Part shown: positions 1-36,184 of the stretch, in pieces
Position numbering within the stretch: the first letter of the stretch is position 1
Layout: each line of letters opens with the position of its first letter
Assembly (NCBI GenBank): GCA_947628655.1
Contig: CANRAS010000021.1
Coordinates: 1 to 36,184 of the forward strand
DNA from: an uncultured Clostridia bacterium
Lineage (GTDB): Bacteria; Bacillota; Clostridia; Oscillospirales; Ruminococcaceae
DNA length: 36,184 bases
Direction of reading: 5' to 3'
Position numbers and translations under genes: made by a program
The notes under the pieces: model-generated
The model's database searches: none
What the model was told of the DNA's origin: nothing
Seen by the model: only the letters and a program-made list of their open reading frames with translations

Positions 1-1050
1 GCGGTTGGCGGTTTCCGTCGGGCGGGTCGGCGCGGGCGCTCTGCGCGGTTTTTGCCGTTTGTATATTTCCTTATCGGTGGTATGCCGTTGGGGACTTTGG
101 TTGGCGGGTTGCCTTTGACCGCGCTCCGCGCGGTGACGTGCGCGGTTCGCGGAGGTTTGGTTACCTATTGTTGGGTACTCTAACCACACCCCGCCAGAAG
201 GCGGTTTTTTCGCGGTGTTGCAACGCTTTTCGCGCGGTTATCTTCGGTTAGCCTTGCGGGGGCGCGTTTTCGGGTATTTCACTATTCTGCTTTTGGTGAC
301 TTTTCGGGGGCGTTCGGTCGGCGGGAAATGCCCTGCCGTTGCACTGAGCGGGAGCGCGTTCTCCGTGGCGGTTGGCGGTTTCCGTCGGGCGGGTCGGCGC
401 GGGCGCTCTGCGCGGTTTTTGCCGTTTGTATATTTCCTTATCGGCGGTATCGCCGTTGAGGACTTTAGTTGGCGGGTTGCCTTTGACCGCGCTCCGCGCA
501 GTGACGTGCGCGGTTCGCGGGGGGTCGGCTTGCCGTTTTTGGGCACTCTAACCACACCCCGCCTAAGGGCGGTTATCTGCGTGAGTTTGATAACGCTTTT
601 CGCTCGGCTTTCTTCGGTTAGCCTGCGCGGGGCGCGTTTGACCCTTTTGAACGCTCCGAGCGCGTCACCGGGCGCGTTTTCGGGTATTTCACTATTCTGC
701 TTTTGGTGACTGTTTTGGTGACTTTTCGGGGGCGTTCGGTCGGCGGGAAATGTCCTGCCGTTGCGCTGAGCGGGGCGCGGTTCTCCGTGGCGGTTGGCGG
801 TTTCCGTCGGCGGGGGTGCGGGCGCTCTGCGCGGGGTTTTTGCCGTTTGTATATTTCCTTATCGGCGGTATCGCCGTTGAGGACTTTAGTTTAACGCTTT
901 TTCGTTCGGCTATCTTCGGTTAGCCTTGCGGGGGCGCGTTTGCCCTTGAACACTTCCGAGCGCGTTATTTGGCGCGGGTCGGGCGTTCGGTCGGCGGGGA
1001 ATATCCCGCCGTGCGCGTCTTTCGGCTATCTGCTTTGGCGGCTTATCGTT
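1..1050. repeat. GC-rich intergenic tandem repeat, 3 imperfect units
   Basis: Three head-to-tail imperfect units start at about 1, 368 and 790, each opening with the same gcggttggcggtttccgtcg string. Unit lengths are about 367 and 422 bp, and the third is shortened by an internal deletion and decays near 1050. Each unit carries a shared segment around the string tatatttccttatcgg and a Gly/Arg-rich reading that is open in several frames on both strands. I see no convincing ribosome binding site or recognisable protein in it, so I treat the open frames as composition artefacts. The block continues past the left edge of the window. It lies just downstream of comEC, which is transcribed toward it. 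Confidence 0.8.
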
Positions 1051-1058
1051 TAACTGCG

Positions 1059-3053
1059 CTAGTTCAAATTCACATACAACTCGCGGTTCACTCTCGCGTT
1101 GTGGAAGTTTTCGGGAAGTTCGTATTCCGCGTTCGAGAAATACACGGCGTACTTCGCGGGACTTTCGCTTATGCTCTTTATGTCACTGCCGTACAGCAAA
1201 ATATCGGCGCTCGGCGAATAGTATTTTGCACCCGTTCCTATCGTAATTCCGCAGGAAACGAACACTTCCCCGCTTTCCGCGCGGATAACTTCCGTGTCGG
1301 TCAGCAGTCCGTCTGCAAGCGCGTTTGAGTAAACCGTATCTATCGGGAGCATTTGCGAAAGTTCCTTGACGGCAAGCGCACCGCCGTAGTCAAGGTCGGG
1401 AGCGAAAAGTTTGCCGATACGCACCGCGCCGTGTTCGCGCAGGGTTTGCGAAATGCTCTCCGCTAAGCCGTCCCCGCCTCCCGATATGTAAACGTCAGCC
1501 GTCGTTTTGTCAAGCACTATCGCGCTTGAAGTATAGGTATTCCCGATAAACCGCACCTCGCGGCGGGTCTGTACTCTCAGGGCGGAAACGGTTATGATTA
1601 CGATTGCCAATACGCCCGCCATTCTGCCGAAACGCGAGAACGTTTTGAGATTTCCAAACGCGCACACTGTAACCAAAACCGCAAGCAATGCAGATAACAC
1701 CCACGCGCCTTTAAAGTCCAGCGGGAGAGTCAGCGCTCGGCATTTTCCCAAGCCTTGCACAAGAAAAGCGGTCGCTTTCATCGCAAGGTCAATCGGCACG
1801 GCGAACAGCGGTATATGCGTTATGCCGAGCAGGAGCATACACGCCATTGCAATTGCCATAAACGGAGCAATCAACAGCGATGTTACCGCGCCGAGAAGTG
1901 ATACGCTCCCAAACAGCGCCGCGCTTATCGGCGTTGTGCAGATAACGGCGCATATCGAACAGCAAAGCGCGGTAACGGCGGGCGAAAGCGCGTCTTTCGC
2001 GTTTTCGGGGAGAAATTCGCGGAGTTTCTCTGCGGCGGCAGGACCTACTGCGCCAACGCCGAACACGCCGAGTACCGACATTCCGAAACCCGCGTCCACT
2101 ACGGCGGACGGAGAAAACAGCCCTATTACCGTAACGGCAATGCAAAGCGAATTTAACGGATTTGACCGCCTATGAAATATCAGCCCGATACTGTAGACGA
2201 AGAACATCACGGAGGCGCGGAGGACGGACGGCGATATTCCGTAAAACAGCAGACCTGCGGGCGCGAACATCATCGACATCAAAATTCGCGTTCGCCGTCG
2301 GCTTTGCGGTATGATATTTAAAAGCGCCGCCGCGAGAACCGCAAAATGCGCGCCCGAAACGGCGGTATAATGCGCCGCGCCGCTTACTTTCAGATACTCC
2401 GTATATTTCGGAGAAAGTTTGCTGTCCTCGCCGAACAGTATAGCGCCTGAAAAATCCTTTGAAGTGCCAAAGACATTTCTGTAAAGCTGTCCCGAAAAAT
2501 TCCCGCGAAGAATTTGGAAGAAACCGTATATATCAGCCCCGCCGTATTCCGCCGAATTTATTTCCGTAATCTCTCCCGACAGCAGTATGCCGTTTGAAAG
2601 ATTGTCGGCAGTCTGCTCGGCGAGTTCTAAATCCATTGTCACATCGGCGAAATGCTCTTCGGGCAGGACTTCCTCGCAGGAAAGGCGCAGTTTTGCCGTT
2701 CTGCCGTCAAGTGCCGTTTTCGCAATAAGTTCTTCCGACTGTCCCGAACGCTTTGTTATCTCCGTTACATATATTCGGGTTCTAACGGTTTCCCCCGCGT
2801 AACCCACAACGGGTTCGCAATAGAGTTTCATATAAGCGGACATCAAAAGAATGCCCAGCACGGCTCCCGCCGCGCAAAGCAGTTCCTTTTTCTTAACTTT
2901 AGCGAGATATACCAAAGCGGCGGACGTGACAGCGAATAATATCGCTCCCAACGCCGCGCCGCCAAAATATACCGTCAGCATTCCCGCCGCGAAAAACGGC
3001 GCGAACCTTACAAACGGCTGAGAAAGCAGAATAGCCTTGTCCTCTTCAAGCAC
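1059..3053 (-). CDS. comEC: ComEC/Rec2-family competence membrane channel
   Basis: This 664-residue polytopic membrane protein matches the ComEC/Rec2 family, which moves single-stranded DNA across the membrane in natural transformation. Order: two N-terminal membrane segments (about 10-60), a soluble DUF4131-like region (about 75-180), the multi-helix Competence domain (about 200-480, with the typical GAAHYTAVSGAHF stretch near 225), and a C-terminal region resembling a metallo-beta-lactamase domain. The C-terminal region lacks the HxHxDH metal motif, so it is probably non-catalytic or degenerate. The start is a GTG only 9 nt after the ybaB stop with no good Shine-Dalgarno, which suggests translational coupling. 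A start at Met26 would cut into the first membrane segment, so I prefer the GTG. Whether the cell is transformable cannot be judged from here. Confidence 0.85.
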   Translation of the reverse strand: MLEEDKAILLSQPFVRFAPFFAAGMLTVYFGGAALGAILFAVTSAALVYLAKVKKKELLCAAGAVLGILLMSAYMKLYCEPVVGYAGETVRTRIYVTEITKRSGQSEELIAKTALDGRTAKLRLSCEEVLPEEHFADVTMDLELAEQTADNLSNGILLSGEITEINSAEYGGADIYGFFQILRGNFSGQLYRNVFGTSKDFSGAILFGEDSKLSPKYTEYLKVSGAAHYTAVSGAHFAVLAAALLNIIPQSRRRTRILMSMMFAPAGLLFYGISPSVLRASVMFFVYSIGLIFHRRSNPLNSLCIAVTVIGLFSPSAVVDAGFGMSVLGVFGVGAVGPAAAEKLREFLPENAKDALSPAVTALCCSICAVICTTPISAALFGSVSLLGAVTSLLIAPFMAIAMACMLLLGITHIPLFAVPIDLAMKATAFLVQGLGKCRALTLPLDFKGAWVLSALLAVLVTVCAFGNLKTFSRFGRMAGVLAIVIITVSALRVQTRREVRFIGNTYTSSAIVLDKTTADVYISGGGDGLAESISQTLREHGAVRIGKLFAPDLDYGGALAVKELSQMLPIDTVYSNALADGLLTDTEVIRAESGEVFVSCGITIGTGAKYYSPSADILLYGSDIKSISESPAKYAVYFSNAEYELPENFHNARVNRELYVNLN

Positions 3054-3062
3054 TTAAAGCTA

Positions 3063-3410
3063 TCAGAACAATCCGGGAAGTGATACTCCGCCTGTCACCT
3101 TTTCCATTTCAGCGTTGCCGTAGTCCTCTATTTCCTGAACGATTTCGTTTACTCCGCTGATGATAAGGTCCTGCAGCATTTCAATATCCGCGGGGTCAAC
3201 TACTTCGGGCTTTAGAGTAACGCTTTTCAGCTTTTTGTCGCCTGTCATAACAAGTTCCAGAGCGCCGCCGCCCACTTGCTTTGTGAACTCTTTCTGTTCG
3301 ATTTCCTCTTGAACGCGGGTGATGTCCTCCTGCATTTTCTGAGCCTGTCTTACCATTTGGTTCATATTAGCGTTTCCGCCCTGATAGCCTTGTGGAAGTC
3401 TTGATTTCAT
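3063..3410 (-). CDS. ybaB: YbaB/EbfC-family nucleoid-associated protein
   Basis: This small protein of 115 residues has the YbaB/EbfC signature: an N-terminal amphipathic helix rich in Met and Gln (residues about 15-45), then a beta segment with GGGALELVMTG near 50, and a C-terminal helix ending in the typical GLF. The family forms dimers that bind DNA and are thought to help organise the nucleoid. The start has a clear GGAGG 7 nt upstream of ATG. It lies 16 nt after dnaX, the standard Firmicutes pairing. The Gly/Asn-rich N-terminal extension (residues 5-18) is slightly longer than in many family members. recR, the usual next gene, is absent and comEC follows instead. Confidence 0.93.
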   Translation of the reverse strand: MKSRLPQGYQGGNANMNQMVRQAQKMQEDITRVQEEIEQKEFTKQVGGGALELVMTGDKKLKSVTLKPEVVDPADIEMLQDLIISGVNEIVQEIEDYGNAEMEKVTGGVSLPGLF

Positions 3411-3426
3411 AATATTATCCTCCGTT

Positions 3427-5202
3427 TTAATCGTTTTTGTTTTGTACTTCTATACCAAGCTGCCGCGCTTTCGCAAGCAGCTTATCAAGCGGGTCTTGTT
3501 CGCTGTCGCTTACCGCCGTTTCCTGCGGTACGAACTGTATTTTTACTTTCGCTCCGAGTTTTTCCGACACAAGTCTGCCGATTTCGTGAAGTTCCTCGCC
3601 GTTCGCGTTGTTGAGGAGCATTTGATTTGACGTTGTAACTTCGAGAACGCCGCCTTGAAGTTTCGCCGATGAGCCTTTAAAGAAATCACTGTACAAAAGC
3701 CCCAATTGCGACACGACTTCACTCCAGCGTTCTTCGGGAATATCGCCGTCCGCAGGTTCGCCTGTAGGCGCGGTGTTTTCGGCAGGCGCGTCCGTGTTTA
3801 TCGGGTAATCATCGCCCATAAAGCCGTTTTCCTCGGCAGGCGGAGCGTCCTCTGCGGGCGGTGTTTCTTCGGCTTGCACGGGATTGAACTCTATCGGCGG
3901 GTTCGGCTCTGTCGGCGTTGGTTCGGGGGGCGCGGGCTGTTCTGCGCTTTTCAGCTTTTCATATGTTTTGTCAACGAGGTCTTTCGTGCGCTTTGCCGCG
4001 AGCCGTTCGCGTTCGGACATTTCATCGTAGCTTTTCGGAACGATTTCTGTCGGCGCCTGAAGTGTAACGCCAACGGGCGCGGGAGATTTAATAACTGCCG
4101 TGCGCGGACGTTCCTCGGCGCTCTCGCCCGTACACATCTTTACAAGGCACATTTCCGCGAGCGTCTTGCGCTGTTTCGTCTTGCCTATGTTGTCCGCGCA
4201 TTGCTGTAAAAGCGTAAGACAGCGCAGAATATCGCCGAGTTCATATAAATCCGCCGTCTGCGCGATTTTCCCGTAATCTTCGGGCAATGCGGAAAGCAAA
4301 TCCGTGCTTTCGGGAGCGGTTTTATACAACATCAGGTCGCGGTAGTGCATTGAAAGTTCGTCAATGACAAGCGCTATGTCCTTTGAGTTTTTGTGAAGTT
4401 CACTAAGCAGGCGAATACACCCCGCGACATCGCGGTTTGCGGTCATTTCCGAAAAGCTGAACAAGTGGCGGTTATCCGCAACGCCCGCGCAGTCGCGCAC
4501 GATTTGCGAAGTGATGTGTTCATCGGCGCATATACAGCGGTCTAACAGCGACAGCGCGTCGCGCATACCGCCGTCGGACAGGCGCGAGATAAGTTCCGCC
4601 GCGTCCTTGTCGAGTGATACGTTCTCTTTTTCGGCGACTTCCAAAAGCCTTTTCGCGCTGTCGTCAATGTCTACCCGCCGAAACTCAAACCGCTGACACC
4701 GAGAACTTATCGTCGCGGGAACTTTGTGAAGTTCCGTTGTCGCGAGTATAAATTTAACGTGCGCGGGCGGTTCTTCAAGCGTTTTTAACAGCGCGTTGAA
4801 CGCGGCTATCGACAGCATATGAACCTCGTCGATGATATACACACGGTATTTACAGCTTACGGGCGTATACGCCACCTCGTCGCGCAGCTGCCGAACATCG
4901 GAAACTCCGTTGTTTGACGCGGCGTCCATTTCCACAATATCGGTGCTTTCGCCGTTCATAATTTCCTTGCATCGTTCGCACTCAAGGCACGGACTGCCGT
5001 CTTTCGGCGAGAGACAATTCACCGCCATCGCGAGAATTTTCGCGCACGTCGTCTTTCCCGTTCCGCGCGAGCCTGTAAACAAGTACGCGTGAGCGGTGTT
5101 TCCGCTTGCCACTTGATTTTTCAGCGTGGTGGTTATATGTTCTTGTGAAATAACGTCCTCAAACGTCCTCGGACGATACTTGCGATACAACGCGAGATAC
5201 AA
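3427..5202 (-). CDS. dnaX: DNA polymerase III subunit gamma/tau
   Basis: This is the clamp-loader ATPase of the replisome. From the TTG start at 5202 it is 591 residues. The N-terminus reads LYLALYRKYRPRTFEDV, the family's standard opening. A Walker A (GSRGTGKTT) lies near residue 45, four Cys of the zinc module lie at about 64-80, and the Walker B/DEVH box (IIDEVHML) is near 120. After the lid and collar domains comes a Pro/Glu-rich linker (about 430-495) and a short C-terminal tau-like domain. The TTG is preceded by GGGGGTGAGCGA, and an upstream in-frame extension to 5274 would run into the SRP RNA, so the TTG is the real start. I did not identify a convincing programmed-frameshift site. 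It probably shares regulation with the upstream SRP RNA and the downstream ybaB. Confidence 0.95.
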   Translation of the reverse strand: MYLALYRKYRPRTFEDVISQEHITTTLKNQVASGNTAHAYLFTGSRGTGKTTCAKILAMAVNCLSPKDGSPCLECERCKEIMNGESTDIVEMDAASNNGVSDVRQLRDEVAYTPVSCKYRVYIIDEVHMLSIAAFNALLKTLEEPPAHVKFILATTELHKVPATISSRCQRFEFRRVDIDDSAKRLLEVAEKENVSLDKDAAELISRLSDGGMRDALSLLDRCICADEHITSQIVRDCAGVADNRHLFSFSEMTANRDVAGCIRLLSELHKNSKDIALVIDELSMHYRDLMLYKTAPESTDLLSALPEDYGKIAQTADLYELGDILRCLTLLQQCADNIGKTKQRKTLAEMCLVKMCTGESAEERPRTAVIKSPAPVGVTLQAPTEIVPKSYDEMSERERLAAKRTKDLVDKTYEKLKSAEQPAPPEPTPTEPNPPIEFNPVQAEETPPAEDAPPAEENGFMGDDYPINTDAPAENTAPTGEPADGDIPEERWSEVVSQLGLLYSDFFKGSSAKLQGGVLEVTTSNQMLLNNANGEELHEIGRLVSEKLGAKVKIQFVPQETAVSDSEQDPLDKLLAKARQLGIEVQNKND

Positions 5203-5231
5203 TCGCTCACCCCCGCCAATCCTGTAATAAC

Positions 5232-5370
5232 AGGAAATGCTCCGGGTCATGGGAACAGACTTGCTGCGGCACACAAAGAAATCCGCTTAATGCTGCTCGG
5301 TTCCCCGCCTGACATGGTTCACAGCACTCTGTTGCACAGGGTCTGCCCCCATGACCCGAAACATTTCCAT
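5232..5370 (-). ncRNA. ffs: Signal recognition particle RNA
   Basis: On the minus strand this carries the universally conserved SRP domain IV: CCATGTCAGG, a GGGGAACC apical loop region, then AGCAGCATTAAG. The ends pair to close the molecule: AATGCTCCGGGTCATGGG near 5235-5252 (plus-strand reading) with CCCATGACCCGAAACATT near 5349-5366. No Alu-type domain is evident, so it looks like the small bacterial form, roughly 135 nt. A short CCTGT-TATT-ACAGG hairpin follows at 5221-5234. The exact ends are estimates. It lies directly upstream of dnaX, the usual Firmicutes position. Confidence 0.9.
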
Positions 5371-5384
5371 ATAACTTACTCTAT

Positions 5385-5411
5385 TATACACTATTTCCCG
5401 TTAAAAATCAA
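5385..5411 (-). promoter_or_regulatory. Probable promoter for SRP RNA
   Basis: On the minus strand a TATAAT lies at 5390-5385, about 15-20 nt upstream of the SRP RNA 5' end. A TTGATT lies 15 nt further upstream at 5411-5406. The -10 is perfect, but the spacing is short, so the -35 assignment is uncertain. Confidence 0.55.
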
Positions 5412-5605
5412 GTAGTTTTTTCGATTTTTTTAAACTTCGTATTAAATTCCGCATTGCACAGGTTTTCAAGCGCCCCGGCTAAAAATTAACGGGCTTTGTG
5501 AAATTTAGATGAAATTTCAAAATTTAGTGTAATAAATCCCCTAAAAACATAATCTTTATAGTTGGGAAAGTATATTTTCGATTTTTCTCGCGGAGCGCAT
5601 TGCCC

Positions 5606-5648
5606 CGCCGATTTTTTTCGGCAAAAGTTGGCAAAAATCGGCGTTTTT
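5606..5648 (+). terminator. Rho-independent terminator upstream of the MBOAT operon
   Basis: A perfect 11-bp stem (CGCCGATTTTT at 5606-5616 with AAAAATCGGCG at 5633-5643) is followed by five T on the plus strand. No plus-strand gene precedes it in the window, since dnaX and SRP RNA run the other way. It may insulate the operon promoter immediately downstream. The stretch 5412-5605 is AT-rich and holds nothing else I can name. Confidence 0.6.
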
Positions 5649-5651
5649 ATA

Positions 5652-5680
5652 TTGACAATCGGCACGGATTGTGGTATAAT
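5652..5680 (+). promoter_or_regulatory. Consensus sigma-A promoter of the acylation operon
   Basis: TTGACA (5652-5657), a 17-nt spacer and TATAAT (5675-5680) match the vegetative consensus exactly. Transcription should begin near 5687, giving a leader of about 64 nt before the MBOAT start. It implies strong constitutive expression unless a repressor acts nearby. Confidence 0.88.
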
Positions 5681-5750
5681 ATTCTGTGTGTTTATTAAAT
5701 AAGTGTAGTTTCAAAATTCGGATTTTCGTAAATTTTTGGGGTGATATTAA

Positions 5751-7166
5751 TTGATATTTTCGAGCCTTATCTTCACATACGCGTTTTTGCCGCTGTGCCT
5801 TATCCTGTATGGGCTGGTAAAACCTCTTAAAGGCAAGAACTTCGTGCTGATAATTCTGTCGCTGTTTTTCTACGCTTGGGGAGAACCTCGGCGCGTGGGA
5901 CTTCTGCTTATATCTGCGGTCGTGAACTACTTCGTGGGCGTAGGCATAGGGAGCGTAAAAAGCGAGAAAGGCAAAAAGGGCGTTCTCGCGGCGGGTCTTG
6001 TGTTTAACATAGGAATGATAGCCGTTATTAAGTACAGCGGGTTTATTATGACGAACGTAAACGCGCTGTTTAAATCCTCTCTGCCCGTACCCGATATTGC
6101 TCCGCTCGCGGGAATTAGTTTCTACACGTTCCAAGTTATGAGTTACATTGTCGACTGCTATTGGGAGAAGATAGAACCGCAGAGGAATTTCTTCGATTTG
6201 CTGTTGTATATCTGCCTGTTCCCCCAGCTTATCGCGGGTCCTATCGTGCGCTATACGACGATTGCGGACGAGATTAACAACAGGCACACTACGCTGAAAG
6301 ACTATAGCGAGGGATTTACGAGGTTTGTCATAGGACTTTCAAAAAAGGTGATACTCGCCGACCAACTGCACCGCATAGTCGAGAACTTTTTAGGCGGGAA
6401 CGTTTCCGCGCTGACTATAGCGGGGTCGTGGTACGGCGTTATACTCTACTCGCTTTACGTCTATTTCGACTTTTCGGGATATTCCGATATGGCAATAGGC
6501 ATCGGACGGATTTTCGGATTTCACTTCAACGAGAACTTCGACCACCCGTATTTGTGCAAGGATATAACGGAATTCTGGCAGAGGTGGCATATTTCGCTCG
6601 GAACGTTCTTTAGGGACTATCTCCTGCCCGTGACGTTTTTCGGGCATAGAAACAAATATTTAAGCCTTGCTCTCGTGTGGCTCTGCACGGGAATATGGCA
6701 CGGCGCAAGCTGGAATTATGTGCTTTGGGGAGTATATTACGGCGTATTTATCGTTATCGAGGAACTTATCGGCAAAAAGCGTATGAAGAAAATCCCGCTT
6801 GTTATACGGCATATTTACAGTAAAATCGTTATAATCGTCGGTTTTGGGATATTCTATTTTGACGATACGCACGGCGGGCTTGCGAATTTGGGGATTTTCC
6901 TGCGCAACCTTACTCCCGCCAACCCGAACGGCTGGATAAGAACTACCGACGAGATTTCTATGTGCAACAATCTGTTTCTAATTATCGCGGCGGTAATCTG
7001 TATGTTGCCGCTGATAAAGTGGTTCAAAAAGCTGTCGGAGCGTTCTGTCGGAGCGCAGACGGCGGTTGCCGTGTCGGGAACGGCAGTTTGCGCGGTATTG
7101 CTTGTGACGAGCAGTATCCTGATGGTGGACGCGACAACGCAGGCGTTCCTCTACTGGCATTTCTAA
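5751..7166 (+). CDS. MBOAT-family membrane O-acyltransferase (AlgI/DltB-like)
   Basis: This 471-residue polytopic protein is of the AlgI/DltB type, which passes acyl groups from the cytoplasm to an extracellular acceptor system. The family core is visible: FWQRWHISLGTFFRDYLL (about 266-283), then TGIWHGASWNYVLWG with the invariant catalytic His at 317. Hydrophobic helices fill the rest. The start is TTG with GGGGTGAT eight nt upstream. It is the first gene of a tight operon with DHHW proteins, an FkbH-like loader and an ACP (14 nt to the next gene). Family members can use acetyl-CoA (AlgI) or a carrier-bound acyl (DltB). The co-transcribed ACP argues for a carrier-bound donor, which is inference. 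The substrate polymer is not shown by the sequence. Confidence 0.92.
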   Translation: MIFSSLIFTYAFLPLCLILYGLVKPLKGKNFVLIILSLFFYAWGEPRRVGLLLISAVVNYFVGVGIGSVKSEKGKKGVLAAGLVFNIGMIAVIKYSGFIMTNVNALFKSSLPVPDIAPLAGISFYTFQVMSYIVDCYWEKIEPQRNFFDLLLYICLFPQLIAGPIVRYTTIADEINNRHTTLKDYSEGFTRFVIGLSKKVILADQLHRIVENFLGGNVSALTIAGSWYGVILYSLYVYFDFSGYSDMAIGIGRIFGFHFNENFDHPYLCKDITEFWQRWHISLGTFFRDYLLPVTFFGHRNKYLSLALVWLCTGIWHGASWNYVLWGVYYGVFIVIEELIGKKRMKKIPLVIRHIYSKIVIIVGFGIFYFDDTHGGLANLGIFLRNLTPANPNGWIRTTDEISMCNNLFLIIAAVICMLPLIKWFKKLSERSVGAQTAVAVSGTAVCAVLLVTSSILMVDATTQAFLYWHF

Positions 7167-7180
7167 GGGGGTGACGGTTT

Positions 7181-7735
7181 ATGAACGAAAAGGAAAACAA
7201 AGCGCAGTCTGACGCGCAGGCAACTAAAAACAAGGACGAATGGCGGCGCGAAAAGCGCGGGAAAACGCTCGCGTTTTTAAACGTCATCGTGCTGATGATA
7301 GTCTTTGGGGGAATAGCCTTGTTTATGACGTTCGGCAAGCGACCGAACGTTTCCTACGAGGAAAACCGCGACCTTGAAAAACCGCCCGTGTTCACTTGGG
7401 CGGACTATTGGGACGGCAAGGTCACCGAGCAGTTCGCAAAATACTACAACGACACCGTTCCGATGCGGAGTACTTGGAAATTGTGGATTTCGGGATTTCG
7501 CGCAAGTCTTGGAATTAAATACAGGGGCGGTATTACGATCGTCGGCGATGTTCCGCCGATAGAAACACCTCAAAGTTCCGCGGGCAAACCCGAAAACTCG
7601 ATACCCGACGTCGTAATCCCGAACGACCCGAACAAAGTTCCCGAAGTGGTTATCCCGAACGCGGACGGCGAGAGCGACAGCACGTCCTCTCTGCCGTATG
7701 ACAAAGTACCGGAGGTGGTGATACCCGAAACGTAA
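7181..7735 (+). CDS. Membrane-anchored N-terminal half of a DHHW protein
   Basis: This 184-residue protein has a charged cytoplasmic N-terminus (1-27), one membrane anchor (about 28-50), and then an extracellular segment with the usual start of DHHW/AlgX-like proteins (SYEENRDLEKPP, then an aromatic and FP/VPMR-type motif at about 57-100). The catalytic half (DHHW and Ser motifs) is missing. The chain ends in a Pro-rich tail with three near-identical VVIP motifs at residues 144-147, 156-159 and 179-182. The ribosome binding site is GGGGGTGA. In canonical DHHW proteins both halves are one polypeptide. Here the catalytic half is supplied by the next three genes, so this looks like a membrane scaffold partner, not a pseudogene remnant. 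Confidence 0.75.
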   Translation: MNEKENKAQSDAQATKNKDEWRREKRGKTLAFLNVIVLMIVFGGIALFMTFGKRPNVSYEENRDLEKPPVFTWADYWDGKVTEQFAKYYNDTVPMRSTWKLWISGFRASLGIKYRGGITIVGDVPPIETPQSSAGKPENSIPDVVIPNDPNKVPEVVIPNADGESDSTSSLPYDKVPEVVIPET

Positions 7736-7783
7736 AAACGCAAGGACAGCTTTTCACAAAAACACAGTAAAAGAGGAATATCA

Positions 7784-8944
7784 ATGAAACAATTTAAACG
7801 CACGTTATTCGCATTAACAACGGCGGGCGCTGTTCTGCTTACCGCCTGCTCCGACAAGGAAAATTCAAAGCAGGAAACAAGCGCCGCGCAAGGCACGGTA
7901 AGTTCGCAAAGTACGATAAGTTCCGTGCAAAGTACCGTAACAACGCAAAGCACGGCAAGTTCAGCGCAGACGGAAAGCACCGCGCAGAATTCGACCGAAA
8001 GCACGGCGAGTTTGACGGACAGCACGGTAGAAATAATTGTGCCTGTCCCGCCCGACGAGAACGGCACAATAATCGGCGCGGAACTTGTCCTGGACAGCGG
8101 GCGCAGTATAATGCTGTCGAGTACAAATTCGATAAACGGCGCGAATTACGCGCAGACGGTGAACCGATACAAGGAAACGTTTCCCGATGTTCAGATGTAT
8201 TCGCTTGTCGTGCCGACCGCGATTTCGTTTTATCTGCCCGAACGGTTCAAGGAATACGACCCCGGCGAGAGAGGTCACATAGACGGGATAAACGCGCAGT
8301 TGAAAGGCGTAACGCCCGTGGACGTGTTCTCGGTTCTTGCACGGCACACGGACGAGCCTATATATTTCAACACCGATCACCATTGGACTCAGCTTGGCGC
8401 GTTTTACGGAGCGGAGGAGTTCACGAGGGTCGCGGGCGTTGATTTCAAGCCTATCTCCGAATTTGAGAAAAAGGACGGCGGGGACTTTATCGGTTCGGCT
8501 TACGGCAACAGCGGCGAGGACGAGCGAATAAAGGCGCTTGTCGAGCCGTTTACATACTACGTCCCGAAAAGCGATTTTGACGTGACGTTCTATGACCTCG
8601 ACGGCACGAACCCCATTCCGTTCTTCTACTTCGCAAACCCCGACGAACTCGACGCTTACGGGAAGTATTCGCTTTATATGTACGGCGACGGGCATATAGT
8701 TCACCTGAACACAAGCTGTAAAAACGGACGGCGGGTTTTAATTCTCAAAGAGGCGTTCGCTAATCCGTTTTGCGTAAATCTTGTAAATTCGTTCGAGGAC
8801 ATCTGGATAGCGGATATAAAATATATGGAAACTACCGCCGAAAAGCTGATTAACGACAACGGCATTACAGACCTGCTGTTTTGCCTTAGCACCTACAGCA
8901 CGTCGGGCGTAAATCAGGAGTTTCTCGCGGATGTAATACAATAA
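7784..8944 (+). CDS. DHHW-family lipoprotein 1, predicted inactive (catalytic Asp-Ser replaced)
   Basis: This 386-residue secreted lipoprotein has a signal peptide with lipobox LLTAC (lipidated Cys22), a Ser/Thr/Gln-rich linker (about 25-85) and an SGNH/AlgX-like catalytic region. The DHHW motif is intact at residues 198-201 in the context TDHHWTQLG. The second catalytic block, which reads KDSY in both downstream paralogs, is here KEAF (Glu323-Ala324), so the presumed nucleophile Ser is gone. The reading is clean, with no frameshift. It is the first of three tandem paralogs and likely arose by gene duplication. It could be a non-catalytic binding or regulatory subunit. The start has AGAGGAAT upstream; the gap to the previous gene is 48 nt. 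Confidence 0.85.
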   Translation: MKQFKRTLFALTTAGAVLLTACSDKENSKQETSAAQGTVSSQSTISSVQSTVTTQSTASSAQTESTAQNSTESTASLTDSTVEIIVPVPPDENGTIIGAELVLDSGRSIMLSSTNSINGANYAQTVNRYKETFPDVQMYSLVVPTAISFYLPERFKEYDPGERGHIDGINAQLKGVTPVDVFSVLARHTDEPIYFNTDHHWTQLGAFYGAEEFTRVAGVDFKPISEFEKKDGGDFIGSAYGNSGEDERIKALVEPFTYYVPKSDFDVTFYDLDGTNPIPFFYFANPDELDAYGKYSLYMYGDGHIVHLNTSCKNGRRVLILKEAFANPFCVNLVNSFEDIWIADIKYMETTAEKLINDNGITDLLFCLSTYSTSGVNQEFLADVIQ

Positions 8945-8985
8945 AATAATTAATAATAATTCAAGTATTAGGAGGATAAAAATAT

Positions 8986-10182
8986 ATGAATACCAAAAAG
9001 ATAATTTCGGCTGTCGTGTTTGCGGGAGTACTTCTGCTGACGGCGTGCAATGGCGAACAGCAAAACTCCGCGCCCGTCAGCGTTCCGCAGAGCAGTTCGG
9101 CGGTTTCGACAACGGAGAGCGCGCCGACTTCCACGGCAAGCACAACGACTTCTGCGGAAAGCACCGCGGTTTCGACAACGGAAAGTTCGTCGGATACGTC
9201 GGACACGTCGGACGCGAGCAACGTTATAATCAGCGCGGACAACACTTCAACCGACGCGACGCCGTTTACACCGCCGAACAACAATCAAGACGGCGAGATG
9301 TCGGGGAGCATACTCGTACTTCCCGGCGGGCGCGGGATAATGCTTTACGGCATAGGATACGAGCCGGGAAGAAATTACGCCGCGACGGTCAACAAATATA
9401 AAGAAGAACTCGGCAAGAACGTAAATGTTTATTCAATGGTCATTCCGACGCAGGTTTCGTTCTATCTGCCCGAAAAGTATTTTGACGAGGGCGTATCCGA
9501 CAGGGAACTTCCGCATATTGATGATATAAACGAGAATTTGTACGGGATTATCCCGATAGACGTATTCTCCGCGCTTAAAGGTCACGTCGAGGAGGATATT
9601 TTCTACCGTACAGACCACCATTGGACTCAGCTCGGCGCGTACTACGCGGCGCAGGCGTTCGCAAACACCGCGAAAGTGCCGTTCGACGATTTGTCGGCGT
9701 ATGACAAATACGAAAAGGACGGCTATCTCGGCACGCTTTACGGTTCGAGCGAACAAAATCCCGAAATCGGAAACAACCCCGAAACGTTCTTCTGGTATGT
9801 TCCGAAACGCGATTATACGGCTACATACTACGACCCCGATTTGTCGAACAGTTTTGACGGCGGATATTTCTTCAACCCCGACAACTTCGGCAGTACCGCG
9901 GAATGGAACTTGACTTATATGTGCGGCGACGGACATATTGTTCATGTGAATACGGGGCTGAATACGGGCAGAAAGCTGATGATACTTAAAGACAGCTACG
10001 CGGATTCGCTCACGTGCAATCTGTTCGGCTCGTTTGATGATATTTGGATAGTCGATATGCGCTACTGCGAAACAAGCGCGGTTCAGCTTGCAAAAGATAA
10101 CGGCATAACGGATCTGCTGTTCTGCTCGTGTACATTCAGCGCGACAGCGGATAATCAGTACAGACTTGGGGAAATAATGTAA
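8986..10182 (+). CDS. DHHW-family lipoprotein 2 (AlgX/DltD-like acyl transfer enzyme)
   Basis: This 398-residue lipoprotein has the lipobox LLTAC (lipidated Cys21), then a long Ser/Thr linker (about 25-90), then the catalytic region. The motif TDHHWTQLG places Asp210, His211, His212 and Trp213, and ILKDSYADS places Asp336 and Ser337. Together these give a plausible Ser-His-Asp machinery as in AlgX-type acetyltransferases. The ribosome binding site is AGGAGG. The gap to the previous gene is 41 nt. I infer that it receives an acyl group moved by the MBOAT protein and transfers it to an extracellular polymer. Hydrolysis (acyl removal) is an alternative activity for this fold. Confidence 0.88.
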   Translation: MNTKKIISAVVFAGVLLLTACNGEQQNSAPVSVPQSSSAVSTTESAPTSTASTTTSAESTAVSTTESSSDTSDTSDASNVIISADNTSTDATPFTPPNNNQDGEMSGSILVLPGGRGIMLYGIGYEPGRNYAATVNKYKEELGKNVNVYSMVIPTQVSFYLPEKYFDEGVSDRELPHIDDINENLYGIIPIDVFSALKGHVEEDIFYRTDHHWTQLGAYYAAQAFANTAKVPFDDLSAYDKYEKDGYLGTLYGSSEQNPEIGNNPETFFWYVPKRDYTATYYDPDLSNSFDGGYFFNPDNFGSTAEWNLTYMCGDGHIVHVNTGLNTGRKLMILKDSYADSLTCNLFGSFDDIWIVDMRYCETSAVQLAKDNGITDLLFCSCTFSATADNQYRLGEIM

Positions 10183-10211
10183 TAAGCATTTGTCTGAAAG
10201 GGGAAAATACT

Positions 10212-11369
10212 ATGAAAATCAGGAAAATCATCTCGGCATTATCGGCGGTGACAATCGCGCTTGCGCTCGGCGGGTGTCAGAACACCTCGCCTGCTCCGAG
10301 CGTTCCCGCCGTGGACGTCGGCTCGCAGAGTTCGCAGGAAGAAAGCACGGCAAGCACGGTAACGTCAACTTCAACCGAAACTTCGACTTCAACGACTTCA
10401 ACCGCCAGCACTTCAACCGAAACGAGCATTGAAACATCTTCAACCTCTGCGGAACAGCCCGTTGTTGACAAGACGGGTCAGCAGGGCGAAATATCGGGGT
10501 CGGTGCTTGTCGCGGCGGACGGGCGCGGTATGCCGATTTTCGGCGGTGGTACGGGGACAACCTACGCCACATCGGTGAACGCCGTCAAAGAAAAGGTCGG
10601 CGCGAATGTCAACGTCTTTTCAATGGTAATCCCGACGCAGGGTTCGTTCTATATGCCCGAAGGGTTTTCAATGGCAAGCGAGTGGGACTGCATAGCGAAC
10701 ATAAACAGCCAATTGAACGGCATTATCCCCGTGGACGCGTACACGGCGCTTTCCAGACACGTTGACGAGGAGATATACGCGCGAACAGACCACCATTGGA
10801 TGCAGCTCGGCGCATACTACGCGGCGGAGGAGTTCGTAAAAACCGCGAAGATAAGCGTACCTTTCGCACCGCTGTCCGACTATGAACGCCACGACATTGA
10901 GGGGTATCTCGGAACGCTCTACGCCTTCAGCGATGACAACGCGACAATGGGCGCGAACCCCGAAACTTTCACTTATTACGTTTCACCGAACGATTTTACG
11001 ACTTATTATATGAATCCCGAAGATGTCGATTTCGCTAGCGCTCCAATGTTTTTGCAAATGGATGTAAGTCAGTCTTATTGCATATTTATGGGCGGTGACA
11101 GAAAGGTCGTTCACGTTGACACGGACGTTACTAACAGCCGAAAACTTCTTATTATAAAGGACAGCTACGCAAACGCGCTTGTGCCGTGCCTTACGGGGTC
11201 TTTTGAGGATATTTGGGTGGTCGATATGCGCTATCTAGAGAAAATGCAGCACTTCCCGAACAGCATTTCGCAGATAGTAAAGGACTACGGAATAACCGAC
11301 GTGCTGTTTTGTATGGACACTTTCAGCGCGGTGGGCGAAAACGCAGTGCATTTGCCGGGAATAATCTGA
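10212..11369 (+). CDS. DHHW-family lipoprotein 3 (AlgX/DltD-like acyl transfer enzyme)
   Basis: This 385-residue lipoprotein has the lipobox LGGC (lipidated Cys22) and a linker made almost only of Ser, Thr and Glu (about 35-85). The catalytic region carries TDHHWMQLG (Asp193 to Trp196) and IIKDSYANA (Asp317, Ser318), so both catalytic blocks are intact. It follows paralog 2 by 29 nt with a GAAAGGGG ribosome binding site. The three paralogs share a common core but differ in linker length and in the loops between motifs, which suggests they act on different acceptor positions or form a mixed complex. That division of labour is inference. Confidence 0.88.
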   Translation: MKIRKIISALSAVTIALALGGCQNTSPAPSVPAVDVGSQSSQEESTASTVTSTSTETSTSTTSTASTSTETSIETSSTSAEQPVVDKTGQQGEISGSVLVAADGRGMPIFGGGTGTTYATSVNAVKEKVGANVNVFSMVIPTQGSFYMPEGFSMASEWDCIANINSQLNGIIPVDAYTALSRHVDEEIYARTDHHWMQLGAYYAAEEFVKTAKISVPFAPLSDYERHDIEGYLGTLYAFSDDNATMGANPETFTYYVSPNDFTTYYMNPEDVDFASAPMFLQMDVSQSYCIFMGGDRKVVHVDTDVTNSRKLLIIKDSYANALVPCLTGSFEDIWVVDMRYLEKMQHFPNSISQIVKDYGITDVLFCMDTFSAVGENAVHLPGII

Positions 11370-11384
11370 ATTTAGGAGAATAAT

Positions 11385-13175
11385 ATGCTGAAAGAATTGT
11401 GCTTTCCGTTTGACGGCGATTTGATTATGCAGTCCAAGAGAAAACTCCTGCGCCTGCTTAAAGAAAACGAAAGCGGGGTGAAACTCCGCGTCGCGGTGCT
11501 GGGCGGGTCAACGACTTCGGACATCATAAAAGTGCTTGAACTTTTCCTGCGCGACAGAGGAATTATCCCCGAATTTTACGAAAGCGAATACGCGCAGTAT
11601 TGGAGCGACGCGGTTTTCGGCACTCCCGAACTCGACGAATTTAAACCCGAACTCGTGTTTATTCACACGACTTCAAGAAATATCGAGGAAAAGCCGACGG
11701 TCGGCGAGGACGAAACGGCGGTTTCGGGAAAGTTAGAGCGCGAGTTTTCGCGGTACGAAAAAATGTGGAACGCGCTTTCCGAAAAGTTCGGGTGCGTTAT
11801 CATTCAAAACAACTTTGAAATGCCGTCCGAACGGCTTTTGGGAAACCGCGAAGTAGGCGTTCCCTACGGGCGCATTGACTTTATAACGCGCCTTAATGTA
11901 AAACTCTATGACTACGCGCAAAAGCACAATAATTTCTATATCCACGATATAAACTACCTGTCTGCTGATTACGGCTTGGAACGCTGGCACGAACTGAGGC
12001 ATTGGCATTTGTATAAGTACGCGCTGAGCGTTTCGGCTATCCCGCAGTTTGCCTACAGTCTGTCGAACATCATTTGTTCGGTTATGGGAAAGAACAAGAA
12101 AGTATTAGCGCTTGATTTGGATAATACGCTCTGGGGCGGAGTTATCGGCGACGACGGGCAGTCGGGCATTGAAATAGGAAGTGAAACCTCCGAGGGGCAG
12201 AGTTATCTTCGGCTTCAAAAATATATAAAAGCGCATAAGGAGATAGGCGTTCTGCTGACGGTCTGCTCGAAAAACGACCCCGAAAACGCATTAGAGGGTT
12301 TAAATCACCCCGACGGCGTTTTAAAGCCAAACGACTTCGCGCTGATAAAGGCAAACTGGAACGAAAAATCGCTGAACCTCGAAGAAACGGCGCAGGAACT
12401 GAACCTGCTCCCCGAAAGTTTCGTGTTCGCTGATGATAACCCCGCGGAGTGCGAAATAGTTAAGGCGCAGGTTCCCGAAATAGCCGTGCTGAACTTCAGC
12501 GACCCCGAAGAGTGTATAAGATATATCGACAAGTGCGGATATTTTGAGGTGACGAACCTTTCCGCGGACGATGCAAAGCGCAGCGAGATGTACGCGGCAA
12601 ACGCGCAGAGAGCGGCGGCAGAAAAGAAATTCGCAAGCTATGACGAGTTTCTCGCAAGTCTGGAAATGACCGCCGTTATCGGCGATTTTGACCCCGTGCA
12701 TATTCCGCGCATAACGCAGTTGACAAATAAGAGCAATCAGTTCAACTGCACGACAAAGCGATATACGGGCGCGGAAATGGAAACTGTCGCTAAGAGTACC
12801 GATTATATCAGGCTCTGCGGACGGCTTACAGACAAATTCGGCGACAACGGCATTGTATCGGTCGTTATAGGCGAAAAGCGAAACGCCGAACTTCACATTG
12901 ACCTTTGGCTGATGAGCTGTAGAGTTTTGAAACGCGGAATGGAATACGCGATGATAAACCGCCTTGTCGAGGAGGCGAAAAAGGCGGGTATATCCGAGAT
13001 ATACGGATATTATTACCCGACAAAGAAAAACGCTATGGTAAAGGAACTGTACGGCGATTTCGGCTTTGCGAAAATCTCCGAGGACGACGGCGGGAACACC
13101 GTCTGGAAGTTGGAAACAGCAGGCTATTCGCCGAAGAAAATATTTATTGACATAAAGGAGAATGAAAATGGATAG
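11385..13175 (+). CDS. FkbH-like HAD-IIIC phosphatase/acyl-loading protein
   Basis: This 596-residue protein has the three-part FkbH-family layout: an N-terminal SGNH-like domain (about 30-220, with AVLGGSTTSD), a HAD phosphatase domain with LDLDNTLWGGVIGDDG (Asp244 and Asp246), and a C-terminal GNAT-like domain (about 430-580, with TNQFNCTT, DKFGDNGIV and LMSCRVLKRGME). Characterised FkbH-type enzymes of polyketide and tetronate pathways dephosphorylate 1,3-bisphosphoglycerate and load D-glyceryl onto an acyl carrier protein. Here an ACP gene overlaps its 3' end and no ketosynthase is nearby, so the loaded acyl probably feeds the MBOAT/DHHW proteins of the same operon. The exact acyl group cannot be read from the sequence. 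The ribosome binding site is AGGAG. Confidence 0.9.
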   Translation: MLKELCFPFDGDLIMQSKRKLLRLLKENESGVKLRVAVLGGSTTSDIIKVLELFLRDRGIIPEFYESEYAQYWSDAVFGTPELDEFKPELVFIHTTSRNIEEKPTVGEDETAVSGKLEREFSRYEKMWNALSEKFGCVIIQNNFEMPSERLLGNREVGVPYGRIDFITRLNVKLYDYAQKHNNFYIHDINYLSADYGLERWHELRHWHLYKYALSVSAIPQFAYSLSNIICSVMGKNKKVLALDLDNTLWGGVIGDDGQSGIEIGSETSEGQSYLRLQKYIKAHKEIGVLLTVCSKNDPENALEGLNHPDGVLKPNDFALIKANWNEKSLNLEETAQELNLLPESFVFADDNPAECEIVKAQVPEIAVLNFSDPEECIRYIDKCGYFEVTNLSADDAKRSEMYAANAQRAAAEKKFASYDEFLASLEMTAVIGDFDPVHIPRITQLTNKSNQFNCTTKRYTGAEMETVAKSTDYIRLCGRLTDKFGDNGIVSVVIGEKRNAELHIDLWLMSCRVLKRGMEYAMINRLVEEAKKAGISEIYGYYYPTKKNAMVKELYGDFGFAKISEDDGGNTVWKLETAGYSPKKIFIDIKENENG

Positions 13176-13416
13176 GGAAAAGGTAACCGCACGGCTGACG
13201 GAAGTTTTCAGAGATGTGTTCGACGATGAAGATTTAGAAATAAACGACAGCACCACCGCCGACGATATTGAGGCGTGGGACAGTCTTGAACACATAAGCC
13301 TTGTTTCCGCAGTTGAAAAGGCGTTTAAAATGCGCTTTACGATGAAAGAAGTCAGCGGTATGAAGAACGTCGGCGAGATGATAAGCATTTTGTGCGAACG
13401 CGCAAAGAAATGTTGA
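13168..13416 (+). CDS. Acyl carrier protein
   Basis: This is an 82-residue acidic helical protein with the phosphopantetheine attachment motif DSLEH (Ser39). The start is chosen at 13168 because AGGAG sits 7 nt upstream. An ATG at 13162 would leave only one nt of spacing. It overlaps the end of the FkbH-like gene by 8 nt, a sign of translational coupling and matched amounts. Its place beside a loader and an MBOAT protein resembles DltC beside DltA and DltB. It would need a phosphopantetheinyl transferase encoded elsewhere. It is unlikely to be the fatty-acid ACP, because no fab genes are near. Confidence 0.93.
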   Translation: MDREKVTARLTEVFRDVFDDEDLEINDSTTADDIEAWDSLEHISLVSAVEKAFKMRFTMKEVSGMKNVGEMISILCERAKKC

Positions 13417-13445
13417 CTTATCAAGTGATTTAAGGAGAAATTTTT

Positions 13446-14150
13446 ATGTACTTTGACTGGACTTATTTGTTTTTGGTACTCCCCGCGATGATTTTCGCGA
13501 TGATAGCAAGCGCGGGCGTAAACAGCGCGTTTGCGAAGTATTCAAAGCAGTTTTCGTCGCGCGGGCTTACGGGAGCGCAGGCGGCGCGGTTCGTGCTTGA
13601 TAAAAACGGTCTGCAAAACATTCCTATCGAGCAGATAAGCGGAAAACTCACCGACCACTATGACCCCCGCGCGAACGTCATTCGCCTGTCAAACGAGGTC
13701 TACAACGGGACTTCCACCGCGTCTATCGGCGTTGCGTGCCACGAAGTCGGTCACGCGATACAGCACGCGACGGGCTACACGCCAATAAAAATCAGAAGCG
13801 CAATTGTGCCGATTACGAATATCGGTTCAAAACTCGCGCTCCCGCTTATTCTGATAGGGATTATCTGCAGTGCGCTCGGCGAATTTTTCGTTATAATTGC
13901 GTATGTAGGACTTATCGCGTTTTCGCTTTCGACGATTTTTCAGCTTGTGACGCTCCCGACGGAGTTCAACGCGAGCAGCCGCGCACTTGCGACAATCCGC
14001 GACAATGATTTGCTTACCGCCGATGAACTCAAGGGCGCACGAAAAGTCCTCAGAGCGGCGGCGATGACGTATGTCGCGGCGCTCGCGTCCGCACTCGCAA
14101 GCCTTATCCGAATGATTATAATTGTCCAGAGAAGTACGGACAGACGGTAA
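13446..14150 (+). CDS. YugP-type zinc membrane metallopeptidase
   Basis: This 234-residue membrane protein of the Zn-dependent DUF2 / YugP family carries HEVGH at residues 99-103 (zincin HExxH), in the context ACHEVGHAIQHATGY. An N-terminal helix (about 5-25) and a cluster of hydrophobic helices (about 115-180 and 200-230) flank it. The LPTEFNASSRAL stretch near 175 is typical of the family and probably supplies the third zinc ligand. The ribosome binding site is AAGGAGAAA, and the gene lies 29 nt after the ACP with a terminator right after it, so it is the last gene of the operon. Its substrate and its link to polymer acylation are unknown. Confidence 0.85.
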   Translation: MYFDWTYLFLVLPAMIFAMIASAGVNSAFAKYSKQFSSRGLTGAQAARFVLDKNGLQNIPIEQISGKLTDHYDPRANVIRLSNEVYNGTSTASIGVACHEVGHAIQHATGYTPIKIRSAIVPITNIGSKLALPLILIGIICSALGEFFVIIAYVGLIAFSLSTIFQLVTLPTEFNASSRALATIRDNDLLTADELKGARKVLRAAAMTYVAALASALASLIRMIIIVQRSTDRR

Positions 14151-14156
14151 ATCCCG

Positions 14157-14191
14157 CTCCGCACGGCGGAATATCCCCGCGCGGAGTTTTT
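14157..14191 (+). terminator. Operon terminator after the zinc peptidase
   Basis: A 10-bp stem (CTCCGCACGG with CCGCGCGGAG, one mismatch) with a 10-nt loop is followed by five T. Confidence 0.75.
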
Positions 14192-14342
14192 GCTTACATA
14201 AATTACACGGAATTTTTGTAGAAAATGCCCAAAAAATCCCGAAACGCTTGCATTTTTTGATAAAATATGTTAATATAATAGAAGATTACCAACTCGCCCG
14301 CCAACGGCGGAAATTCTACATCTGAATGGGAGGAATTGTAAA

Positions 14343-14861
14343 ATGAAAGTTACAATAGCCGCAAAGAAACTGAATATCTCGCAGTCTTTTACCGATTACG
14401 CGGAAAAGAAACTCGGTGCAAAACTCGACAGGTTTTTCCCCGACGAGGCGGAGGCAAAGGTTACGCTTGCCGAACGCCGCGATTTGATTATTCTGGAACT
14501 TACGGTAATATATAACGGCATAATCTATCGTGCCGAACAGACGGCGAAAGACAAGAACGACGCTCTCGATGTAACTATTGAGCGCATTATTCGCCAAATC
14601 ATCAAGCAGAAAACGAAAGTTGAGAAAAAACTGCGCGCGAACGCGTTCGACGGGCTTGCTCCAGAAAAGGAGGAAACCGAATACGAGGTCATTCGCGAGA
14701 AGAAATTCCGTCTGCGTCCGATGAGCGTGGACGAGGCTATCCTGCAAATGAACTTACTTGACCACAAGTTCTTTATGTTCAAGAACGTGGAAACGGGCGC
14801 GGTGAACGTCGTTTACAAGCGCGACGAGGGCAACTACGCGGTGCTTGTTCCCGAAGATTAA
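14343..14861 (+). CDS. hpf: Ribosome hibernation promoting factor, long form
   Basis: This 172-residue protein has two domains. The N-terminal HPF/YfiA domain (about 1-100) starts MKVTIAAKKLNISQSF and binds the decoding region of 30S subunits. The C-terminal domain (about 115-172) has the conserved EAILQMNLLDHKFFMF stretch that dimerises to pair two ribosomes as 100S particles. The length is typical of the long form found in Firmicutes. A GGGAGG sits 9 nt before ATG. A TATAAT at 14274-14279 may be its -10, but no well-spaced -35 is visible, so promoter type is open (stress sigma control is common in the family). Confidence 0.95.
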   Translation: MKVTIAAKKLNISQSFTDYAEKKLGAKLDRFFPDEAEAKVTLAERRDLIILELTVIYNGIIYRAEQTAKDKNDALDVTIERIIRQIIKQKTKVEKKLRANAFDGLAPEKEETEYEVIREKKFRLRPMSVDEAILQMNLLDHKFFMFKNVETGAVNVVYKRDEGNYAVLVPED

Positions 14862-14908
14862 TAAATGAAAATGCGGTTTGCCGTATGGCAACCGCGGGAT
14901 AGCATTTA

Positions 14909-14933
14909 AACAGCAGGCGACGCCTGCTGTTTT
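14909..14933 (+). terminator. Terminator after hpf
   Basis: A perfect AACAGCAGGC / GCCTGCTGTT stem with a GAC loop runs into TTTTG on the plus strand. It lies just 20 nt before the next start codon. Confidence 0.75.
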
Positions 14934-14953
14934 GTTAAAGAAAAGAGTAGACT

Positions 14954-15466
14954 ATGAATTCAGAAAAAAACGCGCTCGGACGTTTGCTGTTGATTTCCAA
15001 AGAGGCATACTCCGCGCTCTCGAACGGCGAACAGTTAGGGAACGTACCCCCGCTGTTAGACTGCCTGTCGGCGGCGCTGTCGCATTTGAATGACGAAAAA
15101 CAACCGCTTGCAAAAATTATGCCGAAGTTAAAGCGTGAGATAAAATCCAAAAACGCCGAATTTTATCCTCGCGCGGAGAAATATTTTTCAAAGCTGTATC
15201 CGATACTCGATTATGACTTTGAAAAAGCGGCGCGGCACGTTCCCGCGATAATTTACGGCAACGACAGAATTTGTGCGCAATACGTCGCGGGCGACCGCGG
15301 GCGCGTACAGGCTATGTGCGAGGCGATGAAAAGCTACCCCGGCTTTCTGTTCGGCGAGTTCGAGGCGCTGTCCGACAGGCAGTTTTATGAATTGGTTTTC
15401 GGCTATTACCCGAAGTTGTATGATAAGGATGATTTTATGGGGGAGATGCGGTATCTTTTTTATTGA
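14954..15466 (+). CDS. Hypothetical protein
   Basis: I do not recognise this 170-residue protein. It has no signal peptide or membrane segment and looks like a soluble, mostly helical, basic protein. The C-terminal third is aromatic-rich (FYELVFGYYPKLYD, ending RYLFY). The start has an AAAGAAAAGAG stretch upstream. It lies 20 nt after the hpf terminator with no clear promoter of its own, so expression may rely on read-through. Codon use matches the neighbours and the frame is clean, which supports a real gene. Confidence 0.7.
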   Translation: MNSEKNALGRLLLISKEAYSALSNGEQLGNVPPLLDCLSAALSHLNDEKQPLAKIMPKLKREIKSKNAEFYPRAEKYFSKLYPILDYDFEKAARHVPAIIYGNDRICAQYVAGDRGRVQAMCEAMKSYPGFLFGEFEALSDRQFYELVFGYYPKLYDKDDFMGEMRYLFY

Positions 15467-15477
15467 GGTAATAGGCT

Positions 15478-15538
15478 AAAGTTGCGCCACCCACTTAAAA
15501 TATGCCTCTATCCGCACATGCTTATGTGGCGCAACTTT
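15478..15538. promoter_or_regulatory. 13-bp perfect inverted repeat upstream of the WYL regulator
   Basis: AAAGTTGCGCCAC (15478-15490) and GTGGCGCAACTTT (15526-15538) are exact inverted copies separated by 35 nt. They are followed at about 15543-15558 by a short direct repeat of TAAGATG. The site sits 40 nt before the WYL gene. It could be an operator for the regulator itself, a small mobile element end pair, or a hairpin. No T-run follows on the plus strand. Confidence 0.65.
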
Positions 15539-15577
15539 CGAAGTAAGATGTAAGATGTAAGCAACAAGGGGTGGAGA

Positions 15578-16567
15578 ATGTCAAAGAGCAATTCAAAGTC
15601 GCGGATTATTCAGATTTACAAGTTACTTTTAGAGGAAACCGACGAGGAACATTTTATAACTGTCCGCGAGATTATCGAAAGACTTGAGGAACAGGGGATT
15701 ACCGCGTACCGAAAGACCGTCATAGCGGATATTGAAGAACTGAAAAGTCAGGGCGCGGACATCGTGGGTATACGAAGTTCGCAAAACAAATACTATTTAA
15801 GGCAAAGCAGGTTTTCGCTTACGGAACTGAAACTTCTCGCCGACGCGGTAAGCTGTTCGCATTTCATCACGACCGCAAAGAGCGCGGAAATCGTAGAAAA
15901 ACTGAGCAGTCTTACGAGCCGTTACAACCGCGAGCAGTTAGGGTGTCACATCTACTTGTCCGAACGGTTAAAGTCCGACAACGAGGAGATTTACAACGTC
16001 GTCGATATTGTAAATATCGCCGTGAACCAAAAGCACCAGATTTCGTTTTTGTACTTTGAATACGACGCTAAAAAGAACAAGGTCTACCGAAACGGCGGTG
16101 CGCGTTACGAACTCTCCCCTTACGGAATGACGTGGGACGACGGGAACTATTATGTTATCGGTTACTCGCTGAAACACAAAACGGTCATATCCCTGCGCGC
16201 CGACAGAATGGCTGATGTTCAGATGTTGGAGGCTGTAAGTTATCCCGAACCCGACGGCTTTAACATAAGCGATTTTGTGAACACGAACTTTCATATGTTC
16301 GGCGGAGGAAAGGTTATTAAAGTGCAAATTCGCTGTAAAAACGAATTGATGAAGTCAATTATCGACCGTTTCGGCATAGACGTGAAAATAACCCCGTCCG
16401 TCAGCGGTTGGTTCAACGCGTTTGTAGACGTAGCCCCAAGCCCGACGTTCTTCGCGTGGGTGTTCCAGTTCCGCGGGGGTGTTAAAATCGTAAAGCCTTT
16501 TAATGTGAAGAGAACGTTTTTTGAGATGATGAATGAATTTCGTGCGGGAGAGGTTTTTACCGAATAA
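15578..16567 (+). CDS. WYL-domain HTH transcriptional regulator
   Basis: This 329-residue protein is of the DeoR-like/WYL type. An N-terminal winged helix-turn-helix (about 8-65, with the TVREIIERLEEQGI helix) precedes a WYL sensor domain (about 135-215) that includes YELSPYGMTWDDGNYYVIGYS and ends in LRADRM. A C-terminal WCX-like extension (about 240-320) follows. WYL domains commonly bind nucleotides or nucleic acid ligands and several regulate phage-defence or DNA-damage genes. No such genes are adjacent, so the target is unknown. The start is ATG with AGGGGTG upstream, and the inverted repeat just upstream may be an autoregulatory site. Confidence 0.9.
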   Translation: MSKSNSKSRIIQIYKLLLEETDEEHFITVREIIERLEEQGITAYRKTVIADIEELKSQGADIVGIRSSQNKYYLRQSRFSLTELKLLADAVSCSHFITTAKSAEIVEKLSSLTSRYNREQLGCHIYLSERLKSDNEEIYNVVDIVNIAVNQKHQISFLYFEYDAKKNKVYRNGGARYELSPYGMTWDDGNYYVIGYSLKHKTVISLRADRMADVQMLEAVSYPEPDGFNISDFVNTNFHMFGGGKVIKVQIRCKNELMKSIIDRFGIDVKITPSVSGWFNAFVDVAPSPTFFAWVFQFRGGVKIVKPFNVKRTFFEMMNEFRAGEVFTE

Positions 16568-16658
16568 AAACAATTCCGCTGTCGTTAAACGTCTGCAAGG
16601 CTCGATTGGCGCTTTCCCCCTGCTTTGTCAAAAAATCACAAAAATTTTGCGTTACCCC

Positions 16659-16687
16659 TTGAAATATTCGGTAAGGTGGTGTATAAT
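16659..16687 (+). promoter_or_regulatory. Promoter of the Fe-S scaffold/GGGtGRT operon
   Basis: TTGAAA (16659-16664), 17-nt spacer, TATAAT (16682-16687). The start of transcription would be near 16694, leaving a leader of about 200 nt. Confidence 0.8.
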
Positions 16688-16693
16688 ATTAGT

Positions 16694-16897
16694 AGCTGGT
16701 TTAATAGCAGCTAGCAGCTAGTAAAACCAGCAGTCGCAAGACGGTCGTTAGGAACTGTCCGCTATGCGGATAGCCCTGTTAGTTGTTGGAGCGTAATTAA
16801 TTTAAGGTATATTCTAACATCTAACAGGATTATCCGTCATAGGCGGATAATTCTCTAGCCTCTAGTCGGGCTAATCTATTCAAAAGGAGAAAAATGT
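16694..16897 (+). promoter_or_regulatory. Long structured leader with inverted repeat modules
   Basis: The leader holds a GCTGGTTT/AAACCAGC stem (about 16696-16732), a GTCCGC-TAT-GCGGAT hairpin (16757-16771) and an ATTATCCG/CGGATAAT hairpin (16829-16851). CCTGTTAG (16775-16782) can pair with CTAACAGG (16821-16828). The second hairpin plus CTAACAGG is an inverted version of the first module. A related module recurs after the operon at 18670-18707. I do not match it to a known riboswitch or T-box. Confidence 0.5.
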
Positions 16898-17590
16898 ATG
16901 ACTTATTCTCATGAAGTAAACGCTATGTGCCCTGTAGCGCAAGGCGTTGCTCACGGCTGCGCTCCTATTCCTGAGGAGGCTAAGTGGGTAAAGGCAAAGG
17001 AAATCAAGGACATTTCGGGCTTTACGCACGGCGTTGGCTGGTGCGCTCCGGAGCAAGGCACCTGTAAATTGTCGCTCAACATCAAAGAGGGCGTTATACA
17101 GGAGGCTCTTGTGGAAACTATCGGCTGTTCGGGTATGACGCACTCCGCGGCTATGGCGGCGGAAATCCTCCCCGGCAGAACCATTCTTGAGGCGCTGAAC
17201 ACCGACCTCGTGTGCGACGCTATCAACACTGCTATGCGCGAACTGTTTTTGCAGATAGTTTACGGACGTTCGCAGTCCGCTTTCTCGGAGGACGGACTTA
17301 CCGTAGGCGCGGGACTTGAAGATTTGGGTAAGGGTCTGCGTTCTCAGATAGGCACTATGTACGGCACTCTCGCAAAAGGACCGCGCTATCTTGAAATGAC
17401 AGACGGCTATGTAACCGACCTTGCTTTGAATGAGGACAATGAGATTATCGGATACAAGTTTGTGAACTTCGGCAAGATGATGGACTTCATCAAGGCGGGC
17501 GATGACGCTAACACCGCTCTCGAAAAGGCAAAGGGTCAATATGGACGCGTTGCCGACGCGGTTAAGTTCATCGACCCCAGAAAGCAGTAA
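16898..17590 (+). CDS. Iron-sulfur cluster assembly scaffold-like (NifU-N-like) protein
   Basis: This 230-residue soluble protein is of the type regularly encoded just before GGGtGRT-family genes. It resembles the NifU/IscU N-terminal fold: a Cys-containing segment GWCAPEQGTCKLSL (about 47-60), then VETIGCSGMTHSAAMAAEIL (about 71-90), where the Cys is the likely cluster ligand, and a later helix region. Scaffold function is inferred from family annotation; no specific client is shown. A strong AAAGGAG ribosome binding site lies 9-10 nt upstream. It is 14 nt before the next gene, and the two appear to form one operon with very regular codon use, which suggests high expression. Confidence 0.7.
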   Translation: MTYSHEVNAMCPVAQGVAHGCAPIPEEAKWVKAKEIKDISGFTHGVGWCAPEQGTCKLSLNIKEGVIQEALVETIGCSGMTHSAAMAAEILPGRTILEALNTDLVCDAINTAMRELFLQIVYGRSQSAFSEDGLTVGAGLEDLGKGLRSQIGTMYGTLAKGPRYLEMTDGYVTDLALNEDNEIIGYKFVNFGKMMDFIKAGDDANTALEKAKGQYGRVADAVKFIDPRKQ

Positions 17591-17604
17591 GGAGGTACAT
17601 AAGA

Positions 17605-18603
17605 ATGGCTTTATTTGAATCTTACGACAGAAGAGAAAAGCAAATTCTCGATGTCATCAAGCAATACGGCATTAATTCCATTGAAGAATGCCGTGAAATC
17701 TGTCAGGCGAAGGGCTTTGACCCTTATAAGATAGTTGAGGGTATCCAGCCGATTTGCTTTGAGAACGCTAAGTGGGCGTACACGGTGGGCTGTGCTATCG
17801 CTATTAAAAAAGGCTGCACACGCGCCGCTGACGCTGCGGCGGCTATCGGCGAGGGACTTCAGTCGTTCTGTATCCCCGGTTCGGTAGCAGACCAGAGAAA
17901 GGTTGGCTTAGGTCACGGCAACCTCGGCAAGATGTTACTTGAAGAAGAAACAAAATGTTTCTGTTTCCTCGCGGGTCACGAGAGTTTTGCCGCGGCTGAG
18001 GGCGCAATCGGTATTGCGGAGAAAGCTAACAAGGTTCGCAAAGAACCCTTGCGCGTTATTCTGAACGGTCTTGGAAAAGACGCGGCGCAGATAATCGCTC
18101 GTATCAACGGCTTTACTTATGTTGAAACCGAAATGGATTATTACACGGGCGAAGTCAAGGAAGTGTTCCGCAAGAGCTATTCCGACGGACTTCGCGCAAA
18201 GGTAAACTGCTACGGCGCGAATGACGTTACGGAAGGCGTTGCTATCATGTGGAAAGAGGGTGTTGACGTTTCGATTACGGGCAACTCCACGAACCCGACA
18301 AGATTTCAGCACCCTGTTGCGGGTACTTACAAGAAAGAATGTGTTGACAAGGGCAAGAAGTACTTCTCCGTTGCGTCGGGCGGCGGTACGGGACGTACCC
18401 TCCACCCCGACAATATGGCGGCAGGTCCTGCGTCCTACGGTATGACCGACACAATGGGACGTATGCACTCCGACGCGCAGTTTGCGGGTTCGTCGTCCGT
18501 TCCCGCGCACGTTGAGATGATGGGACTTATCGGTATGGGCAACAACCCGATGGTCGGCGCGACCGTGGCTTGCGCGGTTGCGGTTGAAGAGGCGCAAAAG
18601 TAA
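17605..18603 (+). CDS. GGGtGRT-family protein
   Basis: This 332-residue protein carries the defining GGGTGRT motif (about 252-258) followed by the Gly/Met-rich AAGPASYGMTDTMGRMHSD stretch near 272-290. It is Gly-rich throughout, has no signal peptide and no long hydrophobic helix except a moderately hydrophobic C-terminus. The family is common in anaerobic Clostridia and is named for the motif; its function is unknown. Its constant partner is the scaffold-like gene directly upstream, 14 nt away with an AAGGAGG ribosome binding site. The pair probably works together in an iron-sulfur or cofactor-related step, but this is inference from linkage. Confidence 0.92.
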   Translation: MALFESYDRREKQILDVIKQYGINSIEECREICQAKGFDPYKIVEGIQPICFENAKWAYTVGCAIAIKKGCTRAADAAAAIGEGLQSFCIPGSVADQRKVGLGHGNLGKMLLEEETKCFCFLAGHESFAAAEGAIGIAEKANKVRKEPLRVILNGLGKDAAQIIARINGFTYVETEMDYYTGEVKEVFRKSYSDGLRAKVNCYGANDVTEGVAIMWKEGVDVSITGNSTNPTRFQHPVAGTYKKECVDKGKKYFSVASGGGTGRTLHPDNMAAGPASYGMTDTMGRMHSDAQFAGSSSVPAHVEMMGLIGMGNNPMVGATVACAVAVEEAQK

Positions 18604-18669
18604 TAACGTTAATTTCTTAACCGCGGGGGAATGCTCTCGCAGTTGATAGAGATTAGTTGTTAGCGAGTA

Positions 18670-18707
18670 ATCCGCCGTTGGCGGATCACCCTGTTAGTTT
18701 TGGAGCG
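18670..18707 (+). repeat. Copy of the TCCGC-hairpin/CCTGTTAGTT module
   Basis: ATCCGCC-GTT-GGCGGAT hairpin, then CCCTGTTAGTTTTGGAGCG. The same layout (GTCCGC-TAT-GCGGAT, then CCCTGTTAGTTGTTGGAGCG) occurs in the leader at 16757-16793. The two copies bracket the scaffold/GGGtGRT gene pair. Confidence 0.7.
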
Positions 18708-18765
18708 GGCTTGCGCTCGCGGGAAGATTGTCTTTAAGTCTGGACGTTTTCCACTCAATAAAGCA

Positions 18766-18792
18766 TTCCCCCGCCGACGGCGGGGGAATTTT
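18766..18792 (+). terminator. Terminator of the GGGtGRT operon
   Basis: TTCCCCCGCC / GGCGGGGGAA stem with a 3-nt loop, then TTTT on the plus strand. It lies between convergent operons, and the hairpin may also act on pckA transcripts. Confidence 0.75.
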
Positions 18793-18813
18793 GCTTTGAT
18801 AGTTTGTCGTTTA

Positions 18814-20418
18814 TTACAACTGCGGACCTGCGGGAACAAGCGCTTTGCCTGCGTCGTTGCCCTCGTACTTCGCGAAGTTCTTGATAAATCTCGCGGCGAG
18901 GTCTTTCGCTTTTTCTTCCCAATCGGACGCGTTAGCGTAAGTGTCGCGCGGGTCGAGTATCGCGGGGTCAACTCCGGGGAGTTCGGTAGGCACTTCAAGG
19001 TTGAAGTACGGAATTTTCTTCGTCGGGGCTTTCGCAATGTCGCCGTTTAAGATAGCGTCGATAATGCCGCGCGTATCCTTGATCGAAATACGCTTGCCTG
19101 TGCCGTTCCAGCCCGTGTTTACAAGGTACGCTTTCGCGCCGCTCTTCTGCATTTTCTTTACGAGTTCCTCGGCGTATTTTGTCGGGTGGAGTTCAAGGAA
19201 CGCCTGACCGAAGCACGCGGAGAATGTGGGCGTAGGCTCGGTAATTCCGCGCTCTGTACCCGCGAGTTTTGCGGTAAATCCCGAAAGGAAGTAATACTGC
19301 GTCTGTTCGGGAGTGAGTATCGAAACAGGAGGCAGAACTCCGAACGCGTCAGCCGAAAGGAAGATAACGTCCTTTGCCGCGGGTGCGGAAGAAATCGGGC
19401 GTACTATATTCTTGATGTGGTCGATAGGGTAAGAAACGCGGGTGTTTTCGGTTACGCTCTTGTCCTTAAAATCTATCTTGCCGTTTTCGTCGAGAGTTAC
19501 GTTTTCAAGCAGAGCGTTTCTCTTTATCGCGTTGTAGATGTCGGGTTCGCTTTCCTTGTCAAGGTCGATTACCTTTGCATAGCAGCCGCCCTCGAAGTTA
19601 AATACGCCGTTGTCGTCCCAGCCGTGTTCATCGTCGCCGATAAGCAAGCGCTTGGGGTCGGTTGAAAGCGTCGTCTTGCCTGTTCCCGAAAGACCGAAGA
19701 AGATAGCGGTGTTCTTGCCGTCCATATCGGTATTCGCGGAGCAGTGCATAGAGGCAATGCCCTTGAGCGGGAGGTAGTAGTTCATCATAGAGAACATACC
19801 CTTCTTCATTTCACCGCCGTACCATGTGTTGATAATGACCTGCTCGCGCGACGTGATATTGAACATAACAGCGGTTTCGGAATTAAGTCCGAGTTCCTTG
19901 TAGTTCTCGACTTTAGCCTTAGACGCGTTGTAAACAACGAAGTCGGGCGTAAAATCTTTCAGTTCGTCCTCGGTGGGTCTTATAAACATATTCTTAACAA
20001 AATGCGCCTGCCATGCCACTTCCATAATGAAACGGATAGCCATTCTTGTATCCTTGTTCGCGCCGCAGAAAGCGTCTACAACATACAGTTTTTTGTTGGA
20101 AAGTTCTTTTTGAGCGATAGCCTTGCAGGTTTCCCACGCCTCTTTTGTAGCGGGGTGGTTATCGTTCTTGTATTCATCGGAGGTCCACCAAACGGTATCC
20201 TTGGAATTATCGTCCATTACGATGAACTTATCCTTAGGCGAACGTCCCGTGTACACGCCTGTCATAACGTTCACCGCGCCGAGTTCGCTTTCCTGTCCCT
20301 TGTCAAAGCCTGTAAGCGAGGGGTCAAGCTCCGCCTTGTACAGTTCCTCGTACGAGGGATTGTAAACGATTTCGGCAGTACCCGTGATACCATACTTCGT
20401 CAAATCAATGTTAGCCAT
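18814..20418 (-). CDS. pckA: Phosphoenolpyruvate carboxykinase (ATP)
   Basis: This 534-residue cytoplasmic enzyme interconverts oxaloacetate and PEP with ATP/ADP. The ATP-type signature is clear: [10 protein letters not shown] near 57, the kinase-specific P-loop [11 protein letters not shown] near 240, and [21 protein letters not shown] directly after it, which carries the metal-binding Asp. [11 protein letters not shown]-like residues appear as [12 protein letters not shown] near 380. Length is typical. In anaerobes it often works in the carboxylating direction to make oxaloacetate and ATP. It is a single gene with its own consensus promoter, and the ribosome binding site is AGAGGTAA, about 7 nt before ATG. 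Confidence 0.97.
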
Positions 20419-20491
20419 AGTAAATTACCTCTTTCTTCTGTTATTTTACGAGAATGTCACGCCGAACGCAACAACTCTCTCCACAAATACC

Positions 20492-20520
20492 ATTATACAA
20501 CATATTTTGCAAGATGTCAA
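20492..20520 (-). promoter_or_regulatory. Consensus promoter of pckA
   Basis: On the minus strand TTGACA (20520-20515), a 17-nt spacer and TATAAT (20497-20492). Predicted leader of about 65 nt. Confidence 0.88.
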
Positions 20521-20644
20521 GGATTATTTTGAGAAAAGAGAAAAAATTTGCCGGCAGAGGGAAGAATTAAGAGAGAGCAGCTAGAGAATAGTTGTTAGCA
20601 GATAGTTAATGTTGCCCGCCGACGGCGGGGCGCTTATGTTTGTA

Positions 20645-20815
20645 GCCCGCGTTTTGCGCAAAGCGCAAAACAACGGCGCGTAAGCGCCGTTAATTCGCCG
20701 TCAGGCGAATTGCGGGCGGTCGGGCAACGGCGCGGTACGGGAGGTAAGGGCGCGTTAATACGCAGGACGGCAAGCTAATGCGGGATAAGAGCGCGGGGCG
20801 CTTGAATTGAGCAAC
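20645..20815 (+). repeat. Dispersed ~172-bp cloverleaf repeat, copy 1
   Basis: The first 73 nt (20645-20717) are GCCCGC, three perfect hairpins, and GCGGGC. The arms are GTTTTGCGC/GCGCAAAAC (loop AAA), AACGGCGC/GCGCCGTT (loop GTAA) and AATTCGCC/GGCGAATT (loop GTCA). No base is left between helices. A less structured tail follows, with GCGTTAATACG and ending TTGAATTGAGCAAC. It lies in the divergent space between pckA and the aldo/keto reductase gene. The rest of that gap (20530-20640 and 20816-20935) holds TAGTTGTTAG-type repeats and a CCCGCCG-AC-GGCGGG hairpin. Confidence 0.9.
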
Positions 20816-20939
20816 CCAGACCGCGCGATAATGCGAACAACGACTTAACTCAAAGACAATCTAATAAGCGGGTGTAACCCCGCAACTCTATTCATACTAT
20901 ACACTTAGCACTGTGCATTATAAACTGTTTTCCCCACCC

Positions 20940-20968
20940 TTGACATAATTGTAAATATATGTTATAAT
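20940..20968 (+). promoter_or_regulatory. Consensus promoter of the aldo/keto reductase gene
   Basis: TTGACA (20940-20945), 17-nt spacer, TATAAT (20963-20968); start near 20975, leader of about 37 nt. Confidence 0.87.
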
Positions 20969-21011
20969 CAAATAAAACCATAACCGTACTCTTAGAAAGG
21001 ATTGTGATGTT

Positions 21012-22133
21012 ATGAAAAATCTTGGTTTCGGATTGATGCGTCTGCCGCAGACCGACAAGAACGACGCGGCGGCAATCGACTTGGAGCAGGTAAAGCAAAT
21101 GGTCGATTTGTTTATCGAAAACGGCTTTACTTACTTCGACACCGCATGGATGTATAACGGTTTCGCAAGCGAGGGCGCGGCGAAAACCTGCCTCGTTGAC
21201 CGTCACCCGCGCGATAGCTTTACGCTTGCTACTAAACTTCACGCGGGATTTTTCGATTCGTTTGACGACAGGGATAAAGTCTTTAATTCTCAGCTTGAAA
21301 AAACAGGCGCGGGGTATTTCGACTATTATTTGGTTCACGGAATAGAAGCGCAGATGTATCAGAAGTATGAAAAATACGATGTGTTCAACTGGGTTCTGGA
21401 AAAGAAAGCGCAGGGGCTTGTGAAACACGCGGGATTTTCGTTCCACGACACGCCCGAACTCCTCGACGAGATACTAACAAAATATCCGCAAATGGAGTTC
21501 GTTCAGTTACAAATAAATTACCTTGATTGGGAAAGCCCGTGGATACATTCGCGCGGGTGCTACGAGGTTGCAAGAAAGCACAACAAGCCGATTATCGTAA
21601 TGGAACCCGTGAAAGGCGGTACGCTTGCGAATGTTCCCCCTGAAGTCGAGAAATTATTCAAAGACAAAGACCCGAATATGAGCGTTTCGAGTTGGGCAAT
21701 CCGTTTCGCGGCAAGCCTGCCCGGCGTTATGATGGTGCTTTCGGGTATGTCGAATTTGGAACAGATGAAAGACAACATCAGCTTTATGAGCGACTTTAAA
21801 CCGCTTACCGAAGAAGAGAAAGCGCTTTGCTTTAAAGCCGCCGATATAATCAACGGACAGACCGCCGTTCCGTGTACGGGGTGTTCGTACTGCACGGAGG
21901 GCTGTCCCTCGCGTATCGCGATACCAAAATATTTCTCGCTTTACAATGAGGATATGCGCGAAAAGCTGGAAGAAAAAGGCTGGACGGTGAACTTCACGAA
22001 CTATGAAATGCTGACAGGGAAATTCGGGAAAGCGTCCGACTGTATCTCGTGCGGACAATGCGAAAGCGTTTGCCCTCAGCACCTGCCGATAATCGAGAAC
22101 CTGAAAAAAGTTTCCGCGCATTATGGGTATTGA
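21012..22133 (+). CDS. Aldo/keto reductase with C-terminal 4Fe-4S ferredoxin-like domain
   Basis: This 373-residue cytoplasmic oxidoreductase has a barrel domain (about 1-270) with the AKR tetrad: Asp and Tyr in FDTAWMYNG (about 39-47), Lys in TLATKLH (near 77) and His in YYLVHGIEAQ (near 108). A C-terminal domain has two Cys clusters, CTGCSYCTEGC (about 294-304) and CISCGQCESVCP (about 343-354), which should hold two 4Fe-4S clusters. This barrel-plus-ferredoxin form is common in anaerobic Clostridia and may couple NAD(P)H or substrate oxidation to ferredoxin. The physiological substrate is unknown. It has its own promoter and an AAAGGA ribosome binding site, and stands alone. Confidence 0.9.
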   Translation: MKNLGFGLMRLPQTDKNDAAAIDLEQVKQMVDLFIENGFTYFDTAWMYNGFASEGAAKTCLVDRHPRDSFTLATKLHAGFFDSFDDRDKVFNSQLEKTGAGYFDYYLVHGIEAQMYQKYEKYDVFNWVLEKKAQGLVKHAGFSFHDTPELLDEILTKYPQMEFVQLQINYLDWESPWIHSRGCYEVARKHNKPIIVMEPVKGGTLANVPPEVEKLFKDKDPNMSVSSWAIRFAASLPGVMMVLSGMSNLEQMKDNISFMSDFKPLTEEEKALCFKAADIINGQTAVPCTGCSYCTEGCPSRIAIPKYFSLYNEDMREKLEEKGWTVNFTNYEMLTGKFGKASDCISCGQCESVCPQHLPIIENLKKVSAHYGY

Positions 22134-22179
22134 TTAGTTGTTAGAGATTAGTTTATAGTGTTGAGTGCAAAGTAAAAGC

Positions 22180-22210
22180 GCTCTCCCCGCCGTAGGCGGG
22201 GAGAGCGCAC
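22180..22210. terminator. Strong GC hairpin after the aldo/keto reductase gene
   Basis: GCGCTCTCCCCGCC-gta-GGCGGGGAGAGCGC is a perfect 14-bp stem. There is no T-run on the plus strand, and only TTTTAC on the minus strand. It is likely a 3' stabiliser or weak terminator. Confidence 0.55.
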
Positions 22211-22304
22211 AAATACAATAAATCCCGCGCACGCGGTGGAGGTGTTTTCGCATAGCGTTCTCCCCGCCGTCATCGGTTTACAGTTATAGGTTTGAGGTGT
22301 ACAA

Positions 22305-22514
22305 ATGGACAATAAAATTCAGTTGATTATTCTGCTTATTCTGACATTGATACAGGATTACAGCAGTATAGGAAATTATCTGACATATAAGAAAAATCCT
22401 GAAAAGTATACTCCGAAACAGATTAAATCGGCGCGTGTTGTTGCGATTGCTCTCGTTATCCTAACGATAGCAGAGATTGTATTTTTGTGTTTGAACTTGT
22501 TTGAGGGGAAATAG
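22305..22514 (+). CDS. Small two-helix membrane protein, unknown function
   Basis: This 69-residue protein has two predicted membrane helices (about 5-24 and 45-64) joined by a Lys/Pro-rich loop (KKNPEKYTPKQIK). GAGGTG lies 6 nt before the ATG. It is followed by a terminator-like hairpin before purD. I do not recognise a family. The clean hydrophobic-basic-hydrophobic pattern and the ribosome binding site support coding. Confidence 0.65.
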   Translation: MDNKIQLIILLILTLIQDYSSIGNYLTYKKNPEKYTPKQIKSARVVAIALVILTIAEIVFLCLNLFEGK

Positions 22515-22592
22515 CATGGGTACTTTTTTGTCACATTTTCACCTTGTGTCCGTTATCGGTTTAAAGCGTACAATGTAAATTGAATAGTAACA

Positions 22593-22633
22593 AACCCTCT
22601 CCCCGCCATAAGCGGGGAAAGGGTTGCTTTTTT
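22593..22633 (+). terminator. Terminator upstream of purD
   Basis: AACCCTCTCCCCGC pairs with GCGGGGAAAGGGTT (one mismatch) and is followed by a run of six T. Its 3' end overlaps the purD -35 box. Confidence 0.75.
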
Positions 22634-22652
22634 CTAAATAATGTGCTATAAT
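22624..22652 (+). promoter_or_regulatory. Probable purD promoter
   Basis: TTGCTT (22624-22629), 17-nt spacer, TATAAT (22647-22652). The -35 box lies in the base of the terminator hairpin. Confidence 0.7.
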
Positions 22653-22704
22653 AAAATTACCCCCGCTATACGGCGGTGAAAATTAGTGTTGAGAGGTTTT
22701 TATT

Positions 22705-23988
22705 ATGAATATTCTGATAATAGGCGGCGGCGGGCGGGAGCACGCCATAGCTAAGGCTCTTGCCAAATCAAACAAAACGGATAAGCTGTACTGCGCTCCG
22801 GGAAACGGCGGTATTTCTGCGCTAGCGGAGTGTTTCCCCGATGTGAAAGCTACCGACCTTGACGGCGTGTGCGCGCTTGCCGATAAACTGAAACCCGATT
22901 TCGTGTTTGTAGCGCCCGATGACCCGCTTGTTATGGGGCTTGTGGACAGGCTGAACGAAATGGGCTTTAAGACGTTCGGACCGAACGCCGCCGCCGCGAT
23001 TATCGAGGGGAGCAAGGCGTTCTCAAAGTCGCTGATGAAAAAGTACGGCATACCGACGGCAGAGTATGAAACGTTCACCGACGAGGATAAGGCTTGCGAG
23101 TATATAAAATCGCGGAATACATACCCCGCCGTTATCAAGGCGGACGGACTTGCGCTCGGAAAGGGCGTTATTATCGCAAAGGATTTCGACGAGGCGAAAT
23201 CCGCCGTTCATTCTATGCTCGTTGACGGGAAGTTCGGCAAGAGCGGAAGTGAAATAGTCGTTGAGGAGTTTATGGACGGCACGGAAATCACGGTGCTGGC
23301 GTTCACGGACGGAAAGACCGTGAAACCCATGGTTTCCTCAATGGATCACAAACGCGCGCTCGATAACGACGAGGGACTGAACACGGGCGGTATGGGCGCT
23401 GTTGCCCCGAACCCGCTTTACACGGAAAAAGTCGCGAAAGAGTGTATGGAGAAGATTTTCGAGCCGACTGTCCGCGCTATGAACAGCGAGGGCAGACCGT
23501 TCAAGGGGTGTCTGTACTTCGGGCTTATGCTGACGAAAGACGGCGCGAAAGTTGTCGAATACAACTCGCGTTTCGGCGACCCCGAAGCGCAGGCGGTGCT
23601 CCCGCTTTTGGAAACCGACCTTGTTGACATAATGACGGCGATTTGGGAAGAAAAACTCGGCGCGCTTGACATAAAATGGAGCGAAAAATCCAGCGCGTGC
23701 GTTGTTATGGCAAGCGGAGGTTATCCCGAAAAATACGAAACAGGCAAGCCGATAAGCGGTCTTGACGAACACGGGCAGTTAGCGGACGGCGGTGCGTATG
23801 TATACCACGCGGGTACGAAACTTTCCGACGGTCAATACCTCACGGCAGGCGGGCGCGTTTTGGGCGTTACGGCTGTCGGCGAAGATTTGCGCACCGCGCT
23901 GAACAGCGCGTATAACGCGGTAGAAAAGATTTCATTTGAAAAAGTACACTACCGTAAGGACATTGGCGCTAAGGCAGTTAATAGTTAA
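22705..23988 (+). CDS. purD: Phosphoribosylamine-glycine ligase (GAR synthetase)
   Basis: This 427-residue cytoplasmic enzyme catalyses the second step of purine synthesis, joining glycine to phosphoribosylamine with ATP. The N-domain opens MNILIIGGGGREHA, with CAPGNGG near 30. The ATP-grasp domain (about 100-330) has the typical KADGLALGKGV (about 143-153), HKRALDNDEGLNTGGMGAVAP region near 215 and EYNSRFGDPEAQ (about 287-298). The C-terminal domain has AGGRVLGV near 393. Length is standard. It stands alone here, away from other pur genes. Its last codons and stop fall inside a 95-bp segment that is duplicated 311 nt downstream. Confidence 0.97.
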   Translation: MNILIIGGGGREHAIAKALAKSNKTDKLYCAPGNGGISALAECFPDVKATDLDGVCALADKLKPDFVFVAPDDPLVMGLVDRLNEMGFKTFGPNAAAAIIEGSKAFSKSLMKKYGIPTAEYETFTDEDKACEYIKSRNTYPAVIKADGLALGKGVIIAKDFDEAKSAVHSMLVDGKFGKSGSEIVVEEFMDGTEITVLAFTDGKTVKPMVSSMDHKRALDNDEGLNTGGMGAVAPNPLYTEKVAKECMEKIFEPTVRAMNSEGRPFKGCLYFGLMLTKDGAKVVEYNSRFGDPEAQAVLPLLETDLVDIMTAIWEEKLGALDIKWSEKSSACVVMASGGYPEKYETGKPISGLDEHGQLADGGAYVYHAGTKLSDGQYLTAGGRVLGVTAVGEDLRTALNSAYNAVEKISFEKVHYRKDIGAKAVNS

Positions 23989-24069
23989 GAGCGCTTCTAG
24001 TAGCTAGAGAATAGTTGTTAGTAGCTAGTTTCTGGTGTGCGCCCTTGCGGGCGCGGATTAGATTGTCTT
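23975..24069 (+). repeat. 95-bp direct repeat, left copy (overlaps purD stop)
   Basis: It begins cagttaatagttaagagcg (the last purD codons and stop) and ends gattagattgtctt. It is identical over 95 nt to 24286-24380 and contains the TAGTTGTTAG motif and a GCGCCCTTGCGGGCGC hairpin. Confidence 0.95.
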
Positions 24070-24106
24070 GGGGTCAATACGCCCCGACAACGTGGTAGAG
24101 TTCGGC

Positions 24107-24278
24107 GTTGCTCAATTCAAGCGCCCCGCGCCCTTATCCCGCGCACCGTAACCGCCAAGCGTATTAACGCGCCCTTACCGCCCGTATACGCGCCGTTGCC
24201 CGACCGCCCGCAATTCGCCTATCGGCGAATTAACGGCGCTGTCGCGCCGTTGTTTTGCGCTCCGCGCAAAACGCGGGC
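24107..24278 (-). repeat. Dispersed ~172-bp cloverleaf repeat, copy 2 (inverted)
   Basis: The cloverleaf part is 24206-24278 on the minus strand, again exactly 73 nt. Stems are identical to copy 1, with loops GGA, GACA and GATA. The tail ends at the GTTGCTCAATTCAA side (24107). It lies between the two 95-bp direct repeats. Confidence 0.9.
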
Positions 24279-24285
24279 TATTCTA

Positions 24286-24380
24286 CAGTTAATAGTTAAG
24301 AGCGCTTCTAGTAGCTAGAGAATAGTTGTTAGTAGCTAGTTTCTGGTGTGCGCCCTTGCGGGCGCGGATTAGATTGTCTT
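24286..24380 (+). repeat. 95-bp direct repeat, right copy
   Basis: An exact copy of 23975-24069, including a relic of the purD 3' end (cagttaatagttaag). Together with the element between them it fills the 458-nt purD-methyltransferase gap; nothing else is visible there. Confidence 0.95.
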
Positions 24381-24446
24381 TGAATTAATACGTTTATCGC
24401 GGTCGGTGCGGAACGAAGTGTATTTAACAGAACAGGAAGTGAAACC

Positions 24447-25565
24447 GTGAGCCGATTTTTGTTTGTCGCTCCGTGTCGGTTTGGGCTGGAGCGGACGCTT
24501 TCATTTGAACTTAGAAATTTGGGCGCGGAGAATGTCCGCGCGGAGGACGGCAGAGTGTTCTTTGAGGGCGGCGCCGAGATTTGCGCACGCGCGAATATCC
24601 GCTGTTCCGTCGCGGAGCGTATCTGCGCGGTGTTGGGTACGTTTCGCGCCGTTACGTTCGACGAACTTTACGAGGGTATACTGAAACTTCCGCTTGCCGA
24701 ATATATACGGCAGGACGACGATTTCCCGAACAAGGGGAGCGCCCTCGGTTCCAAGCTGTCAAGCGTTCCCGCTTTACAGAGAACTATAAAGAAAGCTATG
24801 GCTGTGAACCTCTGCAAGGCTTACGGAACGGACGTTTTGCCCGAAACGGGGGCGAAGTGCAAGATACGCTTTTCGCTGAAAAACGATGTGTTCACACTTA
24901 TGCTCGACACGAGCGGGAACGGACTTCATAAGCGCGGTTACCGCGCCGAAAGCAACGCCGCGCCTATTCGTGAAACGCTCGGCGGAGGGATTGCCGACAT
25001 TGCGCGGATACGCGAAAACGACCTTGTTGTTGACCCGTTCTGCGGTTCGGGAACTCTTCTTATTGAGTCGGCGTATAAGGCTTTGGGAATTGCGCCGGGG
25101 CTTATGCGGACGTTCGCGGGAGAGCGTATGAAGTTCCTGCCGAAAGAGGTGTGGGAAACGGCTCGGAGCGAGGCGCGGGCGCGGATTAAATCGGACGTGC
25201 AATTCCGCGCGATAGGCTATGACAGCGACCCCGACTGCGTTCGCCTTACTAATGAAAACGCGAAGAAAGCGGGCGTTTCCGAATACGTCCGCGCCGAACT
25301 TCGCGGTATAGATGATTTCAAGTGGGAAGACCGTCCCGCGAAGATACTTACGAACCCGCCCTACGGCGAGCGAATGCTGGAACAGCAGCAGGCGCGGGAG
25401 ATTTACGCGGTTATGGGACGAAAACTCCTGCCGCGCGGTGAAAACCAACTGTACGTTATCACGTCGGACGAGATGTTCGAGGAGATATTCGGCTTAAAAG
25501 CCGACAGCAACCGAAAACTCTACAACGGTATGCTGATGTGCAGACTGTATGCGTATTTTAAGTAA
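24447..25565 (+). CDS. THUMP-domain class I SAM-dependent RNA methyltransferase (RlmL-N/YpsC-like)
   Basis: This 372-residue cytoplasmic enzyme is of the type that makes N2-methylguanosine in 23S rRNA. The N-terminus (VAPCRFGLERTLSFELRNLG) and a THUMP-like region (about 45-160) are followed by a Rossmann methyltransferase domain. That domain has the SAM-binding VDPFCGSGTLLIE (about 194-206) and catalytic LTNPPYGERM (about 301-310). LHKRGYRAESNAAPIRETL near 158-176 is a family hallmark. The start is GTG with AGGAAGTG upstream. It stands alone downstream of the repeat cluster. The exact target base is inferred from homologs only. Confidence 0.9.
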   Translation: MSRFLFVAPCRFGLERTLSFELRNLGAENVRAEDGRVFFEGGAEICARANIRCSVAERICAVLGTFRAVTFDELYEGILKLPLAEYIRQDDDFPNKGSALGSKLSSVPALQRTIKKAMAVNLCKAYGTDVLPETGAKCKIRFSLKNDVFTLMLDTSGNGLHKRGYRAESNAAPIRETLGGGIADIARIRENDLVVDPFCGSGTLLIESAYKALGIAPGLMRTFAGERMKFLPKEVWETARSEARARIKSDVQFRAIGYDSDPDCVRLTNENAKKAGVSEYVRAELRGIDDFKWEDRPAKILTNPPYGERMLEQQQAREIYAVMGRKLLPRGENQLYVITSDEMFEEIFGLKADSNRKLYNGMLMCRLYAYFK

Positions 25566-25807
25566 AGGCGAGTTTAGCGGAGGTTTGGCGCGTGCGTTTA
25601 CCCCTCGAAAATAAGGCGCGACGGCGCGGGCAAGTCAAACGCAACGCGGAGCAATTCCCCGCGCGGTGCGCGGGAAATTGCCGAACCTACGAACCGCAAA
25701 ACGCGCTTTAGCAAGTCGCGGTGAACTCCACATTCAAACAACCCCGAACCCCTCCACCCCAACAGCAAGCATATCAAGTCGGATATGCGGATTGTAGTGT
25801 GTTTTAT

Positions 25808-27976
25808 ATGGCTATGAAAAGAAAAACAAGACCCGCGTTTTACGGGTGTGAAATTGTAACGGCGCTGATTTATCTGTGTTCGCTGAGCGCGCTTATGATG
25901 TATCTGCTGTGCAAGGACTATTTTGTCGTTTGCACACTTATAATGACCGTGCTGTGCGGCGGTATCTATATGCTGTTTTATACGTTCAGAGAACGCAGGC
26001 TGATGTCGTTTGTGATGTTCGCGGCGCTGTTCGCGGCAATGCTGATGATAACGGGCGCGGTTTCCGCGTCTATGGGAAGTATGGCGATAATCGATTTTAT
26101 CTACAACACGTCCGATTATTTCAGCTTAACGCCCGCTATCAGCTGTATTATTATGTTCTCGTTCTTTATGTCGTACCCCGTGTTTTATTTTACCGTGCGA
26201 TTGCCAAGACCGTGCTTTCTGCTGCTGCCCGCGCTTGCTCCGCTGATTTTAGGCGCGAGAACCGTCGGCAAACTGCCCGCGGGGCTTATCGCGTTTCTCG
26301 CGGCGGGATATTTTGTCGCGGTGCTGGGGATTTCCCGCAGCGAATACCCGACCGAAAACGTCTATATTGACGACAAATCCTCGCGCAAAGAACGCCTTAT
26401 CGCGTTCGTGCTGTTCGGCGCGGTAACCTGCGGTTTGCTGTTGATTATCCCGCGGAGCGACAAGACGGAATATGCGAATTACCTTGAAGACGCGTGGTTC
26501 AAGCGGGCGTTTTACGCTACGCAGTCAACGGGCTTTACGCAGAGTTCCACACCGAACACGGGCAACAACGACGTTCCCGATGATTTGCTGTTTTACGTTA
26601 TGTCGGCAAATCCCCGAAACGTTATCAGTCAGTCGTTCGATAATTACACGGGCAAGAACGGCTGGACGTTCTCGCGGAAATATACAAACGGGCGTCCGCT
26701 TGACCAGCAAGATGTGCGGTTGCTGAATTACAATAAACTCGCCCAATCGTTAAAAGACGCGGCGCAGGACGGCTATCTCGAAGAATACGCCGACGAGCTT
26801 TTGGCTCTCCCCGACATTCCGCGCGACAATGTTTTTTCATCTACAATGTATCTTCAGTTTGTTGACAACTCGAATACAACGGTAGTGCGCCACCCGTCGG
26901 GTACTTACGGCGCAAGGATACAGGGCAGTAACGCGACTATCTACAGAAACCCGAACGACGAGATGTTCACGACAGAGCCGTTCGGACGAAACGCGCAGTA
27001 TACGCTTTATTACTACGGCTACCCGCCCGACCCCGAATTTGCGCGGTTTTTGTCGGGGCTTTCCAAAGACGAATATACCGACCTGCTCTATGACGCGGCA
27101 GACGCGGGCGCTATCAGCTTGAGCGAGGCTTTCGCTTTTGATGACGCTTATAACGACGCGGAGCAATACCGCGACGATATGTATGACGAGGATATGCCCG
27201 AACGGATAGTCGAACTTGCAAACGAGATAACGGCGGGGCTTACTAACGACTATGACAAGGTAATGGCTATAGAAAATTACTTTGCGCAGAACGATTTTGT
27301 GTATGATTTGAATTTCGTACCGCAGGAGATTTCGGCGGAGTACTTCTTATTTAAAAGCAAGCGCGGCATTTGCACGGACTTCGCGACAGCGGCAACGCTG
27401 CTTATCCGCGCGGCGGGCATTCCCGCGAGATACACCGAGGGTTATCTTGTAAAGACGGACGTTGCCTCGCGCGATTTGTACGGCAGGTTTGAGGTGAAAG
27501 CCGACCAGGCGCACGCATTCGCGACGGCGTATGTGCCGGGGTGCGGCTGGCTTGAAATCGACGGCACGAAAAACGTTATCGAGGCGAGCGAGGAACGCGC
27601 GGCACAGCAGTTGATTTTCATTATCGCAGGGATAGCGGCGGTATTGGCGGTGCTTTGCATTATCTTCAGAAAACGCCTGTCCGAACTGTTCTTTACGATA
27701 CGTTTCAAGTTCAGTAAACCCGACAAGAAAATCCGCTTGCTGTACCTTAGAACGCGAAAACTCGCGTGCGGGATAACGGGCGCAGAACCCGCGTCCGCTA
27801 CTTCGGGCGAAGTGCGGGATATAATCGCGCGTATACTGTCGCTTGACAAACAGGCGGGCGAGATTACTGACGCGGCGGACGCGCTTATCTACGGCGGTGA
27901 TTTGCGCGAGGTTGATACTAAAGCGCTGTTCGCCGATTACAAGACGATTGTAAAAGCGCGCAGAGCGCGGAAATAA
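25808..27976 (+). CDS. Transglutaminase-like membrane protein (TgpA-like)
   Basis: This 722-residue membrane protein has about seven N-terminal helices (about 10-220), an extracellular region, and a transglutaminase-like domain. A later membrane helix (about 605-625) and a cytoplasmic tail follow. The catalytic triad is visible: Cys522 in RGICTDFA, His569 in QAHAFATAYV and Asp585 in LEIDGT. Proteins of this kind are usually linked with DUF58 and MoxR genes; the DUF58 partner lies downstream. The start at 25808 is chosen because the sequence before it reads like intergenic DNA. A GTG at 25721 would add 29 residues. Neither site has a good Shine-Dalgarno. The target of the Cys-protease-like domain is unknown. 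Confidence 0.85.
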   Translation: MAMKRKTRPAFYGCEIVTALIYLCSLSALMMYLLCKDYFVVCTLIMTVLCGGIYMLFYTFRERRLMSFVMFAALFAAMLMITGAVSASMGSMAIIDFIYNTSDYFSLTPAISCIIMFSFFMSYPVFYFTVRLPRPCFLLLPALAPLILGARTVGKLPAGLIAFLAAGYFVAVLGISRSEYPTENVYIDDKSSRKERLIAFVLFGAVTCGLLLIIPRSDKTEYANYLEDAWFKRAFYATQSTGFTQSSTPNTGNNDVPDDLLFYVMSANPRNVISQSFDNYTGKNGWTFSRKYTNGRPLDQQDVRLLNYNKLAQSLKDAAQDGYLEEYADELLALPDIPRDNVFSSTMYLQFVDNSNTTVVRHPSGTYGARIQGSNATIYRNPNDEMFTTEPFGRNAQYTLYYYGYPPDPEFARFLSGLSKDEYTDLLYDAADAGAISLSEAFAFDDAYNDAEQYRDDMYDEDMPERIVELANEITAGLTNDYDKVMAIENYFAQNDFVYDLNFVPQEISAEYFLFKSKRGICTDFATAATLLIRAAGIPARYTEGYLVKTDVASRDLYGRFEVKADQAHAFATAYVPGCGWLEIDGTKNVIEASEERAAQQLIFIIAGIAAVLAVLCIIFRKRLSELFFTIRFKFSKPDKKIRLLYLRTRKLACGITGAEPASATSGEVRDIIARILSLDKQAGEITDAADALIYGGDLREVDTKALFADYKTIVKARRARK

Positions 27977-27989
27977 TTCGCGCTGTTGG

Positions 27990-28390
27990 CGCGGGGCGGT
28001 GTATTTGCTCCCCTGTGAGAGTTTTCGGTAACGGGCGCGGGCGCGTTCGGCGAACGCAGAAACTTTTCGTGCGTGGGCGGGGAGGTTGCTTACCTCGCGT
28101 ATTCGCAAAGGTTCACCAAAAAACGGCGGGTTTCTGCTAATGGCGGGAGTTTAACGGGCGCGGAACTTTGCGCGGGGGGGGGTGCGGTTGTTTACCTCGC
28201 TTGTTCGCAAAGGTTCACCAAAACTGAGGGTTTCTGCTAATGGCGGGAGTTTGGCGGGCGCGGAACTTCGCGCGGTGCGCGGGGCGGTTGCTTACCTCGC
28301 GTATTCGCAAAGGTTCACCAAAAACTGCGGGGTTCTGCTAATGGCGGGCGTTTAGCGAACGCAGAACTTTGTGCGGAGTTTCGCGTTTGG
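27990..28390. repeat. ~100-bp tandem repeat, 3 copies
   Basis: Three units can be anchored on GTTGCTTACCTCGC-type strings at about 28085, 28187 and 28287 (periods 102 and 100). Each contains TTCGCAAAGGTTCACCAAAA and TTCTGCTAATGGCGGG. Spacers are not unique, so it is not a CRISPR array. No gene is visible in the 511-nt gap between the transglutaminase-like and DUF58 genes. Confidence 0.85.
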
Positions 28391-28487
28391 TTGCGCGGAT
28401 TTGGCAAAATGCGACGATTTGCGATAACTGCGCGGGCGCGTTCGGCGAACGCGAAAATAAGACTTGAACTAACTAAAGGAGCGAAAG

Positions 28488-29459
28488 ATGTTACATATCG
28501 GCGGGTTGATTGCCGCGCTGGCGATTTCTGTATTGTTTACGCTGTTTTTGAACGGCGACGTCGGTTGGGCGCTGATTTACACGATCGGCGGGACAGCGGT
28601 TATTTCGGCGGTGCTGTTTCTCGTTTCAAGACGGCATATTTCGATAAAGCTGTCGGAACTTTCGGGTACGGAAAAATGCGGACGGCGCGTGGAGTTTGAA
28701 ATAGTACTGCGCAAAACGGGCTTTTGCATTATGCCGTTTATAGAACTTTGCGTTGACGCGGGCGAGGAGAGTTTGCCGATAAGAATACGCACGTCGCTGA
28801 TTTTCGGGAAAACAAAGCGCGTTGCGGGCAGTTTTCGAGCCGAACGCAGCGGACTTCACAAGATAACGCTTTCCCGTGCGCTGATTTACGATTTGGTGGG
28901 CGTAATGCGGGGAAAGATCGAACTTTCCCAGACCGTGCAGAAAGGCGTTCTTCCGAAAGAAATCGAATACGACGGACCCGAAGTTCTGCCGAGCGTTCTC
29001 CCGTCGGACAACGAGGAAACGGAGGAGGGCGCGGCGGTAAAGCGCGGCGGTATGCCCGGTTACGAGCACAGAGAGTATGTCGCGGGGGATTCTCCGCGCC
29101 GTGTGAACTACAAACTCTCGGCAAAGAAAAACAAACTTATGGTGCGCCTTGACGAAAGTCAAGGAACGCGCGCGACAAATATTTTTCTTGCGAACAACGC
29201 GCAGTCCGTCTGCGCGGACAAGGCGTTCGCTCTCGCGCGTCGGCTGATTATGCGCGGAGGTACGGTAAAGATTACGCACAAGGGCGCGGAAATCACGGCG
29301 GCTACTCCCGAAACGCTGGAGCGTATGCGCGAATGGCTCGCGTTCCGCGAGTTCGCGGGGGCGGGCGCGGTTACAGAACCCGCAGACAGCGCGTTCCCCG
29401 AAGGCACGTCAATGGTGTTTTCGGGCGACGGAGTTATTACGCAGATTTCCGCGGATTGA
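28488..29459 (+). CDS. DUF58-domain protein
   Basis: This 323-residue protein has two N-terminal membrane helices (about 5-45), a beta-rich region, and the DUF58 core. The core shows EHREYVAGDSPRRVNYKLSAKKNKLMVRL (about 188-216), equivalent to the family's REY-GD-R-IN-K signature. DUF58 proteins have a von Willebrand A-like fold and usually sit beside a MoxR ATPase and a TgpA-like transglutaminase. The latter is 511 nt upstream here and no MoxR gene is in the window. AAAGGAG lies 7 nt before the ATG. The role is probably in envelope protein maturation or assembly, by linkage only. Confidence 0.88.
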   Translation: MLHIGGLIAALAISVLFTLFLNGDVGWALIYTIGGTAVISAVLFLVSRRHISIKLSELSGTEKCGRRVEFEIVLRKTGFCIMPFIELCVDAGEESLPIRIRTSLIFGKTKRVAGSFRAERSGLHKITLSRALIYDLVGVMRGKIELSQTVQKGVLPKEIEYDGPEVLPSVLPSDNEETEEGAAVKRGGMPGYEHREYVAGDSPRRVNYKLSAKKNKLMVRLDESQGTRATNIFLANNAQSVCADKAFALARRLIMRGGTVKITHKGAEITAATPETLERMREWLAFREFAGAGAVTEPADSAFPEGTSMVFSGDGVITQISAD

Positions 29460-29479
29460 GCGGGATTGGCGCGGACGGA

Positions 29480-30110
29480 CGCGTTCTCCCTCAAACGGCG
29501 CGGAATTAGCAAACGCGGGAGCGCGTTCCCACTCCAACGGCGCGGAGGTGCAAGCAGTGGGCGCGGGGCGCGTGCGCCGTGCAACTATACGGGGCGTTAT
29601 CCTCTGCTTTGGCAATGCGGGCGGTGTTGGGAAAACAGCAAGCGCGGGGCGCGGTTTCCCTCAAACGGTGCAGAATTAGCAAACGCGGGAGCGCGTTCTC
29701 ACTCCAACGGCGCGGAGGGTGCAAGCGGTGGGCGCGGGGCGCGTGCGCCGTGCAACAACGCGGAGCGTTATCCTCTGCTTTGGCAATGCGGGCGGTGTTG
29801 GGAAAACCTCAAGCGCGGGGAGCGGTTTCCCTCAAACGGCGAGGAATTAGCAAACGCGGGAGCGCGTTCCCACTCAAACGGCGCGGAGGTGCAAGCAGTG
29901 GGCGCGGGTCGCGTGCGCCGTGCAACTATGCGGGGGCGTTATCCTCTGCTTTGGCAATGCGGGCGGTGTTGGGAAAACAGCAAACGCGGGGCGCGGTTTC
30001 CCTCAAACGGCGAGGAATTAGCAAACGCGGGAGCGCGTTCCCACTCCAACGGCGCGGGGGTGCAAGCGGTGGGCGCGGGGCGCGTTTGTTCTCCCCGCCG
30101 TCGGCGCGCG
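29480..30110. repeat. 171-bp tandem repeat, ~3.7 copies
   Basis: The GAATTAGCAAACGCGGGAGCG string recurs at about 29503, 29673, 29844 and 30015 (periods 170, 171, 171). Copies differ by a few substitutions and small indels. Because 171 is a multiple of 3, long open frames appear on both strands, but indels shift the repeat's reading and there is no ribosome binding site, so I call it non-coding. It fills most of the gap between the DUF58 gene and pgi. Confidence 0.9.
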
Positions 30111-30247
30111 TTCCACCGTTCAACAACCGCTTGGCGTTCCCGACAACGGAATTTGTCAAAATCCCCCAAAAGTTTGTACAAGTTATACAAAAAAACACGG
30201 TTGAATATTAAAATATCTACAAATAAAATATCATTTCCCAAAACTCC

Positions 30248-30276
30248 TTGAAAAAAATGAAAAATTAATATATAAT
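30248..30276 (+). promoter_or_regulatory. Promoter of pgi
   Basis: TTGAAA (30248-30253), 17-nt AT-rich spacer, TATAAT (30271-30276); leader about 45 nt. Confidence 0.8.
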
Positions 30277-30327
30277 ATAGTTAAGCGTTGTGTGCAGAAT
30301 TTGTAACAACGGAAAGGAGCTTTAGTT

Positions 30328-31668
30328 ATGAGCATAAAACTTGATGACAAATACTTAAAGGACTTTGTCCGCCCGCACGAGCTTGCGCAGTACGCGCCTG
30401 CCGTTAAGACGGCGTTCGATACGCTGATGAACAAAACGGGAGCGGGCAATGATTTTTTGGGGTGGATAGATCTTCCCGTCGATTATGATAAAGACGAGTT
30501 CGAGAGAATTAAAAAAGCCGCCGCGAAGATAAAGAGCGACAGCAAGGTGCTTATCGTTATCGGCATCGGCGGTTCGTATCTCGGCGCGAGGGCGGTTATC
30601 GAGGCGCTGAAATCGACGCTTTACAACTCGCTTGCAAAGGATACCCCCGAAATATACTTCTGCGGCAACAGCATTTCTCCTACTTATTTAAACGAGATAA
30701 TCTCGCTTGTCAAGGACAGGGATTTTTCCGTCAACATAATCTCCAAATCGGGTACGACTACAGAGCCTGCTTTGGCGTTCAGAGTGTTCAGAGATTTGCT
30801 TGTGGAACGTTACGGCGAGGAGGGCGCGAAAAGCCGCATTTACGCGACGACTGACAAGGCAAAGGGTACGCTCAAAGAGTTATCGGATAAAATGGGCTAT
30901 GAAACGTTTGTCGTACCCGACGACGTAGGCGGCCGCTATTCCGTGCTTACCGCCGTGGGACTTCTGCCTATCGCGTGCGCGGGGTGCGATATAGACGCTC
31001 TTATGAAAGGCGCGGCGGACGCCCGCGAGGAATACAGGACGTTCGACATTGAAAAGAATACGGCTTGCAAATACGCAGCTTTGAGAAATATCCTGCGCCA
31101 AAAAGGCAAATCCGTTGAAATGCTGATAAGCTATGAAAACAGCTTTGTTATGATGGCGGAGTGGTTCAAGCAGTTGTTCGGCGAAAGCGAGGGCAAGGAC
31201 GGCAAGGGACTGTTCCCGTCGGGCGCGTCGTTCTCGACAGACCTGCACTCGCTCGGACAGTTTATTCAGGACGGCTCACGGATTATGTTTGAAACGGTCG
31301 TGCAGTTTGAAAAACCGCAGAAAGACTTGTTCATAAAGGACGACCCCGAAAACATCGACGGGCTGAATTTCCTTTCAAATCAGAATATGAGCATAGTCAA
31401 CCGCAAGGCGTTCGAGGGAACGGTTATCGCGCATACCGAGGGCGGCGTGCCGAATATCGTGCTGGAAGTTCCCGCTTTGGACGAACACGAACTCGGCGGT
31501 ATGATATACTTCTTTGAACTTGCGTGCGGAGTAAGCGGTTATCTGCTCGGCGTTAATCCGTTCGACCAGCCGGGCGTTGAAAGCTACAAGAAGAATATGT
31601 TCGCGCTTTTGGGAAAGCCGGGTTACGAGGACAGACGGGCGGATCTGGAGGCTGGAATTAACAAATAA
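30328..31668 (+). CDS. pgi: Glucose-6-phosphate isomerase
   Basis: This 446-residue cytoplasmic glycolytic enzyme converts glucose-6-phosphate and fructose-6-phosphate. The sugar-isomerase signatures are present: [11 protein letters not shown] (about 79-89), the phosphate-binding [14 protein letters not shown] (about 138-151) and the C-terminal SHEMGG-like region seen here as [13 protein letters not shown]. The length fits the short Firmicutes form. GGAAAGGAGC lies before the ATG. It has its own promoter and appears monocistronic or followed by the small P-loop gene 109 nt downstream. Confidence 0.97.
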
Positions 31669-31777
31669 CGCGAAACAAAAACGCATTATTTGAAAAGTTA
31701 TTTTGTACCTTTTCGACATTCGGACGTGCAGAATTTCCGAAGTCGATGAAATGTCATAAAAATCGGAGGTAAAACCA

Positions 31778-32182
31778 ATGGTCAAGATTATTACAGGAAA
31801 CAAGGGTTCGGGCAAGACGAAAATTCTGATTTCGGCAATTCACGACGCTGAAAAGAAGTCAAACGGCAACGTTGTGGCTATCCAGAAAGGCTCTTCGCTG
31901 AACACCGACATCACCTACAAGGTTCGCCTTGTAAACATCGAGGACTATGCTGTCGAGGGTATGGACGCGTTTTACGGGTTCATCGCGGGTATCTTAGCGA
32001 GCGACCACGACTGCACGGACATCTTTGTTGACGCGACATTGAAAATCACGGGCAGAGATTACGCGGCGCTCGGCGCAATGTTTGACAAGCTGGCAAAGAT
32101 AACGCCGAACACGACCGTAACGCTGACAGTTTCCGCAGACAACAGCGAACTGCCCGAGAATGTTAAGAAGTTTATTAGTTGA
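31778..32182 (+). CDS. Small P-loop NTP-binding protein, unknown function
   Basis: This 134-residue soluble protein has a Walker A at its N-terminus (GNKGSGKTK, residues 6-14) and a possible Walker B (DIFVDATL, about 84-91). The strand-helix pattern resembles a minimal thymidine-kinase- or ATPase-like fold without the lasso and zinc parts of thymidine kinase. Such proteins occur widely in Clostridia without known role. CGGAGGTAAAACC precedes the ATG. It ends with a strong terminator 60 nt downstream. Confidence 0.8.
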   Translation: MVKIITGNKGSGKTKILISAIHDAEKKSNGNVVAIQKGSSLNTDITYKVRLVNIEDYAVEGMDAFYGFIAGILASDHDCTDIFVDATLKITGRDYAALGAMFDKLAKITPNTTVTLTVSADNSELPENVKKFIS

Positions 32183-32238
32183 CAGCGTGGAAGTTGTCAG
32201 AGATTAGTAGTTAGTTGTTAGTTGCGATAAATACGCGC

Positions 32239-32268
32239 CCTGCCCCGATTTTGCGGGGCAGGTTTTTT
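32239..32268 (+). terminator. Terminator after the P-loop gene
   Basis: CCTGCCCCG / CGGGGCAGG perfect 9-bp stem with a 6-nt loop, then six T. Confidence 0.9.
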
Positions 32269-32331
32269 GCGCGGATTTTTATAATTCATACCGCCCGCCG
32301 TGGGATTAATTCGCACTTTTCCAAAAACTAC

Positions 32332-32360
32332 TTGACAATCCTTGCATGATGTGATATAAT
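32332..32360 (+). promoter_or_regulatory. Consensus promoter of the attenuator/LRR gene
   Basis: TTGACA (32332-32337), 17-nt spacer, TATAAT (32355-32360), exact consensus. Transcription should start near 32367, at the base of the structured leader. Confidence 0.9.
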
Positions 32361-32366
32361 GAAGTT

Positions 32367-32533
32367 GCGGAACAAATGAATAATGCCCTATGCAATGACA
32401 TACACTTTTACCATACGGTAAAAGTGCGTGCTCTTTTCGTGTGTGCCGTTTCATAGGGTTAACGAAGTTGTTCCGCAGCAATGTGAGCTATGCATTTTTC
32501 AGTGCGTGGCTACGGCTGCGCACTTTTTGTTTT
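32367..32533 (+). promoter_or_regulatory. Candidate riboswitch/attenuator leader
   Basis: The RNA folds as a long interrupted stem. GCGGAACAA (32367-32375) pairs with TTGTTCCGC (32468-32476), CCCTATG (32386-32392) with CATAGGG (32452-32458), and CACTTTTACC (32403-32412) with GGTAAAAGTG (32417-32426). Internal loops separate them. An expression platform follows. A terminator, AGTGCGTGGC/GCTGCGCACT (32501-32510, 32515-32524) then TTTTTGTTTT, competes with an antiterminator, AGCTATGCA (32486-32494) with TGCGTGGCT (32503-32511). I do not match it to a known riboswitch, 6S or SRP RNA. It could alternatively be a free-standing small RNA. Confidence 0.65.
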
Positions 32534-32594
32534 GCGGGAAATGTGCGCGAAATCTACTATAACTCACCGCAAAAGATATGGAGGAACAATTCTT

Positions 32595-34508
32595 ATGAAA
32601 AAGAAATTTTTGGCGGTATTGCTGGCGGGAGTGCTGACGGTCGGCACGGCAGGGGTACCGCAGTTCGCGCTGACGGCGCGTGCGGAAACTACGGACAGCG
32701 AACCCAAAACTGTAAAAAGCACGGACGGAAAGTGGGAATACTATGTTGACTCAGATACTGGTACTGTAAGTATCAGCAAATACCTAGGCACTGAAAAAGC
32801 TGTTGATATTCCTGCTGAACTCGACGATAAAACTGTTACAGCCGTGAATAAAGGGGCTTTTAATTCTGACATTACAAGCATAACAATTTCTAACAATATT
32901 AAAGATATATCTTTTGATACAACAACTAGTTCGCTTGAAGAAATAATTGTTGCTGAAAAGAATGAAAGCTATTCAGCTAAAGATGGTGTGTTGTTTAATT
33001 TTGATAAAACAGCCTTAGTCAAATATCCGCCTGCAAAAGAGGGCACAGCATATAATGTTCCGAACGGGACTACATCTATATTGACGAACGCTTTCTATGG
33101 GTGCAAAAACCTTGAAAGCGTAACAGTTCCGTCAAGTGTTACAGAGCTGAGAGAGGTTTTCGGCGGGGATTGCTCTCTTAAAGAAGTAAAAGTTGATGAA
33201 GAGAACGCAAATTATTATTCTGAAGACGGCGTTGTGTTTGAGGATAAACCATTGCTAAGAGAAATAGGTTTATTATATTACCCGCCCCAAAAAGCAGATA
33301 CAACATATGTAATTCCTGATGGTGTCTACTATATAGTTGGCGGTGTATTTGAATATTGCGATAACCTTACAAGCGTAACTATTCCTACCAGCGTTTGCAA
33401 AATAGGCGAGGGTTTCTTTGAAGATACTGAAAACATTTCATTAATATACGAAGGCACTAAAGAACAATTTGGTAAAATAGGCCTCGGCAAAGGTCCATTA
33501 TCAGAACTTGATGATTTTGACGACCTTCCGGTAACCTTTGCCGGCAGTACAACCGCCACATTTGTAGATTATAATGATGAGGCAAGCGGAATTTGTGTTT
33601 CTGTAAACAAGGACGAGTTCACAGAAGAAGTCAAGCTCGTTGTAACGCCCGTTGACGAATACACAAACGGCACAAACACTTTTGCTTATGACATTCAGTT
33701 TGTAAGTGCAGCCGACCCCGCAAAGAGAATTTACCCCGAAGACGCATGGGTGAAATTCCCTATTCCCGATGCGCTTGCAAACTATGCCACTGTAAATATT
33801 TATCAGCTTGACAGCGAACTTCCTCCTATTGATATGAAGTTTGAATTTGAAACTGACAAGCAAGGAAACCGGTTCTTCTATTTCGGTACAGACTACTTGA
33901 CCGGTTACATGATTGAGGGCGATAAACTCTCCGGCGGTTCAAGTTCGAGCAGTTCAAGCAGTTCAAGTTCAAGCGGTTCAACCACAACCACACCCCCCGA
34001 ACCCACCGAATACACGGACGATGAAAACGAAACAGGCGTGACGGCTAGCGCGGACGAGGGCGTTCTCCCCGACGGCGCGGAACTTGTCGTTACTCCCGTG
34101 ACTTCCGAAACGAGCGACAGCGAATTTACATACGACATCAGCTTTAAGGGCGCGGACGGAAAAGAAGTTCAGCCGAAAGGCAATGTGACTGTTAAAGTTC
34201 CCGTTCCCGAAAAGTTCAAGGACGCTGAAAAAATCTACGTTTACCGCGCCGAAACCGACGGCACATACACCGATATGAAAGCCGAAATCAAGGACGGTTT
34301 TGTGGTATTCACAACAAATCACTTCAGCAAATATGTGTTGACTACCGAAGAAATCAAGGCAGAAACTCCCGCTCCCGAAACTCCTAAGCCCACAGACACT
34401 ACCCCCGCCGACACCACAACGAACCCGAACACGGGCGTTGCGGTTGCATTGATACCCGCGATACTCGCGGGCGCGGTCGTAATTGTATCGGCTAAAAAGA
34501 GGAAGTAA
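32595..34508 (+). CDS. BspA-like leucine-rich-repeat cell-wall surface protein (NPNTG sorting signal)
   Basis: From the ATG at 32595 (GGAGG 9 nt upstream) this is a 637-residue exported protein. It has a signal peptide with probable cleavage after ARA (residue 30). BspA-type LRR_5 repeats follow (about 55-290, e.g. NAFYGCKNLESVTVPSSV and GVFEYCDNLTSVTIPTSV). Two related beta-domains (about 320-435 and 470-580) are separated by a poly-Ser linker, and a Thr/Pro-rich stalk leads to a sortase-type end: NPNTG (610-614), a hydrophobic helix and KKRK. It is probably anchored to the wall by a sortase. The LRR-coding part (about 32740-33600) is clearly more AT-rich than the rest, a sign of domain acquisition. 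Confidence 0.85.
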   Translation: MKKKFLAVLLAGVLTVGTAGVPQFALTARAETTDSEPKTVKSTDGKWEYYVDSDTGTVSISKYLGTEKAVDIPAELDDKTVTAVNKGAFNSDITSITISNNIKDISFDTTTSSLEEIIVAEKNESYSAKDGVLFNFDKTALVKYPPAKEGTAYNVPNGTTSILTNAFYGCKNLESVTVPSSVTELREVFGGDCSLKEVKVDEENANYYSEDGVVFEDKPLLREIGLLYYPPQKADTTYVIPDGVYYIVGGVFEYCDNLTSVTIPTSVCKIGEGFFEDTENISLIYEGTKEQFGKIGLGKGPLSELDDFDDLPVTFAGSTTATFVDYNDEASGICVSVNKDEFTEEVKLVVTPVDEYTNGTNTFAYDIQFVSAADPAKRIYPEDAWVKFPIPDALANYATVNIYQLDSELPPIDMKFEFETDKQGNRFFYFGTDYLTGYMIEGDKLSGGSSSSSSSSSSSSGSTTTTPPEPTEYTDDENETGVTASADEGVLPDGAELVVTPVTSETSDSEFTYDISFKGADGKEVQPKGNVTVKVPVPEKFKDAEKIYVYRAETDGTYTDMKAEIKDGFVVFTTNHFSKYVLTTEEIKAETPAPETPKPTDTTPADTTTNPNTGVAVALIPAILAGAVVIVSAKKRK

Positions 34509-34523
34509 TTCCACCTATAAATT

Positions 34524-34545
34524 ATCCCCCGCCGCGGCGGGGGAT
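34524..34545 (+). terminator. Hairpin terminator after the LRR gene
   Basis: ATCCCCCGCC-GC-GGCGGGGGAT palindrome followed by TTAAATATTTT, so a weak T-tract. Confidence 0.65.
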
Positions 34546-34657
34546 TTAAATATTTTATCGGCTCGCTTACTTCTTGCCACTTACCTCTTCACGTTCAACC
34601 CCGCGACCCAAAGAACTAACTACTATTCTCTATTCTCTAATCTCTATAAAACTAACA

Positions 34658-34691
34658 GCAATCCCCTTGAACGACTGCTCAAAGGGATTGC
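34658..34691 (-). terminator. Terminator of the SASP gene
   Basis: GCAATCCCTTTGA / TCAAGGGGATTGC (minus-strand reading, one G-U) then TGTTAGTTTTATAG. It lies 27 nt past the stop codon. Confidence 0.7.
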
Positions 34692-34717
34692 CCTGTGAAT
34701 GATTGACTTTTACGAGA

Positions 34718-34894
34718 TTACTTAGCGCTCTGCTCGTAAGACTCAATCATTTTCTTTACCATCTGACCGCCGATGGAACCTGCCTGCTTAGCAGTAAGGT
34801 CGCCGTTGTAGCCCTGATTGAGGTTTACGCCGACTTCGTTAGCTGCCTGCATCTTGATGTTGTTAAGATTAGCTTTAGCCTGTTTACTGGACAT
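34718..34894 (-). CDS. Alpha/beta-type small acid-soluble spore protein
   Basis: This gene encodes 58 residues on the minus strand, starting MSSKQAKANLNNIKMQAANE. It shows the alpha/beta SASP core: a short helix, EVGVNLNQGYNGDLTAKQAGSIGG (about 20-43) and the C-terminal helix MVKKMIESYE. These proteins coat DNA in the dormant spore and protect it from UV and heat. AAGGAG lies 8 nt before the ATG. Expression is expected in the forespore under sigma-G, but I could not identify a confident sigma-G promoter. It indicates a spore-forming host or a recent descendant of one. Confidence 0.93.
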   Translation of the reverse strand: MSSKQAKANLNNIKMQAANEVGVNLNQGYNGDLTAKQAGSIGGQMVKKMIESYEQSAK

Positions 34895-34917
34895 ATCAAT
34901 TTCTCCTTGTTCAATTC

Positions 34918-34964
34918 AATAATAGCAAAGGTGAAATAATTTCAAGTGCCTTTGCGCTATTATT
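34918..34964. promoter_or_regulatory. Inverted repeat between SASP and rubrerythrin genes
   Basis: AATAATAGC (34918-34926) pairs with GCTATTATT (34956-34964), extended by AAAGG/CCTTT. A second near-palindrome, TGAAATAATTTCA (34932-34944), lies in the centre. It sits 24 nt upstream of the SASP start codon. It could be an operator for either divergent gene or the 5' hairpin of the SASP mRNA. Confidence 0.5.
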
Positions 34965-35103
34965 ATTTTCAGCACGGTGAAAATTATTAAAGGTAATTGT
35001 TGACGTAATATCCGTTATTTGTTTTTTAAATTTATGCGTTTGTATATATTTGTAAAATTCGCCCATAATAACAAAACAAAATCATAATTTGAAAGGAGCA
35101 ATT

Positions 35104-35760
35104 ATGGCGCAGTTTAAATGTAAAGTCTGCGGGGCGGTTTTTGACGCTCCGAACCACGCGGAGGCGGTTTGCCCCGTGTGCGGTGTCAGCGGTGAACAGA
35201 TAGAGGAACTTCACGGCGACCACCAGAACAAATACGCGGGTACGCGTACCGAACGCAATCTTGAGGCGGCGTTCGCGGGGGAAAGTCAGGCGCGGAACAA
35301 ATACACGTTCTTTGCCGCCAAAGCAAAACAGGACGGTTTCGAGCAGATAGCGCAGATTTTTATGACCACCGCCGAAAACGAAAAGGAACACGCGGAAATC
35401 TGGTTCAAGGAATTGGGCGGGATCGGCACTACGGGGCAAAATCTTCTTGCCGCCGCCGAAAGCGAGAACTTCGAGTGGACGAATATGTATGACGAGTACG
35501 CGAAAGTCGCCGAAGAGGAGGGCTTTGCCGAACTCGCAAAAAAATTCCGCCTTGTAGCCGAAATTGAAAAGCACCACGAGGAACGTTTCCGCGCACTTCT
35601 GCAAAATGTTGAAATGCAGGAAGTGTTCAAGAAAAGCGAGGTGAAAGTTTGGGAGTGCAGAAACTGCGGACACATAGTTGTCGGCACGAACGCCCCCGAA
35701 CAATGCCCTGTCTGCGGAAAACCGCAAAGCTACTTCCAAATCGCCCCCGAAAACTATTGA
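35104..35760 (+). CDS. rbr: Rubrerythrin with rubredoxin-like domains at both ends
   Basis: From the ATG at 35104 (GAAAGGAG upstream) this is a 218-residue cytoplasmic non-haem iron protein that reduces hydrogen peroxide in anaerobes. Order: an N-terminal rubredoxin-like knuckle with CKVCG and CPVCG (about 6-31), a ferritin-like four-helix di-iron domain (about 45-165, with [24 protein letters not shown] and [10 protein letters not shown] supplying Glu/His ligands), and a C-terminal rubredoxin with CRNCG and CPVCG (about 182-205). The second rubredoxin-like end distinguishes it from classical rubrerythrin, which has only the C-terminal one. A CATAAT at 35064-35069 may be the -10. Confidence 0.93.
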
Positions 35761-35835
35761 CAAAAAGCAGAGCGGTAATATATAACTATACGGAGCGTTT
35801 CCTCCCGCAGGCGGGAAATGCCGAACACTAATTCG

Positions 35836-35875
35836 CCCTTTCCCCGTCTAAGGCGGGGAAAGGGTTTGTTGCTTT
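35836..35875 (+). terminator. Terminator after rubrerythrin
   Basis: CCCTTTCCCCG / CGGGGAAAGGG stem followed by TTTGTTGCTTT. Confidence 0.75.
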
Positions 35876-35883
35876 GCACACCA

Positions 35884-36055
35884 GCCCGCGTTTTGCGCGG
35901 AGCGCAAAACAACGGCGCGACAGCGCCGTTAATTCGCCGTCAGGCGAATTGCGGGCGGTCGGGCAACAGGCGGTACACGGTCGGCGCAGGTGCGTTAATA
36001 CGTTTGGCGGTCGGCTAACGCGGGATAAGTGAAAGGGGCGCTTGAATTGAGCCAC
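35884..36055 (+). repeat. Dispersed ~172-bp cloverleaf repeat, copy 3
   Basis: The 73-nt cloverleaf is 35884-35956. Stems are identical to copies 1 and 2, with loops GGA, GACA and GTCA. The tail ends TTGAATTGAGCCAC and is more diverged than the stem region. It lies just after the rubrerythrin terminator. Confidence 0.9.
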
Positions 36056-36117
36056 CCGAACGCGCGGTTACAACGGGTTTTGTGGCTTTGGGTTTATGGT
36101 TCGTGACGTGGCTTTTG

Positions 36118-36148
36118 GCGCGCGGAATGTCACCGGCATTCCGCGCGC
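36118..36148. other. 12-bp perfect hairpin near window end
   Basis: GCGCGCGGAATG-(7 nt)-CATTCCGCGCGC. No T-run follows, so it is not a standard terminator. The rest of 36056-36184 shows no gene. Confidence 0.6.
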
Positions 36149-36184
36149 GGAGAGGTTGCTTTAAACCGACCGTTCCGCGCACTT

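What the first reader, a model, noticed from the sequence alone, without database searches (positions are those of the whole stretch)
5751..13416. Dlt-like surface acylation operon that uses an FkbH loader and its own ACP: candidate polymer glycerylation system
One operon encodes an MBOAT acyltransferase, DHHW/AlgX-like extracellular proteins, an FkbH-like protein and an ACP overlapping it by 8 nt. This mirrors DltA (loader), DltC (carrier), DltB (MBOAT) and DltD (outer enzyme), but the loader is replaced by a family known to put glyceryl from 1,3-bisphosphoglycerate onto ACPs. No ketosynthase or other polyketide gene is present, so the acyl-ACP has no obvious use except the MBOAT step. I infer decoration of a cell-wall or capsular polymer with glyceryl (or a related hydroxyacyl) groups, linking glycolytic flux to the surface.
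Basis: partly seen in the sequence, partly recalled or inferred. Interest (0 to 1): 0.88.

Follow-up and report, generated by a model that had tools for sequence, protein, structure and literature searches.

The report
Glycolysis-fed bacterial surface acylation operon
A gut bacterium carries, like many of its relatives, a set of genes that appears to take a three-carbon sugar-breakdown product, load it on a small carrier protein and pass it through the membrane onto the cell's outer coat, which would be a third way of decorating bacterial surfaces.

Summary
In detail: 5751-13416 (+) encodes an MBOAT, a membrane stub, three DHHW lipoproteins (the first probably dead), a full-length FkbH protein and an ACP overlapping it by 8 nt, behind a 12/12 sigma-70 promoter. 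No ketosynthase was found in the operon or the other window ORFs scanned. Two residue-level tests agree. FkbH-linked MBOATs lack a PLGG motif (3 of 74 have it), as do true DltBs (0 of 9), whereas most other MBOATs examined have it (34 of 38). They keep the C-terminal FxYxxF acyl-shuttle motif of PatA (72 of 74). So this is a hybrid: carrier-protein donor as in Dlt, fused shuttle as in PatAB, and a probable glyceryl loader. The FkbH resembles tetronate-type glyceryl-ACP synthases. Some relatives add epimerase-, dehydratase-, reductase- or transketolase-like genes, so the acyl group probably varies. Glyceryl identity and the target polymer are inferred, not shown.

The parts
5652..5680 (+). sigma-70 promoter match, TTGACA-17-TATAAT
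   Evidence: 12 of 12 consensus matches with TG before the second hexamer, (consensus match only)
5751..7166 (+). MBOAT acyltransferase, 471 aa; His280 and His317 align with DltB 289 and 336; C-terminal FLYWHF (Tyr468) shuttle motif; no PLGG motif
   Evidence: PF03062 88.9 bits; the two PDB sequences matched are DltB; invariant columns H280, H317, F466, Y468 in A3 and A4; motifs
7181..7735 (+). single-TM stub, the N-terminal part of a split DHHW protein
   Evidence: 45% identity over 113 aa to the N-terminus of an intact 466-aa DHHW relative; stubs of 118-220 aa in L041 (same gene as L145), L042, L143, L147 and L215
7784..8944 (+). DHHW lipoprotein copy 1, probable pseudoenzyme (KEAF...DIKY in place of KDSY...DMRY)
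   Evidence: PF14286 118.4 bits; nucleophile Ser and oxyanion Arg replaced here and in relative L143
8986..10182 (+). DHHW lipoprotein copy 2, predicted active outer acyltransferase
   Evidence: PF14286 112.7 bits; PDB 4nzk E 2e-69 and B. cereus PatB1 E 3e-8; KDSY/DMRY/DHHW present
10212..11369 (+). DHHW lipoprotein copy 3, predicted active outer acyltransferase
   Evidence: PF14286 122.1 bits; 44% identical to copy 2; KDSY/DMRY/DHHW present
11385..13175 (+). full-length FkbH protein (FkbH_N, HAD-IIIC and C-terminal part), predicted glyceryl-ACP synthase
   Evidence: TIGR01686 284 bits; D244, D246, S295, K328, D350, D351 and Cys512 invariant in A1 and A2; 24 and 25 of 26 chosen residues identical to two tetronate-cluster FkbHs
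13168..13416 (+). acyl carrier protein with a WDSLxH phosphopantetheine site; the longest frame starts at 13162
   Evidence: PF00550; best PDB relative 2lml, E 6e-16; start choice; in G042 the ACP sits with MBOAT-DHHW and not beside FkbH (L233)

Best explanation
This is a carrier-protein-dependent MBOAT-SGNH system that O-acylates an extracellular polymer. FkbH takes D-glyceryl from the glycolytic intermediate 1,3-bisphosphoglycerate, removes the phosphate and loads glyceryl on the phosphopantetheine of the dedicated ACP. The ACP docks on the cytoplasmic face of the MBOAT. The MBOAT (His317) passes the acyl group to Tyr468 in its own C-terminal FLYWHF peptide on the outer face. That peptide hands it to the catalytic Ser of the DHHW lipoproteins (copies 2 and 3), which esterify a surface polymer. 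Copy 1 is a pseudoenzyme, perhaps a scaffold or polymer binder, and the stub supplies the membrane anchor that single-chain relatives carry at their N-terminus. Shown by sequence: gene content, motif state, co-occurrence and the hybrid architecture. Inferred: glyceryl as the group, the direct ACP-to-MBOAT transfer, the roles of copy 1 and the stub, and the polymer.
For: Conserved cluster: 60 order stretches, 80 named loci; after removal of 5 duplicate loci, the gene after FkbH is the ACP in 107 of 125, overlapping it in 49, and 77 of 125 have ACP and MBOAT in one same-strand chain. Co-occurrence: the 30 genomes with the best hits to the A4 MBOAT profile are all FkbH+ (57 of 295 are), 12 of them without the genes side by side. 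Split operon in G042: MBOAT-DHHW-ACP on one contig, FkbH without ACP on another. Donor-side motif PLGG: 3 of 74 distinct FkbH-operon MBOATs, 0 of 8 in-trans partners, 0 of 9 true DltBs, against 34 of 38 distinct unlinked MBOATs; it sits where DltB's DltC-binding helix HC lies. Shuttle motif FxYxxF in 72 of 74; mechanism in PMC12148441. FkbH clade that holds the MBOAT-linked proteins of Clostridia and Alphaproteobacteria, support 1.0, then the tetronate type, 0.986. Acyl-modifying enzymes inserted in some relatives' operons.
Against: No product was seen. Over whole length the MBOAT is no more DltB-like than unlinked MBOATs (161 bits against 152-174 bits for four). Three operon MBOATs carry PxGG (L078 and L154 as PIGG, and L201), and two MBOATs of FkbH-negative genomes lack it (L141, L142). 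22 of 46 well-covered named loci have no DHHW match on the FkbH strand; in some the outer protein is of another family (cluster C0, or a GDSL-type lipoprotein), in others none was identified. 7 of those 46 have no MBOAT on that strand (L167, L172, L173, L175, L183, L205, L221). Short FkbHs of another branch also lie a few kb from an MBOAT in L081, L084, L085 and L088. No polysaccharide cluster was recognised in the window. The A4 profile was built from FkbH-linked rows, the p-values ignore phylogeny, and for 3 of the 12 separated cases (G067, G225, G284) FkbH lies on a short contig or at a contig end, so neighbourhood is not excluded.
Confidence: 0.66

Rival explanations
1. Same machine, different acyl group: the FkbH product is converted before transfer, or FkbH loads something else, so the polymer receives lactyl, glycolyl, epimerised glyceryl or another small 2-hydroxyacyl.
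For: In relatives the operon chain holds a Glyoxalase_4/VOC gene (6 of 125 distinct loci, plus S. meliloti and Rhodobacteraceae plasmids), MaoC (13 of 125), SDR (9 of 125) or a close transketolase pair (5 of 125).
Against: None of these genes is in the window operon, so plain glyceryl is the simplest reading here; enzymes encoded elsewhere in the genome were not searched for and are not excluded.
Confidence: 0.2
2. The MBOAT and DHHW proteins are an ordinary acetyl-CoA-dependent O-acetyltransferase pair (PatA1/PatB1-like), and FkbH-ACP only shares the operon while feeding another pathway.
For: The DHHW proteins match PatB1 and the MBOAT keeps the FxYxxF motif of CoA-type MBOATs; some FkbH-ACP pairs stand without an MBOAT in the stretch seen.
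Against: Genome-wide co-occurrence even when not side by side; the ACP sitting with MBOAT-DHHW when FkbH is elsewhere; PLGG lost in the linked MBOATs and in DltB but present in most unlinked ones; the same genome already has a PLGG-type MBOAT-DHHW pair on C13 (L001/L223).
Confidence: 0.08
3. Part of a small secondary-metabolite pathway (tetronate or methoxymalonyl type), the MBOAT acylating a secreted small molecule.
For: The FkbH papers found are of such clusters (PMC7489565), and the aeruginosin review describes clusters with both an FkbH domain and an MBOAT (PMC10143770).
Against: No ketosynthase, FabH-like, acyl-CoA dehydrogenase or NRPS family in the operon or among the other window ORFs scanned; the methoxymalonyl-type FkbHs taken for comparison are short and lie on another branch; the outer lipoproteins are of a polymer-acylating family.
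Confidence: 0.06

Closest known systems
Dlt pathway (DltA-DltC-DltB-DltX-DltD), D-alanylation of teichoic acids
   Same: dedicated loader, dedicated carrier protein, MBOAT without a PLGG motif, outer SGNH-type enzyme (mechanism from PMC12148441 passages)
   Different: loader is FkbH, not an amino-acid ligase; no DltX found, the shuttle peptide is fused to the MBOAT; outer enzymes are DHHW, not DltD; MBOAT scores 161 against the DltB cut-off of 375; no DltA over cut-off in the genome
PatA/PatB peptidoglycan O-acetylation and B. cereus PatA1/PatB1
   Same: MBOAT with C-terminal FxYxxF plus an outer SGNH-type enzyme; PatB1 is itself a DHHW protein with DHHW and DxRY motifs
   Different: PatA uses acetyl-CoA and the 2025 paper states that MBOAT/SGNH pathways other than Dlt lack a carrier protein; here FkbH and an ACP are conserved partners and the PLGG motif is absent
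FkbH/glyceryl-ACP synthases of tetronate clusters (glycerate-utilisation operon)
   Same: full-length FkbH next to a small ACP; 24 and 25 of 26 chosen residues identical in the two compared
   Different: no FabH-like enzyme and no polyketide synthase found; the acyl-ACP meets an MBOAT
CcsH/CcsI (MBOAT/DHHW) of clostridial cellulose
   Same: clostridial MBOAT/DHHW pair (PMC7710045 passages)
   Different: sits with a cellulose synthase and is proposed to acetylate; no FkbH or ACP is mentioned in the passages seen

Membership tests
Dlt D-alanylation system | DltA D-alanine ligase in the operon or genome | tested here: not met
   none in the operon; best genome hit 90.9 bits against a cut-off of 559.85; the assembly is 95.6% complete
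Dlt D-alanylation system | DltB equivalog | tested here: not met
   TIGR04091 161.3 bits against 375; no match at 1e-90 in the genome
Dlt D-alanylation system | DltC carrier protein | tested here: not met
   ACP present, but the NCBIfam scan lists only general acyl carrier protein models
Dlt D-alanylation system | carrier-protein-dependent MBOAT | tested here: inconclusive
   motif state and co-occurrence point to it; no biochemistry
MBOAT-SGNH envelope acylation (PatAB kind) | MBOAT with C-terminal FxYxxF shuttle motif | tested here: met
   FLYWHF at the C-terminus; 72 of 74 distinct operon MBOATs
MBOAT-SGNH envelope acylation (PatAB kind) | outer SGNH-type partner with Ser, DxRY and DHHW motifs (DHHW kind) | tested here: met
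   copies 2 and 3; copy 1 fails
MBOAT-SGNH envelope acylation (PatAB kind) | acyl-CoA donor, no carrier protein | tested here: not met
   carrier protein and loader conserved with the MBOAT; direct use of CoA could not be tested
FkbH glyceryl-ACP synthase | FkbH domain with intact HAD residues and a neighbouring ACP | tested here: met
   TIGR01686 284 bits; residues; ACP is the next gene in 107 of 125 distinct loci
FkbH glyceryl-ACP synthase | use of 1,3-bisphosphoglycerate | not testable with these tools
   needs an enzyme assay
Methoxymalonyl-ACP pathway | two dehydrogenases and an O-methyltransferase with FkbH and ACP | tested here: not met
   absent from the operon; the FkbHs of that kind compared are on a separate branch
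Tetronate glycerate-utilisation operon | FabH-like enzyme and polyketide synthase | tested here: not met
   not found in the operon or the other window ORFs scanned

The most novel reading that the evidence does not exclude
A third, widespread class of bacterial surface acylation whose acyl groups are built on a dedicated carrier protein from central metabolites. The minimal form attaches glyceryl taken from 1,3-bisphosphoglycerate; variants edit the carrier-bound group (epimerase-like, dehydratase plus reductase, transketolase pair) to make a small alphabet of hydroxyacyl esters such as L-glyceryl, lactyl or glycolyl. Its presence in Oscillospiraceae, Lachnospiraceae and on Sinorhizobium meliloti pSymB would make it a general code for gut and symbiont surfaces.
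Probability: 0.4. Interest if true: 0.9.

Novelty: new variant of a known kind. Interest (0 to 1): 0.8.

Why it matters
A 2025 account of MBOAT-SGNH acylation sets Dlt (carrier protein, separate shuttle DltX) against the others (acyl-CoA, no carrier, fused shuttle; PMC12148441 passages). This operon is a hybrid: carrier protein, fused shuttle, probable glyceryl loader. If right, many gut bacteria and a model symbiont put a glycolytic C3 unit on their surface, an ester that routine wall analysis might miss, and the surface state could depend on carbon flux. It also suggests a sequence signature (absence of PLGG behind the RWH box) to predict whether a bacterial MBOAT uses CoA or a carrier protein, which is directly testable.

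Tried and rejected
Whole-length likeness to DltB as evidence: rejected, linked and unlinked MBOATs score alike. Secondary-wall-polymer pyruvylation (CsaB, PF04230) as a pointer to the polymer: no match in the genome. One Glyphos_transf match (TagF-like by recollection, 51.5 bits) leaves a teichoic-type polymer possible, not shown. A DUF308 membrane protein beside DHHW in one genus looked like an MBOAT replacement; its Pfam match is not MBOAT, and those genomes keep an MBOAT of the right clade elsewhere. A transketolase in L167, L177 and L221 was not counted as part of the system because six other genes lie between. Polyketide context: none found in the ORFs scanned. Structure models of MBOAT and FkbH could not be had. 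The paper on the closest ACP of known structure (recalled: GmACP3 of Geobacter, 2lml) is not held. Whether glyceryl esters of gellan (recalled) come from such an operon was not tested.
Full report
What is there. Behind a 12/12 sigma-70 promoter match at 5652-5680 lie, on one strand, an MBOAT (5751-7166), a 184-aa single-TM protein (7181-7735), three DHHW proteins (7784-8944, 8986-10182, 10212-11369), an FkbH protein (11385-13175) and an ACP (ATG 13162 or, better placed behind AAGGAG, 13168; stop at 13416). The operon is divergent from dnaX and ybaB, with the small SRP RNA between (5250-5348 minus). Pfam scans of the operon and of the other main window ORFs show no ketosynthase. The window is a whole 36,184-base contig of a 2.09-Mb assembly in 34 contigs.

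The 184-aa protein is the N-terminal anchor part of a DHHW protein that is one chain in many relatives (stubs also in L041, L042, L143, L147 and L215). The three DHHW proteins have lipobox-like N-termini (regex) and are paralogues, 43-44% identical for the two pairs compared. Using the residues reported for B. cereus PatB1 (Ser nucleophile, DxRY oxyanion Arg, DHHW; passages of PMC9487903), copies 2 and 3 are intact, while copy 1 has KEAF and DIKY where the others have KDSY and DMRY. The relative L143 keeps the same altered copy, which suggests that it is maintained.

Is the cluster real beyond this genome? In 295 genomes of the order, 64 have an FkbH match and 57 pass the cut-off. I fetched 60 stretches around the matches and found the set recurring in two orders, MBOAT-DHHW-FkbH-ACP and FkbH-ACP-MBOAT-outer protein. 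77 of the 80 have an ACP on the same strand and 63 an MBOAT; of the 46 with at least 7 kb upstream and 6 kb downstream, 45, 39 and 24 have ACP, MBOAT and DHHW. L143 and L144 have the window's own kind of arrangement. Both sets together give 130 loci with an FkbH of 480 aa or more; five are the same locus seen twice, leaving 125. Of these, the gene after FkbH is the ACP in 107 (overlapping in 49), and 77 have both ACP and MBOAT in one same-strand chain; many contigs end inside the cluster. The 80 are the nearest by FkbH similarity, not a random sample.

I built a profile from 22 FkbH-linked MBOATs (A4) and searched the same 295 genomes. Hits fall from 643 bits (G042) to 604 bits (G170). All 30 genomes above the gap are among the 57 FkbH+ genomes (hypergeometric 1.4e-25; their 15 genera are all among the 37 FkbH+ genera of 148, 7e-11). 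These p-values ignore descent, and the profile comes from linked rows, so linked copies score high partly by construction. The telling part is the 12 genomes in which MBOAT and FkbH are not side by side: G108, a single contig, has them at 0.83 and 2.54 Mb. In three of the 12 (G067, G225, G284) FkbH lies on a short contig or at a contig end, so neighbourhood is not excluded there. Within the window's family, 14 of 15 genomes with FkbH over cut-off have this MBOAT (the exception is G191) and 0 of the 11 others do. In G042 the ACP sits with MBOAT-DHHW while FkbH stands without ACP on another contig (L233 and L046), so the ACP goes with the MBOAT side as well as with FkbH. The other 27 FkbH+ genomes do not reach 643 bits; some have MBOATs of other FkbH-linked branches, some have short FkbHs of another branch, four of these with an MBOAT a few kb away (L081, L084, L085, L088).

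Donor side of the MBOAT. DltC binds DltB at helix HC (DltB 302-317), just behind the RWH box (passages of PMC11035591). At that place (alignment) most unlinked MBOATs shown carry PLGG(N/S)R or close variants, and FkbH-linked ones do not. Counted by the pattern P[LMIVF]GG anywhere in the protein: 3 of 77 MBOATs in FkbH operon chains have it (3 of 74 distinct), 0 of 8 in-trans partners, and not the G042 copy; 16 of 19 unlinked copies in FkbH+ genomes and 18 of 20 in the second set (FkbH-negative genomes, plus the other copy of G067) have it, that is 34 of 38 distinct. The unlinked FkbH+ exceptions are L118 and L121, which are one gene of G178, and L120 of G191: both genomes have an FkbH-ACP without an MBOAT beside it, so these may be the missing partners. 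The other two exceptions, L141 and L142, are in FkbH-negative genomes and unexplained. 26 further MBOATs lay in the same stretches but outside the chain; 7 have the motif, six of them on the opposite strand. As an independent control, 9 true DltBs (432-502 bits, cut-off 375) from 245 genomes of the class have it in 0 of 9 cases. So the motif appears to track whether the donor is a carrier protein. Against over-reading: whole-length DltB scores do not separate six linked (113-174 bits) from four unlinked (152-174 bits) MBOATs.

Outer side. The MBOAT ends in FLYWHF. PMC12148441 (abstract, part of the introduction and passages seen) shows that PatA acylates the Tyr of its C-terminal FxYxxF, reports that DltX carries the same motif for DltB, and states that other MBOAT/SGNH pathways lack a carrier protein. 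Here 75 of 77 operon MBOATs of 400 aa or more (72 of 74 distinct) have FxYxxF; so do 43 of 47 unlinked or in-trans ones, so this motif is general and does not tell the classes apart, while the nine DltBs lack it. The system is therefore a hybrid of the two known designs.

What does FkbH make? D244, D246, S295, K328, D350, D351, the NQFN box and Cys512 are invariant in 32 aligned sequences (A2); that the Asp, Ser and Lys residues are the HAD motifs is recalled. Among plasmid records I took full-length FkbHs beside FabH-like genes, with a polyketide synthase or ketosynthase near (Methylosinus, Pseudalkalibacillus), which I call tetronate type from gene content as in PMC7489565 (passages), and two short ones beside acyl-CoA dehydrogenases. 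The window's FkbH matches the first two at 24 and 25 of 26 chosen positions, and S. albidoflavus' short one at 20 of 26. One clade (support 1.0) holds the MBOAT-linked long FkbHs of Clostridia and Alphaproteobacteria, together with a few long ones without an MBOAT in reach (for example L039, L083, L205 and Niveispirillum); adding the tetronate type and an Erwinia protein gives 0.986. The product assigned to the tetronate type is glyceryl-ACP from 1,3-BPG (PMC7489565); for the window's protein that is inference.

Variation. In relatives the same operon chain takes up a Glyoxalase_4/VOC gene (6 of 125; methylmalonyl-CoA-epimerase-like is recalled), MaoC (13), SDR (9) or a close split transketolase (5). 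S. meliloti pSymB has VOC-MBOAT-protein-ACP-FkbH, the third being annotated as a TonB-dependent receptor but without a Pfam match, and a Rhodobacteraceae plasmid ACP-FkbH-MBOAT-protein-VOC near sulfation genes. Both VOCs match the same Pfam family as a clostridial one, and the three alphaproteobacterial MBOATs examined lack PLGG and end in FxYxxF. Such enzymes can act on thioesters, so I suggest that the carrier-bound group is edited: epimerised glyceryl, or glyceryl to pyruvyl to lactyl by dehydration and reduction, is a guess. The window operon has none of them, hence plain glyceryl. In six Lachnospiraceae loci a phosphofructokinase gene follows FkbH-ACP (in L221 FkbH alone) (identity checked in two), a hint of a tie to glycolysis, though these six have no MBOAT in the stretch seen.

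Target. Unknown. The genome lacks DltA over cut-off and CsaB, has one Glyphos_transf match, three ACP matches and a second, PLGG-type MBOAT-DHHW pair on C13. The DHHW enzyme studied so far acts on secondary wall polymer, and another is proposed for cellulose.

Known or new? Searches of the open library for FkbH with MBOAT and acyl carrier protein (one paper, on aeruginosins), FkbH with glyceryl and polysaccharide (none), HAD-IIIC with MBOAT (none), DHHW with MBOAT (two), and broader sets, of which I saw the listings, showed no description of this system; most subscription papers are not in that library. I judge it a new variant of MBOAT-SGNH surface acylation. It is not a Dlt system by the features tested, though it probably works like one on the donor side.

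Noticed in passing
window 5250-5348 (-): Bacterial small SRP RNA (RF00169, 69.6 bits) between dnaX and the operon's promoter.
   Followed up: yes
window 7784-8944 and L143 6251-7510: A DHHW probable pseudoenzyme (nucleophile Ser and oxyanion Arg both replaced), kept in tandem with intact paralogues in both.
   Followed up: partly
L167, L173, L177, L189, L192, L221: In six Lachnospiraceae the FkbH(-ACP) genes sit directly before phosphofructokinase- and dnaX-like genes; the window's operon also neighbours dnaX and ybaB.
   Followed up: partly
L234, L235 (G136, G280): A second, 1075-aa protein with an FkbH domain elsewhere in two genomes of the family.
   Followed up: no
L047, L063, L068, L069, L072: A 442-446-aa protein, with DUF308 matches in the three scanned, lies just upstream of the DHHW genes in one genus.
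   Followed up: partly
L211 7553-9628, L182 14341-16278: A 60Kd inner-membrane-protein (YidC-type) homologue lies beside the FkbH locus in L211; L182 has a similar-looking gene that was not scanned.
   Followed up: no
L237 (S. meliloti 1021 pSymB 631220-632886): The FkbH match falls in two pieces in the 1021 record but in one in strain 2011; the cause was not examined.
   Followed up: no
L238 (Niveispirillum plasmid): FkbH-ACP beside a WcbI-type putative acetyltransferase and an SDR, no MBOAT annotated there, perhaps a cytoplasmic variant of the same idea.
   Followed up: no
L205 (Candidatus Endomicrobiellum siamense MAG): FkbH-MaoC-SDR-ACP without an MBOAT in the stretch, in a lineage far from the Clostridia.
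   Followed up: no
window 18814-20418 and 30328-31668: PEP carboxykinase and phosphoglucose isomerase genes on the same contig; no evidence of a link.
   Followed up: no
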